Shown here: positions 1-64,000 of the stretch, one piece after another
How positions within the stretch are numbered: the stretch's first letter is position 1
Layout of the letters: each line of letters begins with the position of its first letter
Assembly (NCBI GenBank): GCA_903825285.1
Contig: CAIJZY010000014.1
Location: 1 to 64,000 of the forward strand
DNA from: an uncultured Opitutia bacterium
Lineage (GTDB): Bacteria; Verrucomicrobiota; Verrucomicrobiia; Opitutales; Opitutaceae
Direction: 5' to 3'
Length of the DNA: 64,000 bases
Program-made: the position numbers and the translations under genes
The notes under the pieces: model-generated
What the model was told of the DNA's origin: nothing
Databases searched by the model: none
What the model saw: only the letters and a program-made list of their open reading frames with translations

Positions 1-1548
1 GCGTGCGCCGCGCTGGCCATGGAGGCGCCGGAAGGGTGGGGCCCGCTCGACGCGCTGGCCGCCCGCGAGCCCGCGCCGCTGCCGGGCCCGGTGGTGCTCA
101 CGGCGCTGGCGTCGTTCCTGCCGTCGCGCGGCCCGGTGGCCGAGGTGCCCGGCCGCGGCCATTTCGCGCGCGTCACGCTCGGCACGTGGCGCCGCATGGA
201 GGGCGTCGCGTGGTCGCACCTGATTCTCGCGGAGAGCAACGCCGGGTCGTGGCCGGCGCGGCGCGAGCCGAGCTGCTGGCTCCCGGACGAGGCCCGGGCG
301 CAGCTCAACGAGCGCAGCCGGTTCTCGCTGGGGCTGTTCACGAGCGACGAGCGGGCGGCGCTCGAGCGCGCGGGCTACCAGGGGCTGGCGCGCGACACGG
401 CGCACGAGGTGATTTTTTCGGCCGCGCTGTTTGACGAGGCGGAGCCCGAGCGGCGGCTCGCGCCCAACGCGTGGCTGGAGCGCGTGCTGTGGACCGAGGG
501 CGGCGCGGGTCCGGAGCTGCGGCTCGAGGAGGCGTTCGAGCGCCGGGCGGTGGAGGTCCCGGCGGCGCCGTCCGCCGCGGCCGCGCTCGAGGCGTGGCAG
601 GACGTGTGGCAGGGCCGCCGCGAGCCGGCGCAGCCGTTCGACGAGTTCTTCTTCAGCGGCGACCCGCGGCGCATCACCCCGGAGAAACTGTCGGCCAAGC
701 AGGTCGAGCGCGGGGTGCAGGACCCGGCGGAGCTGTGGTTCGAGGCGGTGCTGCGGGTGAACCGCGTGGCCTGGGAGCCGCTGGCGCGCGCCCGGCGCAA
801 GGCGCTCGGCCAGCAAGCGCACCAGGCGCTCGCGGCCGCGTTGCACAGCACGGAGGTCACGAAGGGCTTCGGCGAGCTCCCGCCGGCGGACGAGGCGCGC
901 GCGCGGCTGGCGCGCGTGCTGGCGGAGCGCCGCGCCCAGTGGCCGCGCGACCGGTACTGGGACTCCTTCCAGGCGGAGCTGGCCCACCTGTGCGGGGCGC
1001 TGCTGGAAAACGTCTTCGCGCTCGACGCGGGCCGGTACGTCGCGACCGAGGCGTGGCTGCCGGCGGCGGCGGCCGTGAGCCGCGGCGCGTGGCGGCTGCC
1101 GGTGGTGGGCCGCATGGACCTCGTCCGGCTCGACCGGCCCGCGTGGGCCGGCGCGCAGGTGGACATCATCGACTTCAAGACCGGCGGCGACCCCGAGCTC
1201 TCGGCCGAGCGCATGGCCCGGACCGGGGCCTCGCTGCAGCTGGGCGTCTACCTGGCCGGCGTGCGCGCGCTGGGCGCGGCGGGGGGGCGCGTGTGGATGC
1301 TGCGGCCCGAGCCCGGCCCGGCGGCGATGATCGACTTTGGCGAACTTGACGCGGCGCTGGCGAAGCTCGACTGGCTGGCGGCGGCGATGACACGCGGGAC
1401 GTACGGCGCGCTGACGCGCGACCGCTCGGACTACGGGCCGGCGGGCTACGCGTGGCCGCTGGCGTGCACGCCGGTGAAGCACGCGGTGCTGGCCGCGAAG
1501 TTTGCCGCGACGTTCGGCGCGGCGGAAGGCGAGGCGGCCGATGCATAG
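1..1548 (+). CDS. AddB-like PD-(D/E)XK nuclease, 5'-truncated by window edge
   Basis: C-terminal part of a double-strand-break repair nuclease, probably the AddB/RecB-like partner of the helicase that follows. The frame is open to base 1, so the gene starts left of the window; the ATG at 19 is only the first visible methionine. The PD-(D/E)XK nuclease core is visible near 1105-1190 as GRMDLVRLDRP followed by DIIDFKTGG, and a QLGVYL (QxxxY-type) motif lies near 1237-1254. No helicase motifs occur in the visible part. The stop codon lies inside the next gene (8-bp overlap), so the two are translationally coupled as in addBA pairs. The family is confident; the exact AddB name is inferred from the partner. 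Confidence 0.75.
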   Translation, partial: ACAALAMEAPEGWGPLDALAAREPAPLPGPVVLTALASFLPSRGPVAEVPGRGHFARVTLGTWRRMEGVAWSHLILAESNAGSWPARREPSCWLPDEARAQLNERSRFSLGLFTSDERAALERAGYQGLARDTAHEVIFSAALFDEAEPERRLAPNAWLERVLWTEGGAGPELRLEEAFERRAVEVPAAPSAAAALEAWQDVWQGRREPAQPFDEFFFSGDPRRITPEKLSAKQVERGVQDPAELWFEAVLRVNRVAWEPLARARRKALGQQAHQALAAALHSTEVTKGFGELPPADEARARLARVLAERRAQWPRDRYWDSFQAELAHLCGALLENVFALDAGRYVATEAWLPAAAAVSRGAWRLPVVGRMDLVRLDRPAWAGAQVDIIDFKTGGDPELSAERMARTGASLQLGVYLAGVRALGAAGGRVWMLRPEPGPAAMIDFGELDAALAKLDWLAAAMTRGTYGALTRDRSDYGPAGYAWPLACTPVKHAVLAAKFAATFGAAEGEAADA

Positions 1549-4500
1549 GCGCCCGCTCGTCGACCAGGCGGCCCGCGACCGCTTCCGCACGGAGTGGAAT
1601 GCCAACTTCGCCGTCAGCGCGAACGCGGGCTCGGGCAAGACCACGGCCATTTCCCAGCGGCTGGCGGCGCTCGCGCTGTCGCCGGAGGGCGCGGAACGGC
1701 TGCGCCGGACCGTGGTCGTGACCTACACCAAGAAGGCCGCGGCGGAGATCGAGCAGCGCGCGCGGCAGGAGCTGCTGCGCGCGCTGGCCGCGGCGGGCCG
1801 GCGCGACCTGGCGCCGCTGGATCACCTCGAGCGGGCGTTCTTCGGCACCATCCACAGCTTCTGCCTGCGCCTCGCGCAGCTCTACGGCCAGACCGTCGGC
1901 ATCAACCTCAACCCCACGGTGGTCGCGGAGGACGACGCGGCGCTGTGGGAGGAGTTCGTCGAGCAGGACCCGATGGAGTTCGCGAGCCTCGGCGCGGCGG
2001 AGCTGGCGGCGTTCCTGCGGCACGTGCCGCTCGAGTCGATCTTCGAGCTCGCCGCCAACCTCGACGCCGGCACGGCCGCGCAGCTGCTGGCGCGCGGGAC
2101 CGGGGCGCGGCCGCCGTCGCCCTCGCCGGCGATCGTGGAGCAGCTGCTGGCGCTGCCGCTCAAGGGCAACGGCGCGAAGAACCTCGCGCTCAGCCAGCAG
2201 CGCGCGCGGGCCTGGCAGGCGGCCTGGGACGCGGGCGAGGGATTTCTCCCGCTGTACGAGCCGTCGGGCTCCGCGCAGGCGGTCGTCGAGCTGGCGCGGC
2301 AGTGGATGGCGCCGCTCAAGGGCTGGCTCGCGGGCGCGGCCGCGGTGCTGGCGGCGGAATTGGCGGGGCGGTACCGCGCATGGCGCTTCACGCGCGGCGT
2401 GCAGACCTACGCCGACCAGGTTGACGCCGCGATGGCGGTGCTGCGCGACGATGTCCTGCTGGACCGGATGCGGTCCGAGGGCTGGCGCATCATTCTCGAC
2501 GAGGCGCAGGACACCGACCCGCAGCAGTTCGCCGTGCTGGTGGAGCTGGCGCGGCCGCCCGGCTCGCGGCGGGGCAGCTGGCCGGGACCCGGCGCCCGCG
2601 GGACGGGCCCGCGACCGGGGCATTTCTGCATGGTCGGCGACGGCCAGCAGGCGATCTACGGCACGCGCGCCGACATCCGGCATTTCACGCGTCACATGGA
2701 GGCCTTCCGCGAGGGCGACGGCGGCGAGCTGCTGAAATTCCAGGTGACCTTCCGCGCGCCGCGGGCGGTCATCGGCCTGCTGAACGACACGCTGCCGGCG
2801 GCCTTCGGGCCGGGCCGGGCGTACAACCTCGGCCTGCCGCCCGAGGAGGGCGCGCCGGCGCCGCGGCTGCAGGTTGACTATGTGCCGCTCGAGGCGGCGG
2901 ACGGCAACGAGGCCGGCCTGGTCGGGCGCATCGAGCTCGTGCCGCCGCCGCAGCGGCCGGCCGGCGTGGAGGCCTGGCTGGCGGAGGAGGCGCGGCAGGT
3001 CGCGGAGTGGCTGCAGCGCCACGGTCCCGCGGCCGTCGGCGCCGAGCGCTGGGGCGATGTCGCGATCCTGGCCCCGCGCAACGAATGGCTCTCGACCGCG
3101 CGCAAGGCGCTGGAGCGGGCGGGCCTGAAGGCGGCGCTGCAGACGCGGCGCAACCGCAGCGGCGATCACCCGGTGTACGCCTGGCTCGCGGGGCTGCTCG
3201 CGGTGTGCGCGGATCCGGAGAACACCTTCGAGTGGGCGGGCGTGCTGCGCGAGGTCTTTGCCGTGAGCGACGGCCTCGTCGCGGCCGAGCTGAAGGCGCA
3301 CGGGCGGCTGGCGTGGGACGAGCCGTCCGTGCACGCCGCGCCGCTGGCCGAGGCGCTGCTGACCGTGCGGCCGTTTGTCCTCCGCCTCAACGACGAGGGC
3401 CGCTCGCTCGCGACGTTTGCGCACGAACTCGCGACCGCGGCCGGCCTGGCGGACAAGGCCCGCCGGCTGGATCCGACCGGTGGACTGGGCAGCGAGCTCG
3501 ACCGGCTGCTGGCCCAGGCGGCCGAGCTGGGGCTGGAGGGCGGGAGTCCGCGCGCCTGGCTCGGGGAACTGCTCGCGCACCTCGAGGACGGACGTCCGGC
3601 CGGCAAGCCCACGGCGGATGCGCTGAACCTGCTGACCTCGCACTCCGCCAAGGGCCTCGAGTGGCCGGTGGTGATCGTGCTCGGGCTTTGGCGCGGGATT
3701 GGCCAGGCGCCGGAGCTGGGCATGAAGCTGATCCGGGATGCCGCGGCCGGGCCGAGGGTGTATTTCGATTCGTCCAGCCTGCCGGCCGACACCAAGGAGT
3801 CGCGCCAGCGTGAGCGCGTGCGGGAACTCACGCGGCTGCTCTACGTGACGCTCACCCGGGCGCGGCGCAGCCTGGTGATCCCGTGGGGCGACGGGTTTGG
3901 CGCGGGTCGCCGCGAGCCGGATCCGAGCTTTGCCCAGCTGTGGGATGCCGACCTGAAAAACGTGACCGTGCTTTCCGGCGAGCCGCACGCGGCGACCCCG
4001 GCGGAGGTCGTGCCCGTTCCCACCGCCGAGGGCATTCCGCATGAAACTGCGGCGGCGGGGACGTCACCGGCGGCGCTGCCCGCGCGGGTGTTGCCGCACC
4101 AGCTGGCCCGGGCGCCGGACACGGTCCGACAGGCCCGTCACGAGACCGGCGTGGATGAGCCGCAAGGGGCGGGCGGGGGAGATGATCCGATCCAGTACGG
4201 CCTTTGGTGGCACGAGACCATGGAGACGCTGCCTTGGACGGGCGACGACGCGGCGATCGCGGCGCACGGCGAGCAGGCGCTGCAGGCGGCGGCCGCGCTC
4301 GGCTGCCGGGAGCGGGCGGAGCAGGAGTGGACGCGGCTGCGGGCGAGCGCCGCGTGGCCGGAGCTGCGGGCGGCCAGGTGGACGCGGCTGGCGGAGCTGG
4401 GGATTTTCGCCCCGCTGCGGCCGGATGCGTGGATTGACGGCGTGATCGACCTCGTGCTCCACGACGCAGCGGCCGGGGAGGTCTGGGTGCTGGACTGGAA

Positions 4501-4687
4501 GACCAATCGCCGCCAGCGCGGGGAGACGGATGACGCGCTGCTGGACCGCTTGGCGGAGGAATATGCGCCGCAGCTTTCAGCCTACGGGGAATGCATCGCC
4601 GGGTTTTTCCCGGGGTCCCGCGTGCGCCGGCTGGTCTTCTCGAGCGTGATCGGGGCGTGGCGCGAGACGCCGGCGGAAAAATTCTAG
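1541..4687 (+). CDS. addA: AddA-like UvrD-family helicase/exonuclease
   Basis: ATP-dependent 3'-5' helicase with a C-terminal nuclease, for processing broken DNA ends before RecA loading. 1,048 aa from the ATG at 1541, chosen because it overlaps the upstream stop by 8 bp; an in-frame ATG at 1502 would give only a longer basic leader. Superfamily 1 motifs in order: Walker A (ANAGSGKTT, about residues 26-34), Ia (VVVTYTKKAAAEIEQR), Walker B/II (ILDEAQDTDP, about 316-325), III (MVGDGQQAIYGTRAD), V (LTSHSAKGLEWPVV, about 697-710) and VI (LLYVTLTRARR, about 765-775). A PD-(D/E)XK nuclease follows near 965-1025 (GVIDLV...VLDWKTNRR...QLSAY). AddA is usually about 1,200 aa, so this form is compact. 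Confidence 0.85.
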   Translation: MHRRPLVDQAARDRFRTEWNANFAVSANAGSGKTTAISQRLAALALSPEGAERLRRTVVVTYTKKAAAEIEQRARQELLRALAAAGRRDLAPLDHLERAFFGTIHSFCLRLAQLYGQTVGINLNPTVVAEDDAALWEEFVEQDPMEFASLGAAELAAFLRHVPLESIFELAANLDAGTAAQLLARGTGARPPSPSPAIVEQLLALPLKGNGAKNLALSQQRARAWQAAWDAGEGFLPLYEPSGSAQAVVELARQWMAPLKGWLAGAAAVLAAELAGRYRAWRFTRGVQTYADQVDAAMAVLRDDVLLDRMRSEGWRIILDEAQDTDPQQFAVLVELARPPGSRRGSWPGPGARGTGPRPGHFCMVGDGQQAIYGTRADIRHFTRHMEAFREGDGGELLKFQVTFRAPRAVIGLLNDTLPAAFGPGRAYNLGLPPEEGAPAPRLQVDYVPLEAADGNEAGLVGRIELVPPPQRPAGVEAWLAEEARQVAEWLQRHGPAAVGAERWGDVAILAPRNEWLSTARKALERAGLKAALQTRRNRSGDHPVYAWLAGLLAVCADPENTFEWAGVLREVFAVSDGLVAAELKAHGRLAWDEPSVHAAPLAEALLTVRPFVLRLNDEGRSLATFAHELATAAGLADKARRLDPTGGLGSELDRLLAQAAELGLEGGSPRAWLGELLAHLEDGRPAGKPTADALNLLTSHSAKGLEWPVVIVLGLWRGIGQAPELGMKLIRDAAAGPRVYFDSSSLPADTKESRQRERVRELTRLLYVTLTRARRSLVIPWGDGFGAGRREPDPSFAQLWDADLKNVTVLSGEPHAATPAEVVPVPTAEGIPHETAAAGTSPAALPARVLPHQLARAPDTVRQARHETGVDEPQGAGGGDDPIQYGLWWHETMETLPWTGDDAAIAAHGEQALQAAAALGCRERAEQEWTRLRASAAWPELRAARWTRLAELGIFAPLRPDAWIDGVIDLVLHDAAAGEVWVLDWKTNRRQRGETDDALLDRLAEEYAPQLSAYGECIAGFFPGSRVRRLVFSSVIGAWRETPAEKF

Positions 4688-4738
4688 CTTTACAGGCTGC
4701 GGCGGGACTCGCACGGTGCGCAGACACACTCTTACACC

Positions 4739-4840
4739 ATGGGTAATCTCAAAAAGAAACGCCGGCTGAAAATGTCGAAGCACAAGCGCAGGAAACGCCT
4801 CAAGGCGAACCGTCACAAGAAGCGCACATGGCAGAAGTAA
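4739..4840 (+). CDS. AURKAIP1/COX24-domain (bS22-like) small ribosomal protein
   Basis: 33-residue, extremely basic peptide beginning [19 protein letters not shown] and ending in HKKRTWQK. It matches the short AURKAIP1/COX24-domain proteins, a family that includes mycobacterial ribosomal protein bS22 and the C-terminus of mitochondrial mS38; the KKRRxKMSKHKxRK core is diagnostic. A role on the small ribosomal subunit is inferred from the family. The gene stands alone between addA (51 bp upstream) and a strong terminator 44 bp after its stop, so it looks like a separate short transcript. It is short enough for automatic gene callers to miss. About half the residues are Lys or Arg. Confidence 0.8.
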
Positions 4841-4883
4841 GCCGACTCCGGCACCCGCGTGCCTGAAGCGACTCCCGGACAAG

Positions 4884-4914
4884 CCCGCCGTACTTTGCGG
4901 CGGGTTTTTTATTT
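4884..4914 (+). terminator. Rho-independent terminator after the bS22-like gene
   Basis: Perfect 7-bp stem CCCGCCG / CGGCGGG (4884-4890 with 4898-4904), 7-base loop, then TTTTTT and further T-rich bases. Confidence 0.85.
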
Positions 4915-5207
4915 TCAGTCCGGGCGCCTCAATTTCTTCGGTTTCCGGGGCTGCACGACGTTGATTTCATCGCCGTTTCAACCCGCCGATCCCGGGCTGT
5001 TGGCTTGTGCAGAAAAGGTAAATGGCTGCGCTCCAGCATGTGCGGTGGGGAAATAGGCTTGTCATGAGTCATTTTTGTGGCGAGTTTCTACCGACCTAAT
5101 TAGCGCCGTAACGCATTGTTTTGGCGATCAACGACCATTTTCAGTTTTATTGGTAGTGTTTTAACCCCAGCACCTCCCAAGCTTTCCTAAGCGTCGCGAA
5201 CAGTCGC
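4915..5207. other. Intergenic leader upstream of pilM
   Basis: About 290 bp without a convincing gene and with lower GC than its surroundings, as expected of a promoter region for the pilus operon. No repeat or RNA gene was recognised. A weak sigma-70-like pair is listed separately. Confidence 0.5.
5121..5150 (+). promoter_or_regulatory. Possible promoter for the pilus operon
   Basis: TTGGCG (5121-5126) and TTTTAT (5145-5150) separated by 18 bp, 57 bp before the pilM ATG. The match to consensus is moderate and there is no independent support. Confidence 0.25.
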
Positions 5208-6263
5208 ATGTTTTTTTCCTCCAAGACCAAAGGCTATTTCGTCGAGCAGACCGACCACTCGATCATGCTGGCGCGCACCTCTTCCGGGGTGGCGCCGATG
5301 GTGGTGGAGGAACTGCGCCAGTGTCCCGCGGGCGACGCGGAGGCGCTGTCCGAGGCGTTGCACGCGATCCAGCCGAAGGCCAACCCCAGCGGTTACCTGC
5401 ATGCCTGCTGCGCGGTGTATCCGCTCAAGCGGCTGGTGCGCCGGGCGACGCTGGAGCTGAAGCGGCTGAAGGAGCCGTCGTATTTTCCCGAGCTGTTTTC
5501 CAGCCAGTTCCGCATCGATCCCGACAAGTACACCATCCACGTCATCAATGGGGTGGATGGCATCGACTACGACGTGGTGAAGGCGGTGCACAAGGATGTG
5601 CTTTTCTGCGGCCTGCCCTCCGACGACATCGTGGCGGTGCAGGACAGCCTGCTGGCGGCGGGATTCTTCCCGGAGCAGCTTGAGCTGGGCACGGTCTCGA
5701 CGCTCGGCGCGCTGGTGGACTATTTTGCCTTCACGAAGTCGAAGACGCCGACGCTGGTGCTCGAGATCGGGACCGACTCCACCCACTCCTTCATCGTGTC
5801 CTCGTCGGGAGTGGAGGCCTCGCGGCCGATCCCCCAGGGACTCGACGCAATGGTGCCCATCGTGCAGAAGGAACTCGGCCTGAAGGACGAGGAGTCGGCG
5901 AAGAAGCTGTTTTACTCGAACACCTTTGATTTCACCGGCATGGGCCCGCTGCTGGTGAAGAAGCTCCTGAAGGAGCTGCAGTCCTCGATTGGTTTCTATG
6001 AAGTGCAGACGGGCCAGTCGGTCGGCCAGATTCTCTGCACGACGCTCCCCACCAAGCTCACCTGGCTCGATGCCGCGATCGCGAGCGCGCTGGGCGTGGG
6101 GACGACGAAGCTGGAGCTGATTCCCTGGCTGCAGTCCCGCCAGGTGACCCTGACGGATGCCGTCGCCACGCGCGGAGTTGATGGCCGCTGGCTCGGCCTG
6201 CTCAGCCTGATGGCCAACAAACCACCCCAATCTCATGCTGTCCCTGCTGAAAAGAAAGACTGA
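5208..6263 (+). CDS. pilM: PilM-like actin-fold pilus assembly ATPase
   Basis: 351-aa cytoplasmic protein with the actin-like fold layout of PilM/GspL. PilM links the cytoplasmic face of a type IV pilus or type II secretion machine to PilN and PilO in the inner membrane. The identification rests on the C-terminal half (VLEIGTDSTHSFIVSSSGVEASRPIPQG, about residues 184-211, which resembles the nucleotide-binding loops of the fold) and on position: pilN-, pilO- and secretin-like genes follow in the standard order. There is no signal peptide or membrane segment. Start ATG at 5208 (MFFSSKTKGYF); no clear Shine-Dalgarno. It overlaps pilN by 29 bp. Confidence 0.75.
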   Translation: MFFSSKTKGYFVEQTDHSIMLARTSSGVAPMVVEELRQCPAGDAEALSEALHAIQPKANPSGYLHACCAVYPLKRLVRRATLELKRLKEPSYFPELFSSQFRIDPDKYTIHVINGVDGIDYDVVKAVHKDVLFCGLPSDDIVAVQDSLLAAGFFPEQLELGTVSTLGALVDYFAFTKSKTPTLVLEIGTDSTHSFIVSSSGVEASRPIPQGLDAMVPIVQKELGLKDEESAKKLFYSNTFDFTGMGPLLVKKLLKELQSSIGFYEVQTGQSVGQILCTTLPTKLTWLDAAIASALGVGTTKLELIPWLQSRQVTLTDAVATRGVDGRWLGLLSLMANKPPQSHAVPAEKKD

Positions 6264-6876
6264 GGCAGGACCCACGGTGTCGGTGATGCCGCCCTGGCAT
6301 CCCAACCTGAGGAATGCCGGCCGACTGCCCGACACGAAAGTCGTGCGCACGGCGTTTTTCATCAATGGCGCCGCCATCTTCATCGCGATCGGCGTTTTCC
6401 TGTGGTTCGTCTACCAGGAGTACCAGCTGCACGACCTGAATCGTCAGATCGCCTACTGGCAGTCGCAGATCGACCAGGACAAGAAGGAGAGCGACCGGTT
6501 CGTGGCCATGTACGCCAAGTTCAAGGACGAGCAGGCCAAGGTCACGGAAGCCGCCAACTTCGTCCACTCCCGCCCGCGCGTCTCGGAAATCCTGATGTAC
6601 ATCGGCGAGACCCTGCCGAAGGAGATCGCGCTCGACGCCTATGAGCAGCAGGCGCTGGGCCTCACGCTCCGCGGCACGGCGCGCGGCACGCCCGACGAGG
6701 CCACCGGCTATGCCACGGCCTACCTCGACCAGCTCCGGGCGGACAAGACCATTGCAATGACTTTCGGCGACATCGCGTTCTCCGGCTCCGGCGTTTCCCG
6801 CAACCCGCAGTCCGGCCGGATCCAGCTGCAGCTGTTCCTCCGGTTCGGGCCGAGCACGAAAGGAGCCAAGAAGTGA
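6235..6876 (+). CDS. pilN: PilN-like inner-membrane pilus assembly protein
   Basis: 213 aa with a short cytoplasmic N-terminus, one membrane span (about residues 40-60, FFINGAAIFIAIGVFLWFVY), a coiled-coil stretch (about 63-105) and a periplasmic globular end. This is the PilN/GspL-C bitopic layout: PilN binds PilM through its N-terminal tail and pairs with PilO in the periplasm. The assigned start overlaps pilM by 29 bp; a later in-frame ATG at 6286 (MPPWHPNLR) is also possible and would keep the membrane span. The stop overlaps the next gene's ATG as TGATG. Confidence 0.7.
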   Translation: MLSLLKRKTEAGPTVSVMPPWHPNLRNAGRLPDTKVVRTAFFINGAAIFIAIGVFLWFVYQEYQLHDLNRQIAYWQSQIDQDKKESDRFVAMYAKFKDEQAKVTEAANFVHSRPRVSEILMYIGETLPKEIALDAYEQQALGLTLRGTARGTPDEATGYATAYLDQLRADKTIAMTFGDIAFSGSGVSRNPQSGRIQLQLFLRFGPSTKGAKK

Positions 6877-7457
6877 TGACTAACCAGCAGCTGATGGCTT
6901 TCATCAAGGCCCAGCCGATCGGCTTTGGCTGCGGCGCGCTCGTGGTGGTCCTCGGGCTCGGCATCTATTTCCGCGGCGACATGATTCCGGACGCCGAGAA
7001 CCTGCTCGACCAGAAGGCCACGCTGGGCGAGCGCCTGGATGCCAACCTCAAGAACGGCGTGCAGTTGCCCGACCAGCTGGCGGCCATCTCCGCCGCCCGC
7101 GAGCAGATGGAGTCACGGCTCGTGCATCCCGACGAACTGGCGAAGAACCAGCAGTATTTCTACAAGCTCGAGGCCGACACGGGCATCAAGCTCGTCGACC
7201 TCCGCCAGATCCAGCCCCCGGCGCAGCGTCCGGGTGCCAAGACCGGCCCGAAGCTGTTTTATCTTCCCGTGGGCTATTCCGTGGCCGTGCGTGGCAACTA
7301 TGCGCACCTGCTCGACTTCCTACGGCGGCTGGAAACCGGCTCGCGCTACTGTCGCGTGATGTCCGCCACCGTCAATCTGGCCGGTCCCACCGACAAGGAT
7401 CGCGCCAGCGACCTGACCCTCAATCTTGGCCTGGAGCTCCTGGGCCAACCGCAATGA
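6876..7457 (+). CDS. pilO: PilO-like inner-membrane pilus assembly protein
   Basis: 193 aa. One N-terminal membrane span (about residues 15-32, GFGCGALVVVLGLGIYF), a helical linker with LDANLKNG and EQMESRL segments, then an alpha/beta periplasmic domain that includes the YSVAVRGNYAHLLDFLRRLE signature of PilO-type proteins. It should dimerise with PilN to form the alignment complex between PilM and the secretin. I chose the ATG at 6876, which overlaps the pilN stop as TGATG and has AGGAG at 6861-6865, rather than the in-frame GTG at 6873. The stop overlaps the next start by ATGA. Confidence 0.75.
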   Translation: MTNQQLMAFIKAQPIGFGCGALVVVLGLGIYFRGDMIPDAENLLDQKATLGERLDANLKNGVQLPDQLAAISAAREQMESRLVHPDELAKNQQYFYKLEADTGIKLVDLRQIQPPAQRPGAKTGPKLFYLPVGYSVAVRGNYAHLLDFLRRLETGSRYCRVMSATVNLAGPTDKDRASDLTLNLGLELLGQPQ

Positions 7458-7987
7458 ACCACCGTCGCACCACCGCCCTCTGTCTGGCCGGTCTGCTGCT
7501 GACCGGCGGGCAGCTGTTTGCCGCCAAGATCACACGCGCCAAGAAGGCGCCCGAGTCCGACCTGGCCTCGATCGAGTCCCGCCGCATCACCGTCGAGATG
7601 GCCCAGAACCTGGCCAAGGTTGAAACCGTCAGCGACCTGCCGGACCCGCTGCCGCAGCCTTTCAATCCGCAGGGCTTCAACCGCGTGGTGCATCAGGAGG
7701 CCCATCCGGCGGGCGATTCCAGCCCGGCAGTGCGCGCGGTTAGCGGTGATCGCGAGGTTCTCACGGCCATCGCCGCGCGCGTGACCCCGTCCGGGACTTT
7801 CGAACTCGGCAGCAATCGCTGGCTCCAATTTAGTAAAAAACGCCTAAAAGTCGGTGATCACCTTACGGTTACGCACGAAGGACAGGACTACAATCTTGAA
7901 CTGACCGCGATTGACGCCACTAACTTCACTCTCCGGCTCAACCGCGAGGAAATTACCCGACCCATCAAACCAGGAAAGAACCCATGA
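7454..7987 (+). CDS. Periplasmic PilP-position protein of the pilus operon
   Basis: 177 aa with a signal peptide (LCLAGLLLTGGQLFA, about residues 10-24), an unstructured middle, and a small C-terminal beta domain (about 105-165: LTAIAARVTPSGTFELG...LKVGDHLTVTHEGQDYNLELTAI). Its position between pilO and the secretin is where pilP normally lies, and its layout is the same as that of PilP (linker, then a beta domain that binds the secretin). Sequence similarity to PilP is not obvious by eye, so the function is inferred from context. ATGA overlaps at both ends show tight translational coupling. Confidence 0.55.
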   Translation: MNHRRTTALCLAGLLLTGGQLFAAKITRAKKAPESDLASIESRRITVEMAQNLAKVETVSDLPDPLPQPFNPQGFNRVVHQEAHPAGDSSPAVRAVSGDREVLTAIAARVTPSGTFELGSNRWLQFSKKRLKVGDHLTVTHEGQDYNLELTAIDATNFTLRLNREEITRPIKPGKNP

Positions 7988-9633
7988 GAACCCGCACGCT
8001 CCTCTTGTCCGCTTTGTTCCTTACCGCGGTGATTTCAACCGCCCGGAGCCAGAGCGCTCCCCTGCCGGCGAAAGAAGGTTCCGCTGCGCCGACCCAGGCC
8101 CAGCCCGCGGGTGACAAGCCTGTCGCCGCGACGGCCGCCGCCGCCTCGACGGATGTCATCAAGGACACCGAGCCCGCCCACGCCCCGACCACGGCCAAGG
8201 CCAGCGCCGGCAAGGACACGCTCTCGGTGGACTTCCCCGACACCGACATCCGCGAGATCCTCCGCAACGTCGCCGACCTCTTCGAGCTCAACCTCGTGAT
8301 GCCCGACACTCTCCAGGGCAAGGCCTCCATCAAGCTGCGCGACGTCTCCTGGCGCCAGATCTTCGAGGTCGTCCTCAAGCAGGTCGGCTACACCTTCATC
8401 GAGAAGGACAACATCGTGAAGATCGTCAGCCTGAATGACCTTCAGAACGAGCCCTTCGTCACGAAGACGTTCTCCTTCGAAAATGTCTCCTCCTCGCGCA
8501 TCGCCCCGCTCATCGCGCCCATGCTCACCCCGAAGCGTGACGCGACCCCGACGACCCCGGCCCAGCAGGGCGGCACGATCGTCAACAGCGAGCTGGCCAA
8601 CGAGCTCATCGTCACCGACCAGTCCACCGTCATCGCCCGCATCGGCGAGATGATCAAGCGGCTCGACGCCGAGCCGAAGCAGGTGGTCATCGACACGAAG
8701 TTCGTCGAGATCTCCAACGACGACACCAAGAACCGCGAGATCATGCTCGGCTACGCGAACACGCACGGCCTCAGCGTCAGCACCAGCACGGGCGTCAGCG
8801 GCGGCACCAGCAACGTCTCCTTCCCTTTTAACCCGCAGTCGGGCCAGTTTCTCGGCGGTTCGCCCACGGCGGTGTTCAACCAGCATGAGTTCAGCGCCTT
8901 CCTGAATGTCCTCAACGCGGCGACAAACGTGCGCCTGGTGACCAACCCGACCATCGTGGCCATCAACGGCAGCAAGTCCGAGATCAAGATCGGCCGCGAC
9001 CTGCAGCTGGTCACGATCACGACCGTGACGTCCGGCAGCTCGCCGGTCACGACCGCGACGGCCGGCGACATCAAGTTTGTCGGCATCAGCCTCGAGGTCA
9101 CGCCCCAGATCACCGGCAGCAAGCTCATCGCCCTCAAGGTCAAGCCGACCAAGAGCAGCGTCTTCGCCTCGCGCCAGATCTCCGGCAATACCTTCTACGA
9201 CATCGACAAACGGGAAGGTGAGCTGAACATCATCCTGCGCGACGGCCAGACGGCCGCCATCGGCGGCCTGATCGACACGAACACGCGGAAGAACTCCACC
9301 AAGGTTCCGCTGCTCGGCGACATCCCGCTGCTCGGAAACCTGTTCAAGACCAATTCCGACATCAAGAGCGTGACCAACCTCATCATCTTCATCACCGCCA
9401 CGGTGCTCGAGCCGAGCAAGATGAGGTATGAGAACGTCATCTCGCCGGACCAGATCAACGACCTGAACGTCACCAAGCGCGACATCCTCGGACGGAACTA
9501 CCAGCGGTCCGATGAGGAGTCCTCGCTGGGCGAGCAGATCGGCGTCGTGCGCCAGAAGCAGCAGGACGACGCGGCCGTCAAGGCCCTCAAGGACGAGGCC
9601 GCCGCCGCCACCGCGAAAAAGCACGTCTACTGA
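7984..9633 (+). CDS. pilQ: Outer-membrane secretin (PilQ/GspD family)
   Basis: 549 aa. Forms the gated outer-membrane channel through which a type IV pilus or type II secretion substrate passes. Signal peptide (residues 1-23), a Pro/Ala-rich linker, an N-terminal secretin/STN domain (about 78-145: LSVDFPDTDIREILRNVADLF...), a NolW-type domain (about 155-235) and the C-terminal secretin barrel (about 310-480). Diagnostic secretin motifs are DGQTAAIGGLID and VPLLGDIPLLGNLF followed by NLIIFITATVL. It is last in the operon and is followed by a hairpin. GspD cannot be excluded, but the PilM/N/O genes upstream favour a PilQ role. Confidence 0.85.
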   Translation: MRTRTLLLSALFLTAVISTARSQSAPLPAKEGSAAPTQAQPAGDKPVAATAAAASTDVIKDTEPAHAPTTAKASAGKDTLSVDFPDTDIREILRNVADLFELNLVMPDTLQGKASIKLRDVSWRQIFEVVLKQVGYTFIEKDNIVKIVSLNDLQNEPFVTKTFSFENVSSSRIAPLIAPMLTPKRDATPTTPAQQGGTIVNSELANELIVTDQSTVIARIGEMIKRLDAEPKQVVIDTKFVEISNDDTKNREIMLGYANTHGLSVSTSTGVSGGTSNVSFPFNPQSGQFLGGSPTAVFNQHEFSAFLNVLNAATNVRLVTNPTIVAINGSKSEIKIGRDLQLVTITTVTSGSSPVTTATAGDIKFVGISLEVTPQITGSKLIALKVKPTKSSVFASRQISGNTFYDIDKREGELNIILRDGQTAAIGGLIDTNTRKNSTKVPLLGDIPLLGNLFKTNSDIKSVTNLIIFITATVLEPSKMRYENVISPDQINDLNVTKRDILGRNYQRSDEESSLGEQIGVVRQKQQDDAAVKALKDEAAAATAKKHVY

Positions 9634-9660
9634 TCCGCGTCCGCTCTCGGAGCTGATTTC

Positions 9661-9699
9661 ATCGCCGCCGGCCCTCTGGGGTCGGCGGCGATTTCGTTT
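9661..9699 (+). terminator. Terminator-like hairpin after the secretin gene
   Basis: 10-bp perfect stem ATCGCCGCCG / CGGCGGCGAT (9661-9670 with 9683-9692), then TTCGTTT. The weak T tract lowers certainty. It ends 63 bp before the prenyltransferase start. Confidence 0.65.
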
Positions 9700-9761
9700 C
9701 CACCGGCCGCGTCCGGCCGGAGCTTGCACCCGTGCGGGCCGCACCTAGCCTCGGGGTTTTC

Positions 9762-10787
9762 ATGAGCGCCCCCCGTCCCGCCGCCCCTGCCGCACCACCG
9801 GCCTTCGCCAGCGTGTTCGGCCTGCTGGGGCCGCACCTGCAGGAACTCGACCAGTACCTGCACTCCCAGCTGACGGCGTTCGAGCCGGAGGTCCGGAACA
9901 TGGTGGATTACTGCATCGACACCACGGGCAAGCGCATCCGTCCGACCCTCGTGTTCCTCAGCGGCTGGCGCGGGCCGGGCGTCGTGCAGCCCGAGCTCGT
10001 GCGGGCGGCCGCGGTGGTGGAACTCGTCCACCTCGCGACCCTGGTGCACGACGACATCATGGACGGCGCGGAAGTCCGGCGCAGCCGCCGCACCGCGGCG
10101 CGCGAGTACGGCGCCACCGCGGCCGTGCTGCTCGGCGACGCCCTTTTCGCCCACGCGCTGAACCTCACCACGCAGTTTCCCACCACCGAGGTCTGCTCCG
10201 CGGTGTCGGAGTCCATGCGCCGCGTGTGCGCCGGTGAGATCATGCAGACGCTCCGGCGCGGCTCGACCAACGTCACGCGGGCCGACTACCAGCGCATCAT
10301 TGACCTGAAGACGGCCGAGCTTTTCCGCGTGTCGTGCTTCCTGGGGACCAAGCTGGCGGGATTCGCTCCCGGCTATGTTGACGCTGTCAGCCGCTTCGGC
10401 CGGCACCTCGGCATTGCTTATCAGATCTACGACGACCTGGCGGATTTCTTCGGCGAGGAGAAGCGCGTGGGCAAGACGCTTGGCACGGACCTCGCGAGCG
10501 GCAAGCTGACGCTGCCCCTGTTCCTGCTGATGGAGCGGCTGCCCGCCTCCGGCCGCGAGGAAGTCCTGGCCGAGATCCGCGGCCAGCGCCCGGTGCAGTC
10601 CGCGCTTCACATCCAGCAGATGCGCGACCTCGATATTTTCAACGCCGTCGCCGAGGCCGTGATGGCCGAGGTGGGCGCGGCGGCCACGGCCCTGCAAGCA
10701 TGGCCCGGCGAGGCACCTACGCCGCTCCTCCTGGGGCTGGGCGAAGTGCTGCGCGGCCAGGTGGCGGCTCTGCGGCCGGCGGTTTGA
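9762..10787 (+). CDS. Trans-polyprenyl diphosphate synthase
   Basis: 341 aa. Condenses isopentenyl diphosphate onto an allylic diphosphate to build the side chain of menaquinone or ubiquinone. The first aspartate-rich motif is HDDIMDGAEVRR (about residues 103-114) and the second YDDLADFFGEEKR (about 222-234), both complete. GKRIRPTL (about 57-64) is the substrate-binding loop typical of IspB/HepT-type synthases. Start ATG at 9762 (MSAPRP) chosen over an upstream GTG at 9732. Chain length cannot be read directly. It lies between the pilus operon and the ECF sigma factor without obvious functional linkage, although a quinone tail would serve the complex I encoded later. Confidence 0.85.
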   Translation: MSAPRPAAPAAPPAFASVFGLLGPHLQELDQYLHSQLTAFEPEVRNMVDYCIDTTGKRIRPTLVFLSGWRGPGVVQPELVRAAAVVELVHLATLVHDDIMDGAEVRRSRRTAAREYGATAAVLLGDALFAHALNLTTQFPTTEVCSAVSESMRRVCAGEIMQTLRRGSTNVTRADYQRIIDLKTAELFRVSCFLGTKLAGFAPGYVDAVSRFGRHLGIAYQIYDDLADFFGEEKRVGKTLGTDLASGKLTLPLFLLMERLPASGREEVLAEIRGQRPVQSALHIQQMRDLDIFNAVAEAVMAEVGAAATALQAWPGEAPTPLLLGLGEVLRGQVAALRPAV

Positions 10788-10847
10788 CAGGGCGTTGACG
10801 AAATTCCGTTTGCGCCCGCGCGCGTTCACGGCTTCGCTTCGACCGTC

Positions 10848-11483
10848 ATGGATGCGGTCAAGACCCTCGGCAAGACCCTCGTGGCGTCACCAGAGCGCCA
10901 GGTGGAGGCTGATTCCGACATGGACATCGTCCGCCGCGTGCAGGGCGGGGAAGTCGGGTCCTTCGACCAGCTGGTCCTGAAATACCGCGGCCGGGTCTAT
11001 TCGGTCGTCTATAACCTCACCTCGAACCGTGAGGACGCCTCCGACCTGACCCAGGAGGCCTTCATCAAGGCATTTCAGTCGATCAACCGCTTTCAGGGCC
11101 AATCCTCGTTTTTTACGTGGCTGTACCGCATCGCGGTCAATTCCACCCTGACTCACCTGCGAAAGAACCGGTTGCGGACGTTTTTCAGCTTCGAGAAAGT
11201 GGGCGAGGACGACAAGGTTTCGGCGGAAGTCATTGCGGCCCTGACGGATGAGACCGGAGCGGACCGCGAAACCTTTGTTCACGAACTTCAGGAAAAATTG
11301 AACGAGGCGATGCAGAAATTGTCTATCCCACATCGCACCGTGATAACTTTGTTCGAGATCGATGGCCTTAGCCACCAGGAGATTGCCGAGATCATGAATT
11401 GCTCTGTGGGCACGGTGCGTTCGCGGTTGCACTACGCGAAACAGCTGCTCCAGGCAGAATTGCAGCCCTACATCCGCCGATGA
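10848..11483 (+). CDS. ECF sigma factor (RpoE/SigW-like)
   Basis: 211 aa. Sigma-70 region 2 spans about residues 25-105 (DQLVLKYRGRVYSVVYNLTSNREDASDLTQEAFIKAF...WLYRIAVNSTLTHLRKNR) and region 4 about 145-205 (LSIPHRTVITLFEIDGLSHQEIAEIMNCSVGTVRSRLHYAKQLL), with no region 1 or 3, which is the extracytoplasmic-function architecture. It directs RNA polymerase to a stress or envelope regulon. The stop overlaps the next gene's start by ATGA, so the downstream membrane protein is made with it and is a candidate regulator. Confidence 0.9.
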   Translation: MDAVKTLGKTLVASPERQVEADSDMDIVRRVQGGEVGSFDQLVLKYRGRVYSVVYNLTSNREDASDLTQEAFIKAFQSINRFQGQSSFFTWLYRIAVNSTLTHLRKNRLRTFFSFEKVGEDDKVSAEVIAALTDETGADRETFVHELQEKLNEAMQKLSIPHRTVITLFEIDGLSHQEIAEIMNCSVGTVRSRLHYAKQLLQAELQPYIRR

Positions 11484-12304
11484 ACGAGAATTCCCACAAG
11501 CCCAAGGTCACGCTCGAGGATCTGCTGCGCGTGAAGCGTGCGGAACAGCCTCCGGCGGAGTTCTGGGCCGAATTTGAGCGCGGCTTGCGCACGAAGCAGC
11601 TGGCGGCGATCATCGAGCCGCGTCCGTGGTGGGCCCCTTTCATCAAGATCAGCACCCGGATGTCGCGTTATCAGGTGCCGGTCGGCGCCGCCGCCATTCT
11701 GGCGATCACCTTCCTGACCGTGCGCGAGTACCGCACCGTCGAGCTTGCTCCGGTTTACGAGCCGGTGGCCTCGTCCATCAATGTGGCGGCGCCCGCCGCC
11801 GTCAGCGCGACTCCCAGCCGCCTTGCTCCCGTGTCCGTGACGTCGAGCGCGCCGCAGGCCGTCGTCGCCGAGGAAACCGCCGCCGTCCCGGCGGCCAGTG
11901 CAACCACGGCCCCGCGCGTTTCCACCGCGGATCTCGTCGGCACGTCCTCCCACGTGGCCCCGGCGCCCGCCAAGCTCACGCCTTCTGCCCGCTACATCGC
12001 CGAGAACCTGGCCGCCGCGCAGGCCGCGGACCCGGAGCTCGACCAGATGCTGGGCCGCACGATCCACAATTTCGACAACCACTCGGCGCGCACCGAGCCG
12101 CTTGCCCAGGTCAGCGTGCCGGGTGAATCCCGCCGCTCCCGCCTGCTCGCCGGCAATGCCCTGATGGCCTCGGCCAGCCTCGGCGATTCCACCCTGCGCA
12201 CGGACGAGCGTAGCTCGCGCCGCCTCTCCGAGCGCCGTCTGGCGGAGTCGGATGCCGTGAGCCACATTGAGCTCAGCGGCGACCGCTTCAGCATGAAGTT
12301 CTGA
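11480..12304 (+). CDS. Single-span membrane protein coupled to the ECF sigma factor
   Basis: 274 aa. A cytoplasmic N-terminus of about 65 residues is followed by one membrane span (about 70-87, VPVGAAAILAITFLTV) and a long Ala/Pro/Thr/Ser-rich, probably disordered outer part ending in HIELSGDRFSMKF. The position (ATGA overlap with the sigma gene) and topology are those of an anti-sigma factor, but no zinc-finger HxxxCxxC anti-sigma motif is present, so it may be a divergent type. The regulatory role is inferred from context. A strong terminator follows, so the pair forms a two-gene operon. Confidence 0.55.
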   Translation: MNENSHKPKVTLEDLLRVKRAEQPPAEFWAEFERGLRTKQLAAIIEPRPWWAPFIKISTRMSRYQVPVGAAAILAITFLTVREYRTVELAPVYEPVASSINVAAPAAVSATPSRLAPVSVTSSAPQAVVAEETAAVPAASATTAPRVSTADLVGTSSHVAPAPAKLTPSARYIAENLAAAQAADPELDQMLGRTIHNFDNHSARTEPLAQVSVPGESRRSRLLAGNALMASASLGDSTLRTDERSSRRLSERRLAESDAVSHIELSGDRFSMKF

Positions 12305-12332
12305 GGCCCGGTCCAACGTCCTCCCGTTTTCC

Positions 12333-12366
12333 CGGCCCGCCAATCGGCGGGCCGTTTCGTTTTTGT
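12333..12366 (+). terminator. Rho-independent terminator after the sigma/anti-sigma pair
   Basis: Perfect 9-bp GC stem CGGCCCGCC / GGCGGGCCG (12333-12341 with 12346-12354), AATC tetraloop, then TTTCGTTTTT. Confidence 0.85.
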
Positions 12367-12396
12367 GTTTCCGCCGGGCCCGGCTAGACTCGGGTC

Positions 12397-13782
12397 ATGA
12401 GAACTGAGCGGGACTCCATGGGCGAGATGGCGGTGCCGGCCGATGCGCTGTACGGCGCGTCCACCCAGCGGGCCGTGCTGAATTTTCCCGTCAGCGGCCG
12501 GCCCATGCCCGCCGCGTTCATCCGCGGCCTCGGGCTGGTGAAGTTCGCGTGCGCGCGGGCCAACCTCGAGCTTCGCCGCCTGCCGGCGGAGAAGGGCCGG
12601 CTGATCGAGCAGGCGGCCCGCGAGGTCGCCGACGGCCGGCTGGCGGCGCATTTCCCGGTGGACGTGTTCCAGACCGGCTCCGCCACCTCGTCCAACACGA
12701 ACGCCAACGAGGTCATCGCCAACCGCTGCAGCCAGCTGGCGGGCCAGCCCGTCGGCTCCCACCGGCCCGTGCACCCGAACGACGACGTCAACCTCGGGCA
12801 GTCGTCCAACGATGTCATTCCCACCGCGCTGCACGTGAGCCTCGCCGCCGTGCTTCACGCCGAGCTCATCCCGGCCCTCGAGACGCTGGGCCGCGAGCTG
12901 GACGCGAAGTCCGCCGCGTTCGCGGACATCGTGAAGATCGGCCGCACGCACCTGATGGACGCCACGCCGCTGACCCTCGGCCAGGAGTTCTCCGGCTACG
13001 CGGCGCAGGTCCACAAGTCCGTCGAGCGCGCCCGCTCGGCCATCGCCGCGCTCGGCGAGCTGGCGATCGGCGGCACCGCCGTCGGCACCGGGATCAACGG
13101 CCACCCGGAGTTCGCCGGGGTCGTCTGCCGCATTCTCTGCACCGAGACCGGCCTGGCGTTCCGCGAGGCGGACAACCACTTCGAGGCGCAGGCGGCGCGC
13201 GACGACTGCGTCGAGGTCGCGGGGCTGCTCGTGACGATGGCCGCGAGCCTCACCAAGCTCGCGAACGACATCCGCTGGCTGGCCTCGGGCCCGCGCGCCG
13301 GCCTGGGCGAGTTGCGGCTGCCGGCCACGCAGCCCGGCTCCTCCATCATGCCGGGCAAGGTGAACCCCGTGATGTGCGAGATGCTCGTGCAGGCCGCGCT
13401 CTACGCGGAGGGCCTGGCGAACACCGCCGCGCGCTGCGGCCGCGAGGGGCAGTTCGAGCTCAACGCCACGCTGCCGCTGCTGGCGCACTGCCTGCATGAG
13501 GCGGTGCATGTCCTTTCCGCCGCCACGCGGAACTTTGCCGAGCGCTGTGTCGCGGGCCTCGAGGCCGATCCGGCCCGCTGCCGGGATCTCGTGGCGCGCT
13601 CGCTGATGCTCGTGACCGCGCTCAGTCCCCACCTCGGCTACGACCAGGCGGCCGCCGTGGCGAAGGAGGCGCAGGCCACCGGGCGCACGCTGCGGGAAAT
13701 CGTGCTCGAGCGAAAGCTGATGGACCCCGCGGCGCTCGACCGCGCCCTCGACCCGCGGATGATGACACATCCCGGCGAGTAG
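12397..13782 (+). CDS. fumC: Class II fumarate hydratase
   Basis: 461 aa. Iron-independent, oxygen-stable hydration of fumarate to malate in the TCA cycle. Fumarase-superfamily signature GSSIMPGKVNP (about residues 313-323), plus TGSATSSNTNANEV (about 90-103), HPNDDVNLGQSSND and GRTHLMDATPLTLGQEF; the HLMDATP form is typical of fumarase rather than aspartase (HLQDAVP). ATG at 12397. The next gene, on the opposite strand, is a class I fumarase, an unrelated enzyme for the same reaction. A REPIN fills the 97-bp gap between their ends. Confidence 0.9.
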   Translation: MRTERDSMGEMAVPADALYGASTQRAVLNFPVSGRPMPAAFIRGLGLVKFACARANLELRRLPAEKGRLIEQAAREVADGRLAAHFPVDVFQTGSATSSNTNANEVIANRCSQLAGQPVGSHRPVHPNDDVNLGQSSNDVIPTALHVSLAAVLHAELIPALETLGRELDAKSAAFADIVKIGRTHLMDATPLTLGQEFSGYAAQVHKSVERARSAIAALGELAIGGTAVGTGINGHPEFAGVVCRILCTETGLAFREADNHFEAQAARDDCVEVAGLLVTMAASLTKLANDIRWLASGPRAGLGELRLPATQPGSSIMPGKVNPVMCEMLVQAALYAEGLANTAARCGREGQFELNATLPLLAHCLHEAVHVLSAATRNFAERCVAGLEADPARCRDLVARSLMLVTALSPHLGYDQAAAVAKEAQATGRTLREIVLERKLMDPAALDRALDPRMMTHPGE

Positions 13783-13809
13783 TGTGACCTAAGCAGCAGG
13801 TAAAAAAGT

Positions 13810-13870
13810 GTGGGAGCGAGCTTGCTCGCGACCCTTTGACCAAGGCGGTCGCGAGCAAGCTCGCTCCCAC
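13810..13870. repeat. REPIN 1 (paired inverted REP units) between the two fumarase genes
   Basis: Two perfect inverted copies of the 22-bp REP unit that begins GTGGGAGCGAGC and ends CTCGCGA (13810-13831 forward, 13849-13870 reverse), separated by 17 bp. It sits between convergent stop codons, where it could fold as a bidirectional transcription barrier. Confidence 0.95.
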
Positions 13871-13879
13871 ATCGTCGGA

Positions 13880-15523
13880 TTACTTTTTTGCCGGCAGGCA
13901 GGCGCCGCAGCCGTTGACAAAGAAATCGTTGCCCTTGTCGTCCACGAGGATGAATGCGGGGAAGTTCTCCACCTCGATGCGCCACACGGCCTCCATGCCG
14001 AGCTCGGGATACTCCAGCACCTCGACCTTGCGGATGTTCTCCTTGGCAAGGATCGCGGCGGGACCGCCGATGCTGCCGAGGTAAAAGCCCCCGTGCTGCT
14101 TGCAGGCGTTGGTGACCTGCACGCTGCGGTTGCCCTTCGCGAGCATGATCAGCGAGCCGCCGAGGGCCTGGAACTGGTCCACGTAACTGTCCATGCGGCC
14201 GGCGGTGGTCGGGCCGAAGGAGCCCGAGGCATAGCCCTTCGGCGTCTTGGCGGGACCCGCGTAGTAGACCGGGTGGTCCTTGAAGTACGCGGGCAGGCCC
14301 TGGCCGGCGTCGACGCGCTCCTTGAGCTTCGCGTGCGCGATGTCGCGGGCCACGATCATCGGGCCGGTGAGGGAGAGGCGGGTGGTGACCGGATATTTTG
14401 CGAGCTGGGCGCGGATCTCGGCCATCGGGCGGTTGAGGTCGATCTGGACGATCTGGTCCTCCCGCAGCGTGCGCTGGCCGGCCGGGATGTACTGGCCGGG
14501 GTTGGTCTCAAGCTGCTCGAGGAAGATGCCGTCGCGGGTGATCTTGGCGCGGATGTTGCGGTCGGCGGAGCACGACACGCCGACGCCGACGGGGCAGCTG
14601 GCGCCGTGGCGCGGCAGGCGGACGACGCGGACGTCGAGGGCGAAGTACTTCCCGCCGAACTGGGCGCCGATGCCGCTCTGCTGGGCGAGTTCGAGGACCT
14701 GCTGCTCCATCGCGAGGTCGCGGAAGGCGCGGCCGTGCTCGTTGCCCGTGGTGGGCAGGGCGTCGAGGTACTTGGCGGACGCGATCTTGACCGTCTTGAG
14801 GCAGGCCTCGGCGCTGGTGCCGCCGACGACGAAGACGAGGTGGTAGGGCGGGCACGCGGCGGTGCCGAGGTAGCCGAGCTTGTCGGTGACGAACTTCGCG
14901 AAGCTCTTCGGGTTCAGCAGCGCCTTGGTCTCCTGGTAGAGGAAGGTCTTGTTGGCCGAGCCGCCGCCCTTGGCGATGAAGAGGAACTCGTACTTCGCGC
15001 CCTCGGCGGCGTAGAGGTCGATCTGCGCCGGCAGGTTGGTGCCGGTGTTGGTCTCGCGCCACATGTCGAGCGGCGCGGTCTGCGAGTAGCGCAGGTTCTC
15101 CCGCGTGTAGCACTCGTAGATGCCGCGCGAGAGGGCCTCGGCGTCGTTGCTTCCGGTCCAGACCTGCTGGCCCTTCTTGCCCATCACGATCGCGGTCCCG
15201 GTGTCCTGGCAGAAGGGCAGGATGCCCTCGGCGGAGATCTCGGCGTTCTTCAGCAGCGTCAGCGCCACGTAGCGGTCGTTGGCCGACGCGGCGGGATCCT
15301 CGAGGATCGCCGCCACCTGCTTCAGATGCCGGGGGCGGAGCAGGAAGGAGCAGTCATGCATCGCCTGCTGCGCCAGGAAGGCCAGCGCGTCGGGGTCGAC
15401 CTTCAGGATCTCCCGCCCCTCGAAGGTGGCGGTGCTGACGCCTTCCTTCGACAGCAGGCGGTACGCGGTGTCATCGGGGCCGACGGGAAACGGCTCCTGG
15501 TAGACAAAGGGCGGGGTGGGCAT
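13880..15523 (-). CDS. fumA: Class I (iron-sulfur) fumarate hydratase
   Basis: 547 aa. Oxygen-sensitive [4Fe-4S] enzyme for fumarate/malate interconversion, normally favoured in low oxygen. Fused alpha and beta parts as in E. coli FumA/FumB. Candidate cluster cysteines lie in [30 protein letters not shown] and [18 protein letters not shown]. The C-terminal beta part contains TKGYASGSF-like [18 protein letters not shown] and ends in [14 protein letters not shown] at 15523, 84 bp downstream of the neighbouring minus-strand oxidoreductase. L(+)-tartrate dehydratase is related, but the single fused chain of this length fits fumarase. Confidence 0.88.
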
Positions 15524-15580
15524 GATCGGCGAAGCTACAGGGCTCAGGGAGCGGGGGGCAAGAAGCAGTCGCCGCCTTTC

Positions 15581-15608
15581 GCCCCGCGGGTGGCGTCCCG
15601 CGCGGGGC
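15581..15608 (-). terminator. GC-rich hairpin at the end of the Gfo/Idh gene
   Basis: 8-bp stem GCCCCGCG / CGCGGGGC (15581-15588 with 15601-15608) starting at the stop codon of the minus-strand gene. No clear T tract follows, so termination is only possible. Confidence 0.35.
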
Positions 15609-16867
15609 TAATCGCCCGTTTTCGCGGCCATCGCGCGGACCGTGTCGCGGAAGCGCGCCAGGTCGGCGGGGGTCGCGACCTCGCCGGGCTCCCGGCCCCA
15701 GCCGGTGGTGCCCGGCCAGGTGCCGCGGAGGAGGAAGTTTTCCTGCGCGGCCGGCATGCCGGCGACGTTGATGTAGTCCTTCTGTTCCTTCTCATCGCGC
15801 ACGTGGCTGACGAGCGCGGCGGGGAACGGGGCGATGCGGCGGCTGGAGACGTGGGCCAGGTCGTTGAGGGCGACGAACGGCCGCGTGTCGGTGAGCAGCG
15901 TGGCGGGACGCTCGGTCTCGCCGCGGAGGTAGCGGTAGTAGTCGAGGTGGTTTTCCGCCAGGCCGTCGAAGTCCTCGAGCGGGACGCGCTCGACGCGCCC
16001 GTCGGTCCAGCGGATCTCGGCGTGCTGGCCGACGACGTAGCGCAGCGTGGCCTGGTCGCAGATGATGGTCTCGGCGTGCGTGGTCGGGCCGGTGCACGCG
16101 TGCGTGAGGGCGAAGCGCAGGGTGACGCCGCAGGTCGTGTCGGCCTCGACGAAGAAGGTGTCGGCGCCCTCGATGGCGTGGGCGCGGTAGAGCTCGGCGC
16201 GCACGGCCACGGGCTGGGCCCAGCTGTAGAGGGCGGGGCCGCCGACCCAGAAGAGCAGGTTGTGGACGAAGTGCGCGTTGGCGTTGCCGAAGCAGGAGTC
16301 GAGCACCACGCGGTCGTTCATCAGCAGCCGGCCGGCCCAGCTGTTGCGGCGGAAGTACTCGGCCGGGCGCGGCCAGTGCGCGGAGAGGGTGGCGCCCCGG
16401 ACGGGACCGAACTCGCCCGCGAGGAGGCGCTGCTTCAGCGCGAGGCGCGGCTTCTCGATGATGAAGTTGAAGCCGACGAACGACGACTTCCGCGCCTGGC
16501 GGTCGCGCGTGATCATCTCCTCCAGCTCGAGGTAGTCGAGGGTGGGGGGCTTCTCGAGGTAGACGGGCAGCCCGAGCTCGACCGCGGCGCGGTGCATCTC
16601 GGCGTGCAGCTGGATCGGCGTCGGGACCACCAGCAGGTCGAGCTGGGCGTGGCAGGCCGCGAGCATCGTGCGGTAGTCGGGAAAGACGCTCACGCCGCGC
16701 GCGGCGAACTTCCAGGCCGCCTGCTGCGCCGCGAAATCGGCCGCGGCCGGGTCGCAGGTGCAGACCAGCCGGGCGTGGCCGCGCTCCTCCAGCTTGGCCA
16801 CCGTGTTGTGGTGCCAGCCGGCGAAGCCACCCATCCCGACAATGCCGATGCGGAGCGGGGGCTTCAC
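15608..16867 (-). CDS. Gfo/Idh/MocA-family oxidoreductase
   Basis: 419 aa. NAD(P)-dependent sugar or cyclitol dehydrogenase. An N-terminal Rossmann fold begins at once (RIGIVGMGGFAGWHH, residues about 6-20) and EKPPTLD (about 104-110) is the conserved EKP motif that carries the catalytic lysine region. The C-terminal alpha/beta domain holds the substrate site (VVLDSCFGNANAHFVHNLLFWVGG). Substrate unknown. It overlaps the KdsD-like isomerase gene by 4 bp, and that gene lies upstream on the same strand, so the two are co-transcribed and may both act on a surface-sugar precursor. Confidence 0.8.
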   Translation of the reverse strand: MKPPLRIGIVGMGGFAGWHHNTVAKLEERGHARLVCTCDPAAADFAAQQAAWKFAARGVSVFPDYRTMLAACHAQLDLLVVPTPIQLHAEMHRAAVELGLPVYLEKPPTLDYLELEEMITRDRQARKSSFVGFNFIIEKPRLALKQRLLAGEFGPVRGATLSAHWPRPAEYFRRNSWAGRLLMNDRVVLDSCFGNANAHFVHNLLFWVGGPALYSWAQPVAVRAELYRAHAIEGADTFFVEADTTCGVTLRFALTHACTGPTTHAETIICDQATLRYVVGQHAEIRWTDGRVERVPLEDFDGLAENHLDYYRYLRGETERPATLLTDTRPFVALNDLAHVSSRRIAPFPAALVSHVRDEKEQKDYINVAGMPAAQENFLLRGTWPGTTGWGREPGEVATPADLARFRDTVRAMAAKTGD

Positions 16868-17853
16868 ACGATTTTCATCTTGGGCAGATCCTGCCCGTCC
16901 ACCACGCCGACGGGCTTGCCGCGCGCGTTCACGACGATCAGGTCGTCAATCTTGTAGGCCTCGAACAGCTTCAGCGCGTCGACCCCCAGCGCGTCGTCCC
17001 GCACGGTCTTCGGGTTCCGCGTCATGAAGCGGGACACCGGCTGGCGGAGGAAGTCCGGCCCGGTGAGCGCGCTGCGGCGGAAGTCGCCGTCGGTCAGGAT
17101 GCCCGTTAGCCGGCCGGTCCGCGGGCTGACCAGCGCGATGCTGCCCGCCTTGGCCTTGGTCATGGCGAGGATCGCGTCCTGCGTCGTCACGGTGTCCGGC
17201 GCCACCGGCACGCGCTCCCCGGTGCGCATGATGTCCTTCACGCGGAGGAGCAGCACGCGGCCGAGGTTACCGGCGGGATGGAAGCGGGCGAAGTCGGCGC
17301 GGGTCAGGCCGCGCGCCTCGAGCAGCACCATCGCGAGCGCGTCGCCGAGGGCGAGGGCCGCGGTGGTGCTCGCGGTCGGCGCCAGGGCGAGGGGGCAGGC
17401 CTCGCGGCGCACGCGGTAGATGAGCTGGAAGTCGGCGTTCTTCGCCAGGTCGGACTCGGCGTGGCTGGTGAAGGCCACGAGCCGCACGCCGAAGCGCTTG
17501 AGCACGGGCACGAGGCGCAGGATCTCCTCGGTCTGGCCGCTGTTGCTGAGCAGGATCGCCAGGTCGCCCTCGGCGCAGAGCCCGAGGTCGCCGTGGAGCG
17601 CCTGCGTGGCGTCCAGGAAGCAGGAGGAGACGCCGGTGCTGTTGAAGGTGCCGGTGAGCTTCTCCGCGATATGGGCGGACTTGCCCACGCCGGAGAAGAT
17701 CAGCTTGTGCCCCGCCGCCACGGTCGCCTCGACGGCGCGGGCGGTGGCGACGAATCCGGCGCCCAGGCCCCGGGCGGTCTCGCGCAAAGCCTCGGACTCG
17801 ATCCGGATGCAGGCGCGGGCGCGGGCGAGGGCGGTTTTCGGATGAAGGGCCAT
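16864..17853 (-). CDS. kdsD: KdsD/KpsF-type arabinose-5-phosphate isomerase
   Basis: 329 aa. Converts ribulose-5-phosphate to arabinose-5-phosphate, the first step to Kdo of lipopolysaccharide. The N-terminal SIS domain carries SGVGKSAHIAEKLTGTFNSTG (about residues 54-74) and DATQALHGDLGL, both characteristic of this isomerase. Two C-terminal CBS domains (about 205-325) usually bind nucleotide or sugar effectors. The usual length in the family is 320-330 aa. Start ATG at 17853. It faces the LysM lipoprotein gene across a 74-bp divergent promoter region. Confidence 0.85.
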   Translation of the reverse strand: MALHPKTALARARACIRIESEALRETARGLGAGFVATARAVEATVAAGHKLIFSGVGKSAHIAEKLTGTFNSTGVSSCFLDATQALHGDLGLCAEGDLAILLSNSGQTEEILRLVPVLKRFGVRLVAFTSHAESDLAKNADFQLIYRVRREACPLALAPTASTTAALALGDALAMVLLEARGLTRADFARFHPAGNLGRVLLLRVKDIMRTGERVPVAPDTVTTQDAILAMTKAKAGSIALVSPRTGRLTGILTDGDFRRSALTGPDFLRQPVSRFMTRNPKTVRDDALGVDALKLFEAYKIDDLIVVNARGKPVGVVDGQDLPKMKIV

Positions 17854-17927
17854 TTAGGGTTTGAGTCGCGGGAGCAGAGCGCGAAATTTACGGCGAACCA
17901 TTAGGCGTTCAATCCCATTCCCCGGTC

Positions 17928-18827
17928 GTGAGGCGAAATCACCTGAACATTCCCGTCCTGCTGCTGGCGCTCCTGGCGCTGCTGCTGGCCGCGGGCTGTG
18001 ACCGCGGCGACGGCTTCACCCTCTCGTCCGAGACCGACGAGCCCTATTACCGGCAGGGCCAGCAGCTGTCCAAGCAGGGCCGCGACCAGGAGGCGCTCAA
18101 CGCCTACCTGAAGGTGATCTCGAAGCGCGACGAGACCGCGCCCGAGTCGCACCTCGAGGCGGGGCTGATCCTCCTGCAGCACGTGAAGGATCCCATCGCG
18201 GCGATCTACCATTTCCGGAAATATCTCGAGCTGCAGCCCAACGCCCGGCAGGCGGTCTACGTCCGCGGGCTGATCGACACGGCCAAGCGCGAATTCGCCC
18301 GCACCCTGCCGGCCGCGCCGATGGAGAGCCAGGCCGAGCGGCTCGAGACCCAGGACCAGATTGACCGGCTGCTGCGCGAGAACGACCGGCTGAAGGCCGA
18401 GCTGGCCGCGCTGCACGACGGCGTGACCACGGCGACGCCGATCCGCACGCGGGGCCCGCTGGACCCGTCCGCCGGCTACGGCGGCCCGATGATCTCGCTC
18501 GCTGCGCCCGCGCCGGAGACGGCCGCCCCGCCGCCGGCCTCCGAGGACGACTCACCCGTCACCTACGCCCCGGTCGAGAACCCGCCGGCGACCACGCCCG
18601 CGGCCCCCGCCGCCACGCGGCCCTCGCTCTCGACGCCCGCCCGCTCCACGCCGACCAAGCCCGGCGCCGGCCGCCGCCACACCGTCACCCGCGGCGACAC
18701 GCTCTTCAGCCTCGCGCAGAAGTACTACGGCAGCCGGTCCCGGTGGCACGAGATCTACGACGCCAACCGCGACGTCCTCCCGAAGCCCGACGCCCTGCGC
18801 CTGGGCATGGAGCTGAAGATCCCGTAA
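17928..18827 (+). CDS. LysM-domain lipoprotein with TPR-like and coiled-coil segments
   Basis: 299 aa from a GTG start. Lipoprotein signal with lipobox LLAAGC (Cys at about residue 24), so it is probably anchored in an outer or inner membrane facing the periplasm. A TPR-like helical region (about 38-115) includes YYRQGQQLSKQGRDQEALNAYLKV and HFRKYLELQPNARQA. A coiled-coil stretch (about 133-160) is followed by a Pro/Ala-rich linker and a C-terminal LysM domain (about 250-299, HTVTRGDTLFSLAQKYYG...) that binds peptidoglycan. A role in envelope organisation is inferred from the architecture; the specific partner is unknown. Confidence 0.75.
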   Translation: MRRNHLNIPVLLLALLALLLAAGCDRGDGFTLSSETDEPYYRQGQQLSKQGRDQEALNAYLKVISKRDETAPESHLEAGLILLQHVKDPIAAIYHFRKYLELQPNARQAVYVRGLIDTAKREFARTLPAAPMESQAERLETQDQIDRLLRENDRLKAELAALHDGVTTATPIRTRGPLDPSAGYGGPMISLAAPAPETAAPPPASEDDSPVTYAPVENPPATTPAAPAATRPSLSTPARSTPTKPGAGRRHTVTRGDTLFSLAQKYYGSRSRWHEIYDANRDVLPKPDALRLGMELKIP

Positions 18828-18848
18828 TGGGCGGCGCGGCCGCGGGCG

Positions 18849-18945
18849 GTTGAGAGTTGAAAGTTGAAGGTTGAAAGTCGGTCTGCAGCCTTCGCTTGCC
18901 CTGGTCCGGTTCCGCGCTTTCAACCTTCAACTTTCAGCTTTCAAC
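18849..18945. repeat. Word inverted repeat, GTTGAAA type
   Basis: Arms 18849-18877 and 18917-18945, 27 of 29 bases pairing. Each arm is a run of 7-bp words GTTGAAA/GTTGAAG. It fills the gap between the LysM gene and the aminotransferase and ends 10 bp before the latter's ATG. Confidence 0.9.
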
Positions 18946-18955
18946 TTTTCCGAAC

Positions 18956-20110
18956 ATGCCCCGCACGTCCCAGCGCACCGCCGTCTTCACCGAGTCGCTG
19001 ATCCGCGAGATGTCGCGGGTCGCGCAGCGGCACGGGGCCATCAACCTCGCGCAGGGCTTCCCCGACTGGGACCCGCCGGCGGCGCTGATCCAGGCGGGCA
19101 AGGATGCGATGGACGCCGGCCGCCACCAGTACGCGGTCACGTGGGGCTCGGCCGAGCTGCGCACGGCGCTGGGGCAGAAGCTCACGCGCTTCCTCGGGGT
19201 GCCGGTGGACCCCGACCGCGAGCTGGTCGTCACCTGCGGCGCCACCGAGGCGATGATGGTGGCGATGATGACGGTGTGCGACCCGGGCGACCGGGTCGGG
19301 CTGTTCACGCCCTTCTACGAGAACTACAACGCCGACGCGATCCTGACCGGCGCGGAGGCCGTGCACGTGCCGCTGCATCCGCCGGACTACCGCTTCGACC
19401 CGGCCGAGCTGCGCCGCGCGTTTGAGCGCGGCCTCAAGGCCTTCGTGCTCTGCAACCCGTCGAACCCCTGCGGCCGCGTCTTCACCCGCGCGGAGCTGCT
19501 CCAGATCGCCGCGCTGGCGGAGGAGTTCGACGTGTTCGTGCTGACCGACGAGGTGTACGAGCACATTGTCTACGCGCCGCACCGCCACACGTACTTCAAC
19601 ACGCTGCCCGGCATGGCGCGGCGCACCCTGATGTGCTCGTCGCTGTCGAAGACCTTCTCGATCACCGGCTGGCGCCTCGGCTATGTCCACGCCGCGCCGG
19701 AGATCATCGCGCAGGGCCGCAAGGTCCACGACTTCCTCACCGTCGGCGCCGCCGCGCCGCTGCAGCACGCGGTCGTCACGGCGCTCAACTTCCCCGCGAG
19801 CTACTACGACGAGCTGGCGGCGAAGTACGCCGCGTCCCGCGACATCCTCCTCGGCTATCTGGACCGCACCGGGCTCGGCTACACGCGGCCGGAGGGCGCC
19901 TACTTCGTCATGGTGGACATCTCGCCCTTTGGCTACGCGAGCGACATCGAGTTTTCCCACTGGATGACGAAGGAGATCGGCGTGGCCCCGGTGCCCGGGT
20001 CGAGCTTCTTCGCCCCGGGCGAGAACCGCTACATCCGCCTCAACTTCGCCAAGCGCCCCGAGACCCTCCACGCCGCCGGCGAGCGCCTGCTCACGCTCAG
20101 GCGGGGCTGA
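18956..20110 (+). CDS. Class I/II PLP aminotransferase
   Basis: 384 aa, fold-type I aminotransferase. The PLP lysine lies in SLSKTFSITGWRLGYV (about residues 226-241); VFVLTDEVYEHIVY holds the PLP-nitrogen aspartate, NPSNPCGRVFT is the NP-N-P loop, and the C-terminal arginine is in ENRYIRLNFAK. The KTFSITGWR form resembles YbdL-like methionine and kynurenine aminotransferases more than AspC, but the substrate cannot be fixed from sequence. ATG at 18956 chosen (MPRTSQRTAVFTESLIREMS); upstream starts would read through the word repeat. Confidence 0.8.
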   Translation: MPRTSQRTAVFTESLIREMSRVAQRHGAINLAQGFPDWDPPAALIQAGKDAMDAGRHQYAVTWGSAELRTALGQKLTRFLGVPVDPDRELVVTCGATEAMMVAMMTVCDPGDRVGLFTPFYENYNADAILTGAEAVHVPLHPPDYRFDPAELRRAFERGLKAFVLCNPSNPCGRVFTRAELLQIAALAEEFDVFVLTDEVYEHIVYAPHRHTYFNTLPGMARRTLMCSSLSKTFSITGWRLGYVHAAPEIIAQGRKVHDFLTVGAAAPLQHAVVTALNFPASYYDELAAKYAASRDILLGYLDRTGLGYTRPEGAYFVMVDISPFGYASDIEFSHWMTKEIGVAPVPGSSFFAPGENRYIRLNFAKRPETLHAAGERLLTLRRG

Positions 20111-20118
20111 GTTTTTTG

Positions 20119-20203
20119 AACCGCTAATTTTCGCTAATCCACGCTAATGGGTGCTGGCTCCAGCCTGGCCCGGATTAGTTCCGATTAGCGGAAATTAGTG
20201 GTT
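20119..20203. repeat. Word inverted repeat, CGCTAAT type
   Basis: Arms 20119-20149 and 20171-20203 built from words of about 10 bp containing CGCTAAT (three per arm). It lies between convergent genes, and its right arm encodes the last residues (TTNFR) and the stop of the minus-strand PH-domain gene. Confidence 0.88.
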
Positions 20204-21090
20204 AGCACGCTCCGGAGCGCGCGGGCCTCGGTGAGGAGTTCCTGCGCGGCGGCGAGGGCTTCGCCCGGGCTCGCGGGCGCGGCGAGCCCGGGGTGGTGGC
20301 CGTGGTCGTCGGGATCGCCGAGGCCGGTCTCGCGGAACTTGCGCAGGCGATCCAGGATGAGGTCGCGGATGTCGGCGGCGTTCTCGACGCTGTGAAAGAC
20401 GCCGGTGTGGAGCGACTCCTGGCCGGGACGCTGCTCCTGCGGGCTCGAGCTGCCGCCGGCCGACTGCACGCGCAGGTCCGCCAGCCCGAGCAGCCGCTGC
20501 AGCGGGCCCTGCTTGATCTCGACCTGCTGGAGGTTCGCAAAGCTCATCGTGGACTCCTGCAGCCGGAGCAGGCCGGTGCGGATCCGCAGGCTGCGGTCGG
20601 TCACGATGTACCAGTGCAGCTCGAAATCGAGGCGCACCGCGGCGAAGGTCACGGGCAGCTGGACCAGGAAGAGCAGGACGCCGCCGACCTCGATCACCTC
20701 GAGGAGGATCAGCGCCCAGTCGGGCGTGCGCCGGGCGAGGAAATGGAAACTCTGGCGGTTTTCCCCGGCGGCGTGCCGGACCCGGGACGGGAGCGCGGGG
20801 CCGGACGGCGAGGCGGCGGGGACGGTTGCCGCCGGCGCGACAATGGTGGAACGCGGCGGGTCCGACCGGGAGGCGAGCACCTCGGCCCGGAACCAGGCCA
20901 GGAAGCCGAGGGAGATCAGGATGCCGACCACCGCACCCACCTGAGTCAGGAACCAGCGGGCAAGGCAGAGTTTGAAGAAATTGCGGCCGGCGCGGAACAC
21001 CCGGACGGAATCCGGCGCGCCCAGGGGCGGTTCCGGGGCGGGCGGCACGCGCAGGAGGCGCAGGACGAGCTCGCGGAGGCGGTCAAACAT
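20185..21090 (-). CDS. PH-domain (bPH2/YdbT-like) membrane protein
   Basis: 301 aa from the ATG at 21090 (MFDRLREL). Two hydrophobic segments (about residues 38-63, ARWFLTQVGAVVGILISLGFLAWF, and about 121-146, ALILLEVIEVGGVLLFLVQLPVTF) precede a bacterial PH-like domain (about 150-215: HWYIVTDRSLRIRTGLLRLQESTMSFANLQQVEIKQG), the YdbS/YdbT family signature. The tail is Ala/Glu-rich. It overlaps the other PH-domain gene upstream by 8 bp, so the two probably form one complex. Function of the family is poorly known. The final residues come from a word repeat. Confidence 0.7.
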   Translation of the reverse strand: MFDRLRELVLRLLRVPPAPEPPLGAPDSVRVFRAGRNFFKLCLARWFLTQVGAVVGILISLGFLAWFRAEVLASRSDPPRSTIVAPAATVPAASPSGPALPSRVRHAAGENRQSFHFLARRTPDWALILLEVIEVGGVLLFLVQLPVTFAAVRLDFELHWYIVTDRSLRIRTGLLRLQESTMSFANLQQVEIKQGPLQRLLGLADLRVQSAGGSSSPQEQRPGQESLHTGVFHSVENAADIRDLILDRLRKFRETGLGDPDDHGHHPGLAAPASPGEALAAAQELLTEARALRSVLTTNFR

Positions 21091-21637
21091 GGCCGGGGTC
21101 GCGGGACGACGGCCGCTGGGCCTGGAGCGCGAGGCGCGTCTCGCGCAGCTCGCGGGCGACGTCGCGCAGGGCGGCGGCCAGCTCGGCGTCGGGCGCGGTG
21201 TCCGCGGGGGCGGCCGCACCGGCGGCCCGGTGGGCGGGATCCTTCACGCCGCGCATCTTGGAGTAGAGAAAGTCGCGCACCGCCTCGAACTCCCGCAGGC
21301 CCTCCAGCGTCATTTCCGCGCCCGCGCTGCCGCTGGCGGTCTGGATGAGCACCTTGGCGAGGCCGAGCCAGCGTTCCACCAGGTTGGAGCGCAGGTGGAT
21401 GTCCTGGATGCGCGCGTAGTTGATGATGATCTCGCGGCGGAAGAGGATGCCCCAGCTCATCGAGATGCCCTCGCTGGTGAACTTGTACTTCAGCGTGTGG
21501 TACCGAAAATACATCGGCAGCAGGAGAATCGGGAAGAGCGGCGGGACGATCAGGCAGCTCAGCAGGTAGTACGTCCAGAGGCTCGGGTGGGGACGCTCGA
21601 TCGCCAGAATCGCGGCCTCGTCGGGATGCGGGTTCAC
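21083..21637 (-). CDS. PH-domain (bPH2) membrane protein
   Basis: 184 aa. Short N-terminus, a hydrophobic hairpin (about residues 20-44, LWTYYLLSCLIVPPLFPILLLPMYF), a bPH2 domain (about 47-110: HTLKYKFTSEGISMSWGILFRREIIINYARIQDIHLRSN), then a helical Ala-rich tail with possible coiled coil (about 140-178). First gene of the two-gene PH unit; it overlaps the downstream partner by 8 bp. The pairing is like the YdbS/YdbT pair. Role unknown. Confidence 0.7.
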   Translation of the reverse strand: MNPHPDEAAILAIERPHPSLWTYYLLSCLIVPPLFPILLLPMYFRYHTLKYKFTSEGISMSWGILFRREIIINYARIQDIHLRSNLVERWLGLAKVLIQTASGSAGAEMTLEGLREFEAVRDFLYSKMRGVKDPAHRAAGAAAPADTAPDAELAAALRDVARELRETRLALQAQRPSSRDPGHV

Positions 21638-21702
21638 GATCCGGCATCACGCCGGAAAATCCCCGCGGCGGCAAGCGGCAAGGCTAGGCGCGCAGGGGTG
21701 TG

Positions 21703-21775
21703 GGGCGGGGTCGCCGACCCCGCCGATTCGTCCATGGACCTACATTCAAGGCGGGGTCAGCGACCCCGCCCTACA
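21703..21775. repeat. Pair of GGGGTC-GACCCC palindromic repeats
   Basis: Two palindromic units (21703-21724 and 21750-21775), each GGCGGGGTC-n-GACCCCGCC; the second ends in CCTACA. They lie between two minus-strand genes, right after the nifJ stop. The same unit recurs at 38625 and 38899. Confidence 0.85.
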
Positions 21776-21790
21776 TGGGCTTCGAGCCTC

Positions 21791-24700
21791 TTACTTGACG
21801 GCGGCGAGCTCGGCGTTGAACAGCTCGCGGGCGCGGGCCCGGGCGTCGGGCAGGGGCAGTTCGCCCTTGTCGAGCTTTGCGAGGAAGGCCTTCTGGGCGA
21901 GGTAGTCCTTGTTCACGACGCCGGCCTTGCTCTGGAGCATGCGCCAGGCCTTGCGGCGCTCGACGGCGAAGAGGACCATCTGCCGCGTGACGGCGTAGTA
22001 CTTCATCTTGCCCTGCTCCTCGGCCTTGATGTGGCAGCCGAAGTTCGGGACGAAGCTGCGGTGCGCCGGGTTGAACACGCGGCGGTGGATGACGTCGTCC
22101 TGGGTGATGAAGAGCAGCAGGTCGTCGAGCAGGGGGAGCTGGGCGGCCTCCGCCTCCTTGATCACCTTCACGTGCTTGCGGAAGCGGCCCTCGGTGATCG
22201 CCCAGTGGGCGACGCCGAAGCTGTATTCCTCGCCGGTGCTGGCGTACTTGGTGCGCCACCAGTCGCGGTCGAGGCTCGGGTTGCCCTTGAGGTCGAGGGC
22301 CTCCTGCGAGGTCTCGCCGCGGCGCGGGTTGAAGACGAACTCGGGCATGCCGCGGGCGTCGCGCACCAGCTTGGCCTGGTCGGCGCTCATGTTGTCGCCC
22401 ACGCCGTGCTCCGGCTGGCAGGTGGTGTAGGCCTGGAAGAAGGCCGTGCCGCGGTACTCGAGGCCGTCGAGCATGGCCTTGTAGAGCTTGGCCGCGTTGG
22501 CCATCGAGACCTGCGCGACGAACGGCGAGCCGTGGCCGCTGGTGAAGGCCTCGGCGACGTTCTTCTTCTCGATCAGCTTGCCCTGCGACGCCACGCCGAA
22601 CTGGTTCATGTCGTAGCCGCCGAGCATGGTGGACGAGTCGGAGTTCTGGCCGCCGGTGTTCGAGTAGACCTGCGTGTCGAGCATGAGCATCTTCACGTTC
22701 GGCCGGTTTTGGAGGATGACCTTCGAGACGTTCTGGAAGCCGATGTCACCGAGCGCGCCGTCGCCGCCCACGACCCAGACCTTCGGCAGCTCGCGGATCT
22801 CCTGCTCAGTCATGAGCGCGTCGTCGAGGTGCGTGAGGGTGAAGTACTCGGCCTCGCTCGCGACCTGGTCGGCGCGGTCGAGCAGCGCGTCCGTCAGGCG
22901 CTCCGGCGCGACGGAGCGGCGGGCGTGGTTGACGATCAGCGACTCGGCCATGAGCCAGGAGATCGTGGCGCCGTCCTGGAAGAGCGAGTTCATCCACGGG
23001 TACGGGTGCGGGTTGGCCGGCGGGGTGGAGCCGTAGACCGTGTTGCAGCCCGTGCTCGCGCCCATCATCATCACGGACATGCCGTTCGCGCGGCGGCCGT
23101 CGACGGCCTGGAGCTCCTGATGGTTGAACGCGTCCTGCTGCAGCACGGCGACGAGGCCGCCGATGAGCTGCGCGTCGGTGATGGCGCCGTGCTGGGCCTC
23201 GTGCGCGGCGATGCGCTTGGCGGTGTCGGCGTCGTTCTCGCCGCCGAGCCCGACGATGACGTGGGCGAAGGTGCGGTGGAGGAGCCGGTGCTCGGCCTCG
23301 CTGCGCGCCTGGAGCGCCGCGAGCTTGGCCGGGCCCTCCGTTTCCAGCCGCGCGGCCTTGGCGCGGAGGCGCTCGGCCTTGCGGTGGTAGAGGGGCCGCA
23401 TGTAGGCCTCGGTCACGCTCGCGGCGGAGCGGAGGATGCTCTTCTCGCCGCAGCCGGCGCAGGCGCCGTCGCCGGACACCAGGGCCTCGTAGTTGCGGCG
23501 CACCATGAGATGATTGCGGAGCGCGGCCTCGCGGGAGCCGGCGGCATCGGCCTCGTTGTAGAGGCCGAGGAACTTCTGCGGGGTGTCCGGCAGCAGGCGC
23601 GAGAACACCTGCGCGGTGGTGAGCTCGGCGTTCAGCTCCTCGGTCTCGCGCGTCATCCGCAGCGCGTCGTGGTCGCCGCAGACCTGCACGCACTCGCCGC
23701 AGCCCTTGCAGAGGTCGGAGACGAAGATGGAGAACAGGCCGCCGGCGCCCGGGGTCTTCGCCTCGAGCGAGCGGAAGATGGCCGGCACGTTGTTGTAGGC
23801 GAGGGGAAGCTTGCCGATGATGGCGGTCAGCTGGTCCTTGCCCGCGGCGGAGACGCCGGCGAGGGCGACGACCTCCTCGCGGATGATCGTCGCGAACGGC
23901 ACGCTGGCCTTGGCCTTGACCGACTCGTTCATCCGGGCGCGGGCGCGCTGCTCGAGGCCGGCCAGCTCGGCGCCGTAGGCGCGGCGGTCGGCGGGGTCGG
24001 TGACGTAGTTGTTGATCGCGGTCTTGAGGATGACGGCGACCTCCTGCGCGGTGTTGGGCAGCGCGGTGTCGGGGCACGCGGTGATGCACTCCATGCACTG
24101 GGTGCAGTTCTCGGCGATGTAGACGGGGGTCTCGCGGCGCGCGACGTACTTGGACTGCGTGGCGCCGGTGCCGGCGCCCATGACGCCGACGGACGCGAAG
24201 GCGCCGGCGGGCTGGTGGTAGCCGAGGCCGGCGCGGAACTCGGAGTCAAACTTGGCGAGCGACTGGACCGGCGCGCGCGCGGCCTGCAGGGCGGGCGCGG
24301 GGATGCTGCCGCAGCCGGAAGTGCCGCAGCCGGCGGTCGGGATCATCGGCTGGCCCGCGACGGGCGCCACCAGCGGGTTGCGCATGGACGAGCGGTCGGG
24401 GTCGTCGGCGCGGCCGAGCTTGATCTCCTGCACGCGGGAGAAGCCCTCGGTCATGACCGTCATGTTCGAGTTGACGACCGCGTCGCCGAAGCGGGCGAAT
24501 TTCTTCTCGTACTGCTTGCGCACGACCTTGTGGAACTGCTCCTCGGAGATCCCGAAGGTCTTCAGGAACGGCGACACGCGGAAGAACGCGCCGAGGAAGG
24601 AATTGCCCTGCATGCGCAGCTGCAGCTCGGTCTGGCTGGTCGCCTTGCGGGCGATCTCGAAGCCGGGGAGGATGAAGACGCGGATCTTGTTCTCGAGGAC

Positions 24701-26533
24701 GAAGCGGCGGTGCTTCGCGGGGATGCGCTGCCAGGCGACCTCGGGCGAGTCGCTGGACTCCCACACGAGCGAGCCGCCGGGCTTGAGGCCCTCGAGCGGG
24801 TTGGTGTGGGTGAAGGCCTTCGGGTCGCAGCAGAGGACCACGTCCACGTGGTTCAGCTCGCAGTTCACCTTGATCTGGGACGGCGCGACCGTGAGGTAGT
24901 AGTTCGTCGGCGCGCCCTTCTTCTCCGAGCCGTACTTCGGGTTGGCCATGACGAAGAGCTTGTCCACCAGGAAGCCGTCGGTGTCGTAGGTGGGCGTCTG
25001 CTCGGAGATGAACTGGCCGAAGTCGCCGATGATCGAGCCGAGGTTCTTGCCGGTGGTGATCATGCCCCAGCCGCCGATGGAGTGGAACCGCACCGCGATC
25101 GCGTTCTCGGGCAGGAGGGAGGGCGTGTCCTTGCTGATGACGGCGTAGGGGTGGTTCACGCCGAGGACGAAGAACGACTCGCCGTCGGCGGCGCCGCGGC
25201 CGTCCTGGCGCCGGGCCGAGCCGGTGGCGTACTCGTAGGCGCCGAGCGTGTGCTCGGGCCGGAAGTCGCGCGAGCCGATGCCGTACGCGCCGCGGAACAG
25301 GCGCGGGGTCTCGGCCGGGGTGAGCGCGGGCAGGGCGCCGCCGAACTTGGCCGCCTCCTGCGCCTTGCCCAGCGCGACGCGGACGTCGCGGGCCAGCGGG
25401 TTGTCGCCGGCCAGGCCCTCGTCGGTGCGCTCGAGGATGATGACGTTTTTCTTGCCGCGCAGGGCGTTGACCATGGCGGCCTCGGGGAAGGGCCGGATGA
25501 CGTTGAGGTGGATGGAGCCGACCTTGGCGTTGCGCTGCTCGCGCAGGTAGTCGCAGGCGGCCTCGATGTTCTCCGCCGCGCAGCCGAGCGAGATGAAGAC
25601 GGTGTCGGCGTCGGCGGTCTTGTACTCCGAGAGGAAGCCGTAGTGGCGCCCGGTGAGGCGGCCGAACTCGGCGTAGCACTGCTCGAGGAAGCCGAGGATG
25701 AACTCGTTGAAGTTGTTCCGGCGCGCGACCACGCCGTTCATGTGGTGCTCCTGGTTCTGGACCGGGCCGAGCAGGATGGGGTTCTTCAGGTCCATCATCA
25801 GCGGCACGCGGCGGCGCTTCGCGCCGAACAGCTCGCGCTGCGCCGGCGTCGGGCAGTCGATCGGCTCCTCGGGCGCGCCGAGGAACTCGCGGAGCAGCTC
25901 CGCCTCGGGCGCGAGGTACATGCGCTCCGAGTGCGTCGTGAGCATGCCGTCCTGGATGTTCATGCCCGGGTTGAGCGCGAGCTCGTTGGCCCGGCGCAGG
26001 ATCAGCGCCTGGTCGGCCGCCTGCTGCGCGTCCTTCGCCATCAGCATCGTCCAGCCCGTGTCGAGCACGCCGTAGAAGTCGTCGTGGCCGCAGTGCACGT
26101 TCAGCGCGTGCTTGGTGAGCGCGCGGGCGCCGACCTCGAGCACCATGGTGGAGAGCTTGCCCGGCGCGTGGTAGTACTGCTCCATCGCGTAGGCCAGGCC
26201 TTGGCCCGAGGTGAAGTTGACGGTGCGCTTGCCCTGCACCGCGTAGGCCGTGGCGCCGCCCTGCGCGGCATGCTCGCCCTCCGTCTCGACCGCCACCTTC
26301 TGCACGCCCCAGACGTTCAGCTCACCCTGCGCGTACGACTGCTGGTAGATCTCGCCGCCCTCGGTGGACGGGGTGATCGGGTAGAACACGCCGCCCTCGG
26401 TGATGCGCGTCTCAACGTACTGCGTCACGAGCTGGTTGCCGTTGCACGTGACCCGGATGCCCGGGTACTTGGGCCGCGAGGAGGCGGCGGACGACGGAGT
26501 GGGGGACGACGGGCCGGCGGGAGAGGTGCTCAT
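21791..26533 (-). CDS. nifJ: Pyruvate:ferredoxin (flavodoxin) oxidoreductase, extra-long form
   Basis: 1,580 aa. Oxidises pyruvate with CoA to acetyl-CoA and CO2, reducing ferredoxin. Order of parts: pyruvate-binding alpha domain (about residues 25-260, with EGGVFYPITPSTEGGE), domain II, gamma/EKR domain (about 465-700, FHSIGGWGMITTGKNL; GSEKKGAPTNYY near 530), 2x[4Fe-4S] ferredoxin domain (CTQCMECITACP near 805-816 and CKGCGECVQVCG near 940-951) and TPP-binding beta domain (GDGACAGCGEKS near 1018; GGDGALGDIGFQN near 1250; NTGGQNSDSS near 1295). Usual single-chain PFOR is about 1,170-1,200 aa; the extra length is spread over the linker between the clusters and a C-terminal extension. Another 2-oxoacid is possible as substrate. 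The two genes upstream on the same strand are Fe-S assembly genes. Confidence 0.88.
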   Translation of the reverse strand: MSTSPAGPSSPTPSSAASSRPKYPGIRVTCNGNQLVTQYVETRITEGGVFYPITPSTEGGEIYQQSYAQGELNVWGVQKVAVETEGEHAAQGGATAYAVQGKRTVNFTSGQGLAYAMEQYYHAPGKLSTMVLEVGARALTKHALNVHCGHDDFYGVLDTGWTMLMAKDAQQAADQALILRRANELALNPGMNIQDGMLTTHSERMYLAPEAELLREFLGAPEEPIDCPTPAQRELFGAKRRRVPLMMDLKNPILLGPVQNQEHHMNGVVARRNNFNEFILGFLEQCYAEFGRLTGRHYGFLSEYKTADADTVFISLGCAAENIEAACDYLREQRNAKVGSIHLNVIRPFPEAAMVNALRGKKNVIILERTDEGLAGDNPLARDVRVALGKAQEAAKFGGALPALTPAETPRLFRGAYGIGSRDFRPEHTLGAYEYATGSARRQDGRGAADGESFFVLGVNHPYAVISKDTPSLLPENAIAVRFHSIGGWGMITTGKNLGSIIGDFGQFISEQTPTYDTDGFLVDKLFVMANPKYGSEKKGAPTNYYLTVAPSQIKVNCELNHVDVVLCCDPKAFTHTNPLEGLKPGGSLVWESSDSPEVAWQRIPAKHRRFVLENKIRVFILPGFEIARKATSQTELQLRMQGNSFLGAFFRVSPFLKTFGISEEQFHKVVRKQYEKKFARFGDAVVNSNMTVMTEGFSRVQEIKLGRADDPDRSSMRNPLVAPVAGQPMIPTAGCGTSGCGSIPAPALQAARAPVQSLAKFDSEFRAGLGYHQPAGAFASVGVMGAGTGATQSKYVARRETPVYIAENCTQCMECITACPDTALPNTAQEVAVILKTAINNYVTDPADRRAYGAELAGLEQRARARMNESVKAKASVPFATIIREEVVALAGVSAAGKDQLTAIIGKLPLAYNNVPAIFRSLEAKTPGAGGLFSIFVSDLCKGCGECVQVCGDHDALRMTRETEELNAELTTAQVFSRLLPDTPQKFLGLYNEADAAGSREAALRNHLMVRRNYEALVSGDGACAGCGEKSILRSAASVTEAYMRPLYHRKAERLRAKAARLETEGPAKLAALQARSEAEHRLLHRTFAHVIVGLGGENDADTAKRIAAHEAQHGAITDAQLIGGLVAVLQQDAFNHQELQAVDGRRANGMSVMMMGASTGCNTVYGSTPPANPHPYPWMNSLFQDGATISWLMAESLIVNHARRSVAPERLTDALLDRADQVASEAEYFTLTHLDDALMTEQEIRELPKVWVVGGDGALGDIGFQNVSKVILQNRPNVKMLMLDTQVYSNTGGQNSDSSTMLGGYDMNQFGVASQGKLIEKKNVAEAFTSGHGSPFVAQVSMANAAKLYKAMLDGLEYRGTAFFQAYTTCQPEHGVGDNMSADQAKLVRDARGMPEFVFNPRRGETSQEALDLKGNPSLDRDWWRTKYASTGEEYSFGVAHWAITEGRFRKHVKVIKEAEAAQLPLLDDLLLFITQDDVIHRRVFNPAHRSFVPNFGCHIKAEEQGKMKYYAVTRQMVLFAVERRKAWRMLQSKAGVVNKDYLAQKAFLAKLDKGELPLPDARARARELFNAELAAVK

Positions 26534-26676
26534 GGGGAGACGAAAGGGGCGGGGTTGACGGGGTTCATTCGGCGGGTAGGCCGAAATAATTAGGACGCGA
26601 AAGTGATGGCGGCTTTCTGGGTGGGTTCAAAGGAAAACCGCGCGATTCAGCGGGGGCACCGGCCCGGGGTTCCCGG

Positions 26677-27906
26677 TCAGGCCTGGAAGAACTTGAGGGT
26701 GCGGCGGAGGGAGGCGATCAGGACGTCGATTTCCTCCGGCGTGTTGTACAAATAGAAGCTCGCGCGGGTCGTGCTGGTCAGGCCGAGCTTGCGCATCAGG
26801 GGCTGGTTGCAGTGGTGGCCGCCGCGCAGCGCGACGCCGTCCTCGTCGGCAAACGTGACGACGTCGTGGGCGTGCACGTGCTCGAACGCGAAGCTGACCA
26901 GGCCGCCGCGCTCGCCGGTGGGGCCGAGGAGGCGGATGCCGGGCAGGGTGGCGAGCTCCGCGTAGGCGCGGCGGGCGAGCGCGTGGTCGTGGCGCTTGAT
27001 GGCGTCGCGGCCGAGGGCGTCGAGGTAGTCGCAGGCGACGCCGAGCCCGATGGCGTCGGCGACGTTGGGCGTGCCGGCCTCGAAGCGCTCGGGGGCGGGC
27101 TTCCAGCGCGCGCCGTCGAAGTCCACGCTCGCGACCATGCCGCCGCCGGTCTCATCGGGCGCGAGCTGGTCAAGCAGCGCGCGGCGGCCGTAGAGGACGC
27201 CGATGCCGGTGGGGCCGCACATCTTGTGGCCGGAGAAGGCGAGGTAGTCGCAGCCGAGGGCCTGGACGTCGAGCGGCGTGTGGCCGACGGACTGCGCGGC
27301 GTCCACCACGGACAGGGCCCCGACGGCCCGCGCGCGGCGGCAGAGCTCGGCGACCGGGTTGATCGTGCCGAGGGTGTTGGAAATGTGGGTGAAGGCGAAG
27401 ACCTTCACCTGCGGCGTGAGCAGCTGATCGAGCGCGGCGAGGTCGAGCCCGCCCTCGGCGTTGGCGCCGACGACCGGGACGAAGCGCAGCGTCGCGCCGC
27501 TGGCCTTGGCCGCCTGCTGCCACGGCACGAGGTTGGAGTGGTGCTCCATCTCGGTCGCGAGGATGACGTCGCCCGCCTTCAGCTTGGCGCCGAGGCTGCG
27601 CGCGACGAGGTTGATGCTCTCCGTCGTGCCGCGCGTGAAGATCACCTCGGCGGGATCGGCCGCGTGGATGAACCTGGCGAGCCGGCTCCGCGCGCCCTCG
27701 TAGGCGTCGGTCGCGCGCATCGAGAGCGCATGCAGGCCGCGGTGGACGTTGCTGTTGTCCCGCTCGTAGTAGCGCACGAGCGCGTCGATGACCGCCTTCG
27801 GCTTCTGCGCGGTGGCGCCGTTGTCGAGGTAGACGAGCGGCTTGCCGTTCACCTGCTGGTGCAGGATCGGGAAGTCGGCGCGGACATCGTTCCAGGAGGG
27901 GCTCAT
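26677..27906 (-). CDS. sufS: SufS-type cysteine desulfurase
   Basis: 409 aa. PLP enzyme that takes sulfur from cysteine for Fe-S cluster assembly. PLP lysine in AFSGHKMCGPTGIGVLYGRR (about residues 223-242); the catalytic cysteine is in RGGHHCNQPLM (about 364-374), the short-loop group II (SufS) arrangement. The N-terminus VRADFPILHQQVNGKPLVYLDNGATAQKP is typical. It is downstream of sufU with a 122-bp gap filled by a word inverted repeat. The large Fe-S enzyme PFOR follows, a plausible client. Confidence 0.9.
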   Translation of the reverse strand: MSPSWNDVRADFPILHQQVNGKPLVYLDNGATAQKPKAVIDALVRYYERDNSNVHRGLHALSMRATDAYEGARSRLARFIHAADPAEVIFTRGTTESINLVARSLGAKLKAGDVILATEMEHHSNLVPWQQAAKASGATLRFVPVVGANAEGGLDLAALDQLLTPQVKVFAFTHISNTLGTINPVAELCRRARAVGALSVVDAAQSVGHTPLDVQALGCDYLAFSGHKMCGPTGIGVLYGRRALLDQLAPDETGGGMVASVDFDGARWKPAPERFEAGTPNVADAIGLGVACDYLDALGRDAIKRHDHALARRAYAELATLPGIRLLGPTGERGGLVSFAFEHVHAHDVVTFADEDGVALRGGHHCNQPLMRKLGLTSTTRASFYLYNTPEEIDVLIASLRRTLKFFQA

Positions 27907-27908
27907 TG

Positions 27909-28014
27909 AGTTGAAAGTTGAGCGTTGAAAGTTGAAAGCACGGGAGGGCTTTGGCCGAGGGCTTGGAACGCGTGGGTTGCCGGATCTTTCAACCGATGGC
28001 TTACAACTTTCAAC
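27909..28014. repeat. Word inverted repeat, GTTGAAA type (second copy)
   Basis: Arms 27909-27938 and 27986-28014. The left arm is four near-perfect 7-bp words GTTGAAA; the right arm is partly decayed in its middle. Same word as the element at 18849, about 9 kb away. It begins 3 bp upstream of the sufS ATG. Confidence 0.8.
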
Positions 28015-28028
28015 CGACTGAGCCCGGT

Positions 28029-28484
28029 TCAGTCATTGTGGGTCTCCGTCGTGGCCGGGACGGGGTCGCCCTTGAGCGCGTTGAGCGCGGCGTGCCAGCC
28101 GAGCGTGGCGCACTTGATGCGCGCGGGAAAGGCGTGCACGCCCGCGAAGGCGCCCAGGTCGCTGATCTCCTCGGGGGCCTGGCCGGTGGTCACGATGTCG
28201 TGGAACTGCTGGAAGAGCGCCTCGGCCTCGGCCGCGGTCTTGCCCTTGAGCCGGGTGGTCATGAGCGACGCGCTGGCCTGCGAGATGGCGCAGCCGGAGC
28301 CGTCGAACGAGAGGTCCGCGATGCGGTCGCCCTCGAGCCGCAGGTAGACGCTGCACTGGTCGCCGCAGCTCGGGTTGTCGCCGTGCGCCACGCGGTTCGC
28401 GGTGGGCAGCTTGCCCCGGTTCCGCGGGCGGCGGTTGTGGTCGAGGATGACCTGCTGGTAAAGTTCGGTGAGATCGGCGGACAT
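28029..28484 (-). CDS. sufU: SufU-type Fe-S assembly sulfur acceptor
   Basis: 151 aa. IscU/SufU-like protein that receives sulfur from SufS. Conserved cysteines lie in NPSCGDQCSVYLRLEG, in DGSGCAISQASASLM and in ARIKCATLGWHAALNAL; the spacing with an insert between the second and third cysteine is the SufU type. LYQQVILDHNRRPRNRG at the N-terminus is a family hallmark. First gene of the sufU-sufS unit, divergent from hutH across about 165 bp. Confidence 0.9.
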   Translation of the reverse strand: MSADLTELYQQVILDHNRRPRNRGKLPTANRVAHGDNPSCGDQCSVYLRLEGDRIADLSFDGSGCAISQASASLMTTRLKGKTAAEAEALFQQFHDIVTTGQAPEEISDLGAFAGVHAFPARIKCATLGWHAALNALKGDPVPATTETHND

Positions 28485-28651
28485 GGCGCGAACCCCATAT
28501 TGGTTACCGCTTCTGGCCGGTTGGCAACTGCGACCTGCAGCCGCGGGGTCGAACCACCTAATGCTTTGGGAGTAATTGGCCCTCGGAGCCGCCGCGCGCT
28601 TGCCCCCGGGCTGGCCGCGGGCCAGCTTGGGTGGTAATTCGTGTCATCCCC

Positions 28652-30199
28652 ATGACCGCCGCCGACCCCCCGCATCTGCTTTCCGGCCAGGGCCTGAACC
28701 TCGCGCTCCTCCGCGGACTGCGCGCCCGCCGGGCCCGGCTCGGGCTCACGCCGGAAGCCCACCAGCGCATCGCCGCGTCGCGGGCGGTGGTGGACCGGCT
28801 GCAGGCCGGCGAGCACTCCTATTACGGCATCAACACCGGCTTCGGCGCGCTGGCGCACACGCGCATCGCCCCGGGCGACATCGAGAAGCTCCAGGAAAAC
28901 CTCATCCTCAGCCACGCCGTGGGCGTCGGCCCCGAGGTCGACCCGGCCATCGTGCGGCTCATGCTGCTGCTCAAGGTCAACGCGCTCGCCCTCGGCCTGT
29001 CCGGCGTGCGTCCGGTCCTCGTCGATTACCTCCTGCGCTTCCACAACGCGGACCTCCTCCCGGTGGTCTATGCCAAGGGCTCGCTCGGCGCCTCCGGCGA
29101 CCTAGCGCCGCTGGCCCACCTCACGCTCCCGCTGCTGGGGCTGGGCGAGGTCTGGATGAACGGCACGAAGCGGCCCGCGCCCGAGGCGCTGGCGTCGGTC
29201 GGGCTCGCGCCGCTGCGCCTGCACTCGAAGGAGGGCCTGGCGCTGATCAACGGCACGCAGTTCATGGCCGCCCACGCGGTGCACGCGCTGCTGCGGATCG
29301 AGGACCTGATCCGGACGGCCGATCTCGTCGCCGCCATGACCCTCGAGGCCATGCGGGGCAGCGCGACGCCGTTCGACGCGCGCATCCACGCCGCGCGGCC
29401 GCACCCCGGCCAGGCGGAGACGGCCGACAATGTCCGCCGGCTGCTCGCCGGCTCGGAGATCCTGCCGTCCCACCTCAACTGCGGCAAGGTGCAGGACCCG
29501 TACTCGCTGCGCTGCGTGCCGCAGGTGCACGGGGCGGTGCGCGACGCCGTCCGGCATGCGCGCGCGGTGGTCGAGATCGAGATCAACTCCGTCACCGACA
29601 ACCCGCTGGTCTTCCCCAACGGCGACGTCGTCAGCGGCGGCAACTTCCACGGCGAGCCGCTGGCCTTCGCGCTCGACTACCTGGCCATCGCCACGGCGGA
29701 GATCGCCTCGATCGCCGAGCGCCGGCTCTACCTCCTGCTCGGCGGCGACACGATGGGGGAGAAGAAGCTGCCCAAGCTCCTGATGAGCGACACCGGCCTG
29801 AACAGCGGCTTCATGCTGCCGCAGTACGCCGCCGCCGCGCTGGTCTCGGAGAACAAGATCCTGGCCCATCCCGCCTCGGTGGACTCGATCCCGAGCTCGC
29901 TCGGCCAGGAGGACCACGTGTCCATGGGCGCGATCGCCGCGACCAAGCTGCTCGAGGTGGTGAACAACGCCGAGACGGTCGTCGCGATCGAGCTGATGAG
30001 CGCGGCGCAGGCGCTCGACTTCATCCACCCGCTGCGGGCCGGCCGCGGCATCGAGGCCGCCCACGCCGAGGTCCGGCGCCATATCGCCTTCGCGGAGGCC
30101 GACCGGCTGTTTCACAACGACATCCAGACCTCCCTCGAGCTGGTCCGCAGCGGCACGCTCCTCGCCGCCGCCGAGGCCGAGTGCGGCCCGCTCCTCTAG
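28652..30199 (+). CDS. hutH: Histidine ammonia-lyase
   Basis: 515 aa. Removes ammonia from histidine to give urocanate, step 1 of histidine degradation. The Ala-Ser-Gly triad that cyclises to the MIO cofactor is at residues 147-149 in KGSLGASGDLAPLAHL; NTGFGALAH (about 61-69) carries the catalytic tyrosine region YYGINTGFG. Length matches the family (about 510). Start ATG at 28652 (MTAADPP) preferred to an upstream in-frame start at 28631. hutU follows after 6 bp. Confidence 0.95.
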   Translation: MTAADPPHLLSGQGLNLALLRGLRARRARLGLTPEAHQRIAASRAVVDRLQAGEHSYYGINTGFGALAHTRIAPGDIEKLQENLILSHAVGVGPEVDPAIVRLMLLLKVNALALGLSGVRPVLVDYLLRFHNADLLPVVYAKGSLGASGDLAPLAHLTLPLLGLGEVWMNGTKRPAPEALASVGLAPLRLHSKEGLALINGTQFMAAHAVHALLRIEDLIRTADLVAAMTLEAMRGSATPFDARIHAARPHPGQAETADNVRRLLAGSEILPSHLNCGKVQDPYSLRCVPQVHGAVRDAVRHARAVVEIEINSVTDNPLVFPNGDVVSGGNFHGEPLAFALDYLAIATAEIASIAERRLYLLLGGDTMGEKKLPKLLMSDTGLNSGFMLPQYAAAALVSENKILAHPASVDSIPSSLGQEDHVSMGAIAATKLLEVVNNAETVVAIELMSAAQALDFIHPLRAGRGIEAAHAEVRRHIAFAEADRLFHNDIQTSLELVRSGTLLAAAEAECGPLL

Positions 30200-30205
30200 G
30201 CCGGC

Positions 30206-31906
30206 ATGAACACCGCCCGCACCCTCCGCGCCCCGCGCGGCAACCAGCGCACCTGCCAGACCTGGGCCGCCGAGGCCGCGCTGCGCATGCTGCTGAACAA
30301 CCTCGACCCGGAGGTCGCCGAGCGCCCGCGGGACCTCGTCGTCTACGGCGGACGCGGCAAGGCCGCGCGCAACTGGGCGTGCCTGGAGGCGATCCTCGCC
30401 GCGCTGCCGAAGCTCGCGCCCGATGAGACGCTGCTGATCCAGTCCGGCAAGCCCGTCGGCGTCGTCCGCACCCACGCCGACGCCCCGCGCGTGCTGCTCG
30501 CGAACAGCAACCTGGTCCCGAAGTGGGCCACCCAGGAGGTCTTCGACGACCTCGAGCGCCGCGGCCTGATGATGTACGGCCAGATGACCGCCGGCTCCTG
30601 GATCTACATCGGCACGCAGGGAATCCTGCAGGGCACATACGAGACCTTTGCCGAGGCGGGGCGCCAGCATTTCGGCGGCGACCTGGCGGGCCGGCTCTGC
30701 GTCACGGGCGGCTGCGGCGGCATGGGCGGAGCGCAGCCGCTGGCGGTCACCATGGCCGGCGGCACGTGCCTGATCGCAGACGTGGACCGGACGCGGCTGC
30801 AGAAGCGCGTCCACGACCGCTACCTCGACGAGATCGCGCCGGACCTCGACACCGCGATTGACCGCGCGGTCGCGGCGGCCGGACGGCGCGAGGCCCGGAG
30901 CGTGGGCGTGGTGGCGAACATCACCGACCTCCTCGAGCGGCTGATCGCGCGGAAGGTGCGCGTGGATGTGCTCACCGACCAGACCAGCGCGCATGACCCG
31001 CTGGTCGGGTACGTGCCCGCGGGCTATCCGCTCAAGGCGGCGGCGGTCCTGCGCCGGCAGGACCCCCGGAAATACCAGCGGCTCTCGCTCGCCTCGATGG
31101 CGCGGCACGTGCGCGCGATGCTCGCGCTGCGGCGGCGCGGGGCGCAGACCTTCGACTACGGCAACAACCTCCGGCAGCACGCGTTCGACCAGGGCGTGAA
31201 GCGCGCGTTCGACTTCCCGGGCTTCGTGCCGGCGTACATCCGCCCGCAGTTCTGCCTCGGCCGCGGCCCGTTCCGCTGGGTGGCCCTGTCGGGGGATCCG
31301 GCGGACATCCTCGCGACCGACCGCGCCCTGATGGAGCTCTTTCCGCGGGACGCCGCGCTGCACCGCTGGCTCCGGCTGGCGGGCGAGCGCGTGGCGTTCC
31401 AGGGGCTCCCGGCGCGCATCTGCTGGCTCGGGCTCGGCGAGCGTCACCGCGCGGGACTGCTCTTCAACCAGATGGTGGCCGACGGCCGCGTGCAGGCGCC
31501 GATCGTGATCGGCCGCGACCATTTGGACTGCGGCTCCGTGGCCAGCCCGAACCGCGAGACCGAGGCGATGAAGGACGGCTCCGACGCGGTCAGCGACTGG
31601 GCGATCCTCAACGCGCTGGTCAACACCGCGAGCGGCGCCTCGTGGGTCAGCTTCCATCACGGCGGCGGCGTGGGCATCGGCTACAGCCAGCATGCCGGGC
31701 AGGTCATCGTCGCCGACGGCACGCCCGACGCCGCCCGCCGGCTTGAGCGCGTCCTCACCAACGACCCGATGATGGGCGTGTTCCGCCACGCCGACGCGGG
31801 CTACGAGCTGGCGCAGGGCTGCGCCCGGCGGCTGAAGGTGCCGATCCCGATGGCCGGGGCCAAGCGCGGGCGGAGGCAGGTCGCGAGCAAGCTCGCTCCC
31901 ACATGA
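30206..31906 (+). CDS. hutU: Urocanate hydratase
   Basis: 566 aa. Adds water to urocanate using tightly bound NAD, step 2 of the hut pathway. [19 protein letters not shown] (about residues 170-188) is the NAD-binding loop and [17 protein letters not shown] a strong urocanase signature; [10 protein letters not shown] and [15 protein letters not shown] also match. The C-terminal end is odd: the last eight residues (VASKLAPT) are translated from a REP unit, and the stop is reached just after it, overlapping the RAYT start by ATGA. So the native C-terminus has probably been replaced or extended by the repeat. Confidence 0.93.
31881..31902 (-). repeat. REP unit at the hutU 3' end
   Basis: Perfect 22-bp REP unit in reverse orientation (starts TCGCGAGC, ends GCTCCCAC). 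It codes for the last residues of HutU. Confidence 0.95.
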
Positions 31907-32556
31907 GCGGCCAGGCCCCGAAATTTCCGCAAGGTGGGAGCGAGCTTGCTCGCGACCTGACCACCCGTCCGCGGGTCGGCTATGCCGACCTGCGGAGTCA
32001 CCGCTGGTCGTCTCCGGGAGCCAGGTATTTTGTCACCTTTTGCACGGCGGACCGACGGACGGGCCTGCACCTGCCACCCATCCTCGCTGGCCTGCAGCGG
32101 GAGTGCAGCGCGATCGAGGATTTCGGCGGTTGGGTGATGCGGGCGAGCGTGGTCATGCCCGACCATGTTCACCTCCTGCTCGCATTGGGCGAAAAGTTGT
32201 CCCTGGGCCAGGTGATCGCGCGCGTGAAGGCGAAGACCTCGCCGAAGCTGCGCGTCGCCCAACTGCGGTGGGAGGCCGGCTATTTCGAGCGGCGGCTGCG
32301 CGAATCCGATTCCGTGCTGCCGATCATCCATTACCTGGGGATGAACCCGGTCCGGGCCGGACTGGTTTCCCAGGGTGAGGAATGGCCGGGATTTTGGTGC
32401 CGCGCGGAGGATCGGCGCTGGTACGAGGAGAATGGTCCTGGGGCCGGGACCGAAGCGGATTGGTTGAGCTTTGCCGAGGGGGTTGGGCCGCGTAGGCTCG
32501 CGAGCAAGCTCGCTCCCACATCAGCCTCGGGTTCAATCTCCACCTCCCGCAAATGA
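31903..32556 (+). CDS. REP-associated tyrosine transposase (RAYT)
   Basis: 217 aa as drawn. Y1/HUH-family transposase of the TnpA_REP (IS200-like) group, thought to move REP/REPIN sequences. The HUH motif is in [11 protein letters not shown] (His 88 and His 90), preceded by the family start [13 protein letters not shown] and followed by [11 protein letters not shown] and [13 protein letters not shown], the usual RAYT core. A tyrosine in the GYFERRL or HYLGMNPV segment should be catalytic; which one was not settled. Residues 11-18 and about 199-205 are encoded by flanking REP units, so the true protein may start later than the ATG at 31903. ATGA overlaps join it to hutU and hutG. The gene appears intact. 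Confidence 0.85.
31934..31955 (+). repeat. REP unit at the left flank of RAYT
   Basis: Perfect 22-bp REP unit, forward orientation (starts GTGGGAGC, ends CTCGCGA). With the reverse unit at 32498-32519 it brackets the RAYT core in the same relative orientation as the arms of a REPIN. Confidence 0.95.
32498..32519 (-). repeat. REP unit at the right flank of RAYT
   Basis: Perfect reverse 22-bp REP unit, inside the 3' end of the RAYT reading frame and 34 bp before the hutG start. Confidence 0.95.
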
Positions 32557-33506
32557 CGGCGATTCCACCCACCCAGCCTGGCAAGTGGCCCGCGGCGATC
32601 GCCGCGGCGCGCTTTGCGGCGACGATCCGGCGGGACTCGACCGCGGGGTGCGCGGTGGCGCTGCTCGGGCTGCCGGACGACACCGGGGTCAGGCTCAACC
32701 ACGGCCGGCCGGGGGCCGCCGGCGGGCCGACGGCCTTTCGCGCCGCGCTCGCGCGCTATGGCGCGGCGGATCCCGCGGGCAGCCCGCTGCCGCAGGTGTT
32801 CGACGCCGGCGACGTGAAGCCGGGACGCTCCCTCGATGAAACCCATACGCGGGTCACTGCGGCGACTGCCGCGCTGCTTGAGCGCGGGCTCTTTCCCATC
32901 GCCATCGGCGGCGGCCACGACCTGACCTTTCCCTTCGTGCGCGCGGTCGCGGCCCGCCACCCGCGGCTCGCCGGGATCTACTTCGACGCCCACCTCGATG
33001 TCCGCGAGACCGCGGGCTCGGGCATGCCGTTCCGCCGACTCATAGAGGACTGCGGCGTCTCCGCGCTGCACCTGCATGGGTTTCGGCCGCTGGTGAACTC
33101 GCGCGAGCATCTGGCCTGGTTTCTCGGCCATGGTGGCCACCTCTGGCCGGAGGCGTCGGGCGTGGGAGCGAGCTTGCTCGCGACGTCGGGGCGCAGGGTC
33201 GCGAGCAAGCTCGCTCCCACCTCGAGCCCGCGGACTCGGAGCGCGGTGGCCATGGCCAAGGATCTCTTCGCGAGCTTCGACCTGGACGTGCTGGATGCCG
33301 CGCATGCGCCGGGGGTGAGTGCGCTCAATCCCGCGGGCTGGTCCGTGCGCGAGGCCGAGGGCTGGGTGCGGGCCTGCGGCGCCGATGGGCGCGTCCGCTG
33401 CTTCGACCTGATGGAACTCAACCCCGCTTTCGATGTGGACGGCCGCACCGCCCGCGTGGCGGCGCACCTGTTCCTGTCCTTCCTTGCCGGTTTCGTGGAG
33501 CGATGA
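32553..33506 (+). CDS. hutG: Formimidoylglutamase with an in-frame REPIN
   Basis: 317 aa, arginase/agmatinase (ureohydrolase) fold. Hydrolyses formiminoglutamate to glutamate and formamide, the last hut step. Binuclear Mn ligand motifs are present: GGGHDLTFP (about residues 120-128), YFDAHLDVRE (about 145-154) and SFDLDVLDAAHAPG (about 241-254). Residues about 204-223 ([20 protein letters not shown]) are translated from a complete REPIN and have no counterpart in the family; they fall between the HLAWFLGHGG helix region and the SFDLD metal motif, probably a surface loop. All metal motifs survive, so the enzyme may still work. ATGA overlaps with RAYT before and hutI after. Confidence 0.88.
   Translation: MTAIPPTQPGKWPAAIAAARFAATIRRDSTAGCAVALLGLPDDTGVRLNHGRPGAAGGPTAFRAALARYGAADPAGSPLPQVFDAGDVKPGRSLDETHTRVTAATAALLERGLFPIAIGGGHDLTFPFVRAVAARHPRLAGIYFDAHLDVRETAGSGMPFRRLIEDCGVSALHLHGFRPLVNSREHLAWFLGHGGHLWPEASGVGASLLATSGRRVASKLAPTSSPRTRSAVAMAKDLFASFDLDVLDAAHAPGVSALNPAGWSVREAEGWVRACGADGRVRCFDLMELNPAFDVDGRTARVAAHLFLSFLAGFVER
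33162..33220. repeat. REPIN 2, inside hutG
   Basis: Forward REP 33162-33183 and reverse REP 33199-33220, both perfect 22-bp units, with a 15-bp spacer (59 bp in total). It is read in frame without a stop. Confidence 0.97.
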
Positions 33507-34720
33507 GCCAGCTGATCCGCAACGCCCGCATCCTGACCCTGGCGTCGCCCGCCGGCCCGCCGCCCGGGCGCCCGCACCGGGGCCGCGCGCTGGGCGACCT
33601 GGGCGTCATCGCCCACGGCGAGGTGCTGGTCAGCGGCGACCGGATCGCGGCGGTGGGTGAGAAAGTCGACGCGCCCGCGGACGCCGAGGTGATCGACGCG
33701 AACGGCCGCGTGCTGCTGCCCGGCTTCGTGGACTGCCACACCCACGCGTGCTGGGCTGGCGACCGGTTGGCCGAGTGGGAGCAGAAGCTGCAGGGCCGGA
33801 CGTACCTGGACATCCTCAAGCACGGCGGCGGCATCCACGCCACCGTGCGCGCGGTGCGGGAGGCCACGCAGAAGCAGCTCGCCTCGGGGCTCCGGGACCG
33901 GCTCGGGCTCATGCTCCGCGAGGGCACGACAACCGTGGAGGTGAAGAGCGGCTATGGCCTCACGACGGAGGCCGAGCTCAAGCTCCTCCGCGCGATCCGC
34001 CGCGCCGCCACCGAGTGGCCGGGCACCGTGGTGGCCACGGCGCTGCTGGGCCACGCGTTCGAGGGTGAACTCGAGGAGTATGCGAAGATGGTGGTGAAGG
34101 AGATGCTGCCGGAGGTCGCGCGCGAGTTTCCCGAGATCACGGTGGATGCCTTCTGCGAGCGCGATGCTTGGACGGTGGAGGCGTGCGTGCGGCTCTTTGA
34201 AAAGGCGCGCAAGCATCACCCGATCCGGGTGCACGCGGACCAGTTCAATTCCCTCGGCATGATTCCCGAGGCGATCCGCCTGTTCGCCCGCAGCGTGGAT
34301 CACCTGGAGGCCGCGACGAAAGCAGACCTCGTGGCGCTGGCCGCGTCCGAGACGATGGGCGTGATCCTCCCTGCGACGGGATTTCACACGGACCAGCGCT
34401 ACACGCGCGCCGGGTTCTTCGTGGACCAGGGTGGGGCGGTGGCGCTCGCCACCAACTGCAATCCCGGCTCGGCGCCGACGCACTCGATGCCCTTTGCGAT
34501 CGCGCTGGCGGTGCGGCACTGCGGGCTGACGCCAGCGGAGGCGATCGCGGCGGCGACCGTGAACGCCGCGGCGGTGCTCGGGCTCGCGGACCGCGGCCGG
34601 ATCGAGCCCGGCCTGCGCGCGGACCTGATTTTGCTGCACCACCGCGACGAGCGTCAGCTCGCCTACGAGCTCGGCGGCAACCCGGTCGACCTCGTGATCT
34701 GTAACGGGCAGAAAATCTGA
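33503..34720 (+). CDS. hutI: Imidazolonepropionase
   Basis: 405 aa, amidohydrolase fold. Hydrolyses imidazolone-5-propionate to formiminoglutamate, step 3 of the hut pathway. Metal-binding motif VDCHTHACWAGDR (about residues 75-87), HADQFNSLGM (about 245), ATGFHTDQRYTRAGFFVDQGG and ALATNCNPGSAPTHSMPFAIALA (conserved in HutI). The start overlaps the hutG stop by ATGA. It is the last hut enzyme gene; a long word inverted repeat follows 14 bp later. Confidence 0.95.
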   Translation: MSQLIRNARILTLASPAGPPPGRPHRGRALGDLGVIAHGEVLVSGDRIAAVGEKVDAPADAEVIDANGRVLLPGFVDCHTHACWAGDRLAEWEQKLQGRTYLDILKHGGGIHATVRAVREATQKQLASGLRDRLGLMLREGTTTVEVKSGYGLTTEAELKLLRAIRRAATEWPGTVVATALLGHAFEGELEEYAKMVVKEMLPEVAREFPEITVDAFCERDAWTVEACVRLFEKARKHHPIRVHADQFNSLGMIPEAIRLFARSVDHLEAATKADLVALAASETMGVILPATGFHTDQRYTRAGFFVDQGGAVALATNCNPGSAPTHSMPFAIALAVRHCGLTPAEAIAAATVNAAAVLGLADRGRIEPGLRADLILLHHRDERQLAYELGGNPVDLVICNGQKI

Positions 34721-34734
34721 TCTGGACGGTTTAA

Positions 34735-34811
34735 TCGCGGAGACACGGAGGGACGGAGACGCGGAAAATCACTGTTTGCTTCCGCGTTTTCGTCCCTCCG
34801 TGTTTCCGCGA
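34735..34811. repeat. Word inverted repeat, CACGGAG type
   Basis: Arms 34735-34766 and 34780-34811, 29 of 32 bases pairing, 13-base loop. Each arm holds words CGGAGACA-CGGAGGGA-CGGAGACG; all three mismatches are G-to-A differences. It lies between hutI and the AraC gene and could end hut transcription. Confidence 0.92.
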
Positions 34812-34847
34812 TTGCCTGTCTAGGGGCGCCGGCGTATCGCCGGTGAC

Positions 34848-35750
34848 GTGTCACTCGCCCATTTTCTTGGCCAGGATCTGGTGGTCGCCTTGGGGAAACT
34901 CGATGCGGGCCATGTGCTGGGCCCGTGGCGCGGGGCCCGGCCGCAGGACTGCCGTCCGCGGATGCGGTTCGCCCCGGTGCTGTACGGCGAGGACCATGCG
35001 CACGGCCATGCCGAGCTCTGCCTGCTGCTGGAGGGGCGCTGCCGGTTCAGTTTCGAGCACGCGGGCTGCGTGCTGCAGGCCGGCGACCTGGTGGTGCTGC
35101 CGGCGGGACTGCCGCACGCCGAGGCCTATGTCCGGCCCGGCGAGGGTTACCGGCTGGCGTGGTGGAGCCTCAACGAGGCGGAGCCGCGGCTGCATGTGAC
35201 ACGTTACGCCCGGCGCGGTGGGTTTGCGATGGAGCACCTGATGAACCTGGCGCTGCTGCCGGCGGATGCGCGGGAGAAGCTCGCGAAATTGCGGGCGCTG
35301 GCGGCGTCGGCGCGGCGGCCCGATGCCGACGCCGTGCGCGAGGCGATGCTGTCGGTGACGCTCGCGCTCTACCGGCGCGTGCTCGACGGCGGCGAGGCCC
35401 AGCTCGACTCCCGGGCGCAGCTCGTGCGGCGCGCGACGGAATTTGTCCGCGCGAACACCGGCCGGGCGCTCGCACTCGCCGACGTGGCGAACGCGGTGCA
35501 CGTTTCGCCGAACTATCTCACGAGCCTGTTCCGGGCGGAGACAGGCACGCCGCTCGGGCGGTTCATCCTCGCGGAACGCATCGCGCTCGCGCAGCGGCGC
35601 CTGCGGCCGGCGGGGGCGACGGTGAAGTCCGTCGCGGCGGAGTTGGGCTTTGCGGACCCGTTCACCTTCAGCCGCGCGTTCAAACGCGTGACCGGCCAGT
35701 CACCCAAGGCCTGGGCTGGTCAGCGGACAGCCCCGCGACCCGGAAACTGA
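34848..35750 (+). CDS. AraC-family transcriptional regulator
   Basis: 300 aa from a GTG start (VSLAHFLGQ). The N-terminal cupin-like sensor half (about residues 1-160) includes HAHGHAELCLLLEGRCRFSFEHAGCVLQAGDLVVLPAGLPH, typical of ligand-binding AraC arms. The C-terminal double helix-turn-helix (about 205-290) reads ALADVANAVHVSPNYLTSLFRAETGTPLGRFI and VKSVAAELGFADPFTFSRAFKRVTGQSPKAW, an almost ideal AraC signature. It follows the hut genes on the same strand and might control them, but the word repeat between them suggests separate transcription. Ligand unknown. Confidence 0.85.
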   Translation: MSLAHFLGQDLVVALGKLDAGHVLGPWRGARPQDCRPRMRFAPVLYGEDHAHGHAELCLLLEGRCRFSFEHAGCVLQAGDLVVLPAGLPHAEAYVRPGEGYRLAWWSLNEAEPRLHVTRYARRGGFAMEHLMNLALLPADAREKLAKLRALAASARRPDADAVREAMLSVTLALYRRVLDGGEAQLDSRAQLVRRATEFVRANTGRALALADVANAVHVSPNYLTSLFRAETGTPLGRFILAERIALAQRRLRPAGATVKSVAAELGFADPFTFSRAFKRVTGQSPKAWAGQRTAPRPGN

Positions 35751-35777
35751 ATCCAAAGATCGACCGGCCAGTGCCAT

Positions 35778-35836
35778 GTGGGAGCGAGCTTGCTCGCGAC
35801 TCCGGCGCCATCGGTCGCGAGCAAGCTCGCTCCCAC
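35778..35836. repeat. REPIN 3, between the AraC regulator and DegT gene
   Basis: Forward REP 35778-35799 and reverse REP 35815-35836, both perfect, 15-bp spacer. It begins 27 bp after the AraC stop. Confidence 0.97.
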
Positions 35837-35948
35837 AGTTTCCACAGCTTCTACCGCGCCCACAGCTCCTTTGGGGCCGTAATTTTCGACATGGCTTCGT
35901 AAACCCGGCCATTCCCAACCGGCCGGGGCTGTGCTAGCCTTGGGCCCC

Positions 35949-37277
35949 ATGAGCTCCACCCTGGCCCCGGCCGCGTCGAAACTTGCCCTGCTCGGCGGCA
36001 CGCCGGTCGGCAAGGTCACCTTGCCCAAATTTCCCACGTTCACCGAGAAGGCCATCGGCCGCGCGGCCGACATGCTGCGCCAGGGCAAACTCTTCGGCCT
36101 CGGCCGCAAGCACGTCCCCGAGATCGGCGAGGCCGAGGGAGTCATCTCGAAGTATCACGCCAACCGCCACGTGCTCGCCACGAGCTCCGGCCATGCCGCG
36201 CTGCAATCCGCGCTGGCCGGCCTCGAGATCTGCTGCGGCGACGAGGTCATCACGACGCCGTATACCTGGGGCGCGTCCATCTCCTGCATCCTCCACCAGA
36301 ACGCCATCCCGGTGTTCGTCGACGTCGACCGCGCACAGGGCCTGATCGACCCGGCGCAGATCGAGGCGGCGATCACGCCGCGCACGAAGGCGATCCTCGC
36401 CGTCCACCTTTTCGGCCAGCCGGCCAACCTGAAGCGCCTCCGCGCCATCGCGGACAAGCACAAGCTCATGCTCATCGAGGACGGCAGCCAGGCGCACGGC
36501 GCCGAGTTCGAGGGCATCCGCGTCGGCACCGTCGGCGACGCCGCCGGCTTCTCCTGCATGGGCGGCAAGGTCCTCGCGACGACCGAGGCCGGCTACATGG
36601 TCACGCCGCACGAGCGCGTTTACTGGAAGGGCGCGATGATCGGCCAGCACATGGGCCGCGCGACGGACGACGGCATGCCGGACGACCTGAAGCCGTATCT
36701 CGACTCGCTCGTCTACACCTACCGCGTCGCGCCGTTCAACGCCGTGCTGCTCACCGAGCAGTTCGCGAAGCTCGACGCCGAGTTGTCCGAGCGCCGCCGC
36801 CATGCCGACCTCCTGCGGTCGCACCTCGCCACGGCCAAATACCTGAAGCTGCCAGTCTACGGGCCGGGCACGAAGCCGTCGTTCCACCTGATGTCGTTCA
36901 CTTTTGACTCCGACGCCGCGGGCATCACGCGCGACACGTTCGCCGCGGCGCTCAAGGCGGAGGGGCTGTTCTGCATGGGCTATGTGCCGTCGGTCATCTC
37001 GGACTGGAAACGCCTGCACTGGCAGGATTACCGGGGCCCGCGCGTCAACTGGCTGTCCGCGCTCGAGGCCGCCAAGGTGGACTACCGGAACCAGGCGCTC
37101 CCGAACGCGCGCTGGCGGGTCAACCAGGCGGTGGAGATGCTCTTTGACATGGTGGCGCCGAACGAGGCAATGGTGGCCCGCATGGCCGAGATCATTCTCA
37201 AGGTGGAGGCAAACGTCGACGCGCTGCGGGAGCACGAGCGCACGGCGGGCCCCGCCGCCACGGCCCTCCGGAAATGA
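35949..37277 (+). CDS. DegT/DnrJ/EryC1/StrS-family aminotransferase
   Basis: 442 aa. PLP-dependent aminotransferase acting on keto-sugars or cyclitols. The likely PLP lysine is in GFSCMGGKVLATTEAGYMVT (about residues 199-218, Lys near 206), with LMLIEDGSQAHGAEFEG (about 175-191) as the ring-stacking and aspartate motif and SSGHAALQSALAGLEI as the phosphate loop region. Start ATG at 35949 (MSSTLAPAASKLALLGGTP), where LALLGGTP is a usual N-terminal feature. It overlaps the ceramidase-like gene by ATGA; a Gfo/Idh gene lies further on. Substrate unknown. Confidence 0.85.
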   Translation: MSSTLAPAASKLALLGGTPVGKVTLPKFPTFTEKAIGRAADMLRQGKLFGLGRKHVPEIGEAEGVISKYHANRHVLATSSGHAALQSALAGLEICCGDEVITTPYTWGASISCILHQNAIPVFVDVDRAQGLIDPAQIEAAITPRTKAILAVHLFGQPANLKRLRAIADKHKLMLIEDGSQAHGAEFEGIRVGTVGDAAGFSCMGGKVLATTEAGYMVTPHERVYWKGAMIGQHMGRATDDGMPDDLKPYLDSLVYTYRVAPFNAVLLTEQFAKLDAELSERRRHADLLRSHLATAKYLKLPVYGPGTKPSFHLMSFTFDSDAAGITRDTFAAALKAEGLFCMGYVPSVISDWKRLHWQDYRGPRVNWLSALEAAKVDYRNQALPNARWRVNQAVEMLFDMVAPNEAMVARMAEIILKVEANVDALREHERTAGPAATALRK

Positions 37278-38629
37278 AAGCAGGCTTCGCCTCGGCCGAC
37301 ATCACCCCGCGCCTGGGCGTCCAGCTGGCCGGCTACGGCCCGTATCGGAACCGGGCGGCGAACAAAATCTTCGCGCCGCTCTTCGCCCGCGCGCTGGCGG
37401 TGACGGACGGGAGGCGCCGCGCAATCCTCGTCAACGTCGAGCTCTGCGGCACGCCGCGTCCGCTCGCGATCAAGATCCGGGCAGCCGTGGCGCGGCGCAC
37501 CGGATGCCGGCCGGCCGAAGTCCTGGTGACCTCGACCCACACGCACAGCGGGCCCTCGACGGGCGGCATGCTGGGCTGGGGCGAGGCGGATGCGATTTAT
37601 TGCGAGACCCTGCCGGCGCGGATCGCCGATGCCGCCGCGAGGGCCTGGGCGGCGCGGAAGAAGATCGCCTGGCGTTACGCCGAGGTGCCCTGCGAGGGCA
37701 TTGCGATCAACCGCGAGACGGACCGGGGCGGATGGATGTTTGACCCGATCGGCGTGCGGCTGGCGCCGAAATGGCGTCCGGCGCGGCCGGAGGAGACGGA
37801 CCCGACCCTGCGCGTGCTCGCGGCGTATGCCGGAGGGAAGCTGGTGGGACTTCTGCACCATTTCGGTTGCCACGCGGTGATTGGCAGCGAGCAGACCTTT
37901 GACGTGCACGGGGATTTTGTCGGGCTGGCCTCGCAGCGGATCGAGCGCGCGTTCCCCGGCGCGACGGCAATTTTCCTCCCCGGGGCGATGGGTGACATCA
38001 ACCCGCCGGTCTGTCACCGCGGGGAAAAGGAAACGCACCGCGCGCTGCGCGTGCTGACCGGCAAGTATGCGGCGGCGATTCGGCGCGGGCTGAAGGCGGC
38101 GCGACCGCTGGCCGCAGGCGGCGTGCGCATCGTGCAGCATGACGTGACGTTTTCGCGGAAGCCCTGGACGCGCTCGGGGATTCGGAAACGGATCGCGGGG
38201 CTGGAAAAGATTTTCAGTGCACCGGGCGTCACCGACATCACGACGGTCGGCGAAAAACCGCTCCAGACCAACGGCCTGAACATGGTGCGGCTCGAGGGCT
38301 TGCGCCTGGTGTTGTCGAAATTCCAGGGCAACCGCGGGCCGAATCCGCCGGTGACGGTGCATGGCCTGCGCATCGGGCCGGTGGCGCTGCTCGGAGCCGG
38401 GTTGGAGGTTTTCCACAGCCTGCAGGCACCGGTGGTGCAGGCCAGCGTCCATCCTCACACCTGGGTCGTGAGCCTGACCGGCGGGATTGGCTACGCGCCG
38501 GATGCGCACGCCTGCGCGAAGGCCGGCTACACGGATGACCTCGTGCCCGCGATCGTCGGCGAAGTGCCCTACGCGAAGATTTTCGAGGAACTGCCGCGCG
38601 CGCTGGTGAAGCTAGCCCGGCAGTTGTAG
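37274..38629 (+). CDS. Neutral/alkaline ceramidase-like protein
   Basis: 451 aa resembling the N-terminal catalytic part of neutral/alkaline non-lysosomal ceramidases: ADITPRLGVQLAGYG (about residues 8-22), LFARALAVTDGRRRAILVNVEL, VLVTSTHTHSGPSTG (about 90-104, predicted zinc histidines) and LPGAMGDINPPV (about 235-246). True secreted ceramidases have a signal peptide; none is seen here, so it is cytosolic or a different hydrolase of this fold. Many environmental Planctomycetes and Verrucomicrobia carry such homologues with unknown substrates. Coupled to the DegT aminotransferase by ATGA. The stop codon TAG is part of a palindromic repeat. Confidence 0.7.
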   Translation: MKAGFASADITPRLGVQLAGYGPYRNRAANKIFAPLFARALAVTDGRRRAILVNVELCGTPRPLAIKIRAAVARRTGCRPAEVLVTSTHTHSGPSTGGMLGWGEADAIYCETLPARIADAAARAWAARKKIAWRYAEVPCEGIAINRETDRGGWMFDPIGVRLAPKWRPARPEETDPTLRVLAAYAGGKLVGLLHHFGCHAVIGSEQTFDVHGDFVGLASQRIERAFPGATAIFLPGAMGDINPPVCHRGEKETHRALRVLTGKYAAAIRRGLKAARPLAAGGVRIVQHDVTFSRKPWTRSGIRKRIAGLEKIFSAPGVTDITTVGEKPLQTNGLNMVRLEGLRLVLSKFQGNRGPNPPVTVHGLRIGPVALLGAGLEVFHSLQAPVVQASVHPHTWVVSLTGGIGYAPDAHACAKAGYTDDLVPAIVGEVPYAKIFEELPRALVKLARQL

Positions 38630-38650
38630 GGCGGGGTCGCTGACCCCGCC
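38625..38650 (+). repeat. GGGGTC-GACCCC palindromic repeat
   Basis: TGTAGGGCGGGGTC-GCT-GACCCCGCC; it includes the stop codon of the preceding gene. The reverse-oriented partner is at 38899-38924. Confidence 0.85.
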
Positions 38651-38701
38651 TGAGCGATCGCCTGCGCCTAGCCCCGGCAGCCTGTTGTCGGACGCTAGAT
38701 T

Positions 38702-38870
38702 TTAACCACGAAGGGCACGAAGATCACGAAGCCCAAGCCCGGATCGGCCTTCGCGCTCTTGGCGACCTTTGCGGTGCACCCGCCTTAGATCCGAAGTTTC
38801 ACCCTGAATCACGCCAAGCGCGCAAAGCTCGGAGGCTTGGCTTCGTGGTCTTCGTGCCCTTCGTGGTAAA
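38702..38870. repeat. Word inverted repeat, CACGAAG type, with a nested second pair
   Basis: Outer arms 38702-38732 and 38839-38870: words CACGAAGGG-CACGAAGAT-CACGAAG, nearly perfect pairing. Inside are weaker inner arms (about 38749-38774 and 38809-38830) of another word type (CTTGGCG and TTTGCG). The whole is bracketed by inverted GGGGTC palindromes at 38625 and 38899. This accounts for the 295-bp gap between the ceramidase-like and Gfo/Idh genes; no gene is seen in it. Confidence 0.88.
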
Positions 38871-38898
38871 TTATGGGCCTGGAACACGGACGGGCGAA

Positions 38899-38924
38899 GG
38901 CGGGGTCGGCGATCCCGCCCTACA
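38899..38924 (-). repeat. GGGGTC-GACCCC palindromic repeat, reverse copy
   Basis: GGCGGGGTC-GGC-GATCCCGCC followed by CTACA, one mismatch in the palindrome. It abuts the stop codon of the minus-strand Gfo/Idh gene. Confidence 0.82.
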
Positions 38925-39974
38925 TCAGTCGAAGGTGGCGGGCTGGCCGGTGCGGGAGGACGCGTAGATGGCATCGGCGATGCGGGCGAAAAGGAGGGCG
39001 TCCTGGAGCGTGGTCTCGGGCTTGCGCGAGGTGCGGATGGCGTCGACGAAGTCGTTGACGACGCCGTCGTGCTCGGAGGTCAGCGCGCTCTCGTCGCCCT
39101 CCCAGATCACGCGGGTCCGCACGCCCTCGCCGGGGATGGGCTCGGTGAGGACGATGTTGGCGGACGTCGCCTTGAACATCTGCAGCGTGAGCGTCCCGCG
39201 CTCGCCGGTGATCTGCCAGCGGTTGTCCGGCGGCAGCGTGGAGAACTCGGCGCGCTCGTAGGTGAGCACGCAGCCCTCCGCGAAGGTCACGATCGCGGCG
39301 ACGTGGGTCTCGGCGTCGGAGCCCGGCGCGACGTACGCCTGGTAGGCGGGGGCGACGGGCCAGGTGCGCGCGAGGGCGAAGCGCGGGGTGAGCCGGAAGT
39401 CGAGCAGGCCGAGGAGATAGTCGAGGTCGTAGCAGCCCCAGTTGACGAAGATGCCGCCGCCGTTGAGGTCCCGGCGCAACCGCCAGGCCGGCGGGTTGGC
39501 GGCCGGCTTGCCGGGCACGCTCACGCCGCGGCAGGTGATCGTGCGCAGCGGCCCGAGGGCGCCGGTGCGGAGGAAATTGCGCGCGGCGCGGGCGGAGTCG
39601 AAATGCCGGTAGCGCGAGGAGCACACGGCGCCGACGCGGTCGCCCTGGGCGGCGATCAGCGCGCGGACCTCGCCCGCGTTCATGGCGACGGGCTTCTCGG
39701 TGAGGACGTGCTTGCCGTGCTTGAATGCCTCGAGGGCGAGGGCGGTGCGGAGGTTGGCGGGCAGGGCAAGGATGACGGCGTCGATCGCCGGGTCGGCGAA
39801 CAACTCGCTGGCGCTGGCGGTCCAGCGCGGCACGCCGAACTCGGCGGCGGTCTTCTGGGCGACGTCGGTGCGGACATCGCAGACCGCGGCCGCGCGGGCC
39901 GTCGTGAGCTTGGCCAGGGCCCGCAGGTGATACTGGGCGATAACGCCACAGCCGATGATCGCGACGTTGAGCAT
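38925..39974 (-). CDS. Gfo/Idh/MocA-family oxidoreductase
   Basis: 349 aa from the ATG at 39974 (MLNVAIIGCG). NAD(P)-binding Rossmann motif VAIIGCGVIAQYHLRAL (residues about 4-20) and EKPVAMN (about 93-99). The C-terminal half has the usual alpha/beta substrate domain, with GGGIFVNWGCYDLDYLLGLLD (about 166-186) in the region of the catalytic Asp/His. Probably a sugar or inositol dehydrogenase. It is convergent with the ceramidase-like gene. An upstream in-frame start at 40007 would run into the word repeat. Confidence 0.8.
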   Translation of the reverse strand: MLNVAIIGCGVIAQYHLRALAKLTTARAAAVCDVRTDVAQKTAAEFGVPRWTASASELFADPAIDAVILALPANLRTALALEAFKHGKHVLTEKPVAMNAGEVRALIAAQGDRVGAVCSSRYRHFDSARAARNFLRTGALGPLRTITCRGVSVPGKPAANPPAWRLRRDLNGGGIFVNWGCYDLDYLLGLLDFRLTPRFALARTWPVAPAYQAYVAPGSDAETHVAAIVTFAEGCVLTYERAEFSTLPPDNRWQITGERGTLTLQMFKATSANIVLTEPIPGEGVRTRVIWEGDESALTSEHDGVVNDFVDAIRTSRKPETTLQDALLFARIADAIYASSRTGQPATFD

Positions 39975-40001
39975 GGGCTTACGGGTGGGAGACCTAAAAT
40001 G

Positions 40002-40101
40002 AACCACTAGTTATCGCTCATGCCGCTAAAACCTAACCGGTCTGGGCGAGACACACGACGGTGCGTCCGGATTAGCGGGATTTGGCGTCCATTAGCGGTT
40101 T
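40002..40101. repeat. Word inverted repeat, CGCTAA type (decayed)
   Basis: Arms 40002-40040 and 40068-40101 share AACCGCTAAT-like words with each other and with the element at 20119, but with many mismatches. It separates two minus-strand genes. Confidence 0.65.
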
Positions 40102-40109
40102 CTTGCGGC

Positions 40110-41126
40110 TCAGAGCCCGAGGTATTTGTCGCGGCCGGCAACCAGGGCCTCGACCTTGCGGTCGGCGATGCTGCGCTTGAGCATCCAGAAGCCGCAGTCG
40201 GGGTGGACCCAGCGGACGCGGCCCTCGCCGACCTTTTTCTCGACGGCCTCGATGCGCGCGGCGACCTCGTCGGCGGTCTCGATGTGGTTCACCTTGATGT
40301 CGATGACGCCGATGCCGAGGGCGATCTTCTTGTCGATCTGCTTCAGCGCATCGATGTCGCTCTTTGGGCGGTGGGCCAGCTCGAGGACGAGGTGGTCGCA
40401 GTGCAGCGCGTTCAGGAAATCGACGAGCTTCTGCCAGTTGCCCTTCTGGATCGTCTGGCCGCCGTAGTTGCCGAAGCAGAAGTGGACGGCGCGCTCGCCG
40501 TCGATCTGATCGAGCAGCAGGTTCATCGACGCGGCGGCAAGGGGGGCGTCCTCCGGATTGCCGGGGATGTTGGCCTCGTCCACCTGGATGCACGGCGCGG
40601 GCAGCCCGGGCATCTGCGCGGCGAGCACCTCGCCGAGGGCCATCGTGAGCTTGTCGAAGCTGCCGTAGTGGTGGTCAAGCAGCGTGCGGGCGAGCATGTA
40701 GGGGCTCGTGACGGTGAACTTGAACGGGCCGCCGGCGACGGCCGCGGCGCGCTGGCAGTCGGCGAGCAGGTTGAGCGAGCCCTCGCCGAGCTTGCCGGTG
40801 ACGACGCCGGCCGGCTTGCGGCGGAAGCCCATCGGGTGGTGGCGGGAGAATTCCTCGGTGACCGAGCGGCCCACGACGGAGGAGATGCCGGCCATCGGGC
40901 GGATGAAGTACTCGATCATGCCGTTCGTGTCGGGGTGGTTGACGTCGAAGCGGTACAGCTCGCCGTCGGTCGGCAGGTCGATGCCCGCCTGGCGCTGGAG
41001 GTCGAACACGACGCGCGTGGCATCGATCACGGCCTGCTCGCTGGGCAGCGCGGCGAGCCAGTCGGGCACCGGGTAGGAACCGACGGTGGTGGTGAGGATG
41101 CGGGGCTTGGAGGGAATTTTGGCCAT
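40110..41126 (-). CDS. MetE C-terminal-domain methyltransferase-like protein
   Basis: 338 aa, corresponding to the C-terminal catalytic barrel of cobalamin-independent methionine synthase without its N-terminal half. Family motifs: TTTVGSYPVP at the N-terminus, IQVDEANI (about residues 155-162), the zinc-binding FCFGNYGG (about 190-197) and VHPDCGFWML (about 307-316). Short core-MetE proteins like this occur in many bacteria and archaea, where the methyl donor is often a corrinoid protein rather than methyl-tetrahydrofolate. Which donor is used here is unknown. It is divergent from the acyltransferase gene across about 140 bp. Confidence 0.8.
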   Translation of the reverse strand: MAKIPSKPRILTTTVGSYPVPDWLAALPSEQAVIDATRVVFDLQRQAGIDLPTDGELYRFDVNHPDTNGMIEYFIRPMAGISSVVGRSVTEEFSRHHPMGFRRKPAGVVTGKLGEGSLNLLADCQRAAAVAGGPFKFTVTSPYMLARTLLDHHYGSFDKLTMALGEVLAAQMPGLPAPCIQVDEANIPGNPEDAPLAAASMNLLLDQIDGERAVHFCFGNYGGQTIQKGNWQKLVDFLNALHCDHLVLELAHRPKSDIDALKQIDKKIALGIGVIDIKVNHIETADEVAARIEAVEKKVGEGRVRWVHPDCGFWMLKRSIADRKVEALVAGRDKYLGL

Positions 41127-41269
41127 GGGCGGGAGGAGGAAGCGGGAGAGAATGGGAAATCCCGCCGGGAACGAGAAGGATTAAGTTGAAAAATCACCGG
41201 CGGGAGCGGCCGGCGCCGGGGCCAAACCCCGGTTTGTCATTCGCCCAAACCCTCCCTAGCGCTTTGGCC

Positions 41270-42418
41270 ATGCAACGTGTTACCGGCCTGGACGGGGTGC
41301 GGGGGTGCGCCATCCTCTGGGTGCTGCTCTACCACTTTTTCGCGCTGGTGCCGAAGGCGCCGTGGGTGGCGGCGATCCCGCTCGTGGGCCCGCTGGCGGA
41401 TTTTGGCTGGATCGGCGTTAACCTCTTTTTCGCGCTCTCGGGCTATCTCATCATCCCGCTGCTGGCTGCGCAGCGCGACGACCCGAATTATTACCGGCGA
41501 TTCTGGTGCCGCCGCGCCTTCCGCCTGGTGCCGGTCTACCTGCTGTGCCTGATCTCCTATGGCGTGGCGGTGGCGCTGTGGCCCGACGCGAGCCCGGACC
41601 GCCAGCGGCTGCTCGATCCGGCGATCCCGCTGTGGACGTACTGGGCCCTGGTCCAGAACGTGTGGATGTCCGCCCGGAACTACATGGGCGGCGAGTGGCT
41701 GCGGGTGACCTGGTCGCTGGCCGTCGAGGTGCAGTTCTACGCCCTGATCGCCGTCATGGTCCGAATGATGCCGCGGCCGCGGCTGGTGCCGATGCTCGCG
41801 GTCCTGACCGCCGCGGTGGTGCTGTTCCGCTACGCCGTGGTGTTCCTCAACCCGGGCTCGGCCGCGCCGATCGTGCTGCTGCTGCCGTGCCGGCTCGATG
41901 CGTTCCTGCTGGGCGGGCTGGCGGCGCTGCTGCCGGGACCGGTACCGGGCGGGGAAGGGCGGCGGCGCCTGCTGGCGTGGATCGCGCTGGCGGGGTCGGT
42001 GGCCGCCTTCGGCTGGTTTGCGCACGGCGGGTTTGGCGGCGCCACGCGCCTGGTGCTGCCGTTGTATTACCTGATGCTGTCGGTCGGCTGCGCGGCTGTG
42101 CTGGACCTGAGCGTGCGCTCCGCGGCGCCGGTGCGCTGGCTGATGCAGAACGCCGTGATGGTGCGCGCGGGGCAGCTGAGCTATTTTGTTTACCTGTTCC
42201 ATCTCCCCGTGCTGTGGACGGTCTACCAGCTCGGTTCCGGCGGGGCGCCGAGCCTGGCGCAGGGGCGCGGGGTGGGGCTGATGCTGGTCGTGCTGGGAGT
42301 GCTCTATGGACTGGCGGAGCTGTCGTACCGCTGGCTGGAGGCGCCGCTGATCGAGCGGTCGCATGGGTATTTCAGGCGGGTGGGAAGGGTGGAAGGCGCG
42401 CGCGCGGATTCCCGGTGA
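41270..42418 (+). CDS. Acyltransferase 3-family membrane protein (OafA-like)
   Basis: 382 aa. Integral membrane O-acyltransferase, probably modifying a surface polysaccharide or peptidoglycan sugar. N-terminal GLDGVRGCAILWVLLYHFF (about residues 6-24, with the conserved LDG-R motif and active-site His) and WIGVNLFFALSGYLI (about 48-62) are family hallmarks. About ten hydrophobic segments follow. ATG at 41270 (MQRVTGLDGVRG) chosen; an upstream in-frame start at 41186 lacks support. Its last 115 bp overlap the antisense GIY-YIG reading frame. Confidence 0.85.
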   Translation: MQRVTGLDGVRGCAILWVLLYHFFALVPKAPWVAAIPLVGPLADFGWIGVNLFFALSGYLIIPLLAAQRDDPNYYRRFWCRRAFRLVPVYLLCLISYGVAVALWPDASPDRQRLLDPAIPLWTYWALVQNVWMSARNYMGGEWLRVTWSLAVEVQFYALIAVMVRMMPRPRLVPMLAVLTAAVVLFRYAVVFLNPGSAAPIVLLLPCRLDAFLLGGLAALLPGPVPGGEGRRRLLAWIALAGSVAAFGWFAHGGFGGATRLVLPLYYLMLSVGCAAVLDLSVRSAAPVRWLMQNAVMVRAGQLSYFVYLFHLPVLWTVYQLGSGGAPSLAQGRGVGLMLVVLGVLYGLAELSYRWLEAPLIERSHGYFRRVGRVEGARADSR

Positions 42419-42693
42419 GGTTGGCGTGCGTTGCTTGAGGCAATGGGCGAAGGCCAAAGTCGCCTTTTAGAAAACGCGTGGCCTGACCCTGACTTGAGGT
42501 ATCGCTCAAACGCGAAGGCCTGCCGCTGGGAGGAAAACGCCAGGTAGGTTTGCAGGCGCCACGGGCGATGCCTTGCGGTGGACGGAAGCTTGCCGTCGTT
42601 GTGTTCGGTGAGACGCCGGCGAAGATTTTCCGAGAAGCCGATGTAGCGAACGGCCGGCCAGGAAGTGCTTTCGATCAAGTAGACGTGGTACAC
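42304..42693 (-). CDS. GIY-YIG nuclease-domain protein
   Basis: 129 aa from a GTG at 42693. Small GIY-YIG protein of the YhbQ/UvrC-N-like group: VYLI (about residues 4-7), YIGFSENLRRRLTEHN (about 18-33, with the catalytic Arg) and AFAFERYLKSGSG (about 61-73, with the metal-binding Glu). The expected end of such proteins is soon after SGSGHAFSKRRL, but here the frame runs on about 45 residues antisense to the acyltransferase 3' end, so a stop codon was probably lost or the acyltransferase was placed next to it by rearrangement. Substrate unknown. Confidence 0.65.
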   Translation of the reverse strand: MYHVYLIESTSWPAVRYIGFSENLRRRLTEHNDGKLPSTARHRPWRLQTYLAFSSQRQAFAFERYLKSGSGHAFSKRRLWPSPIASSNARQPHRESARAPSTLPTRLKYPCDRSISGASSQRYDSSASP

Positions 42694-43100
42694 GTTTCGA
42701 ATCGCGCAGCCGCCAAGATTTGGGGCTGCTGGTGTGGGGCATGTATTATCAACATCAATGGCCAGTGGCGTGCAGCGGGGTGGGGGCGGGATCAGTGCAA
42801 GTGATGGGGAGCGGAGGAAATCTAGGGTAGTAGAAATCATGCGACGCGCTCGAAGGTCGCTTCTGATTCCTGTTGGCATCCTTCGCTGCGGCGTCTGTGG
42901 CTTCGACTGGACGCCCAGTAAACGGTGGATGGCCGTGCCATCCGAAGCTTGGAGAGCGAGATGAGCGGGCTGGATCCAAAGCGGAAGGCCCTCCTTCGCC
43001 AAGGCTTCGGAGGGCATCCTTCGCTGCAACGATGCCATGCCCGCGACGATCCCAGTATGCCGTGGATGGCCGTGCCATCCGAAGCTCGCAGAGCCAAGGA
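42694..43100. repeat. Repeat-rich intergenic region with GGATGGC hairpins
   Basis: No gene seen in about 400 bp. Two direct copies of a 25-bp sequence (42925-42949 and 43062-43086) contain a perfect hairpin GGATGGC-CGT-GCCATCC, and each is preceded by GGCATCCTTCGCTGC (42875-42889 and 43013-43027). The unit is therefore a duplication of about 137 bp with diverged middle. It lies between the GIY-YIG gene and tRNA-Ser. Confidence 0.75.
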
Positions 43101-43190
43101 TGGCGGAGAGGGAGGGATTCGAACCCCCGGTAACCTTTCGGCTACACGCGCTTTCCAAGCGCGCGCATTAGACCACTCTGCCACCTCTCC
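43101..43190 (-). tRNA. tRNA-Ser (GGA anticodon)
   Basis: 90-nt class II tRNA read on the minus strand: acceptor GGAGAGG pairs with CCTCTCC, an encoded CCA end lies at 43101-43103, the anticodon loop CTTGGAAAG carries GGA (reads UCC/UCU), the long variable arm is built on CCGAAAGG, and the T loop GGTTCGAATCC is canonical. Confidence 0.95.
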
Positions 43191-43405
43191 GGGGGCGCAT
43201 TACGGCCGGCCTGACGGGACCCGACCGACGAGCGAAGGGTGAGAACAAAGGGAGATCAGCCGGGGGTGGTCAACGGAAAATCCTCGCCCTGTTTCCGCTC
43301 TGAAACGGCCTGAAAGAAACATTTTTCAAAAGCATCTTGCGCGACCCGGAGCGCACCTCAACCCTGTGCCGGATTTTTGATCTCACCGACCCGTACCGCG
43401 CAACC
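43191..43405. other. Leader region of the nuo operon
   Basis: 215 bp between the tRNA 5' end and nuoB. No nuoA or other gene fits here. It presumably holds the divergent tRNA promoter and the nuo promoter, but no clear elements were recognised. Confidence 0.5.
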
Positions 43406-43915
43406 ATGGTCACGCCCAACACCGAACTGGCTTACAACGGCAAGATTGAGGGCGAAGTCGTCGTTTCCCAACTCGACGCGGTGATCAACTGGATCCGCAC
43501 CAACTCGATGTGGCCCATGCCCATGGGCCTCGCCTGCTGCGCCATCGAGCTCATGGGCTCCGCCTCCTCCCGCTTCGACATCGCCCGCTTCGGCGCCGAG
43601 GTCATGCGCTTCTCCCCGCGCCAGTCCGACTGCATGATCGTCGCCGGCACCGTCACCTACAAGATGGCCTCCGCCGTCCGCCGCATCTACGACCAGATGG
43701 CCGAGCCGAAATGGGTCATCGCCATGGGCGCCTGCGCCAGCTCGGGCGGCATGTACCGGAGCTACGCGACCCTGCAGGGCGTGGACCGGATCCTGCCCGT
43801 GGACGTCTACGTGAGCGGCTGTCCCCCGCGCCCCGAAGCGCTGCTCGACGCGCTCATCAAGCTCCAGGGCAAGGTCCGGCGCGAACGCTCGGCCACCCAG
43901 CTCCTCCGCTCCTGA
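43406..43915 (+). CDS. nuoB: NADH-quinone oxidoreductase subunit B
   Basis: 169 aa. Carries iron-sulfur cluster N2, the last electron carrier before quinone in complex I. Ligand cysteines: the tandem pair in [11 protein letters not shown] (about residues 38-48), GACASSGGM (about 110-118) and [10 protein letters not shown] (about 139-148). ATG at 43406 ([18 protein letters not shown]) chosen over an upstream in-frame start. First gene of the nuo cluster here; the usual first gene, nuoA, is not next to it. Confidence 0.95.
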
Positions 43916-43930
43916 CCCGGCCGCCCGCGC

Positions 43931-44551
43931 ATGTCCGCCTCCCTCCTTACCGCCCTCCAGGAAAAATTTCCCCAGGCCCGGCCGCGTCCCAGCCTTGACC
44001 ATGCGGCGGTAAACGTCCCGGCGGACACGATTCTCGCCGTCCTCCAGGAGCTGCGCGACGCGCATGGCTACGATTTCCTCGTGGACCTCACGGCCATCGA
44101 CTGGGCCGAGGGCGCGACGCCCCGCTTCACGGTCGTCTACCACCTCCGCTCCACCACCCACCACGGCTACGTGCGGGTGGCGGCGGACTGCCCGAATGCC
44201 GCCGAACCTGCCATGCCCAGCGCCTGCGGACTCTGGGCGGGGGCCAACTGGCACGAGCGCGAGACCTACGACATGTTCGGCATCGCCTTCACGGGTCACC
44301 CGGACCTCCGCCGCATCCTGATGTGGGACGGCTACCCGTATTTTCCCCTGCGCAAGGAGTTCCCGCTGGCCGGCATCGAGACGCCGCTGCCGGACGCCGA
44401 GATCGGCGCCGAGACGGGTGCCGCGGCCATCCCGGCCCCGATGGCCGGCGGGCCGTTCGTCGCCGCGCCGGGCGAGATCAACCTGACCGAGGCCGAGCCG
44501 CGCGCGAAGGACGAGAGCTGGAACGAGGCCCGCGCCAAGCCGACCCCCTGA
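43931..44551 (+). CDS. nuoC: NADH-quinone oxidoreductase subunit C
   Basis: 206 aa. 30-kDa peripheral-arm subunit that packs against NuoD. Signature ERETYDMFGIAFTGHPDLRRILMWDGYPYFPLRKEFPL (about residues 111-148) is the family hallmark. A further 50 or so Ala/Glu/Pro-rich residues after the hallmark form a tail. Not fused to nuoD, unlike in E. coli. 15 bp after nuoB, 9 bp before nuoD. Confidence 0.95.
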   Translation: MSASLLTALQEKFPQARPRPSLDHAAVNVPADTILAVLQELRDAHGYDFLVDLTAIDWAEGATPRFTVVYHLRSTTHHGYVRVAADCPNAAEPAMPSACGLWAGANWHERETYDMFGIAFTGHPDLRRILMWDGYPYFPLRKEFPLAGIETPLPDAEIGAETGAAAIPAPMAGGPFVAAPGEINLTEAEPRAKDESWNEARAKPTP

Positions 44552-44560
44552 CGCCCGACC

Positions 44561-45787
44561 ATGGCCACCGAATTTTCCTTCCCTGATCCCGCCGCCAAGG
44601 CCGCCATCGCCGAGTACGAGAGCGAGAAGCTCTCCCTCTCGATGGGCCCGTCGCACCCGTCCACGCACGGCGTGCTCCGCCTGCAGCTCGAGCTCGACGG
44701 CGAGGTCGTGACCAAGTGCGAGCCGATCATCGGCTACCTGCACCGCGGCGACGAGAAGATCGCGGAGAACATGACCTACAACCAGTTCGTGCCCTACACG
44801 GACCGGCTGGATTACATCGCCCCGCTCGCGAACAACATGGCCTACGCCATCGCGGTCGAGAAGCTGGCGAAGCTGGAGGTGCCGGCGCGCTGCCAGGCCA
44901 TCCGTGTGCTCACGGCCGAGATGGCGCGCCTCTCCTCGCACCTCCTCGGGCTCGGGGCCTTCGGCATCGATACCGGCGCGTGGACTGTGTTCATGTACAC
45001 GTTCAACGAGCGCGAAAAACTCTACCGCCTGTTCGAGGAGCTGACCGGCGCGCGCTTCACCACCAGCTACAGCCGCATCGGCGGCCTGGCCCGCGACGTG
45101 CCCGAGGGCTGGACCGGTCGCGTGAGCGCGTTCTGCGACCAGTTCCTCCCGATCCTCGAGGAGATCCTGGCGCTGCTCACCCGGAACAAGATCTTCATGG
45201 ACCGCACGGTCGGCATCGGCGTCATCTCGAAGGAGGACGCGATCGCCTACGGCCTCACCGGCCCAAACCTGCGCGGCTCCGGCCTCGGGCTCGACCTGCG
45301 CAAGGACTGCCCGTACTCGGGCTACCAGCAGTACGAGTTCGACGTGCCCGTGGGCACGACCGGCGACAGCTACGACCGCTATCTCGTTCGCGGCGAGGAG
45401 ATGCGCCAGTCGGTGCGCATCATCCACCAGGTCATCGCCACGTTCCCCGGCGGCCCGTGGTACGCGACCGAGGCCCGGAAGATCTTCGCGCCGCCGAAGG
45501 ACAAGATCCTGACCTCGATGGAGGAGCTGATCCAGAACTTCATGCTCGTGACCGAGGGCCCGCAGATGCCGGCTGGCGAGGTCTACTTCGAGGCGGAGAA
45601 CCCGAAGGGCGTGCTCGGCTTCTACGTGGTCAGCAAGGGCGGCGGCGTGCCGTGGCGGCTGAAGATCCGCGCCCCGTCGTTCTGCAACCTCTCCATTCTC
45701 CCCAAGCTCTGCGTCGGCACCATGGTGTCCGACGTGGTCGCCATCCTCGGCTCCCTCGACTTCGTCATGGGCGAGTGCGACCGATGA
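44561..45787 (+). CDS. nuoD: NADH-quinone oxidoreductase subunit D
   Basis: 408 aa. 49-kDa subunit that forms the quinone-binding cavity with NuoB. Hallmarks: LSMGPSHPSTHGVLRLQLELDGE (about residues 26-48, including the quinone-site His in the HPSTHG loop), GYLHRGDEKIAE (about 60-71) and the C-terminal LGSLDFVMGECDR, where the Asp-Arg end is universally conserved. A word inverted repeat starts 5 bp after the stop. Confidence 0.95.
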   Translation: MATEFSFPDPAAKAAIAEYESEKLSLSMGPSHPSTHGVLRLQLELDGEVVTKCEPIIGYLHRGDEKIAENMTYNQFVPYTDRLDYIAPLANNMAYAIAVEKLAKLEVPARCQAIRVLTAEMARLSSHLLGLGAFGIDTGAWTVFMYTFNEREKLYRLFEELTGARFTTSYSRIGGLARDVPEGWTGRVSAFCDQFLPILEEILALLTRNKIFMDRTVGIGVISKEDAIAYGLTGPNLRGSGLGLDLRKDCPYSGYQQYEFDVPVGTTGDSYDRYLVRGEEMRQSVRIIHQVIATFPGGPWYATEARKIFAPPKDKILTSMEELIQNFMLVTEGPQMPAGEVYFEAENPKGVLGFYVVSKGGGVPWRLKIRAPSFCNLSILPKLCVGTMVSDVVAILGSLDFVMGECDR

Positions 45788-45792
45788 ATACC

Positions 45793-45902
45793 GTAGTGAG
45801 CATCGAGTAGCGCGTAGCGAGCATGACCAACCATCCCATCCCTCCCATCCGCGCGAAACGCTCCAGCCTCCTACTCGCTACCCGCTACCCACTACTCGCT
45901 AC
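45793..45902. repeat. Word inverted repeat, GTAGCGA type, between nuoD and nuoE
   Basis: Arms 45793-45824 and 45871-45902. The right arm reads, on the reverse strand, GTAGCGA-GTAGTGG-GTAGCGG-GTAGCGA-GTAG; the left arm is similar with CATC insertions. It ends 9 bp before the nuoE ATG. Confidence 0.9.
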
Positions 45903-45911
45903 TTCCGAGCA

Positions 45912-46415
45912 ATGAATCTCCAGCCCGCCACCCTCCAGCGCATCGACGAGGTGATCACGCATTACCCCGAGAAGCGGAGCGCCACGCTGCCGCTGCTGCA
46001 CCTGATCCAGGAGGACGTCGGCCACCTGCCCGCGGACACCGAGACCTGGGTGGCGGAGAAGCTCGGGCTCCAGCCGATCAACGTCTACGAGGTGGTCACA
46101 TTCTACCCGATGTTCCGGCGCCAGCCGATCGGCCGCCGCCACATCAAGGTCTGCCGCACGCTGTCCTGCGCGCTGCTGGGCGGCTACAAGACCTGCGAGA
46201 CCTTCGAGCAGGAGTTCAACACCAAGGCCGGCCACACCTCCCCCGACGGCGAGGTCACGGTCGAGTTCGTCGAGTGCCTCGCCAGCTGCGGCACCGCGCC
46301 GGTCGTGCTGATCGACGACGACCTCCACGAGAAGGTCGACTGCGCCAAGGCCAAGCAGCTGAGCGCCCAGATCAAGGCCGAGGCCGCCCAGAAGAAAGTA
46401 GCGCGTAGCGGGTAG
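45912..46415 (+). CDS. nuoE: NADH-quinone oxidoreductase subunit E
   Basis: 167 aa. 24-kDa thioredoxin-fold subunit holding the [2Fe-2S] cluster N1a. Ligands: KVCRTLSCALLGG (about residues 78-90; Cys pair five residues apart) and VECLASCGTAPV (about 118-129). The N-terminal EVITHYPEKRSATLPLLHLIQEDVGHL is typical. The last five residues (VARSG) and the stop codon are encoded by the left arm of the following word repeat, so the native C-terminus was probably altered. Confidence 0.95.
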   Translation: MNLQPATLQRIDEVITHYPEKRSATLPLLHLIQEDVGHLPADTETWVAEKLGLQPINVYEVVTFYPMFRRQPIGRRHIKVCRTLSCALLGGYKTCETFEQEFNTKAGHTSPDGEVTVEFVECLASCGTAPVVLIDDDLHEKVDCAKAKQLSAQIKAEAAQKKVARSG

Positions 46416-46526
46416 GGCGTAGCGAGCATCCACTCCAGCCATCCACCTCACCACGAATTTCACCCGCCGCCCTTACCGCTCCGAGCTGATTTAGCCACTC
46501 GCTACCCGCTACTCACTACTCGCTAC
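46398..46526. repeat. Word inverted repeat, GTAGCGA type, between nuoE and nuoF
   Basis: Arms 46398-46429 and 46497-46526, 67-base loop. Left arm words GTAGCGC-GTAGCGG-GTAGGGC-GTAGCGA. The left arm overlaps the nuoE 3' end and supplies its stop codon. Confidence 0.9.
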
Positions 46527-46539
46527 AGCTCCCTCCGCC

Positions 46540-47901
46540 ATGTCCGCCCCCGCCCAAACCCGCATCATCTTCCAGCACATCGACGAGCCGGGGTACACCA
46601 ACGACCTCGCGTGCTACGTGCGGCATGGCGGCTACGAGGTCCTGAAGTCGGCGGTCAGGCGCAAGCCCGAGGAGCTCATCGACGAGGTCAAGAAGTCCGG
46701 CCTCCGCGGCCGCGGCGGCGCGGGCTTCCCCTGCGGCGTGAAGTGGGGCCTCGTGGACCGCAAGAGCGGCAAGCCGATCTACCTCATCGTCAATGCCGAC
46801 GAGTCCGAGCCCGGCACGTTCAAGGACCGCTACATCATCCACCAGGACCCGCACCAGCTGATCGAGGGCACGATGATCTCGTGCTTCGCGAACAACGTGA
46901 AGCAGGCCTACATCTACATCCGCGGCGAGATGCCCCACGGCGCGCGGATCCTGGAGAAGGCGATTGCCGAGGCCCGCGCCGCCGGCTTCGTCGGCCCGAA
47001 CATCCTCGGTACCGGCTACAGCTGCGAGCTCTTCGTCCACCGCGGCGCCGGCGCCTACATCTGCGGCGAGGAGACCGGCCTGATCGAGTCGCTCGAGGGC
47101 AAGCGCGCCAACCCGCGCATCAAGCCCCCGTACTTTCCCGCCGTCCTCGGGCTCTACCAGTGCCCGACGATCGTGAACAACGTCGAGACGCTCTGCCACG
47201 TGAAGTACATCGCGCAGCATGGCGGCGCCGCCTTCAGCCAGATCGGCACGCCGGGCAACACCGGCACGCGCATCTTCTGCGTCTCCGGCCTGGTGCAGCG
47301 CCCGGGCTACTACGAGTTCCCCGCCGGCAAGATCACGCTGGGCCAGCTGCTCTACGACGTCTGCGGCGGCCCGCTGCCCGGACGGACGTTCAAGGCCGTC
47401 ATCCCCGGCGGATCCTCGGCCAAGATCCTCCGCTTCGGCGAGCGCTTCAAGGGCAAGCGCAAGGTCGGGGCCGAGCTGGTGGACTACGACTGGGGCGTCG
47501 AGGACGTGCCCATGGACTTCGACTCGCTCGGCATGATCGGCACGATGGGCGGCTCCGGCGGCGTCATCGTGATGGACGACTCGGTCAACATGGTCGAGGC
47601 CCTCGCCAACATCAACGCGTTCTACGCCCACGAGAGCTGCGGCCAGTGCACGCCCTGCCGCGAGGGCTCGCTGTGGATGAAGCGCATCACGACCCGCATG
47701 GTCCACGGCACCGCGCGGGCGGAGGATGCGGCCCTGCTCCAGGGCGTGGCCGACCAGATCCCCGGCCGCACCATCTGCGCCTTCGGCGAGGCCTGCTCGT
47801 GGCCCACGCAGAGCTTCATGGCGAAGTTCGGCGACGAGTTCCGGGCCTATCCCGAGACCAAGAAGACCCCGAAGCCCGCGGAAGCCGCACCCCTCATCTG
47901 A
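46540..47901 (+). CDS. nuoF: NADH-quinone oxidoreductase subunit F
   Basis: 453 aa. 51-kDa subunit that binds NADH and FMN and carries cluster N3. NADH site GLRGRGGAGFPCGVKWG (about residues 54-70), FMN region YLIVNADESEPGTFKDR (about 82-98) and GAGAYICGEETGLIESLEG, and the [4Fe-4S] ligands ESCGQCTPCREG (about 366-377) with the fourth Cys in GRTICAFGEACSWP. Standard length. Confidence 0.96.
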   Translation: MSAPAQTRIIFQHIDEPGYTNDLACYVRHGGYEVLKSAVRRKPEELIDEVKKSGLRGRGGAGFPCGVKWGLVDRKSGKPIYLIVNADESEPGTFKDRYIIHQDPHQLIEGTMISCFANNVKQAYIYIRGEMPHGARILEKAIAEARAAGFVGPNILGTGYSCELFVHRGAGAYICGEETGLIESLEGKRANPRIKPPYFPAVLGLYQCPTIVNNVETLCHVKYIAQHGGAAFSQIGTPGNTGTRIFCVSGLVQRPGYYEFPAGKITLGQLLYDVCGGPLPGRTFKAVIPGGSSAKILRFGERFKGKRKVGAELVDYDWGVEDVPMDFDSLGMIGTMGGSGGVIVMDDSVNMVEALANINAFYAHESCGQCTPCREGSLWMKRITTRMVHGTARAEDAALLQGVADQIPGRTICAFGEACSWPTQSFMAKFGDEFRAYPETKKTPKPAEAAPLI

Positions 47902-47911
47902 TTTTTTTGCC

Positions 47912-47992
47912 ACCACGAAAATCACGAAACACACGAAAACCCGCACCCACCGATCCCTCCTCTGCTTTCGTGTATTTAGTGTGTTTCGTGGT
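47912..47992. repeat. Word inverted repeat, CACGAAA type, between nuoF and nuoG
   Basis: Arms 47912-47939 and 47966-47992. Left arm words CACGAAAAT-CACGAAACA-CACGAAAA (9 bp each). T and A runs just outside the arms (47902-47908 and 47994-48000) also pair. It ends 18 bp before the nuoG ATG. Confidence 0.9.
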
Positions 47993-48010
47993 TAAAAAAA
48001 CTCTCCTGCA

Positions 48011-49696
48011 ATGATCCAGCCAGCCAAACCCGACCTCGTCACCGTCAACATTGACGGCCAGGAGATCGCCGTGCCGAAGGGCACGAACGTGATCGAGGCC
48101 GCGCGCCTCGTGAACGTCGACGTGCCGCACTACTGCTACCACCCGAAGCTGTCGGTGGCGGGCAACTGCCGCATGTGCCTGATCGAGATGGGACTCCCGG
48201 CGGTGGACCCGGCGACCAAGGCCCCGGTCATGGACCCGGCCACCGGCAAGCAGAAGATCAACTGGATCCCGCGCCCCCAGATCGGCTGCGGCACCAACGT
48301 CTCGCCCGGCCTGCACATCCGCACGACTTCCCCGATGGTGAAGGAGGCCCGCGAGGGCGTGATGGAGTTCCTCCTCGTCAACCACCCGCTCGACTGCCCG
48401 ATCTGCGACCAGGCCGGCGAGTGCAAGCTGCAGGAGCAGGCCACCGCCTACGGCCGCGGCTACTCGCGCTACATCGAGGAGAAGAACGTCAAGCCGAAGC
48501 GCACCCAGCTCGGCCCGCGCGTCACGCTCGACGACGAGCGCTGCGTCCTCTGCTCGCGCTGCATCCGCTTCTCGCGCGAGGTCGCCAAGGACGACGTCCT
48601 GGGCTTCATCGACCGCGGCAGCCACTCGACGCTCACCTGCTTCCCGGGCCGGCAGCTGGAGAACAACTACTCGCTCAACACCGTGGACATCTGCCCGGTG
48701 GGCGCGCTCACGAGCACCGACTTCCGCTTCAAGATGCGGGTCTGGTTCCTCAAGCAGACCAACTCCCTCGACCCCGAGTCCAGCGCCGGCGCCAACACCA
48801 CCGTCTGGTCCCGCGAGGGCGTCATCTACCGGATCACGCCGCGGCGCAACGACGAGGTGAACGACACCTGGATGGCCGACAGCGGCCGCGTGCTCTACAA
48901 GCAGGTGCGGACCGACACGCGCCTCACCGCCGCCAAGGTCCGCGGCGCCAGCGCCACCCTCGCCGCCGCCGTCTCCGCCGCGGCCGAGCTGCTGCGCGCC
49001 GGCGGCGTCGCGATCGTCGGCTCCGGCCGCAGCACCGTCGAGGAGCAGTTCCTCACGCGCCAGCTGGCCGCCGCGCTCGGCGGCGTTTCCATCAATCTCG
49101 TCAGCCGGGTGGGGGCGGGCGACGGCCTGCTCGTCTCGGCCGACCGCAACCCGAATGTCCGCGGCGCGCTGGTCACCGGCCTCGTCTCCGCCCTGCCGTC
49201 CGCGCAGCTGGCCGGCCTCGGCGCCGAGATCGACGCCGGCCGCGTGCGCACCGTGCTCGCCATCGGCGAGGACCTCGCCGCGGCCGGGCTGACCGCCGCG
49301 CAGCTCGCGAAGGTGTCCGTGGTCTGCCTCGGCACGCACGCGAACCCGACCAGCGCCGCGGCCCAGGTGCTGATCCCGACGCTCACCGTCTTCGAGAAGT
49401 CCGGCACCTTTGTGAACCAGCAGTTCCGCCTGCAGAAGTTTGCCGCGGCCGTGCCCGGCCCGGCCGGCACCACCGACGACCTGGCGGTCCTCGGCCAGCT
49501 GGTCGCCGCGCTCGGCGGCCCGGCGGCGGCCGACCTCGCCGGCGTGTGGACGCGGCTCGCGGCGGCGGTGCCCGCGCTGGCCACCGTGACGTTCGCCAAC
49601 CTGCCCGAGACCGGGCTCCTGCTCGACCCGACGCCGTACGCGGCGCTCCCGTTTGTCGAGGGCGCGGGCCTGCACCATTCCCCCGCGAAAGCCTGA
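48011..49696 (+). CDS. nuoG: NADH-quinone oxidoreductase subunit G
   Basis: 561 aa. 75-kDa subunit that carries several Fe-S clusters of the peripheral arm. [2Fe-2S] ligands in VPHYCYHPKLSVAGNCRMC (about residues 38-56), the His-containing N5-type region, CPICDQAGECKLQ (about 129-141) and CVLCSRCIRFSREV (about 178-191). The molybdopterin-oxidoreductase-like part after residue 220 is short and Ala-rich, so the subunit is much smaller than the roughly 900-aa E. coli form; short NuoG forms are common. Eleven bp separate its stop from the nuoH start. Confidence 0.93.
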   Translation: MIQPAKPDLVTVNIDGQEIAVPKGTNVIEAARLVNVDVPHYCYHPKLSVAGNCRMCLIEMGLPAVDPATKAPVMDPATGKQKINWIPRPQIGCGTNVSPGLHIRTTSPMVKEAREGVMEFLLVNHPLDCPICDQAGECKLQEQATAYGRGYSRYIEEKNVKPKRTQLGPRVTLDDERCVLCSRCIRFSREVAKDDVLGFIDRGSHSTLTCFPGRQLENNYSLNTVDICPVGALTSTDFRFKMRVWFLKQTNSLDPESSAGANTTVWSREGVIYRITPRRNDEVNDTWMADSGRVLYKQVRTDTRLTAAKVRGASATLAAAVSAAAELLRAGGVAIVGSGRSTVEEQFLTRQLAAALGGVSINLVSRVGAGDGLLVSADRNPNVRGALVTGLVSALPSAQLAGLGAEIDAGRVRTVLAIGEDLAAAGLTAAQLAKVSVVCLGTHANPTSAAAQVLIPTLTVFEKSGTFVNQQFRLQKFAAAVPGPAGTTDDLAVLGQLVAALGGPAAADLAGVWTRLAAAVPALATVTFANLPETGLLLDPTPYAALPFVEGAGLHHSPAKA

Positions 49697-49707
49697 CGCC
49701 CTTTCCG

Positions 49708-50880
49708 ATGCTCGACCTCTGGAACAACCTTCACCCGCTCGTACAGGGACTCATCAAGGGCCTCGCGGTGATCCTCGTGATCTTCCCGCTGGCCGGCGCG
49801 TCCTCGCTGGCCGAGCGCAAGGTCTCCGCCTGGATGCAGGGCCGCCCCGGCCCGAACCGCGCGATGGTCCCGTGGATCGCGTGGATCCCCTTCCTCAGCA
49901 CGTTCCTCCGCCGGCTCGGCCTGTTCCACCTCCTCGCGGACGGCGGCAAGCTCCTCTTCAAGGAGGAGCCGCTCCCGGGCCACGTGAACAAGCTCTACTT
50001 CATCCTCGCGCCGGTGATCGCGATGATGCCGGCGTTCACGACCGTGACGGTGGTCCCCTTCGGCGCGTACCTCACCGGCTCGGGCGAGATGGTGCCGCTG
50101 ATGCTGGCGAACGTGGATGTCGGCCTGCTCGCGGTCTTCGCGGTCTCCTCGCTCGGCGTCTACTCGCTGATCCTCGCGGGCTGGGCCTCCAACTCGAAGT
50201 ATCCCTTCCTCGGCGGCGTGCGCGCCTCCGCGCAGCTGATCTCGTACGAGCTGTCCATGACGCTGTCGGTCGTGCCGGTGTTCCTCTGGATCAACGCCCC
50301 CGGCACGGCGGGCACCATGAGCCTCGCGCGCGTGGTCGAGTTCCAGAGCCAGCCGGGCTTCTGGGGCGGCACCTGGTTCGTGTTCCTCATGCCGGTGTCG
50401 GCGTTCATCTTCCTCGTCTCGCTCTTCGCCGAGACAAACCGCCAGCCGTTCGACATGGCGGAGTCCGAGGCGGACCTCGTGGGCGGTTTCCACACCGAGT
50501 TCGGCGCGTTCAAGTGGTCGCTCTTCTTCGTGGCCGAGTACTCGCACATGCTGGTCGGCTCCGGCGTCTTCATCCTGCTCTTCCTCGGCGGCTGGAACCC
50601 GCTGCCGTGGGTCTCGCTGGCCGACCTGATCGGCGGGCTGCACCGGCTGACACATGCCGCCGCCGTGGTGCACCCGCTCTTCGTCGGCGTGCTCTCCATC
50701 GTCATCTTCCTCGTGAAGGTGCTGGCGATGATCTTCTTCTTCATGTGGATCCGCTGGACGATCCCGCGGTTCCGCTACGACCAGGTCATGAAGCTCGGCT
50801 GGCAGCGGCTCCTGCCGCTCGCCATCGGCAACCTGGTCTTCTACGCGCTCGCCATCGCGTTCCTCCAGAAACCCGTCTAG
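49708..50880 (+). CDS. nuoH: NADH-quinone oxidoreductase subunit H
   Basis: 390 aa, about eight membrane spans. Forms the quinone chamber entrance and the junction of membrane and peripheral arms. Signatures: AERKVSAWMQGRPGPNRA (about residues 34-51) and FAETNRQPFDMAESEADLVGGFHTEF (about 240-265). Start ATG at 49708 (MLDLWNNLHPLVQG). Slightly longer than usual (about 325-350) because of an extended loop near residues 300-330. Confidence 0.95.
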   Translation: MLDLWNNLHPLVQGLIKGLAVILVIFPLAGASSLAERKVSAWMQGRPGPNRAMVPWIAWIPFLSTFLRRLGLFHLLADGGKLLFKEEPLPGHVNKLYFILAPVIAMMPAFTTVTVVPFGAYLTGSGEMVPLMLANVDVGLLAVFAVSSLGVYSLILAGWASNSKYPFLGGVRASAQLISYELSMTLSVVPVFLWINAPGTAGTMSLARVVEFQSQPGFWGGTWFVFLMPVSAFIFLVSLFAETNRQPFDMAESEADLVGGFHTEFGAFKWSLFFVAEYSHMLVGSGVFILLFLGGWNPLPWVSLADLIGGLHRLTHAAAVVHPLFVGVLSIVIFLVKVLAMIFFFMWIRWTIPRFRYDQVMKLGWQRLLPLAIGNLVFYALAIAFLQKPV

Positions 50881-50893
50881 CCCTTCCCGCGCC

Positions 50894-51433
<540 letters not shown>

Positions 51434-51445
51434 TGAACCTCACAC

Positions 51446-51540
51446 GTAGCGAGCATCGCGTAGCGAGTAGCGAGCATCACGCCCGCCGGGCGTGGCGTCG
51501 GCTCGGCCTACCCGCTACTCGCTACCCGCTACCCGCTACT
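51446..51540. repeat. Word inverted repeat, GTAGCGA type, between nuoI and nuoJ
   Basis: Arms 51446-51477 and 51508-51540, 30-base loop. Words GTAGCGA with CATC insertions on the left; CTACCCG/CTACTCG on the right. Ends 9 bp before the nuoJ ATG, the same distance as at nuoE. Confidence 0.9.
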
Positions 51541-51549
51541 CCCTGACCC

Positions 51550-52065
51550 ATGGCCCACGTCCTGTTCAACTGCTTTGCCCTCCTCACGATCGCCGGTGCG
51601 GTCGGCGTCGTCGCGAACAAGAACACCGTCAACGCCGCGATGTGCTTCCTGCTCTCGCTCGTGGGCCTGGCGGGGCTGTTCGTGCAGCTCGACGCCTACC
51701 TCCTGGCCTTCGTGCTGCTGCTGGTCTATGCCGGCGCGGTCGTCGCCCTGTTCCTCTTCATCATCATGCTGCTCGACACGCAGGGCCGGCAGAAGTGGGA
51801 CTTCAGCAAGCTGGCGGTGTTCACGAGCCTCGTGGCGTTCGGCCTGCTGCTGGCCGGGCTCGGCACCTTCGTGAAGCGCGGGCAGCTCGAGGCGCCGAAC
51901 CCCAACGCCGCCGGCGGCGTCGGCGCGGCGCTCAAGCCCTACGCCTACCAGCTGTTCACCACCTACCTGCTGCCCGTCGAGGTGATGGGCTTCCTGCTCC
52001 TCGTCGCCATGCTCGGCGTGATCGTCCTGAGCCGGAAGGCCGGGGCGGGGGAGGACGCGCCATGA
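51550..52065 (+). CDS. nuoJ: NADH-quinone oxidoreductase subunit J
   Basis: 171 aa, five membrane spans. The span near residues 55-75 ([24 protein letters not shown]) is the pi-bulge helix characteristic of NuoJ. ATGA overlap with nuoK. Confidence 0.93.
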
Positions 52066-52370
52066 TCACCGCCACCCTCAACGAATACCTCATCCTCAGC
52101 GGCGTGCTCTTCGCGCTCGGGTTCCTTGGCGTGCTGCTGCGGCGGAACACCCTCGTGATCTTCATGAGCCTCGAGCTCATGCTCGTGGCCTCGGCCCTCG
52201 CCCTGGTCGCGTTCTCGCGCTACAACCACACCCTCGACGGCAACGTCTTCGTGTTCTTCATCCTCACCGTCGCCGCCGCCGAGGTCGCGGTCGGCCTGGC
52301 CATCATCGTCGCGCTCTTCCGCCAGCGCCGGACCATCCAGGTGAACGAGCTCGACTCCCTGAAGAACTGA
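52062..52370 (+). CDS. nuoK: NADH-quinone oxidoreductase subunit K
   Basis: 102 aa, three membrane spans, the standard NuoK size. Conserved membrane glutamates lie in [10 protein letters not shown] (about residues 34-43) and in [13 protein letters not shown] (about 69-81), both needed for proton translocation in characterised homologues. The start overlaps the nuoJ stop by ATGA; 5 bp to nuoL. Confidence 0.95.
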
Positions 52371-52375
52371 CGCCG

Positions 52376-54229
<1,854 letters not shown>

Positions 54230-54236
54230 TCTGGCG

Positions 54237-55781
54237 ATGACCTCCCTCACTTTCGATCCCCTGCTCCTCGCCATCATGGCGCCACTCGCGGTGGCGCTGG
54301 CCATCGCGCTCGGCCTGCCCAAGCGCTGGTCCGTGCGGCTCGCGTACGCCGGCTTCGGCGTCCCGGCCCTGGTGGCGCTCTGGGCCTGGTGGCAGTATGG
54401 CGCGGCGCCGTCCGACCACGGCTACGCGTTCCTGCGGACCTACTCGACCGGCCTCGACGGGCTCGGCATCCGGCTCACGCTCGGCCTCAACGGCATCGCC
54501 CTCCCGCTCTTCGTGCTGGCCGGCCTCGTCGGCCTGGCCGCCGGCCTCTACGCGCTCCAGTCCGCGGCGGAGAAGCTGAAGATCTACCTCATGCTCCTGC
54601 TCGTCATGGTCGGCGGGCTGATGGGCGTGTTCGCGAGCGTGGACGTGTTCTTCTTCTATTTCTTCCACGAGCTCGCGCTGATCCCGTCCTTCCTGATGGT
54701 CGGACTCTGGGGCACGCGCGGCGCGACGGAGAACAGCTACGCGGCGATGAAGATGACGATCTACCTGACGCTCGGCGCGATGCTGTCGCTGGTCGGCCTG
54801 ATCGCGCTCTACGTGCAGAGCGGCGCCGCCGGCGCGCACAGCTTCAACCTGATCACGCTGCGCGAGATCATCGCCGCCCGGCCGCTGGCCGAGACGGTGC
54901 AGCACCACCTCTTCGCGCTGCTGCTCTTCGGCTTCGGCATCCTGGTCTCGCTCTGGCCGCTGCACACCTGGGCGCCGCTCGGCTACGGCGCCGCCCCGAG
55001 CTCCGCCGCGATGCTGCACGCGGGCGTGCTCAAGAAGTTCGGCCTCTACGGCCTGGTCCAGATCGCCCTCCCGCTGCTGCCCGCGGGCATCGCCCACTGG
55101 GGCAGCCTCCTCGGCGCGCTGGCGGTGTTCGGCAACGTCCTCGTCGTCGGCTTCATCACCATGGCCCAGCGCGACCTCAAGCAGGTCGTCGGCTACAGCT
55201 CGGTCATGCACATGGGCTATGCCTTCCTCGGCGTCGCCACGGCCTCGGTGCTGGGCCTGGGCGGCGTGGTGCTGCTGATGGTCGCGCACGGGTTGTCCGT
55301 CGCGCTGCTGTTCCTGCTGACCACGAGCATCCACCACCGCACGCACACCTTTGACCTGACGGCGATGGGCGGCCTGGCCCGCACGGCGCCGGTCCTCGCG
55401 GCCTTCTTCGTCGCGGGCACGTTCGCCAGCATCGGCCTGCCGGGCTTCGCCAACTTCTGGGGCGAGCTCACGATCTTCGTCGCGCTGTGGAAGTTCTCGC
55501 ACCTGTTCACGGTCCTCGCCGTCGCCGGCGTGGTCATCTCCGCCGTCTACGGCCTGCGCGCCGCGGCCCGCGTGTTCTTCGGGCCGCCGACCGAGGCCTT
55601 CGCCATCGTCGCCGCCGAGCATCCGCCGACCGACCTGCGCTGGAACGAGCGCGTCCCGGCGCTGATCCTTCTCGCCGCGCTGCTCTTCATCGGCTTCTGG
55701 CCCCGCTCCCTCTCCGCGCCGCTCAACGCCACGCTCGTCCAGCTGTCGGCCCCGGCCGCCGTCGCCCCCGCCGCGAAATAA
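54237..55781 (+). CDS. nuoM: NADH-quinone oxidoreductase subunit M
   Basis: 514 aa, about 14 spans, antiporter-like proton-pumping subunit. VFFFYFFHELALIPSFLMVGLWG (about residues 137-159, conserved Glu), LHTWAPLGYGAAPSSAAMLHAGVLKKFGLYG (about 242-272) and QRDLKQVVGYSSVMHMGY (about 311-328). Seven bp after nuoL. Confidence 0.96.
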   Translation: MTSLTFDPLLLAIMAPLAVALAIALGLPKRWSVRLAYAGFGVPALVALWAWWQYGAAPSDHGYAFLRTYSTGLDGLGIRLTLGLNGIALPLFVLAGLVGLAAGLYALQSAAEKLKIYLMLLLVMVGGLMGVFASVDVFFFYFFHELALIPSFLMVGLWGTRGATENSYAAMKMTIYLTLGAMLSLVGLIALYVQSGAAGAHSFNLITLREIIAARPLAETVQHHLFALLLFGFGILVSLWPLHTWAPLGYGAAPSSAAMLHAGVLKKFGLYGLVQIALPLLPAGIAHWGSLLGALAVFGNVLVVGFITMAQRDLKQVVGYSSVMHMGYAFLGVATASVLGLGGVVLLMVAHGLSVALLFLLTTSIHHRTHTFDLTAMGGLARTAPVLAAFFVAGTFASIGLPGFANFWGELTIFVALWKFSHLFTVLAVAGVVISAVYGLRAAARVFFGPPTEAFAIVAAEHPPTDLRWNERVPALILLAALLFIGFWPRSLSAPLNATLVQLSAPAAVAPAAK

Positions 55782-55794
55782 CGCCTCCCGCGCC

Positions 55795-57306
55795 ATGGAT
55801 TTCTCCGCCCTCCAAGCCCTCGCCGCCAGCAACGACTGGATGGCCATCTTCCCCGAGGTGCTGCTCGGCTGCCTGGCCCTGGCGCTGCTCGTCCTCGAGA
55901 TCGTGCTGCCCAAGTCGCTCCACTCCTCGCTGCCGGGCGTCGCGCTCTTCGGCGTGCTGGCCATCCTGCCCAGCCAATTGCTGAGCTTCAGCGTCGGCTT
56001 CATCGAGGGCGACTCCTTCAACGGCCTGCTGCACCACTCGTACGAGGGCCAGGTCATGCGGGTGTTCTTCCTGCTCGCCGCCGTGCTGACCTGCCTGCTG
56101 GGGACCGTCAGCCTGCCGCGGCAGCGCGTGCCCCGGACCGAGTTCTACCACATCGTCCTGGTGGTCACCGCCGCGATGATGCTCCTGGCGCAGAGCAACC
56201 ACTTCGTGATGCTGTTCGTGGCGCTCGAGACGGTGACGATCGGATTCTACATCCTCGTGAGCTACTTCCGCGGCAGCCCGGCGTCGCTCGAGGCCGGCCT
56301 GAAGTACCTGGTCATGGGCGCGCTGAGCTCCGCCGTCCTGCTTTTCGGCATTGTCCTGCTCTACGGCGTCTCCGGCAATCCCATGCTGGCCGAGCACACG
56401 GCGACGGGGATGAACTTCGACTCGCTCAGCGGCTTCCTCGCCGCGCACCCGCATGACTTCCTCGCCAGCGTCGGCATCGTGCTGGTGCTGTCCGGCGTCG
56501 CCTTCAAGATCGGCGCGTTTCCCTTCCAGATCTGGGTGCCCGACGTCTACCAGGGGGCGCCCACGCCGGTCACGGCCTTCCTCGCGGTCGGCTCGAAGGC
56601 CGCCGGGTTCATCGTGCTGCTGGTGCTGGCCCGCACGTTCTCGGCCTACGCCTGGCTCACGGTGCCGGTCCTGACGCTCATGGCGGGGGCGACCCTGCTG
56701 TTCGGCAACCTGGCCGCGCTCACCCAGCACAACGTCAAGCGCCTCATCGGCCTCTCCGGCGTCTCGCACGCGGGCTTCCTGCTGCTGGGCGTCGTGGCCG
56801 CCGCCACCGTCCCGCTCGGCTACGGCGCGGTCTACTTCTACCTCTTCGCCTACCTGCTCGCCTCCTACGCGGTGTTCGGCGTCATGGCGCACGTGGCCGG
56901 ACCCGACGACGCCGACCAGGAGCTGGCGCACTACGCCGGCCTCTACAAGGAGCGGCCCTTCCTCGCCCTCGTGCTCGCGATCGGCCTGGGCTCGCTCGCC
57001 GGCATCCCGCCGCTGGCCGGCTTCATGGGCAAGCTCTTCATCTTCATCGCGACCTTCCGCGCCGGCCATTATGGACTGCTCGGCATCGCCGTGGTCAGCG
57101 TGGTCATCTCGATCTACTATTACTTCAGCTGGATCCGCGCGGCGTTCTTCGAGTCCTGGACCCCGCCGGCCGACGAGGCCTCCGCCCGCCCGGCCCCCAC
57201 GCCCGTCGGACTCACCGCCGGGGTCATCCTCGGCGTGCTGGCCGCCTGCACCGTCATCCTCGGCTGCTACCAAGGACCGCTCGGGATGTGGTTGTCGGGA
57301 CGCTGA
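55795..57306 (+). CDS. nuoN: NADH-quinone oxidoreductase subunit N
   Basis: 503 aa, about 14 spans, third antiporter-like subunit, next to NuoK. FVALETVTIGFYILVSYFRG (about residues 140-159), AFPFQIWVPDVYQGAPTPVTAFLAVGSKAAGF (about 241-272) and TQHNVKRLIGLSGVSHAGF (about 311-329). Ends the nuo cluster; a word inverted repeat follows 18 bp later. Confidence 0.96.
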   Translation: MDFSALQALAASNDWMAIFPEVLLGCLALALLVLEIVLPKSLHSSLPGVALFGVLAILPSQLLSFSVGFIEGDSFNGLLHHSYEGQVMRVFFLLAAVLTCLLGTVSLPRQRVPRTEFYHIVLVVTAAMMLLAQSNHFVMLFVALETVTIGFYILVSYFRGSPASLEAGLKYLVMGALSSAVLLFGIVLLYGVSGNPMLAEHTATGMNFDSLSGFLAAHPHDFLASVGIVLVLSGVAFKIGAFPFQIWVPDVYQGAPTPVTAFLAVGSKAAGFIVLLVLARTFSAYAWLTVPVLTLMAGATLLFGNLAALTQHNVKRLIGLSGVSHAGFLLLGVVAAATVPLGYGAVYFYLFAYLLASYAVFGVMAHVAGPDDADQELAHYAGLYKERPFLALVLAIGLGSLAGIPPLAGFMGKLFIFIATFRAGHYGLLGIAVVSVVISIYYYFSWIRAAFFESWTPPADEASARPAPTPVGLTAGVILGVLAACTVILGCYQGPLGMWLSGR

Positions 57307-57324
57307 TTCGGCGGGGGTTCAGGC

Positions 57325-57432
57325 GAACGCCGAACATCGGACGCCCAACGCCGAAGGATCGTCCCGCGGCTGCGCCGCGCACTGGATTTCCACTTCGGCG
57401 TTGGACGTTGGGCGTCCGGCGTCGGGCGTTCC
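57325..57432. repeat. Word inverted repeat, CGCCGAAC/CGCCCAAC type
   Basis: Arms 57325-57356 and 57393-57432, with words of about 8-10 bp (AACGCCGAAC, GGACGCCC, AACGCCGAAG). The loop contains its own GC hairpin near 57364-57380. It fills the gap between the convergent nuoN and WxxGxW-repeat genes. Confidence 0.85.
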
Positions 57433-57479
57433 ACGAGCGCCGCCCGCCGAACTACGATCTCCGCCCGCCGAACGGCGGA

Positions 57480-58052
57480 TTAATTCCACCTGCCGTCAAC
57501 GAACACATACGATCCGCCGTGGTGCTCCCACCGCGGCGCGACCCAGGTCCGGTGACCCTGCGGGGGCAGTTCCCAGTGGCCGGAGACCCATTCATGACGA
57601 TGGCCGCGCCACACCCAGTAGCCGGCGATCCAGACGTGGTTGAGCGACGGACGCACCAGGATCACCTCGGACCGGGGCGCCGGCGGCGCCTCCACGACGA
57701 CGACCTGCGGCGCCGGCGGGACGCTCCAGTAGCCCTCGATCCAGTTGTGCGTGCGATGGTCCCAGCGGGCCTCCACCCAGACGGCACCAGGCTGCGGCGG
57801 CATGTACCAGGCGCCGGGAATCCAGACCCATTGGCGACCGTTCCAGGAATAATGGCCGGCCACCCAGAGATAGCCGGGCCCGGGCGAGACGACCATCCGC
57901 TCGACGACCGGGCGGGGCGGGGCGGACTCGACGACGAGCGGCGTCGGCGGACCAATGTGCAGGTCGAGGGAGATCCGGGTGCCCGCGCGGGCCGGGAGGG
58001 CGAGGGCTGCGGCCAGGGCGAGGGTTGAGGCGGAAAACAGGTAGGATTTCAT
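57480..58052 (-). CDS. WxxGxW/YxWGxW-repeat exported protein
   Basis: 190 aa. Signal peptide (about residues 1-23, ...LALAAALALPARA). The mature part is made of repeats with the pattern W-x-x-G-x-W/H: GYLWVAGHYSWNGRQWVWIPGAW, HNWIEGYW, HVWIAGYWVWRGHRHEWVSGHW and the end SYVFVDGRWN. This matches the YXWGXW/BcpO-type repeat family found in envelope proteins of many Gram-negative bacteria. Function is unknown; probably a periplasmic or outer-membrane-associated protein. ATG at 58052. Confidence 0.8.
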   Translation of the reverse strand: MKSYLFSASTLALAAALALPARAGTRISLDLHIGPPTPLVVESAPPRPVVERMVVSPGPGYLWVAGHYSWNGRQWVWIPGAWYMPPQPGAVWVEARWDHRTHNWIEGYWSVPPAPQVVVVEAPPAPRSEVILVRPSLNHVWIAGYWVWRGHRHEWVSGHWELPPQGHRTWVAPRWEHHGGSYVFVDGRWN

Positions 58053-58199
58053 GGGAGGGAAGGGGAGTGGAGTTGAAGGCTGTTGGAAGACTGACGCCCG
58101 TGCGTGGTCCGGGTTACTGCCCGGTGCGGGCCTACCCCTACAGACTCATATAAAAGACGTTTGTTTCCGTCCGCGAATAGTGCCTCAGTGAACCGCCGC

Positions 58200-59546
58200 A
58201 TGAAAGTAACCGGACTTGCCATCGTCCCGCCACCGTCGGCCGCCGACCTCCCCAAGGTCACGCCCGAGCTGCTCGCCTCCGTCCTGGCGCGCTACTCCCG
58301 CAGCAACGAGGGGCTCGCCTCCATCCTCGGCAAGGTCGACGTGGCCAACCCCGACGCGTCCATCGACCGCATCCTGAAGTTCGTGGACTACGGCCACGCC
58401 TCCATCGGCGGGCTCACCGGCGGGCTCGCGATCGCGCTCGACGGCGTCTCGATGTGGCTGGCCTGGAAAATTTTTGAGATCGCCACGATGGCCGACGGCC
58501 AGGAGTCGAGCACGCGCTACATCACGATGGACGCGGCCAACCTGCCCACGCCGGCGGACATCGGCATCCCTGACGACCTGGCTAGCCGGTGGCTCGACGT
58601 GATGGCCGCCGCCTTCGCCGCGTACCACGCCGAGTACCTGCGGCTCGACCTGCTCGCCACGGCGAAGCCCGAGCTGGTCCGCGTGCCCGCCGGCGCCAAG
58701 CCCCCGGTCGTCGCCCGTCTCCGGAAAAACTACGCGCTCGACCGCGCCCGCTACTTCATCCCCTTCGCCACGCGCACCAACCTCGGCCTGGTCCAATCCT
58801 CGCGCATGTGGTCCATGACCGTGAAGCACCTCGACTCGCTGCCGAATCCCGAGGCCAAGATGGCGGCCGGACTGATCCGCGAGGAGCTGCTCAAGCAGTC
58901 GCCGCGGCTCATGCGGCACAGCTCCGCCGAGAAATCCTACGAGGAACAGGCCCGCCAGGAGCTCGCCGCCAGCATCAAGCTCGGCCTCGAGCGCCTCTCG
59001 TGTCAGCCGCTCGACGACGAGGTGTGGGTGAAGGTGGACCGCGACACGCCGCCGTGGCTGCCCGAGACGCAGCCGGTCTCCGAGGCGCTCCGGCACCGCG
59101 CCAACCGCTACGGCCACCAGGGCCTGGCCACGCGCCGCGCGCGGGTGACCTTTGCGTGGAACAACATGGCCCTCGCCGAGCTCCGCGACCTCAACCGCCA
59201 CCGCACCGGCCACCGCTTCACGCCGCTCGTCCAGGGCGGGTTCTACCTGCCCCCCGAGATCGCCCACGCCGGCCATGCCGTGCTGCTCAAGGAACAGATG
59301 GAGCTGACCCGCGAGCTGCTCCGCCGCGGCTCGCCGGCGTATGTCTATTCGCTGCTGCTGGGCGCTCAGACGCCCTTCGAGCATTCCACGCAGGCGGACA
59401 AGTTCATCTACGAGGCCGAGCTGCGCACCGGCATGGGCGCCCACTTCCGCTACGCCGAGCACCTGAGTGCCGCGCTCCGCGAGTTCTTCCACCAGCTCCC
59501 CGCGGCCCGCTCCTGGGTCGTCGAGGGCACCGCCGAGCCGGAATAA
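58200..59546 (+). CDS. Tandem ThyX-like (flavin-dependent thymidylate synthase family) protein
   Basis: 448 aa from the ATG at 58200. Two ThyX-like halves appear to be fused. Half 1 (about residues 25-240) has DYGHASIGGLTGGLAIALDGVSMWLA, then GQESSTRY, and ends ARYFIPFATRTNLG...NPEAKMAAGLIREE, which follows the order of a ThyX chain. Half 2 (about 290-440) has TFAWNNMALAELRDLNRHRTGHRFTP, then YLPPEI. The ThyX signature RHRxxSxNExSxRY is divided: the QESSTRY part is in half 1, where RHR is missing, and the RHR part is in half 2, where SxNExSxRY is missing. Real ThyX is about 220-300 aa. Function as dTMP synthase is possible but unproven. A GTG at 58188 is an alternative start. Confidence 0.65.
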   Translation: MKVTGLAIVPPPSAADLPKVTPELLASVLARYSRSNEGLASILGKVDVANPDASIDRILKFVDYGHASIGGLTGGLAIALDGVSMWLAWKIFEIATMADGQESSTRYITMDAANLPTPADIGIPDDLASRWLDVMAAAFAAYHAEYLRLDLLATAKPELVRVPAGAKPPVVARLRKNYALDRARYFIPFATRTNLGLVQSSRMWSMTVKHLDSLPNPEAKMAAGLIREELLKQSPRLMRHSSAEKSYEEQARQELAASIKLGLERLSCQPLDDEVWVKVDRDTPPWLPETQPVSEALRHRANRYGHQGLATRRARVTFAWNNMALAELRDLNRHRTGHRFTPLVQGGFYLPPEIAHAGHAVLLKEQMELTRELLRRGSPAYVYSLLLGAQTPFEHSTQADKFIYEAELRTGMGAHFRYAEHLSAALREFFHQLPAARSWVVEGTAEPE

Positions 59547-59550
59547 GTAG

Positions 59551-59672
59551 GATTAGTTTTAAGGGGTAAGGTTTAGGGGGTAAGGTTTAAGAAGAATGTG
59601 CCGCTTGAGTTATCACCCAATCCTCCCCAAGCCATAAAGCTTACCCCTTAAACCTGACCCCTTATCACTTAC
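59551..59672. repeat. Word inverted repeat, GGGGTAAGGTTTA type
   Basis: Arms 59551-59591 and 59637-59672, with words AAGGGGTAAGGTTTA repeated twice on the left. It lies in the 222-bp gap between the ThyX-like and EEP genes; the rest of that gap shows no gene. Confidence 0.85.
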
Positions 59673-59768
59673 ATTTAGGTTGCCCACCCCAGTACCCATT
59701 GCGAATTTCCCCCTGTACCTGATGATCTCGCCCGGCCTGTCCTCCCGGACCGAATTCGCGCGCTGCGC

Positions 59769-60542
59769 ATGAGCACCTTCCGCGTCCTCCAGTTTAACAT
59801 GCAGTTCGGGCAGATCTGGGATGACACCTATCCCGATCGGGCGCCGATCCGGCTGGATGCGACCCTCGACGAGATCCGCGCGCACAACGCCGACATCATC
59901 CTGCTGCAGGAGGTCGAGAAGGCCCTCCCGGGCGGCGTCCAGCTGAAGCCGCCCCCGAACTACATGCGGCTCCACGCCGAGCTGCCGGGCTACGACAGCT
60001 GGTTCTCCTATCCGCGGGCCGACCCGCGCGAGCTGCCGTTCGGGCTGGGCCTCGCCATTTTCTCCCGCGGCACGCTCCACGGGCACCTGCGCATGGACCT
60101 GCCGTCGCCGCCGATCGAGTTCGAGTTCTTCGGCAAGAAGACCACCCCGACGGATCGCCTCCTCATCGGTGCCTACACCACCATGCTGGGCCGCGAGGTG
60201 AAGATCCTCAACACCCACCTGCTCGCGTTCTTCATGCTCAACTCGAGCAGCACCGCGAACCCCTTCCAGCGCAACCTCGTCGCCGAGCAGCTGGCCGACT
60301 CGCACGGTCCGACCCTCCTCGCGGGCGACTTCAACGTCAGCAAGCACCAGACCCTCGTCGCCCAGTTCGCCGAGACCGGCTACATGACCGTGCAGCAGAC
60401 GGAGATCACCTGGCGCCGCCGGCCCTTCGTGCTGGACCACATCTTCCACAACTCCCAGCTGCGCTGCGTCCAGCACCGCGTCGTGCCCACGCCCGCCTCC
60501 GACCACCACTGCCTGGTGGCGGACTTCGAGTTTACGAAATAA
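59769..60542 (+). CDS. Endonuclease/exonuclease/phosphatase (EEP) family protein
   Basis: 257 aa, DNase I-like fold. Motifs in order: LQFNMQFG (about residues 7-14, metal-Asn region), ILLQEVEKA (about 42-50, catalytic Glu), ILNTHLLAF (about 146-154), LLAGDFNVS (about 181-189, catalytic Asp/Asn) and SDHHCLVADFEF (about 244-255, catalytic Asp-His). All catalytic positions are present. It could act on DNA, inositol phosphates or sphingomyelin; no signal peptide, so a cytosolic role is likely. Confidence 0.85.
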   Translation: MSTFRVLQFNMQFGQIWDDTYPDRAPIRLDATLDEIRAHNADIILLQEVEKALPGGVQLKPPPNYMRLHAELPGYDSWFSYPRADPRELPFGLGLAIFSRGTLHGHLRMDLPSPPIEFEFFGKKTTPTDRLLIGAYTTMLGREVKILNTHLLAFFMLNSSSTANPFQRNLVAEQLADSHGPTLLAGDFNVSKHQTLVAQFAETGYMTVQQTEITWRRRPFVLDHIFHNSQLRCVQHRVVPTPASDHHCLVADFEFTK

Positions 60543-60548
60543 CGCGAC

Positions 60549-60830
60549 CTACGAGCGCCGCACGCGCTCTTTTTCTTCCTCGCGCTCTTCCTCGAGCCGG
60601 GCGCGTTCGCTGGCCATCTGCTGCTGGATCTTCCCGACCTCCTCGGCCTTCTGGTCCGTCAGGGCCTCGTCGAGGCGTTTCTTCAGGAAGATCTCCCGCT
60701 CCGCGATCTTGCCCTGGTAGACGCGGTCAATCTCCGCCAGCCGGCCTTTCTGCTCCGCGGTGAGCGGGCGGGAGGCATCGGGGTCGGACTTGGCCAGGCG
60801 TTCCATCGCGAGTTCGTAGGCGCTTTTCAT
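60549..60830 (-). CDS. Small charged coiled-coil protein
   Basis: 93 aa from the ATG at 60830 (MKSAYELAMERLAKSD). Almost entirely helical and charged, with the coiled-coil region about residues 30-92 (IAEREIFLKKRLDEALTDQ...ERARLEEEREEEKERVRRS). The opening MKSAYELAMERL recurs in small uncharacterised verrucomicrobial proteins, to my recollection. Function not recognised. It is convergent with the EEP gene, 6 bp apart. Confidence 0.6.
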   Translation of the reverse strand: MKSAYELAMERLAKSDPDASRPLTAEQKGRLAEIDRVYQGKIAEREIFLKKRLDEALTDQKAEEVGKIQQQMASERARLEEEREEEKERVRRS

Positions 60831-60910
60831 GGCCCCCATCCAACCACGCGCACCACCCCCTCCACAAACCAAAACCCCCCGAGGTTCGTGTGACCAGTAG
60901 GGTGAGGGTG

Positions 60911-61088
60911 GGTTGAATCGCAAAGGCGCGAGGATGCAAAGGTCGGGCGCAAGGTCGTTTGGAGGGCAGGGATCAATTCAGGGCATCCGTCGTGTTCGAT
61001 CGCAGACAAAGGTGCAGCGCAGCACGGCTCCGAACCAAAATCAGGTTGCCTGGTCATCTTCGCGCCCTCGCGTCTTTGCGATTCAACC
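60911..61088. repeat. Word inverted repeat, TCGCAAAGGCGCGAGGA type
   Basis: Arms 60911-60942 and 61058-61088 pair over GGTTGAATCGCAAAG and the CGCGAGG word; 115-base loop. It fills the gap between the coiled-coil gene and the 3' end of comEC. Confidence 0.88.
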
Positions 61089-61102
61089 CCACTTCCTTCC
61101 CC

Positions 61103-62746
61103 TTAACCAAACCGCACTCCGAACATCAGCGTCAGCGCCACCACGGCAAAAGGCGGCCAGAAGCCGCGGCACCAGCCCTCCCATCGGCTCGCATACCCCG
61201 CGAGCAGGCTCGCCAGCAGCAGCGCCAGCGCCACCCCGCCGAGCCCCGGCACCCGGAACTCCGCGGTGAACCACATGCCCGGCAGCCGCAGGTTCAGCTG
61301 CAGCACGCGGTCAATGACCCACAGCACGAGCACCGCCGCATGGTTCGCCAGCACGCCCGCCCCGGCCCAGCCGGCCAGGCCCGCCAGCAGCGAGACGAGC
61401 CCGAAGAGGATCACGAGCGAGGACGCCGGGATGAGCCAGAGGTTCGCCAGCAGCGCGCCGGGCGTGAGCATGCTGAAGAACGCCAGACCCGTCACCGCGC
61501 CGACCAGCGATGACGCCAGCCCGAGCCCCACGGCCGCCACCAGCGCCCGCCAGGTGGCATCGCGCAGCCGCTGGTGCCAGCGCCACGCCGGCCGCGGGAG
61601 TGCGGTGAACAGCGCGGTCGCCTCCAGCCAGCGCTCCGCCAGCGGCAGTCCGAGCAGCAGCAGCGCCGCCACGATGCCATAGCTCATCTGGAAGCTCGCG
61701 CTGAAGAGGTCGAGCGGCGCCGCCAGCAGGACCACCAGCGCCGACACCGTGAGCGCCGCGAGCGGATTGCGCGGTGCGCGCAGGGCGAGCGCGACCTGCG
61801 CGAAGGCCACCATCACGAACGCGCGCACCGCCGACGGCGCCGTGCCGGTGAGGTCCACGTACAGCCAGAGCGCCGCCAGCCCGAGCCCCGTGCGCAGCAG
61901 CCGCGGGAGCCGGAGCAGCGCGAGCACCGCGCCCAGCCCGGCGGCGATCACCGCGATGTGCAGCCCGCTGATCGAGAACACGTGCATGGTGCCGCTTTGC
62001 CGGTAGCGCGCGAGCTGCTCGGGACTCAACTCCTGCTGCTGCCCGAGGAGCATCGCGCGCAGCACATGCGTGAGCGCCGGCTGCTTGGCTGCGACCCCCG
62101 CACCGAGCAGCTCGCCGCAGCGCGCCAATGCCCGCGCGCAGAACCGCCGGTAGGCCGGCGCCGCCCGCACCTCGCCCAGCCAGCGTCCGCGCGTGAGCCG
62201 GAACCCCACGCCGGCGCCCGCCAGATAGCTCTCAAACGAGTTCGGCGGCGGATTGCGCGGCAGCACCGCCACCACGCCGCGCGCCCGGAACACCGCGCCG
62301 ACGATCGGCGCCTCGGTGCCGGGTACCAGGGTCAGCGCGTAGTGCGCCCGCTGTCCGTCGAGCCCGCGCACGGGCGACTCCGTCGCGACGATCCTCGCGA
62401 TCCCCGCCGCGCGGCGCGGGTCGGTCCTCGGGAAAACTCGCTCCACCGTCAGCGTCGCCTCCGCCTCGCGCGGCGGCAGGACGTCCCAGCCCTTGGCCGG
62501 ACGCGGCTGCACCCGCGCATACAGCGCCGCGCCGGCCAGGACCATGGCCGCCCCGAGTGTGGCCGCCCAGGTCCGGGGCCAGTCGCGCCAGCCCGCGACC
62601 AGGGCCAGTCCCGCGGCCAAACCCGCCGGAACCAGCCCCCACGCGCTCGCCGGCAGCAACCCGGCCCGGCCCGCCGCCAGGCCCGCCATCAGCGGCAGCA
62701 CCAGCCAGAGCAGCGGCGCACGATGACCAAGACTCCGTTGAGCCAT
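61103..62746 (-). CDS. comEC: ComEC/Rec2-family DNA-uptake membrane protein, short form
   Basis: 547 aa with about ten hydrophobic spans. ComEC forms the inner-membrane channel for single-stranded DNA in natural transformation. The N-terminal part has FESYLAGAGVGFRLTRGRW (OB/DUF4131 region) and the competence core has MLLGQQQELSPEQLARYRQSGTMHVFSISGLHIAVIAAGL, a family hallmark, plus TGTAPSAVRAFVM. The C-terminal metallo-beta-lactamase domain of Bacillus ComEC is absent; the protein ends soon after the membrane core. ATG at 62746 (MAQRSLGHRAPLL). The PilM-Q operon earlier in the window could supply an uptake pilus. Confidence 0.85.
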   Translation of the reverse strand: MAQRSLGHRAPLLWLVLPLMAGLAAGRAGLLPASAWGLVPAGLAAGLALVAGWRDWPRTWAATLGAAMVLAGAALYARVQPRPAKGWDVLPPREAEATLTVERVFPRTDPRRAAGIARIVATESPVRGLDGQRAHYALTLVPGTEAPIVGAVFRARGVVAVLPRNPPPNSFESYLAGAGVGFRLTRGRWLGEVRAAPAYRRFCARALARCGELLGAGVAAKQPALTHVLRAMLLGQQQELSPEQLARYRQSGTMHVFSISGLHIAVIAAGLGAVLALLRLPRLLRTGLGLAALWLYVDLTGTAPSAVRAFVMVAFAQVALALRAPRNPLAALTVSALVVLLAAPLDLFSASFQMSYGIVAALLLLGLPLAERWLEATALFTALPRPAWRWHQRLRDATWRALVAAVGLGLASSLVGAVTGLAFFSMLTPGALLANLWLIPASSLVILFGLVSLLAGLAGWAGAGVLANHAAVLVLWVIDRVLQLNLRLPGMWFTAEFRVPGLGGVALALLLASLLAGYASRWEGWCRGFWPPFAVVALTLMFGVRFG

Positions 62747-62830
62747 CCCGCTGGGGTAGGCGGACGCGCCGCGGAGAAAACCCGAAAGTCGAACTAACGC
62801 CCCAATGCCAAGTGCTGACCATACCAATGC

Positions 62831-62903
62831 GTTGAATCGCAAAGGCGCGAGGACGCGAAGGGCGCATCAACTGCCAGGTCTTCGCGTGCTTGGCGGTGAA
62901 AAC
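62831..62903. repeat. Word inverted repeat, TCGCAAAGGCGCGAGGA type (second copy)
   Basis: Left arm 62831-62861 shares its first 23 bases with the left arm at 60911. The right arm (62878-62903) carries a related but different word, with CGCGAAGAC and CGCCAAG. It lies between comEC and the last gene. Confidence 0.75.
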
Positions 62904-62914
62904 CTCCGCCCGGA

Positions 62915-63841
62915 TCACGCCGGCTTGGGGGCGCGGAAGAGGGGGCCGCCGGACAGGAACGAGACGTCGGGGTCCATCTCGAGCTGGCTGAAGATTTCCG
63001 GGTTGACGCTGTAGATGGCGGTGGCGATCGCGAGGAGCAGCTTCCCCTTGGCCTCGGCGACGTCCTTGCTGTCGCGGAAGAGCCGGCTGGCGCGCTTGAT
63101 CGCAGTGGGATCACCGACGCGCGTGAGCGAGATCAGGAACGGCAGCACGTGGGTGTGCTCCGGCAGGCAGGGCTCGCGGTGCGCGCCGGCGCGCTCGAGC
63201 TCGGCCACGTCGGTCGAGGGCGGGTACTGCGGCGGCACACCGTTGATGGCCCGGGCGAAGACGCGCGGGCCGTGGCCCTCGTTGATGCCCTTCTCGCTGT
63301 TCTGGAGCACGTCGCCGGTGTACAGGACATGCCGCGCGAGGCCGGGGCCGCATTGCCGGAGGAAGCCGACGGGCAGCGTGACGGGCGACACGACGCAGAC
63401 GGTGTCGGGCTCGTTCTCGAAATACGCGCGGAAGGCCTGCAGGATCTGGTCCATAGCCGGCGGCGTGAGCCGGATGCTAGGGTACGACGCCGGGCCGGGC
63501 TCGAAGACCGCAATGCCGGTCGCGGCGTACCAGTAGCCCGGGTTGCCGTCTGCGTCCTCGAGCGGCATCAGCTGCGACGAGAGATAGCTGCAGACCTGGT
63601 GCTGGGCGTAGTCGCCGACCTCGCGGCCGTCGAGCGCGGCGACCTCCTCGCCCGCCTTCACGAGGTCCTCGGCCCGGGCGCGGTGGAGCGGGTGGTCGGC
63701 CTCGCTGATCCACCGCAGGCCGGGGAACGGCGGACAGTCCTCGACCCCGTTGGCGACCTTGCGCAGGTGCTCACGGACCTCCGGGTATTTCGGCGTCACC
63801 CACGCCTGTCGGAAAATAGGCCTGGTATCGGAGGATTCCAC
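62915..63841 (-). CDS. Unrecognised soluble protein
   Basis: 308 aa, not recognised. No signal peptide or membrane span. The composition is normal for a cytosolic enzyme, with segments such as LLLAIATAIYSVNPEIFSQLEMDPDVSFLSGGPLF at the C-terminus and VCSYLSSQLMPLEDADGNPGYWYAATGIAVFEPG in the first third. The ATG at 63841 (MESSDTRPIFRQAW) seems a proper start. Codon use and GC match the neighbours, so it is a real gene. No operon partner. Confidence 0.55.
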   Translation of the reverse strand: MESSDTRPIFRQAWVTPKYPEVREHLRKVANGVEDCPPFPGLRWISEADHPLHRARAEDLVKAGEEVAALDGREVGDYAQHQVCSYLSSQLMPLEDADGNPGYWYAATGIAVFEPGPASYPSIRLTPPAMDQILQAFRAYFENEPDTVCVVSPVTLPVGFLRQCGPGLARHVLYTGDVLQNSEKGINEGHGPRVFARAINGVPPQYPPSTDVAELERAGAHREPCLPEHTHVLPFLISLTRVGDPTAIKRASRLFRDSKDVAEAKGKLLLAIATAIYSVNPEIFSQLEMDPDVSFLSGGPLFRAPKPA

Positions 63842-64000
63842 GTCCGCCCATCAGCATACACTGCGCCGCGTCCTTCAACCCCAATCCTGAGCCTGCGGAC
63901 GTAAGAAAAACGTCAAAAGCGGTGCATCAGACTGGCACCTAGCCGGCATGGTTTAACCCGCCAGCGGGAAAGGCCGGACCCAAGAATCGACCGCCTAGTG
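63842..64000. other. Window edge, no gene seen
   Basis: About 160 bp upstream of the last gene, probably its promoter region. No clear element recognised. Confidence 0.4.

Follow-up and report, generated by a model that had tools for sequence, protein, structure and literature searches.

REPINs of Pseudomonas fluorescens SBW25 consist of invariant inverted arms around a less conserved spacer, form hairpins and share their genome with a RAYT; 430 doublets were described there, with spacing classes of 71 and 110 bp (Bertels and Rainey 2011, PMC3116915). In REP class PF8 of P. fluorescens, which belongs to RAYT orthogroup IV, the RAYT is likewise accompanied by cognate REPs, of sequence GTGGGAGCGAGCTTGCTCGCGAT (Nunvar et al. 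2013, PMC3686654). Another case is Opitutus terrae, of the same bacterial family as the genome studied here, with GTAG REPs and REPtrons that share the GTRG tag, include GTGG variants and are often intragenic; the families named in the text are GTAG-17, -19 and -20, and several species are described as having intragenic REP inserts with a coding length of 20-30 aa (Di Nocera et al. 2013, PMC3733652). Where a REP class is isolated or spotty in its distribution, the authors of both 2013 studies regarded horizontal transfer as likely (PMC3686654, PMC3733652).

In this work, we analyse a REPIN/RAYT system in an Opitutaceae chromosome. Neither half of the finding is new, because the O. terrae REPs have been in print since 2013 and the exact REP is that of PF8.

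REP units and the RAYT gene in the hut operon

In the window, that is, the whole 64-kb stretch of DNA analysed, the 22-mer GTGGGAGCGAGCTTGCTCGCGA occurs nine times without mismatch (13810+, 13849-, 31881-, 31934+, 32498-, 33162+, 33199-, 35778+ and 35815-), as a preliminary description of the sequence had claimed, and there is no tenth copy at up to 3 mismatches (0.01 expected from shuffles). Six copies form the three REPINs already proposed there, head-to-head pairs of 61, 59 and 59 bp, which fold into near-perfect hairpins (z -9.4 to -11.7; table 1). The copies at 31881-, 31934+ and 32498- do not form a REPIN; they flank the RAYT gene. The REP is laid out as GTGG-GA-GCGAGC-TT-GCTCGC-GA, followed by C or G in the copies at the RAYT, and has the GTAG-1 format (GTRG, GW dinucleotide, perfect stem, short loop, 3-nt tail), which is not among the families named for O. 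terrae in the text. Its likeness to Pseudomonas REPs, at first described as close similarity, is stronger still, since the cognate REP of PF8 contains the 22-mer letter for letter.

Table 1. Features of the window: the REPINs, the single REP units, the RAYT gene and the hut genes around it
Feature	Position	Strand	Remarks
REPIN	13810..13870	.	between two genes; 17-nt spacer; hairpin z -11.7
hutH (histidine ammonia-lyase)	28631..30199	+	TIGR01225
hutU (urocanate hydratase)	30206..31906	+	TIGR01228, 908 bits; REP in C-terminus
REP unit, outer left	31881..31902	-	exact match; codes for last part of hutU ORF
RAYT (REP-associated tyrosine transposase) gene, 217 aa	31903..32556	+	NF047646, Y1_Tnp, 4er8
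REP unit, left boundary of RAYT cassette	31934..31955	+	exact; within RAYT reading frame (GSELARD)
REP unit, right boundary of RAYT cassette	32498..32519	-	exact; within RAYT reading frame (ASKLAPT)
hutG-like formimidoylglutamase, 317 aa	32553..33506	+	Pfam Arginase, 1.2e-46; carries REPIN insert
REPIN	33162..33220	.	inside hutG, in frame; 15-nt spacer; hairpin z -9.5
hutI (imidazolonepropionase)	33503..34720	+	TIGR01224
REPIN	35778..35836	.	just 3' of araC-type gene; 15-nt spacer; hairpin z -9.4

The RAYT gene among these copies is complete, as had been claimed. Its product scores 87 bits against the NCBIfam model NF047646 (REP_Tyr_transpos, cut-off 80), matches Pfam Y1_Tnp and the solved TnpArep chain 4er8 (E 4e-4), and bears a HuH-like DHVH motif and a tyrosine within HYLGMNPVR. 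From the alignment, we take the DHVH (H-x-H) and this tyrosine to be the catalytic residues. The cassette is bounded by the inverted REPs at 31934(+) and 32498(-), with an outer span of 586 bp; in other Opitutaceae RAYTs with GCGAGC REPs this span is 597-604 bp in five and 696 bp in a sixth. Two more RAYT-like genes are present in the genome, C28 above and C37 below the NF047646 cut-off, and the 22-mer does not occur within 1.5 kb on each side of either, even at 3 mismatches. A tblastn search found no match to the window RAYT in plasmids.

The RAYT gene is wedged between hutU and hutG of a histidine-utilisation operon, sharing an ATGA with the hutU stop at one end and with the hutG start at the other. 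HutU measures 566 aa here and 559 aa in a congener, and the hutG product reaches 165.9 bits against TIGR01227, under the cut-off of 229. The REPIN insert of hutG, 26 residues long in the protein, is absent from hutG of congener G162, a sequence too diverged for junction reading; the insertion junction at one C53 site was equally unreadable in a congener, and a single-sequence structure prediction of HutG was unusable (pLDDT 35). An assembly artefact was rejected for the window because the operon is syntenic with that of a congener (77-86% DNA identity) and the REP copies lie on many contigs.

The REPIN population of the genome

Across the whole genome, 3.74 Mb in 62 contigs, there are 86 REP sites at up to 2 mismatches, 71 of them exact, versus none for a reversed-pattern control, so that the unit is not confined to the window. 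When stretches fetched around the sites were rescanned at up to 4 mismatches, 90 sites fell into 47 clusters; the arrangement is '+-' in 40, including two overlapping, collapsed pairs. The pair unit is 58-61 bp long in 26 of the 31 exact-arm pairs, shorter than the SBW25 classes, and the population of about 39 pairs is far smaller than that of SBW25.

The arms are near-invariant whereas the spacers vary widely, a REPIN trait already on record. Recent spread or strong upkeep, which the preliminary description had read from the perfect identity of the copies, is plausible, but the near-invariance is limited to the arms. The flanks of the REPINs showed no significant palindromy for all 7 lengths examined, and matches for an inner stem in the spacer were fewer than in shuffles. 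The REPINs are mostly extragenic: 16 of 35 pairs (up to 2 mismatches per arm) fall in the 20 ORFs that are long enough (180 aa) and leave at least 40 aa ahead of the pair and at least 60 aa behind it. Of these, only in hutG does a Pfam domain run across the pair, in a test that misses genes lacking a Pfam domain and insertions close to the ends of genes.

A decayed second REP head was found, by looking rather than by prediction, about 11 nt beyond the outer end of the REPINs at 19 of 62 ends, where 1.2 would be expected, and mostly on a single side of the pair. In the opposite orientation, the outer GTGGGA motif gave 3 hits at 9-14 nt in the 62 ends; it was seen at none of the 12 ends of imperfect-arm pairs and at 1 of 40 ends (20 pairs) in two other genera. 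Our first reading was a target site, but a duplicated head fits better because the bases between motif and REPIN resemble the REP (GCG at -5 to -3: 19/30 vs. 40/156). The outer head might be a scar of the RAYT inserting or copying REPINs, for example by template switching in the first half-stem, a tentative and rather improbable explanation. If true, it would let the insertion reaction, called poorly understood in a 2021 study, be read from its footprint.

Relatives of the RAYT and distribution of the REP

Among the matches listed with named genomes, the first 17 of 80 loci (L129-L145) belong to Verrucomicrobiota, mostly Opitutaceae, at 34-47% identity to the window RAYT. The RAYT tree, a quick one with few columns, was built from 77 rows (distinct domains of at least 100 bits out of 164 RAYT domains extracted), leaving out the other two RAYT-like genes of this genome and the PF8 RAYT (EIK66912, P. 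fluorescens Q8r1-96). In this tree, the window RAYT falls within a 48-row clade that is almost entirely Opitutaceae (SH-aLRT 97) and has no Pseudomonadota; the sampled Pseudomonadales-order RAYTs lie outside. The same clade comprises 54 rows in a larger tree (SH-aLRT 92). The branch of the window RAYT is long (0.88), no row is more than 49% identical to it, and the tree does not settle where within the clade it belongs.

Holding it together with six other Opitutaceae GCGAGC RAYTs raised the likelihood (p-AU 0.606). A single clade of the window RAYT and the GCGAGC RAYTs of both phyla was rejected (p-AU 8e-5), the two Pseudomonadales-order RAYTs in it bearing the GTAG REP form, one base off the exact 22-mer. 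Forcing the window RAYT with Pseudomonadota was 25 lnL worse and thus disfavoured, but not rejected at 0.05 (p-AU 0.0685). REP stem type required 16 changes on the tree, whereas none of 500 shuffles needed fewer than 23. Labels covered 43 of the 77 rows, with REP classes defined after the first tree was seen and GCTTG stems pooled with GCCTG. The Opitutaceae clade includes several REP classes (GCGAGC, GCCTGC and GGGGC stems) that track RAYT lineages.

The REP is present at up to 1 mismatch in 74 of 252 genomes of the family. The exact 22-mer was found in 10 of 387 genomes sampled over the phylum, all Opitutaceae, and in 8 of 341 genomes of the order of Marinobacter. Genome G029 carries 82 REP sites, nearly all of those listed in the GTAG form, yet has no match to the window RAYT, as is the case in some other REP-rich genomes.

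Within the genus, a search allowing 1 mismatch finds the REP in 2 of 12 genomes and leaves 10 of 11 congeners without it. The second bearer, G169, is not an independent carrier, since its sole pair lies in a block identical to this genome, which may result from recombination or from a chimeric contig end. Congener G162 has no RAYT gene between hutU and hutG. We initially read this gap as an empty site, a view weakened by two features that are ordered as in the cassette: a REP-head relic, present in 8 of 5000 shuffles, and a RAYT-like match of 9 aa, whose score is reached by 24 of 1000 shuffles. In a profile search, two colinear RAYT pieces shared a reading frame; this frame scores only 0.5 bits, however, and an opposite-strand frame 3.2 bits, a value reached by 7 of 996 shuffles. 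The gap is thus suggestive of a decayed RAYT cassette, and the relic, if real, suggests that the cassette was present before the two species split.

Origin and meaning of the system

With its anatomy, genome-wide pairing, RAYT clade, association of REP and RAYT and confinement to one family in the phylum sample, the locus supports the earlier claim of a REPIN/RAYT system in a verrucomicrobial chromosome. We consider it, with a probability of about 0.85, a resident Opitutaceae system (REPtron) whose 22-mer was most likely reached independently in Pseudomonas. The RAYT, encoded between its two inverted REPs, would act as a single-strand HuH/tyrosine nuclease. On the model of TnpAREP, its target would be the GTGG head with the GCGAGC-TT-GCTCGC hairpin once single-stranded, which it would cut before copying or moving REPINs to new, mostly intergenic sites. 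Paired arms required for recognition would stay near-invariant while the spacer drifts, and REP stem and RAYT would change together in evolution. As stem type tracks RAYT lineage, the occurrence of one and the same REP in two phyla most likely comes from a limited REP sequence space together with parallel evolution, the Pseudomonas 22-mer having presumably arisen within the narrow permitted format GTRG-GA-GCNNGC-TT-GCNNGC-GA.

A recent import of a PF8-type RAYT and REP from Pseudomonas into this lineage is very improbable. The identical REP, the exact 22-mer in the order of Marinobacter, the patchy occurrence in the genus, where the G169 pair lies only in the identical block, and the unrejected grouping with Pseudomonadota speak for it, but the nearest RAYTs among the matches listed are verrucomicrobial, the Opitutaceae clade is well supported and a same-stem clade from both phyla is rejected. 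From the initial alternative of horizontal transfer or a wider range, the wider range stands, in print since 2013 for O. terrae, and import from Pseudomonas is not supported; the system most likely belongs to the family itself and was not borrowed from there.

Transfer within the family, from another, unsampled Opitutaceae genus, is a possibility of some weight, well short of an even chance. The REP-free congeners, the scatter of same-REP-class RAYTs over other genera and the identical block, a sign of DNA exchange between congeners or of a chimeric contig, agree with it; the G162 relics point instead to an older cassette, and the 252 family genomes gave no RAYT match above 45% identity. It also seems unlikely that the RAYT was domesticated for a host task, translationally coupled to the hut genes, with REPINs kept as host-useful rather than selfish sites. 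Its embedding in the operon with ATGA overlaps would suit such a role, as would the description of RAYTs as single-copy and vertically inherited in a 2021 paper and the finding of no genome with two same-REP-class RAYTs among the loci examined (30 per search). Nevertheless, the operon site is not shared, the sole congener with a hutG match being without the RAYT gene.

The one-sided head duplication beside near-invariant REPINs offers a concrete handle on the insertion mechanism. The Opitutaceae RAYT clade, with several REP classes that track its lineages, parallels the situation in Pseudomonas, and it cautions that identical REPs in distant bacteria should not be read as horizontal transfer.

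The RAYT gene in the hut operon

An exact-match scan of the window recovered all nine copies of the 22-mer at the positions reported in the preliminary description, and the complete RAYT gene (REP-associated tyrosine transposase) said to lie among them is also present, flanked by three of the copies. According to a 2010 description, RAYT genes always lie between two inverted REPs (PMC2817692). The gene is part of a histidine-utilisation operon with the order hutH, hutU, RAYT, hutG and hutI, in which ATGA overlaps link RAYT to both neighbours, its start codon to the stop of hutU and its stop codon to the start of hutG. REPs are included in the coding frames at the end of hutU and at both ends of RAYT. 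Moreover, hutG carries the REPIN at 33162 in frame, as an insert, and its product has 317 aa versus 291 aa in the congener G162. The three alignments listed with solved structures are also gapped opposite this insert; their scores are similar, and the structures are perhaps all variants of a single formiminoglutamase. The HutG NCBIfam equivalog score (165.9) falls under the cut-off of 229, and its identity is therefore based on the Pfam Arginase match and on the operon.

Main features in the window, its genome (G000) and a second member of its genus (G169)
Feature	Location	Description
REPIN	window, 13810-13870	head-to-head pair; near-perfect hairpin on folding
RAYT gene	window, 31903-32556	complete
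REPIN	window, 33162-33220	head-to-head pair, inside hutG; near-perfect hairpin on folding
REPIN	window, 35778-35836	head-to-head pair; near-perfect hairpin on folding
RAYT-like gene	G000:C28:18000-18407	106.7 bits, over cut-off
RAYT-like gene	G000:C37:27710-28117	59.2 bits, under cut-off
Identical block	G169:C21:53126-66082 and G000:C53:465-13417	at least 9.6 kb at 100% identity; loci L286, L309

Near the two other RAYT-like genes of the genome, no 22-mer was found at up to three mismatches within 1.5 kb on each side, and therefore the window RAYT is, judged by position, the cognate one. Two REPINs lie less than 4 kb from it, against 0.09 expected (41 pairs; P = 0.004). In the mechanistic steps set out in PMC8266576, single-strand cleavage is guided by the GTRG head; by analogy, this head would guide cleavage by the RAYT here.

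The hut operon of G162 is syntenic with that of the window at 77-86% identity and has no RAYT. Its hutU-hutG gap (locus L110, about 7080-7386) holds a 12-nt relic of the REP head, one of two such matches in the 254 kb scanned; a relic of this kind arose in 8 of 5000 shuffles. The gap also contains a WPGFW stretch that matches RAYT, with a score reached by 24 of 1000 shuffles, and both elements have the order and strand of the window cassette. A profile search of the gap gave a weak result, with the best frame on the opposite strand. Judging from these short matches, the gap possibly holds the decayed remnant of a REP and a RAYT, and the difference between the two genomes may reflect either gain of the cassette in the window genome or its loss from G162.

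REPINs across the genome and their duplicated heads

The 22-mer extends well beyond the window: 86 sites were counted at up to two mismatches, 71 of them exact, versus none for the reversed control. The pairing proposed earlier also held genome-wide, as 90 sites (up to four mismatches, fetched stretches) formed 47 clusters, 40 of which were inverted '+-' pairs, two of these overlapping and collapsed. Of the other seven clusters, five were single units, one was '+--' and one, located at the RAYT, was '-+'. The REP arms are nearly invariant and the spacers vary widely; among the 31 exact-arm pairs, 26 have a spacer of 14-17 nt. Spacers of high diversity or weaker conservation are already part of the published picture of REPINs (PMC3116915, PMC8049555). 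Sixteen of 35 pairs (up to two mismatches per arm) fall in 20 ORFs meeting the size limits, and among these ORFs a Pfam domain spans the pair in hutG only.

Minor forms were also observed. The perfect 26-bp palindromes GTGGGAGCGAGC(TT/AA)GCTCGCTCCCAC at G000:C38:84995 and G000:C37:5983 resemble collapsed REPINs, and a similar form flanks a RAYT of the order Pseudomonadales (L224). A minor REP variant, in which loop TG replaces TT in both arms, occurs at G000:C24:61378, C14:153014 and C36:22420, and also in the genome G265.

A second GTGGGA (up to one mismatch) was found 9-14 nt outside the REP head at 19 of the 62 outer ends of exact-arm REPINs in G000, against 1.2 expected, and at exactly 11 nt in 10 ends. 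It stands on one side only in 17 of the 18 REPINs bearing it. None was detected at the 12 ends of imperfect-pair REPINs, and two other genera showed it at this distance in one of 40 ends (20 pairs, 18 from the genus g35 and two from the genome G073). Exact GTGGGA-N4-7-GTGGGA pairs in G000 adjoin a REPIN, or sit in a GTGGGA array reaching one, in 10 of 11 cases; the backwards control of this pattern has five matches in the genome. The duplicate in the outer flanks (G000 loci L073-L109 and the window) is GTGGGAGCGAG-like and decayed. At C53:38832-38873, GTGGGA repeats lie 12 nt apart and continue into a REPIN.

Distribution and origin of the REP

At up to one mismatch, the REP occurs in 74 of 252 Opitutaceae genomes and 17 of 49 genera, including 2 of 12 genomes in the genus of the window genome. 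The second of these, G169, holds a single pair, which is not independent evidence since it lies within a block, no less than 9.6 kb long, that matches G000 at 100% identity; the remaining aligned pieces of that contig show 71-88% identity, the two genomes being representatives of separate species. The block reaches the contig end and may reflect recombination or chimeric assembly.

Regarding REPIN structure elsewhere, a GCGAGC-type REPIN in L126 (G146:C34:6160-6212) apparently sits between the halves of a GCCTGC-type REP pair, forming a nested REPIN. The 10-nt spacer CTGGTTCGTG, or one base off, is common to genomes G135, G139 and G146, three species of the genus g35, and in G141 most spacers are near-identical among themselves.

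In an even phylum sample, the exact 22-mer was found in 10 of 387 genomes, all Opitutaceae. It also occurs in 8 of 341 genomes (1-6 copies each) from the order of a Marinobacter genome, which we take to be Pseudomonadales. The window 22-mer is identical to the REP of Pseudomonas class PF8 (PMC3686654), within the literature searched the only source printing this exact string. Horizontal transfer was raised in the preliminary description, and the authors of both 2013 papers judged it probable where REP classes are isolated or spotty in distribution (PMC3733652, PMC3686654), which counts against the parallel origin inferred below. The RAYT tree did not support import from Pseudomonas: the window RAYT fell in a 48-row clade (SH-aLRT 97) without Pseudomonadota, Opitutaceae nearly throughout with one Kiritimatiellae row. 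The 23 rows from Pseudomonadota or the Pseudomonadales order all lay outside the Opitutaceae clade of this quick-method tree of 77 RAYTs, whose 138 columns are short for its size; 18 of them grouped into a clade of their own (SH-aLRT 83). Among the best 80 loci, the top 17 matches listed in named genomes were all from Verrucomicrobiota.

In AU tests, grouping the window RAYT with six Opitutaceae GCGAGC RAYTs had the higher likelihood and was not rejected (p 0.606), and grouping it with Pseudomonadota was 25 lnL worse, also not rejected at 0.05 (p 0.0685). A single clade of the GCGAGC RAYTs of both phyla, seven from Opitutaceae and two of the Pseudomonadales order with the GTAG form, was rejected (AU p 8e-5). 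Flanking REP stems track the tree, with 16 changes where none of 500 shuffles needed fewer than 23, counted on the 43 of 77 rows with a classed REP. The class table of PMC3686654 includes close variants differing in inner stem pairs, so that few changes separate many classes; we thus infer, as the simplest reading, parallel arrival at the same REP in both phyla.

A 2021 modelling paper describes RAYTs as single-copy and vertically inherited and states that there is no evidence of significant species-level REPIN transfer (PMC8049555), and our data are in no conflict with these statements. For Opitutus terrae, a 2013 paper described GTAG repeats along with their GTGG variants, and also REPs inside genes (PMC3733652). 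The window system is a real, ordinary REPIN/RAYT system, a new member of a kind already published, with the head duplicated in REPIN flanks as its one puzzling feature.
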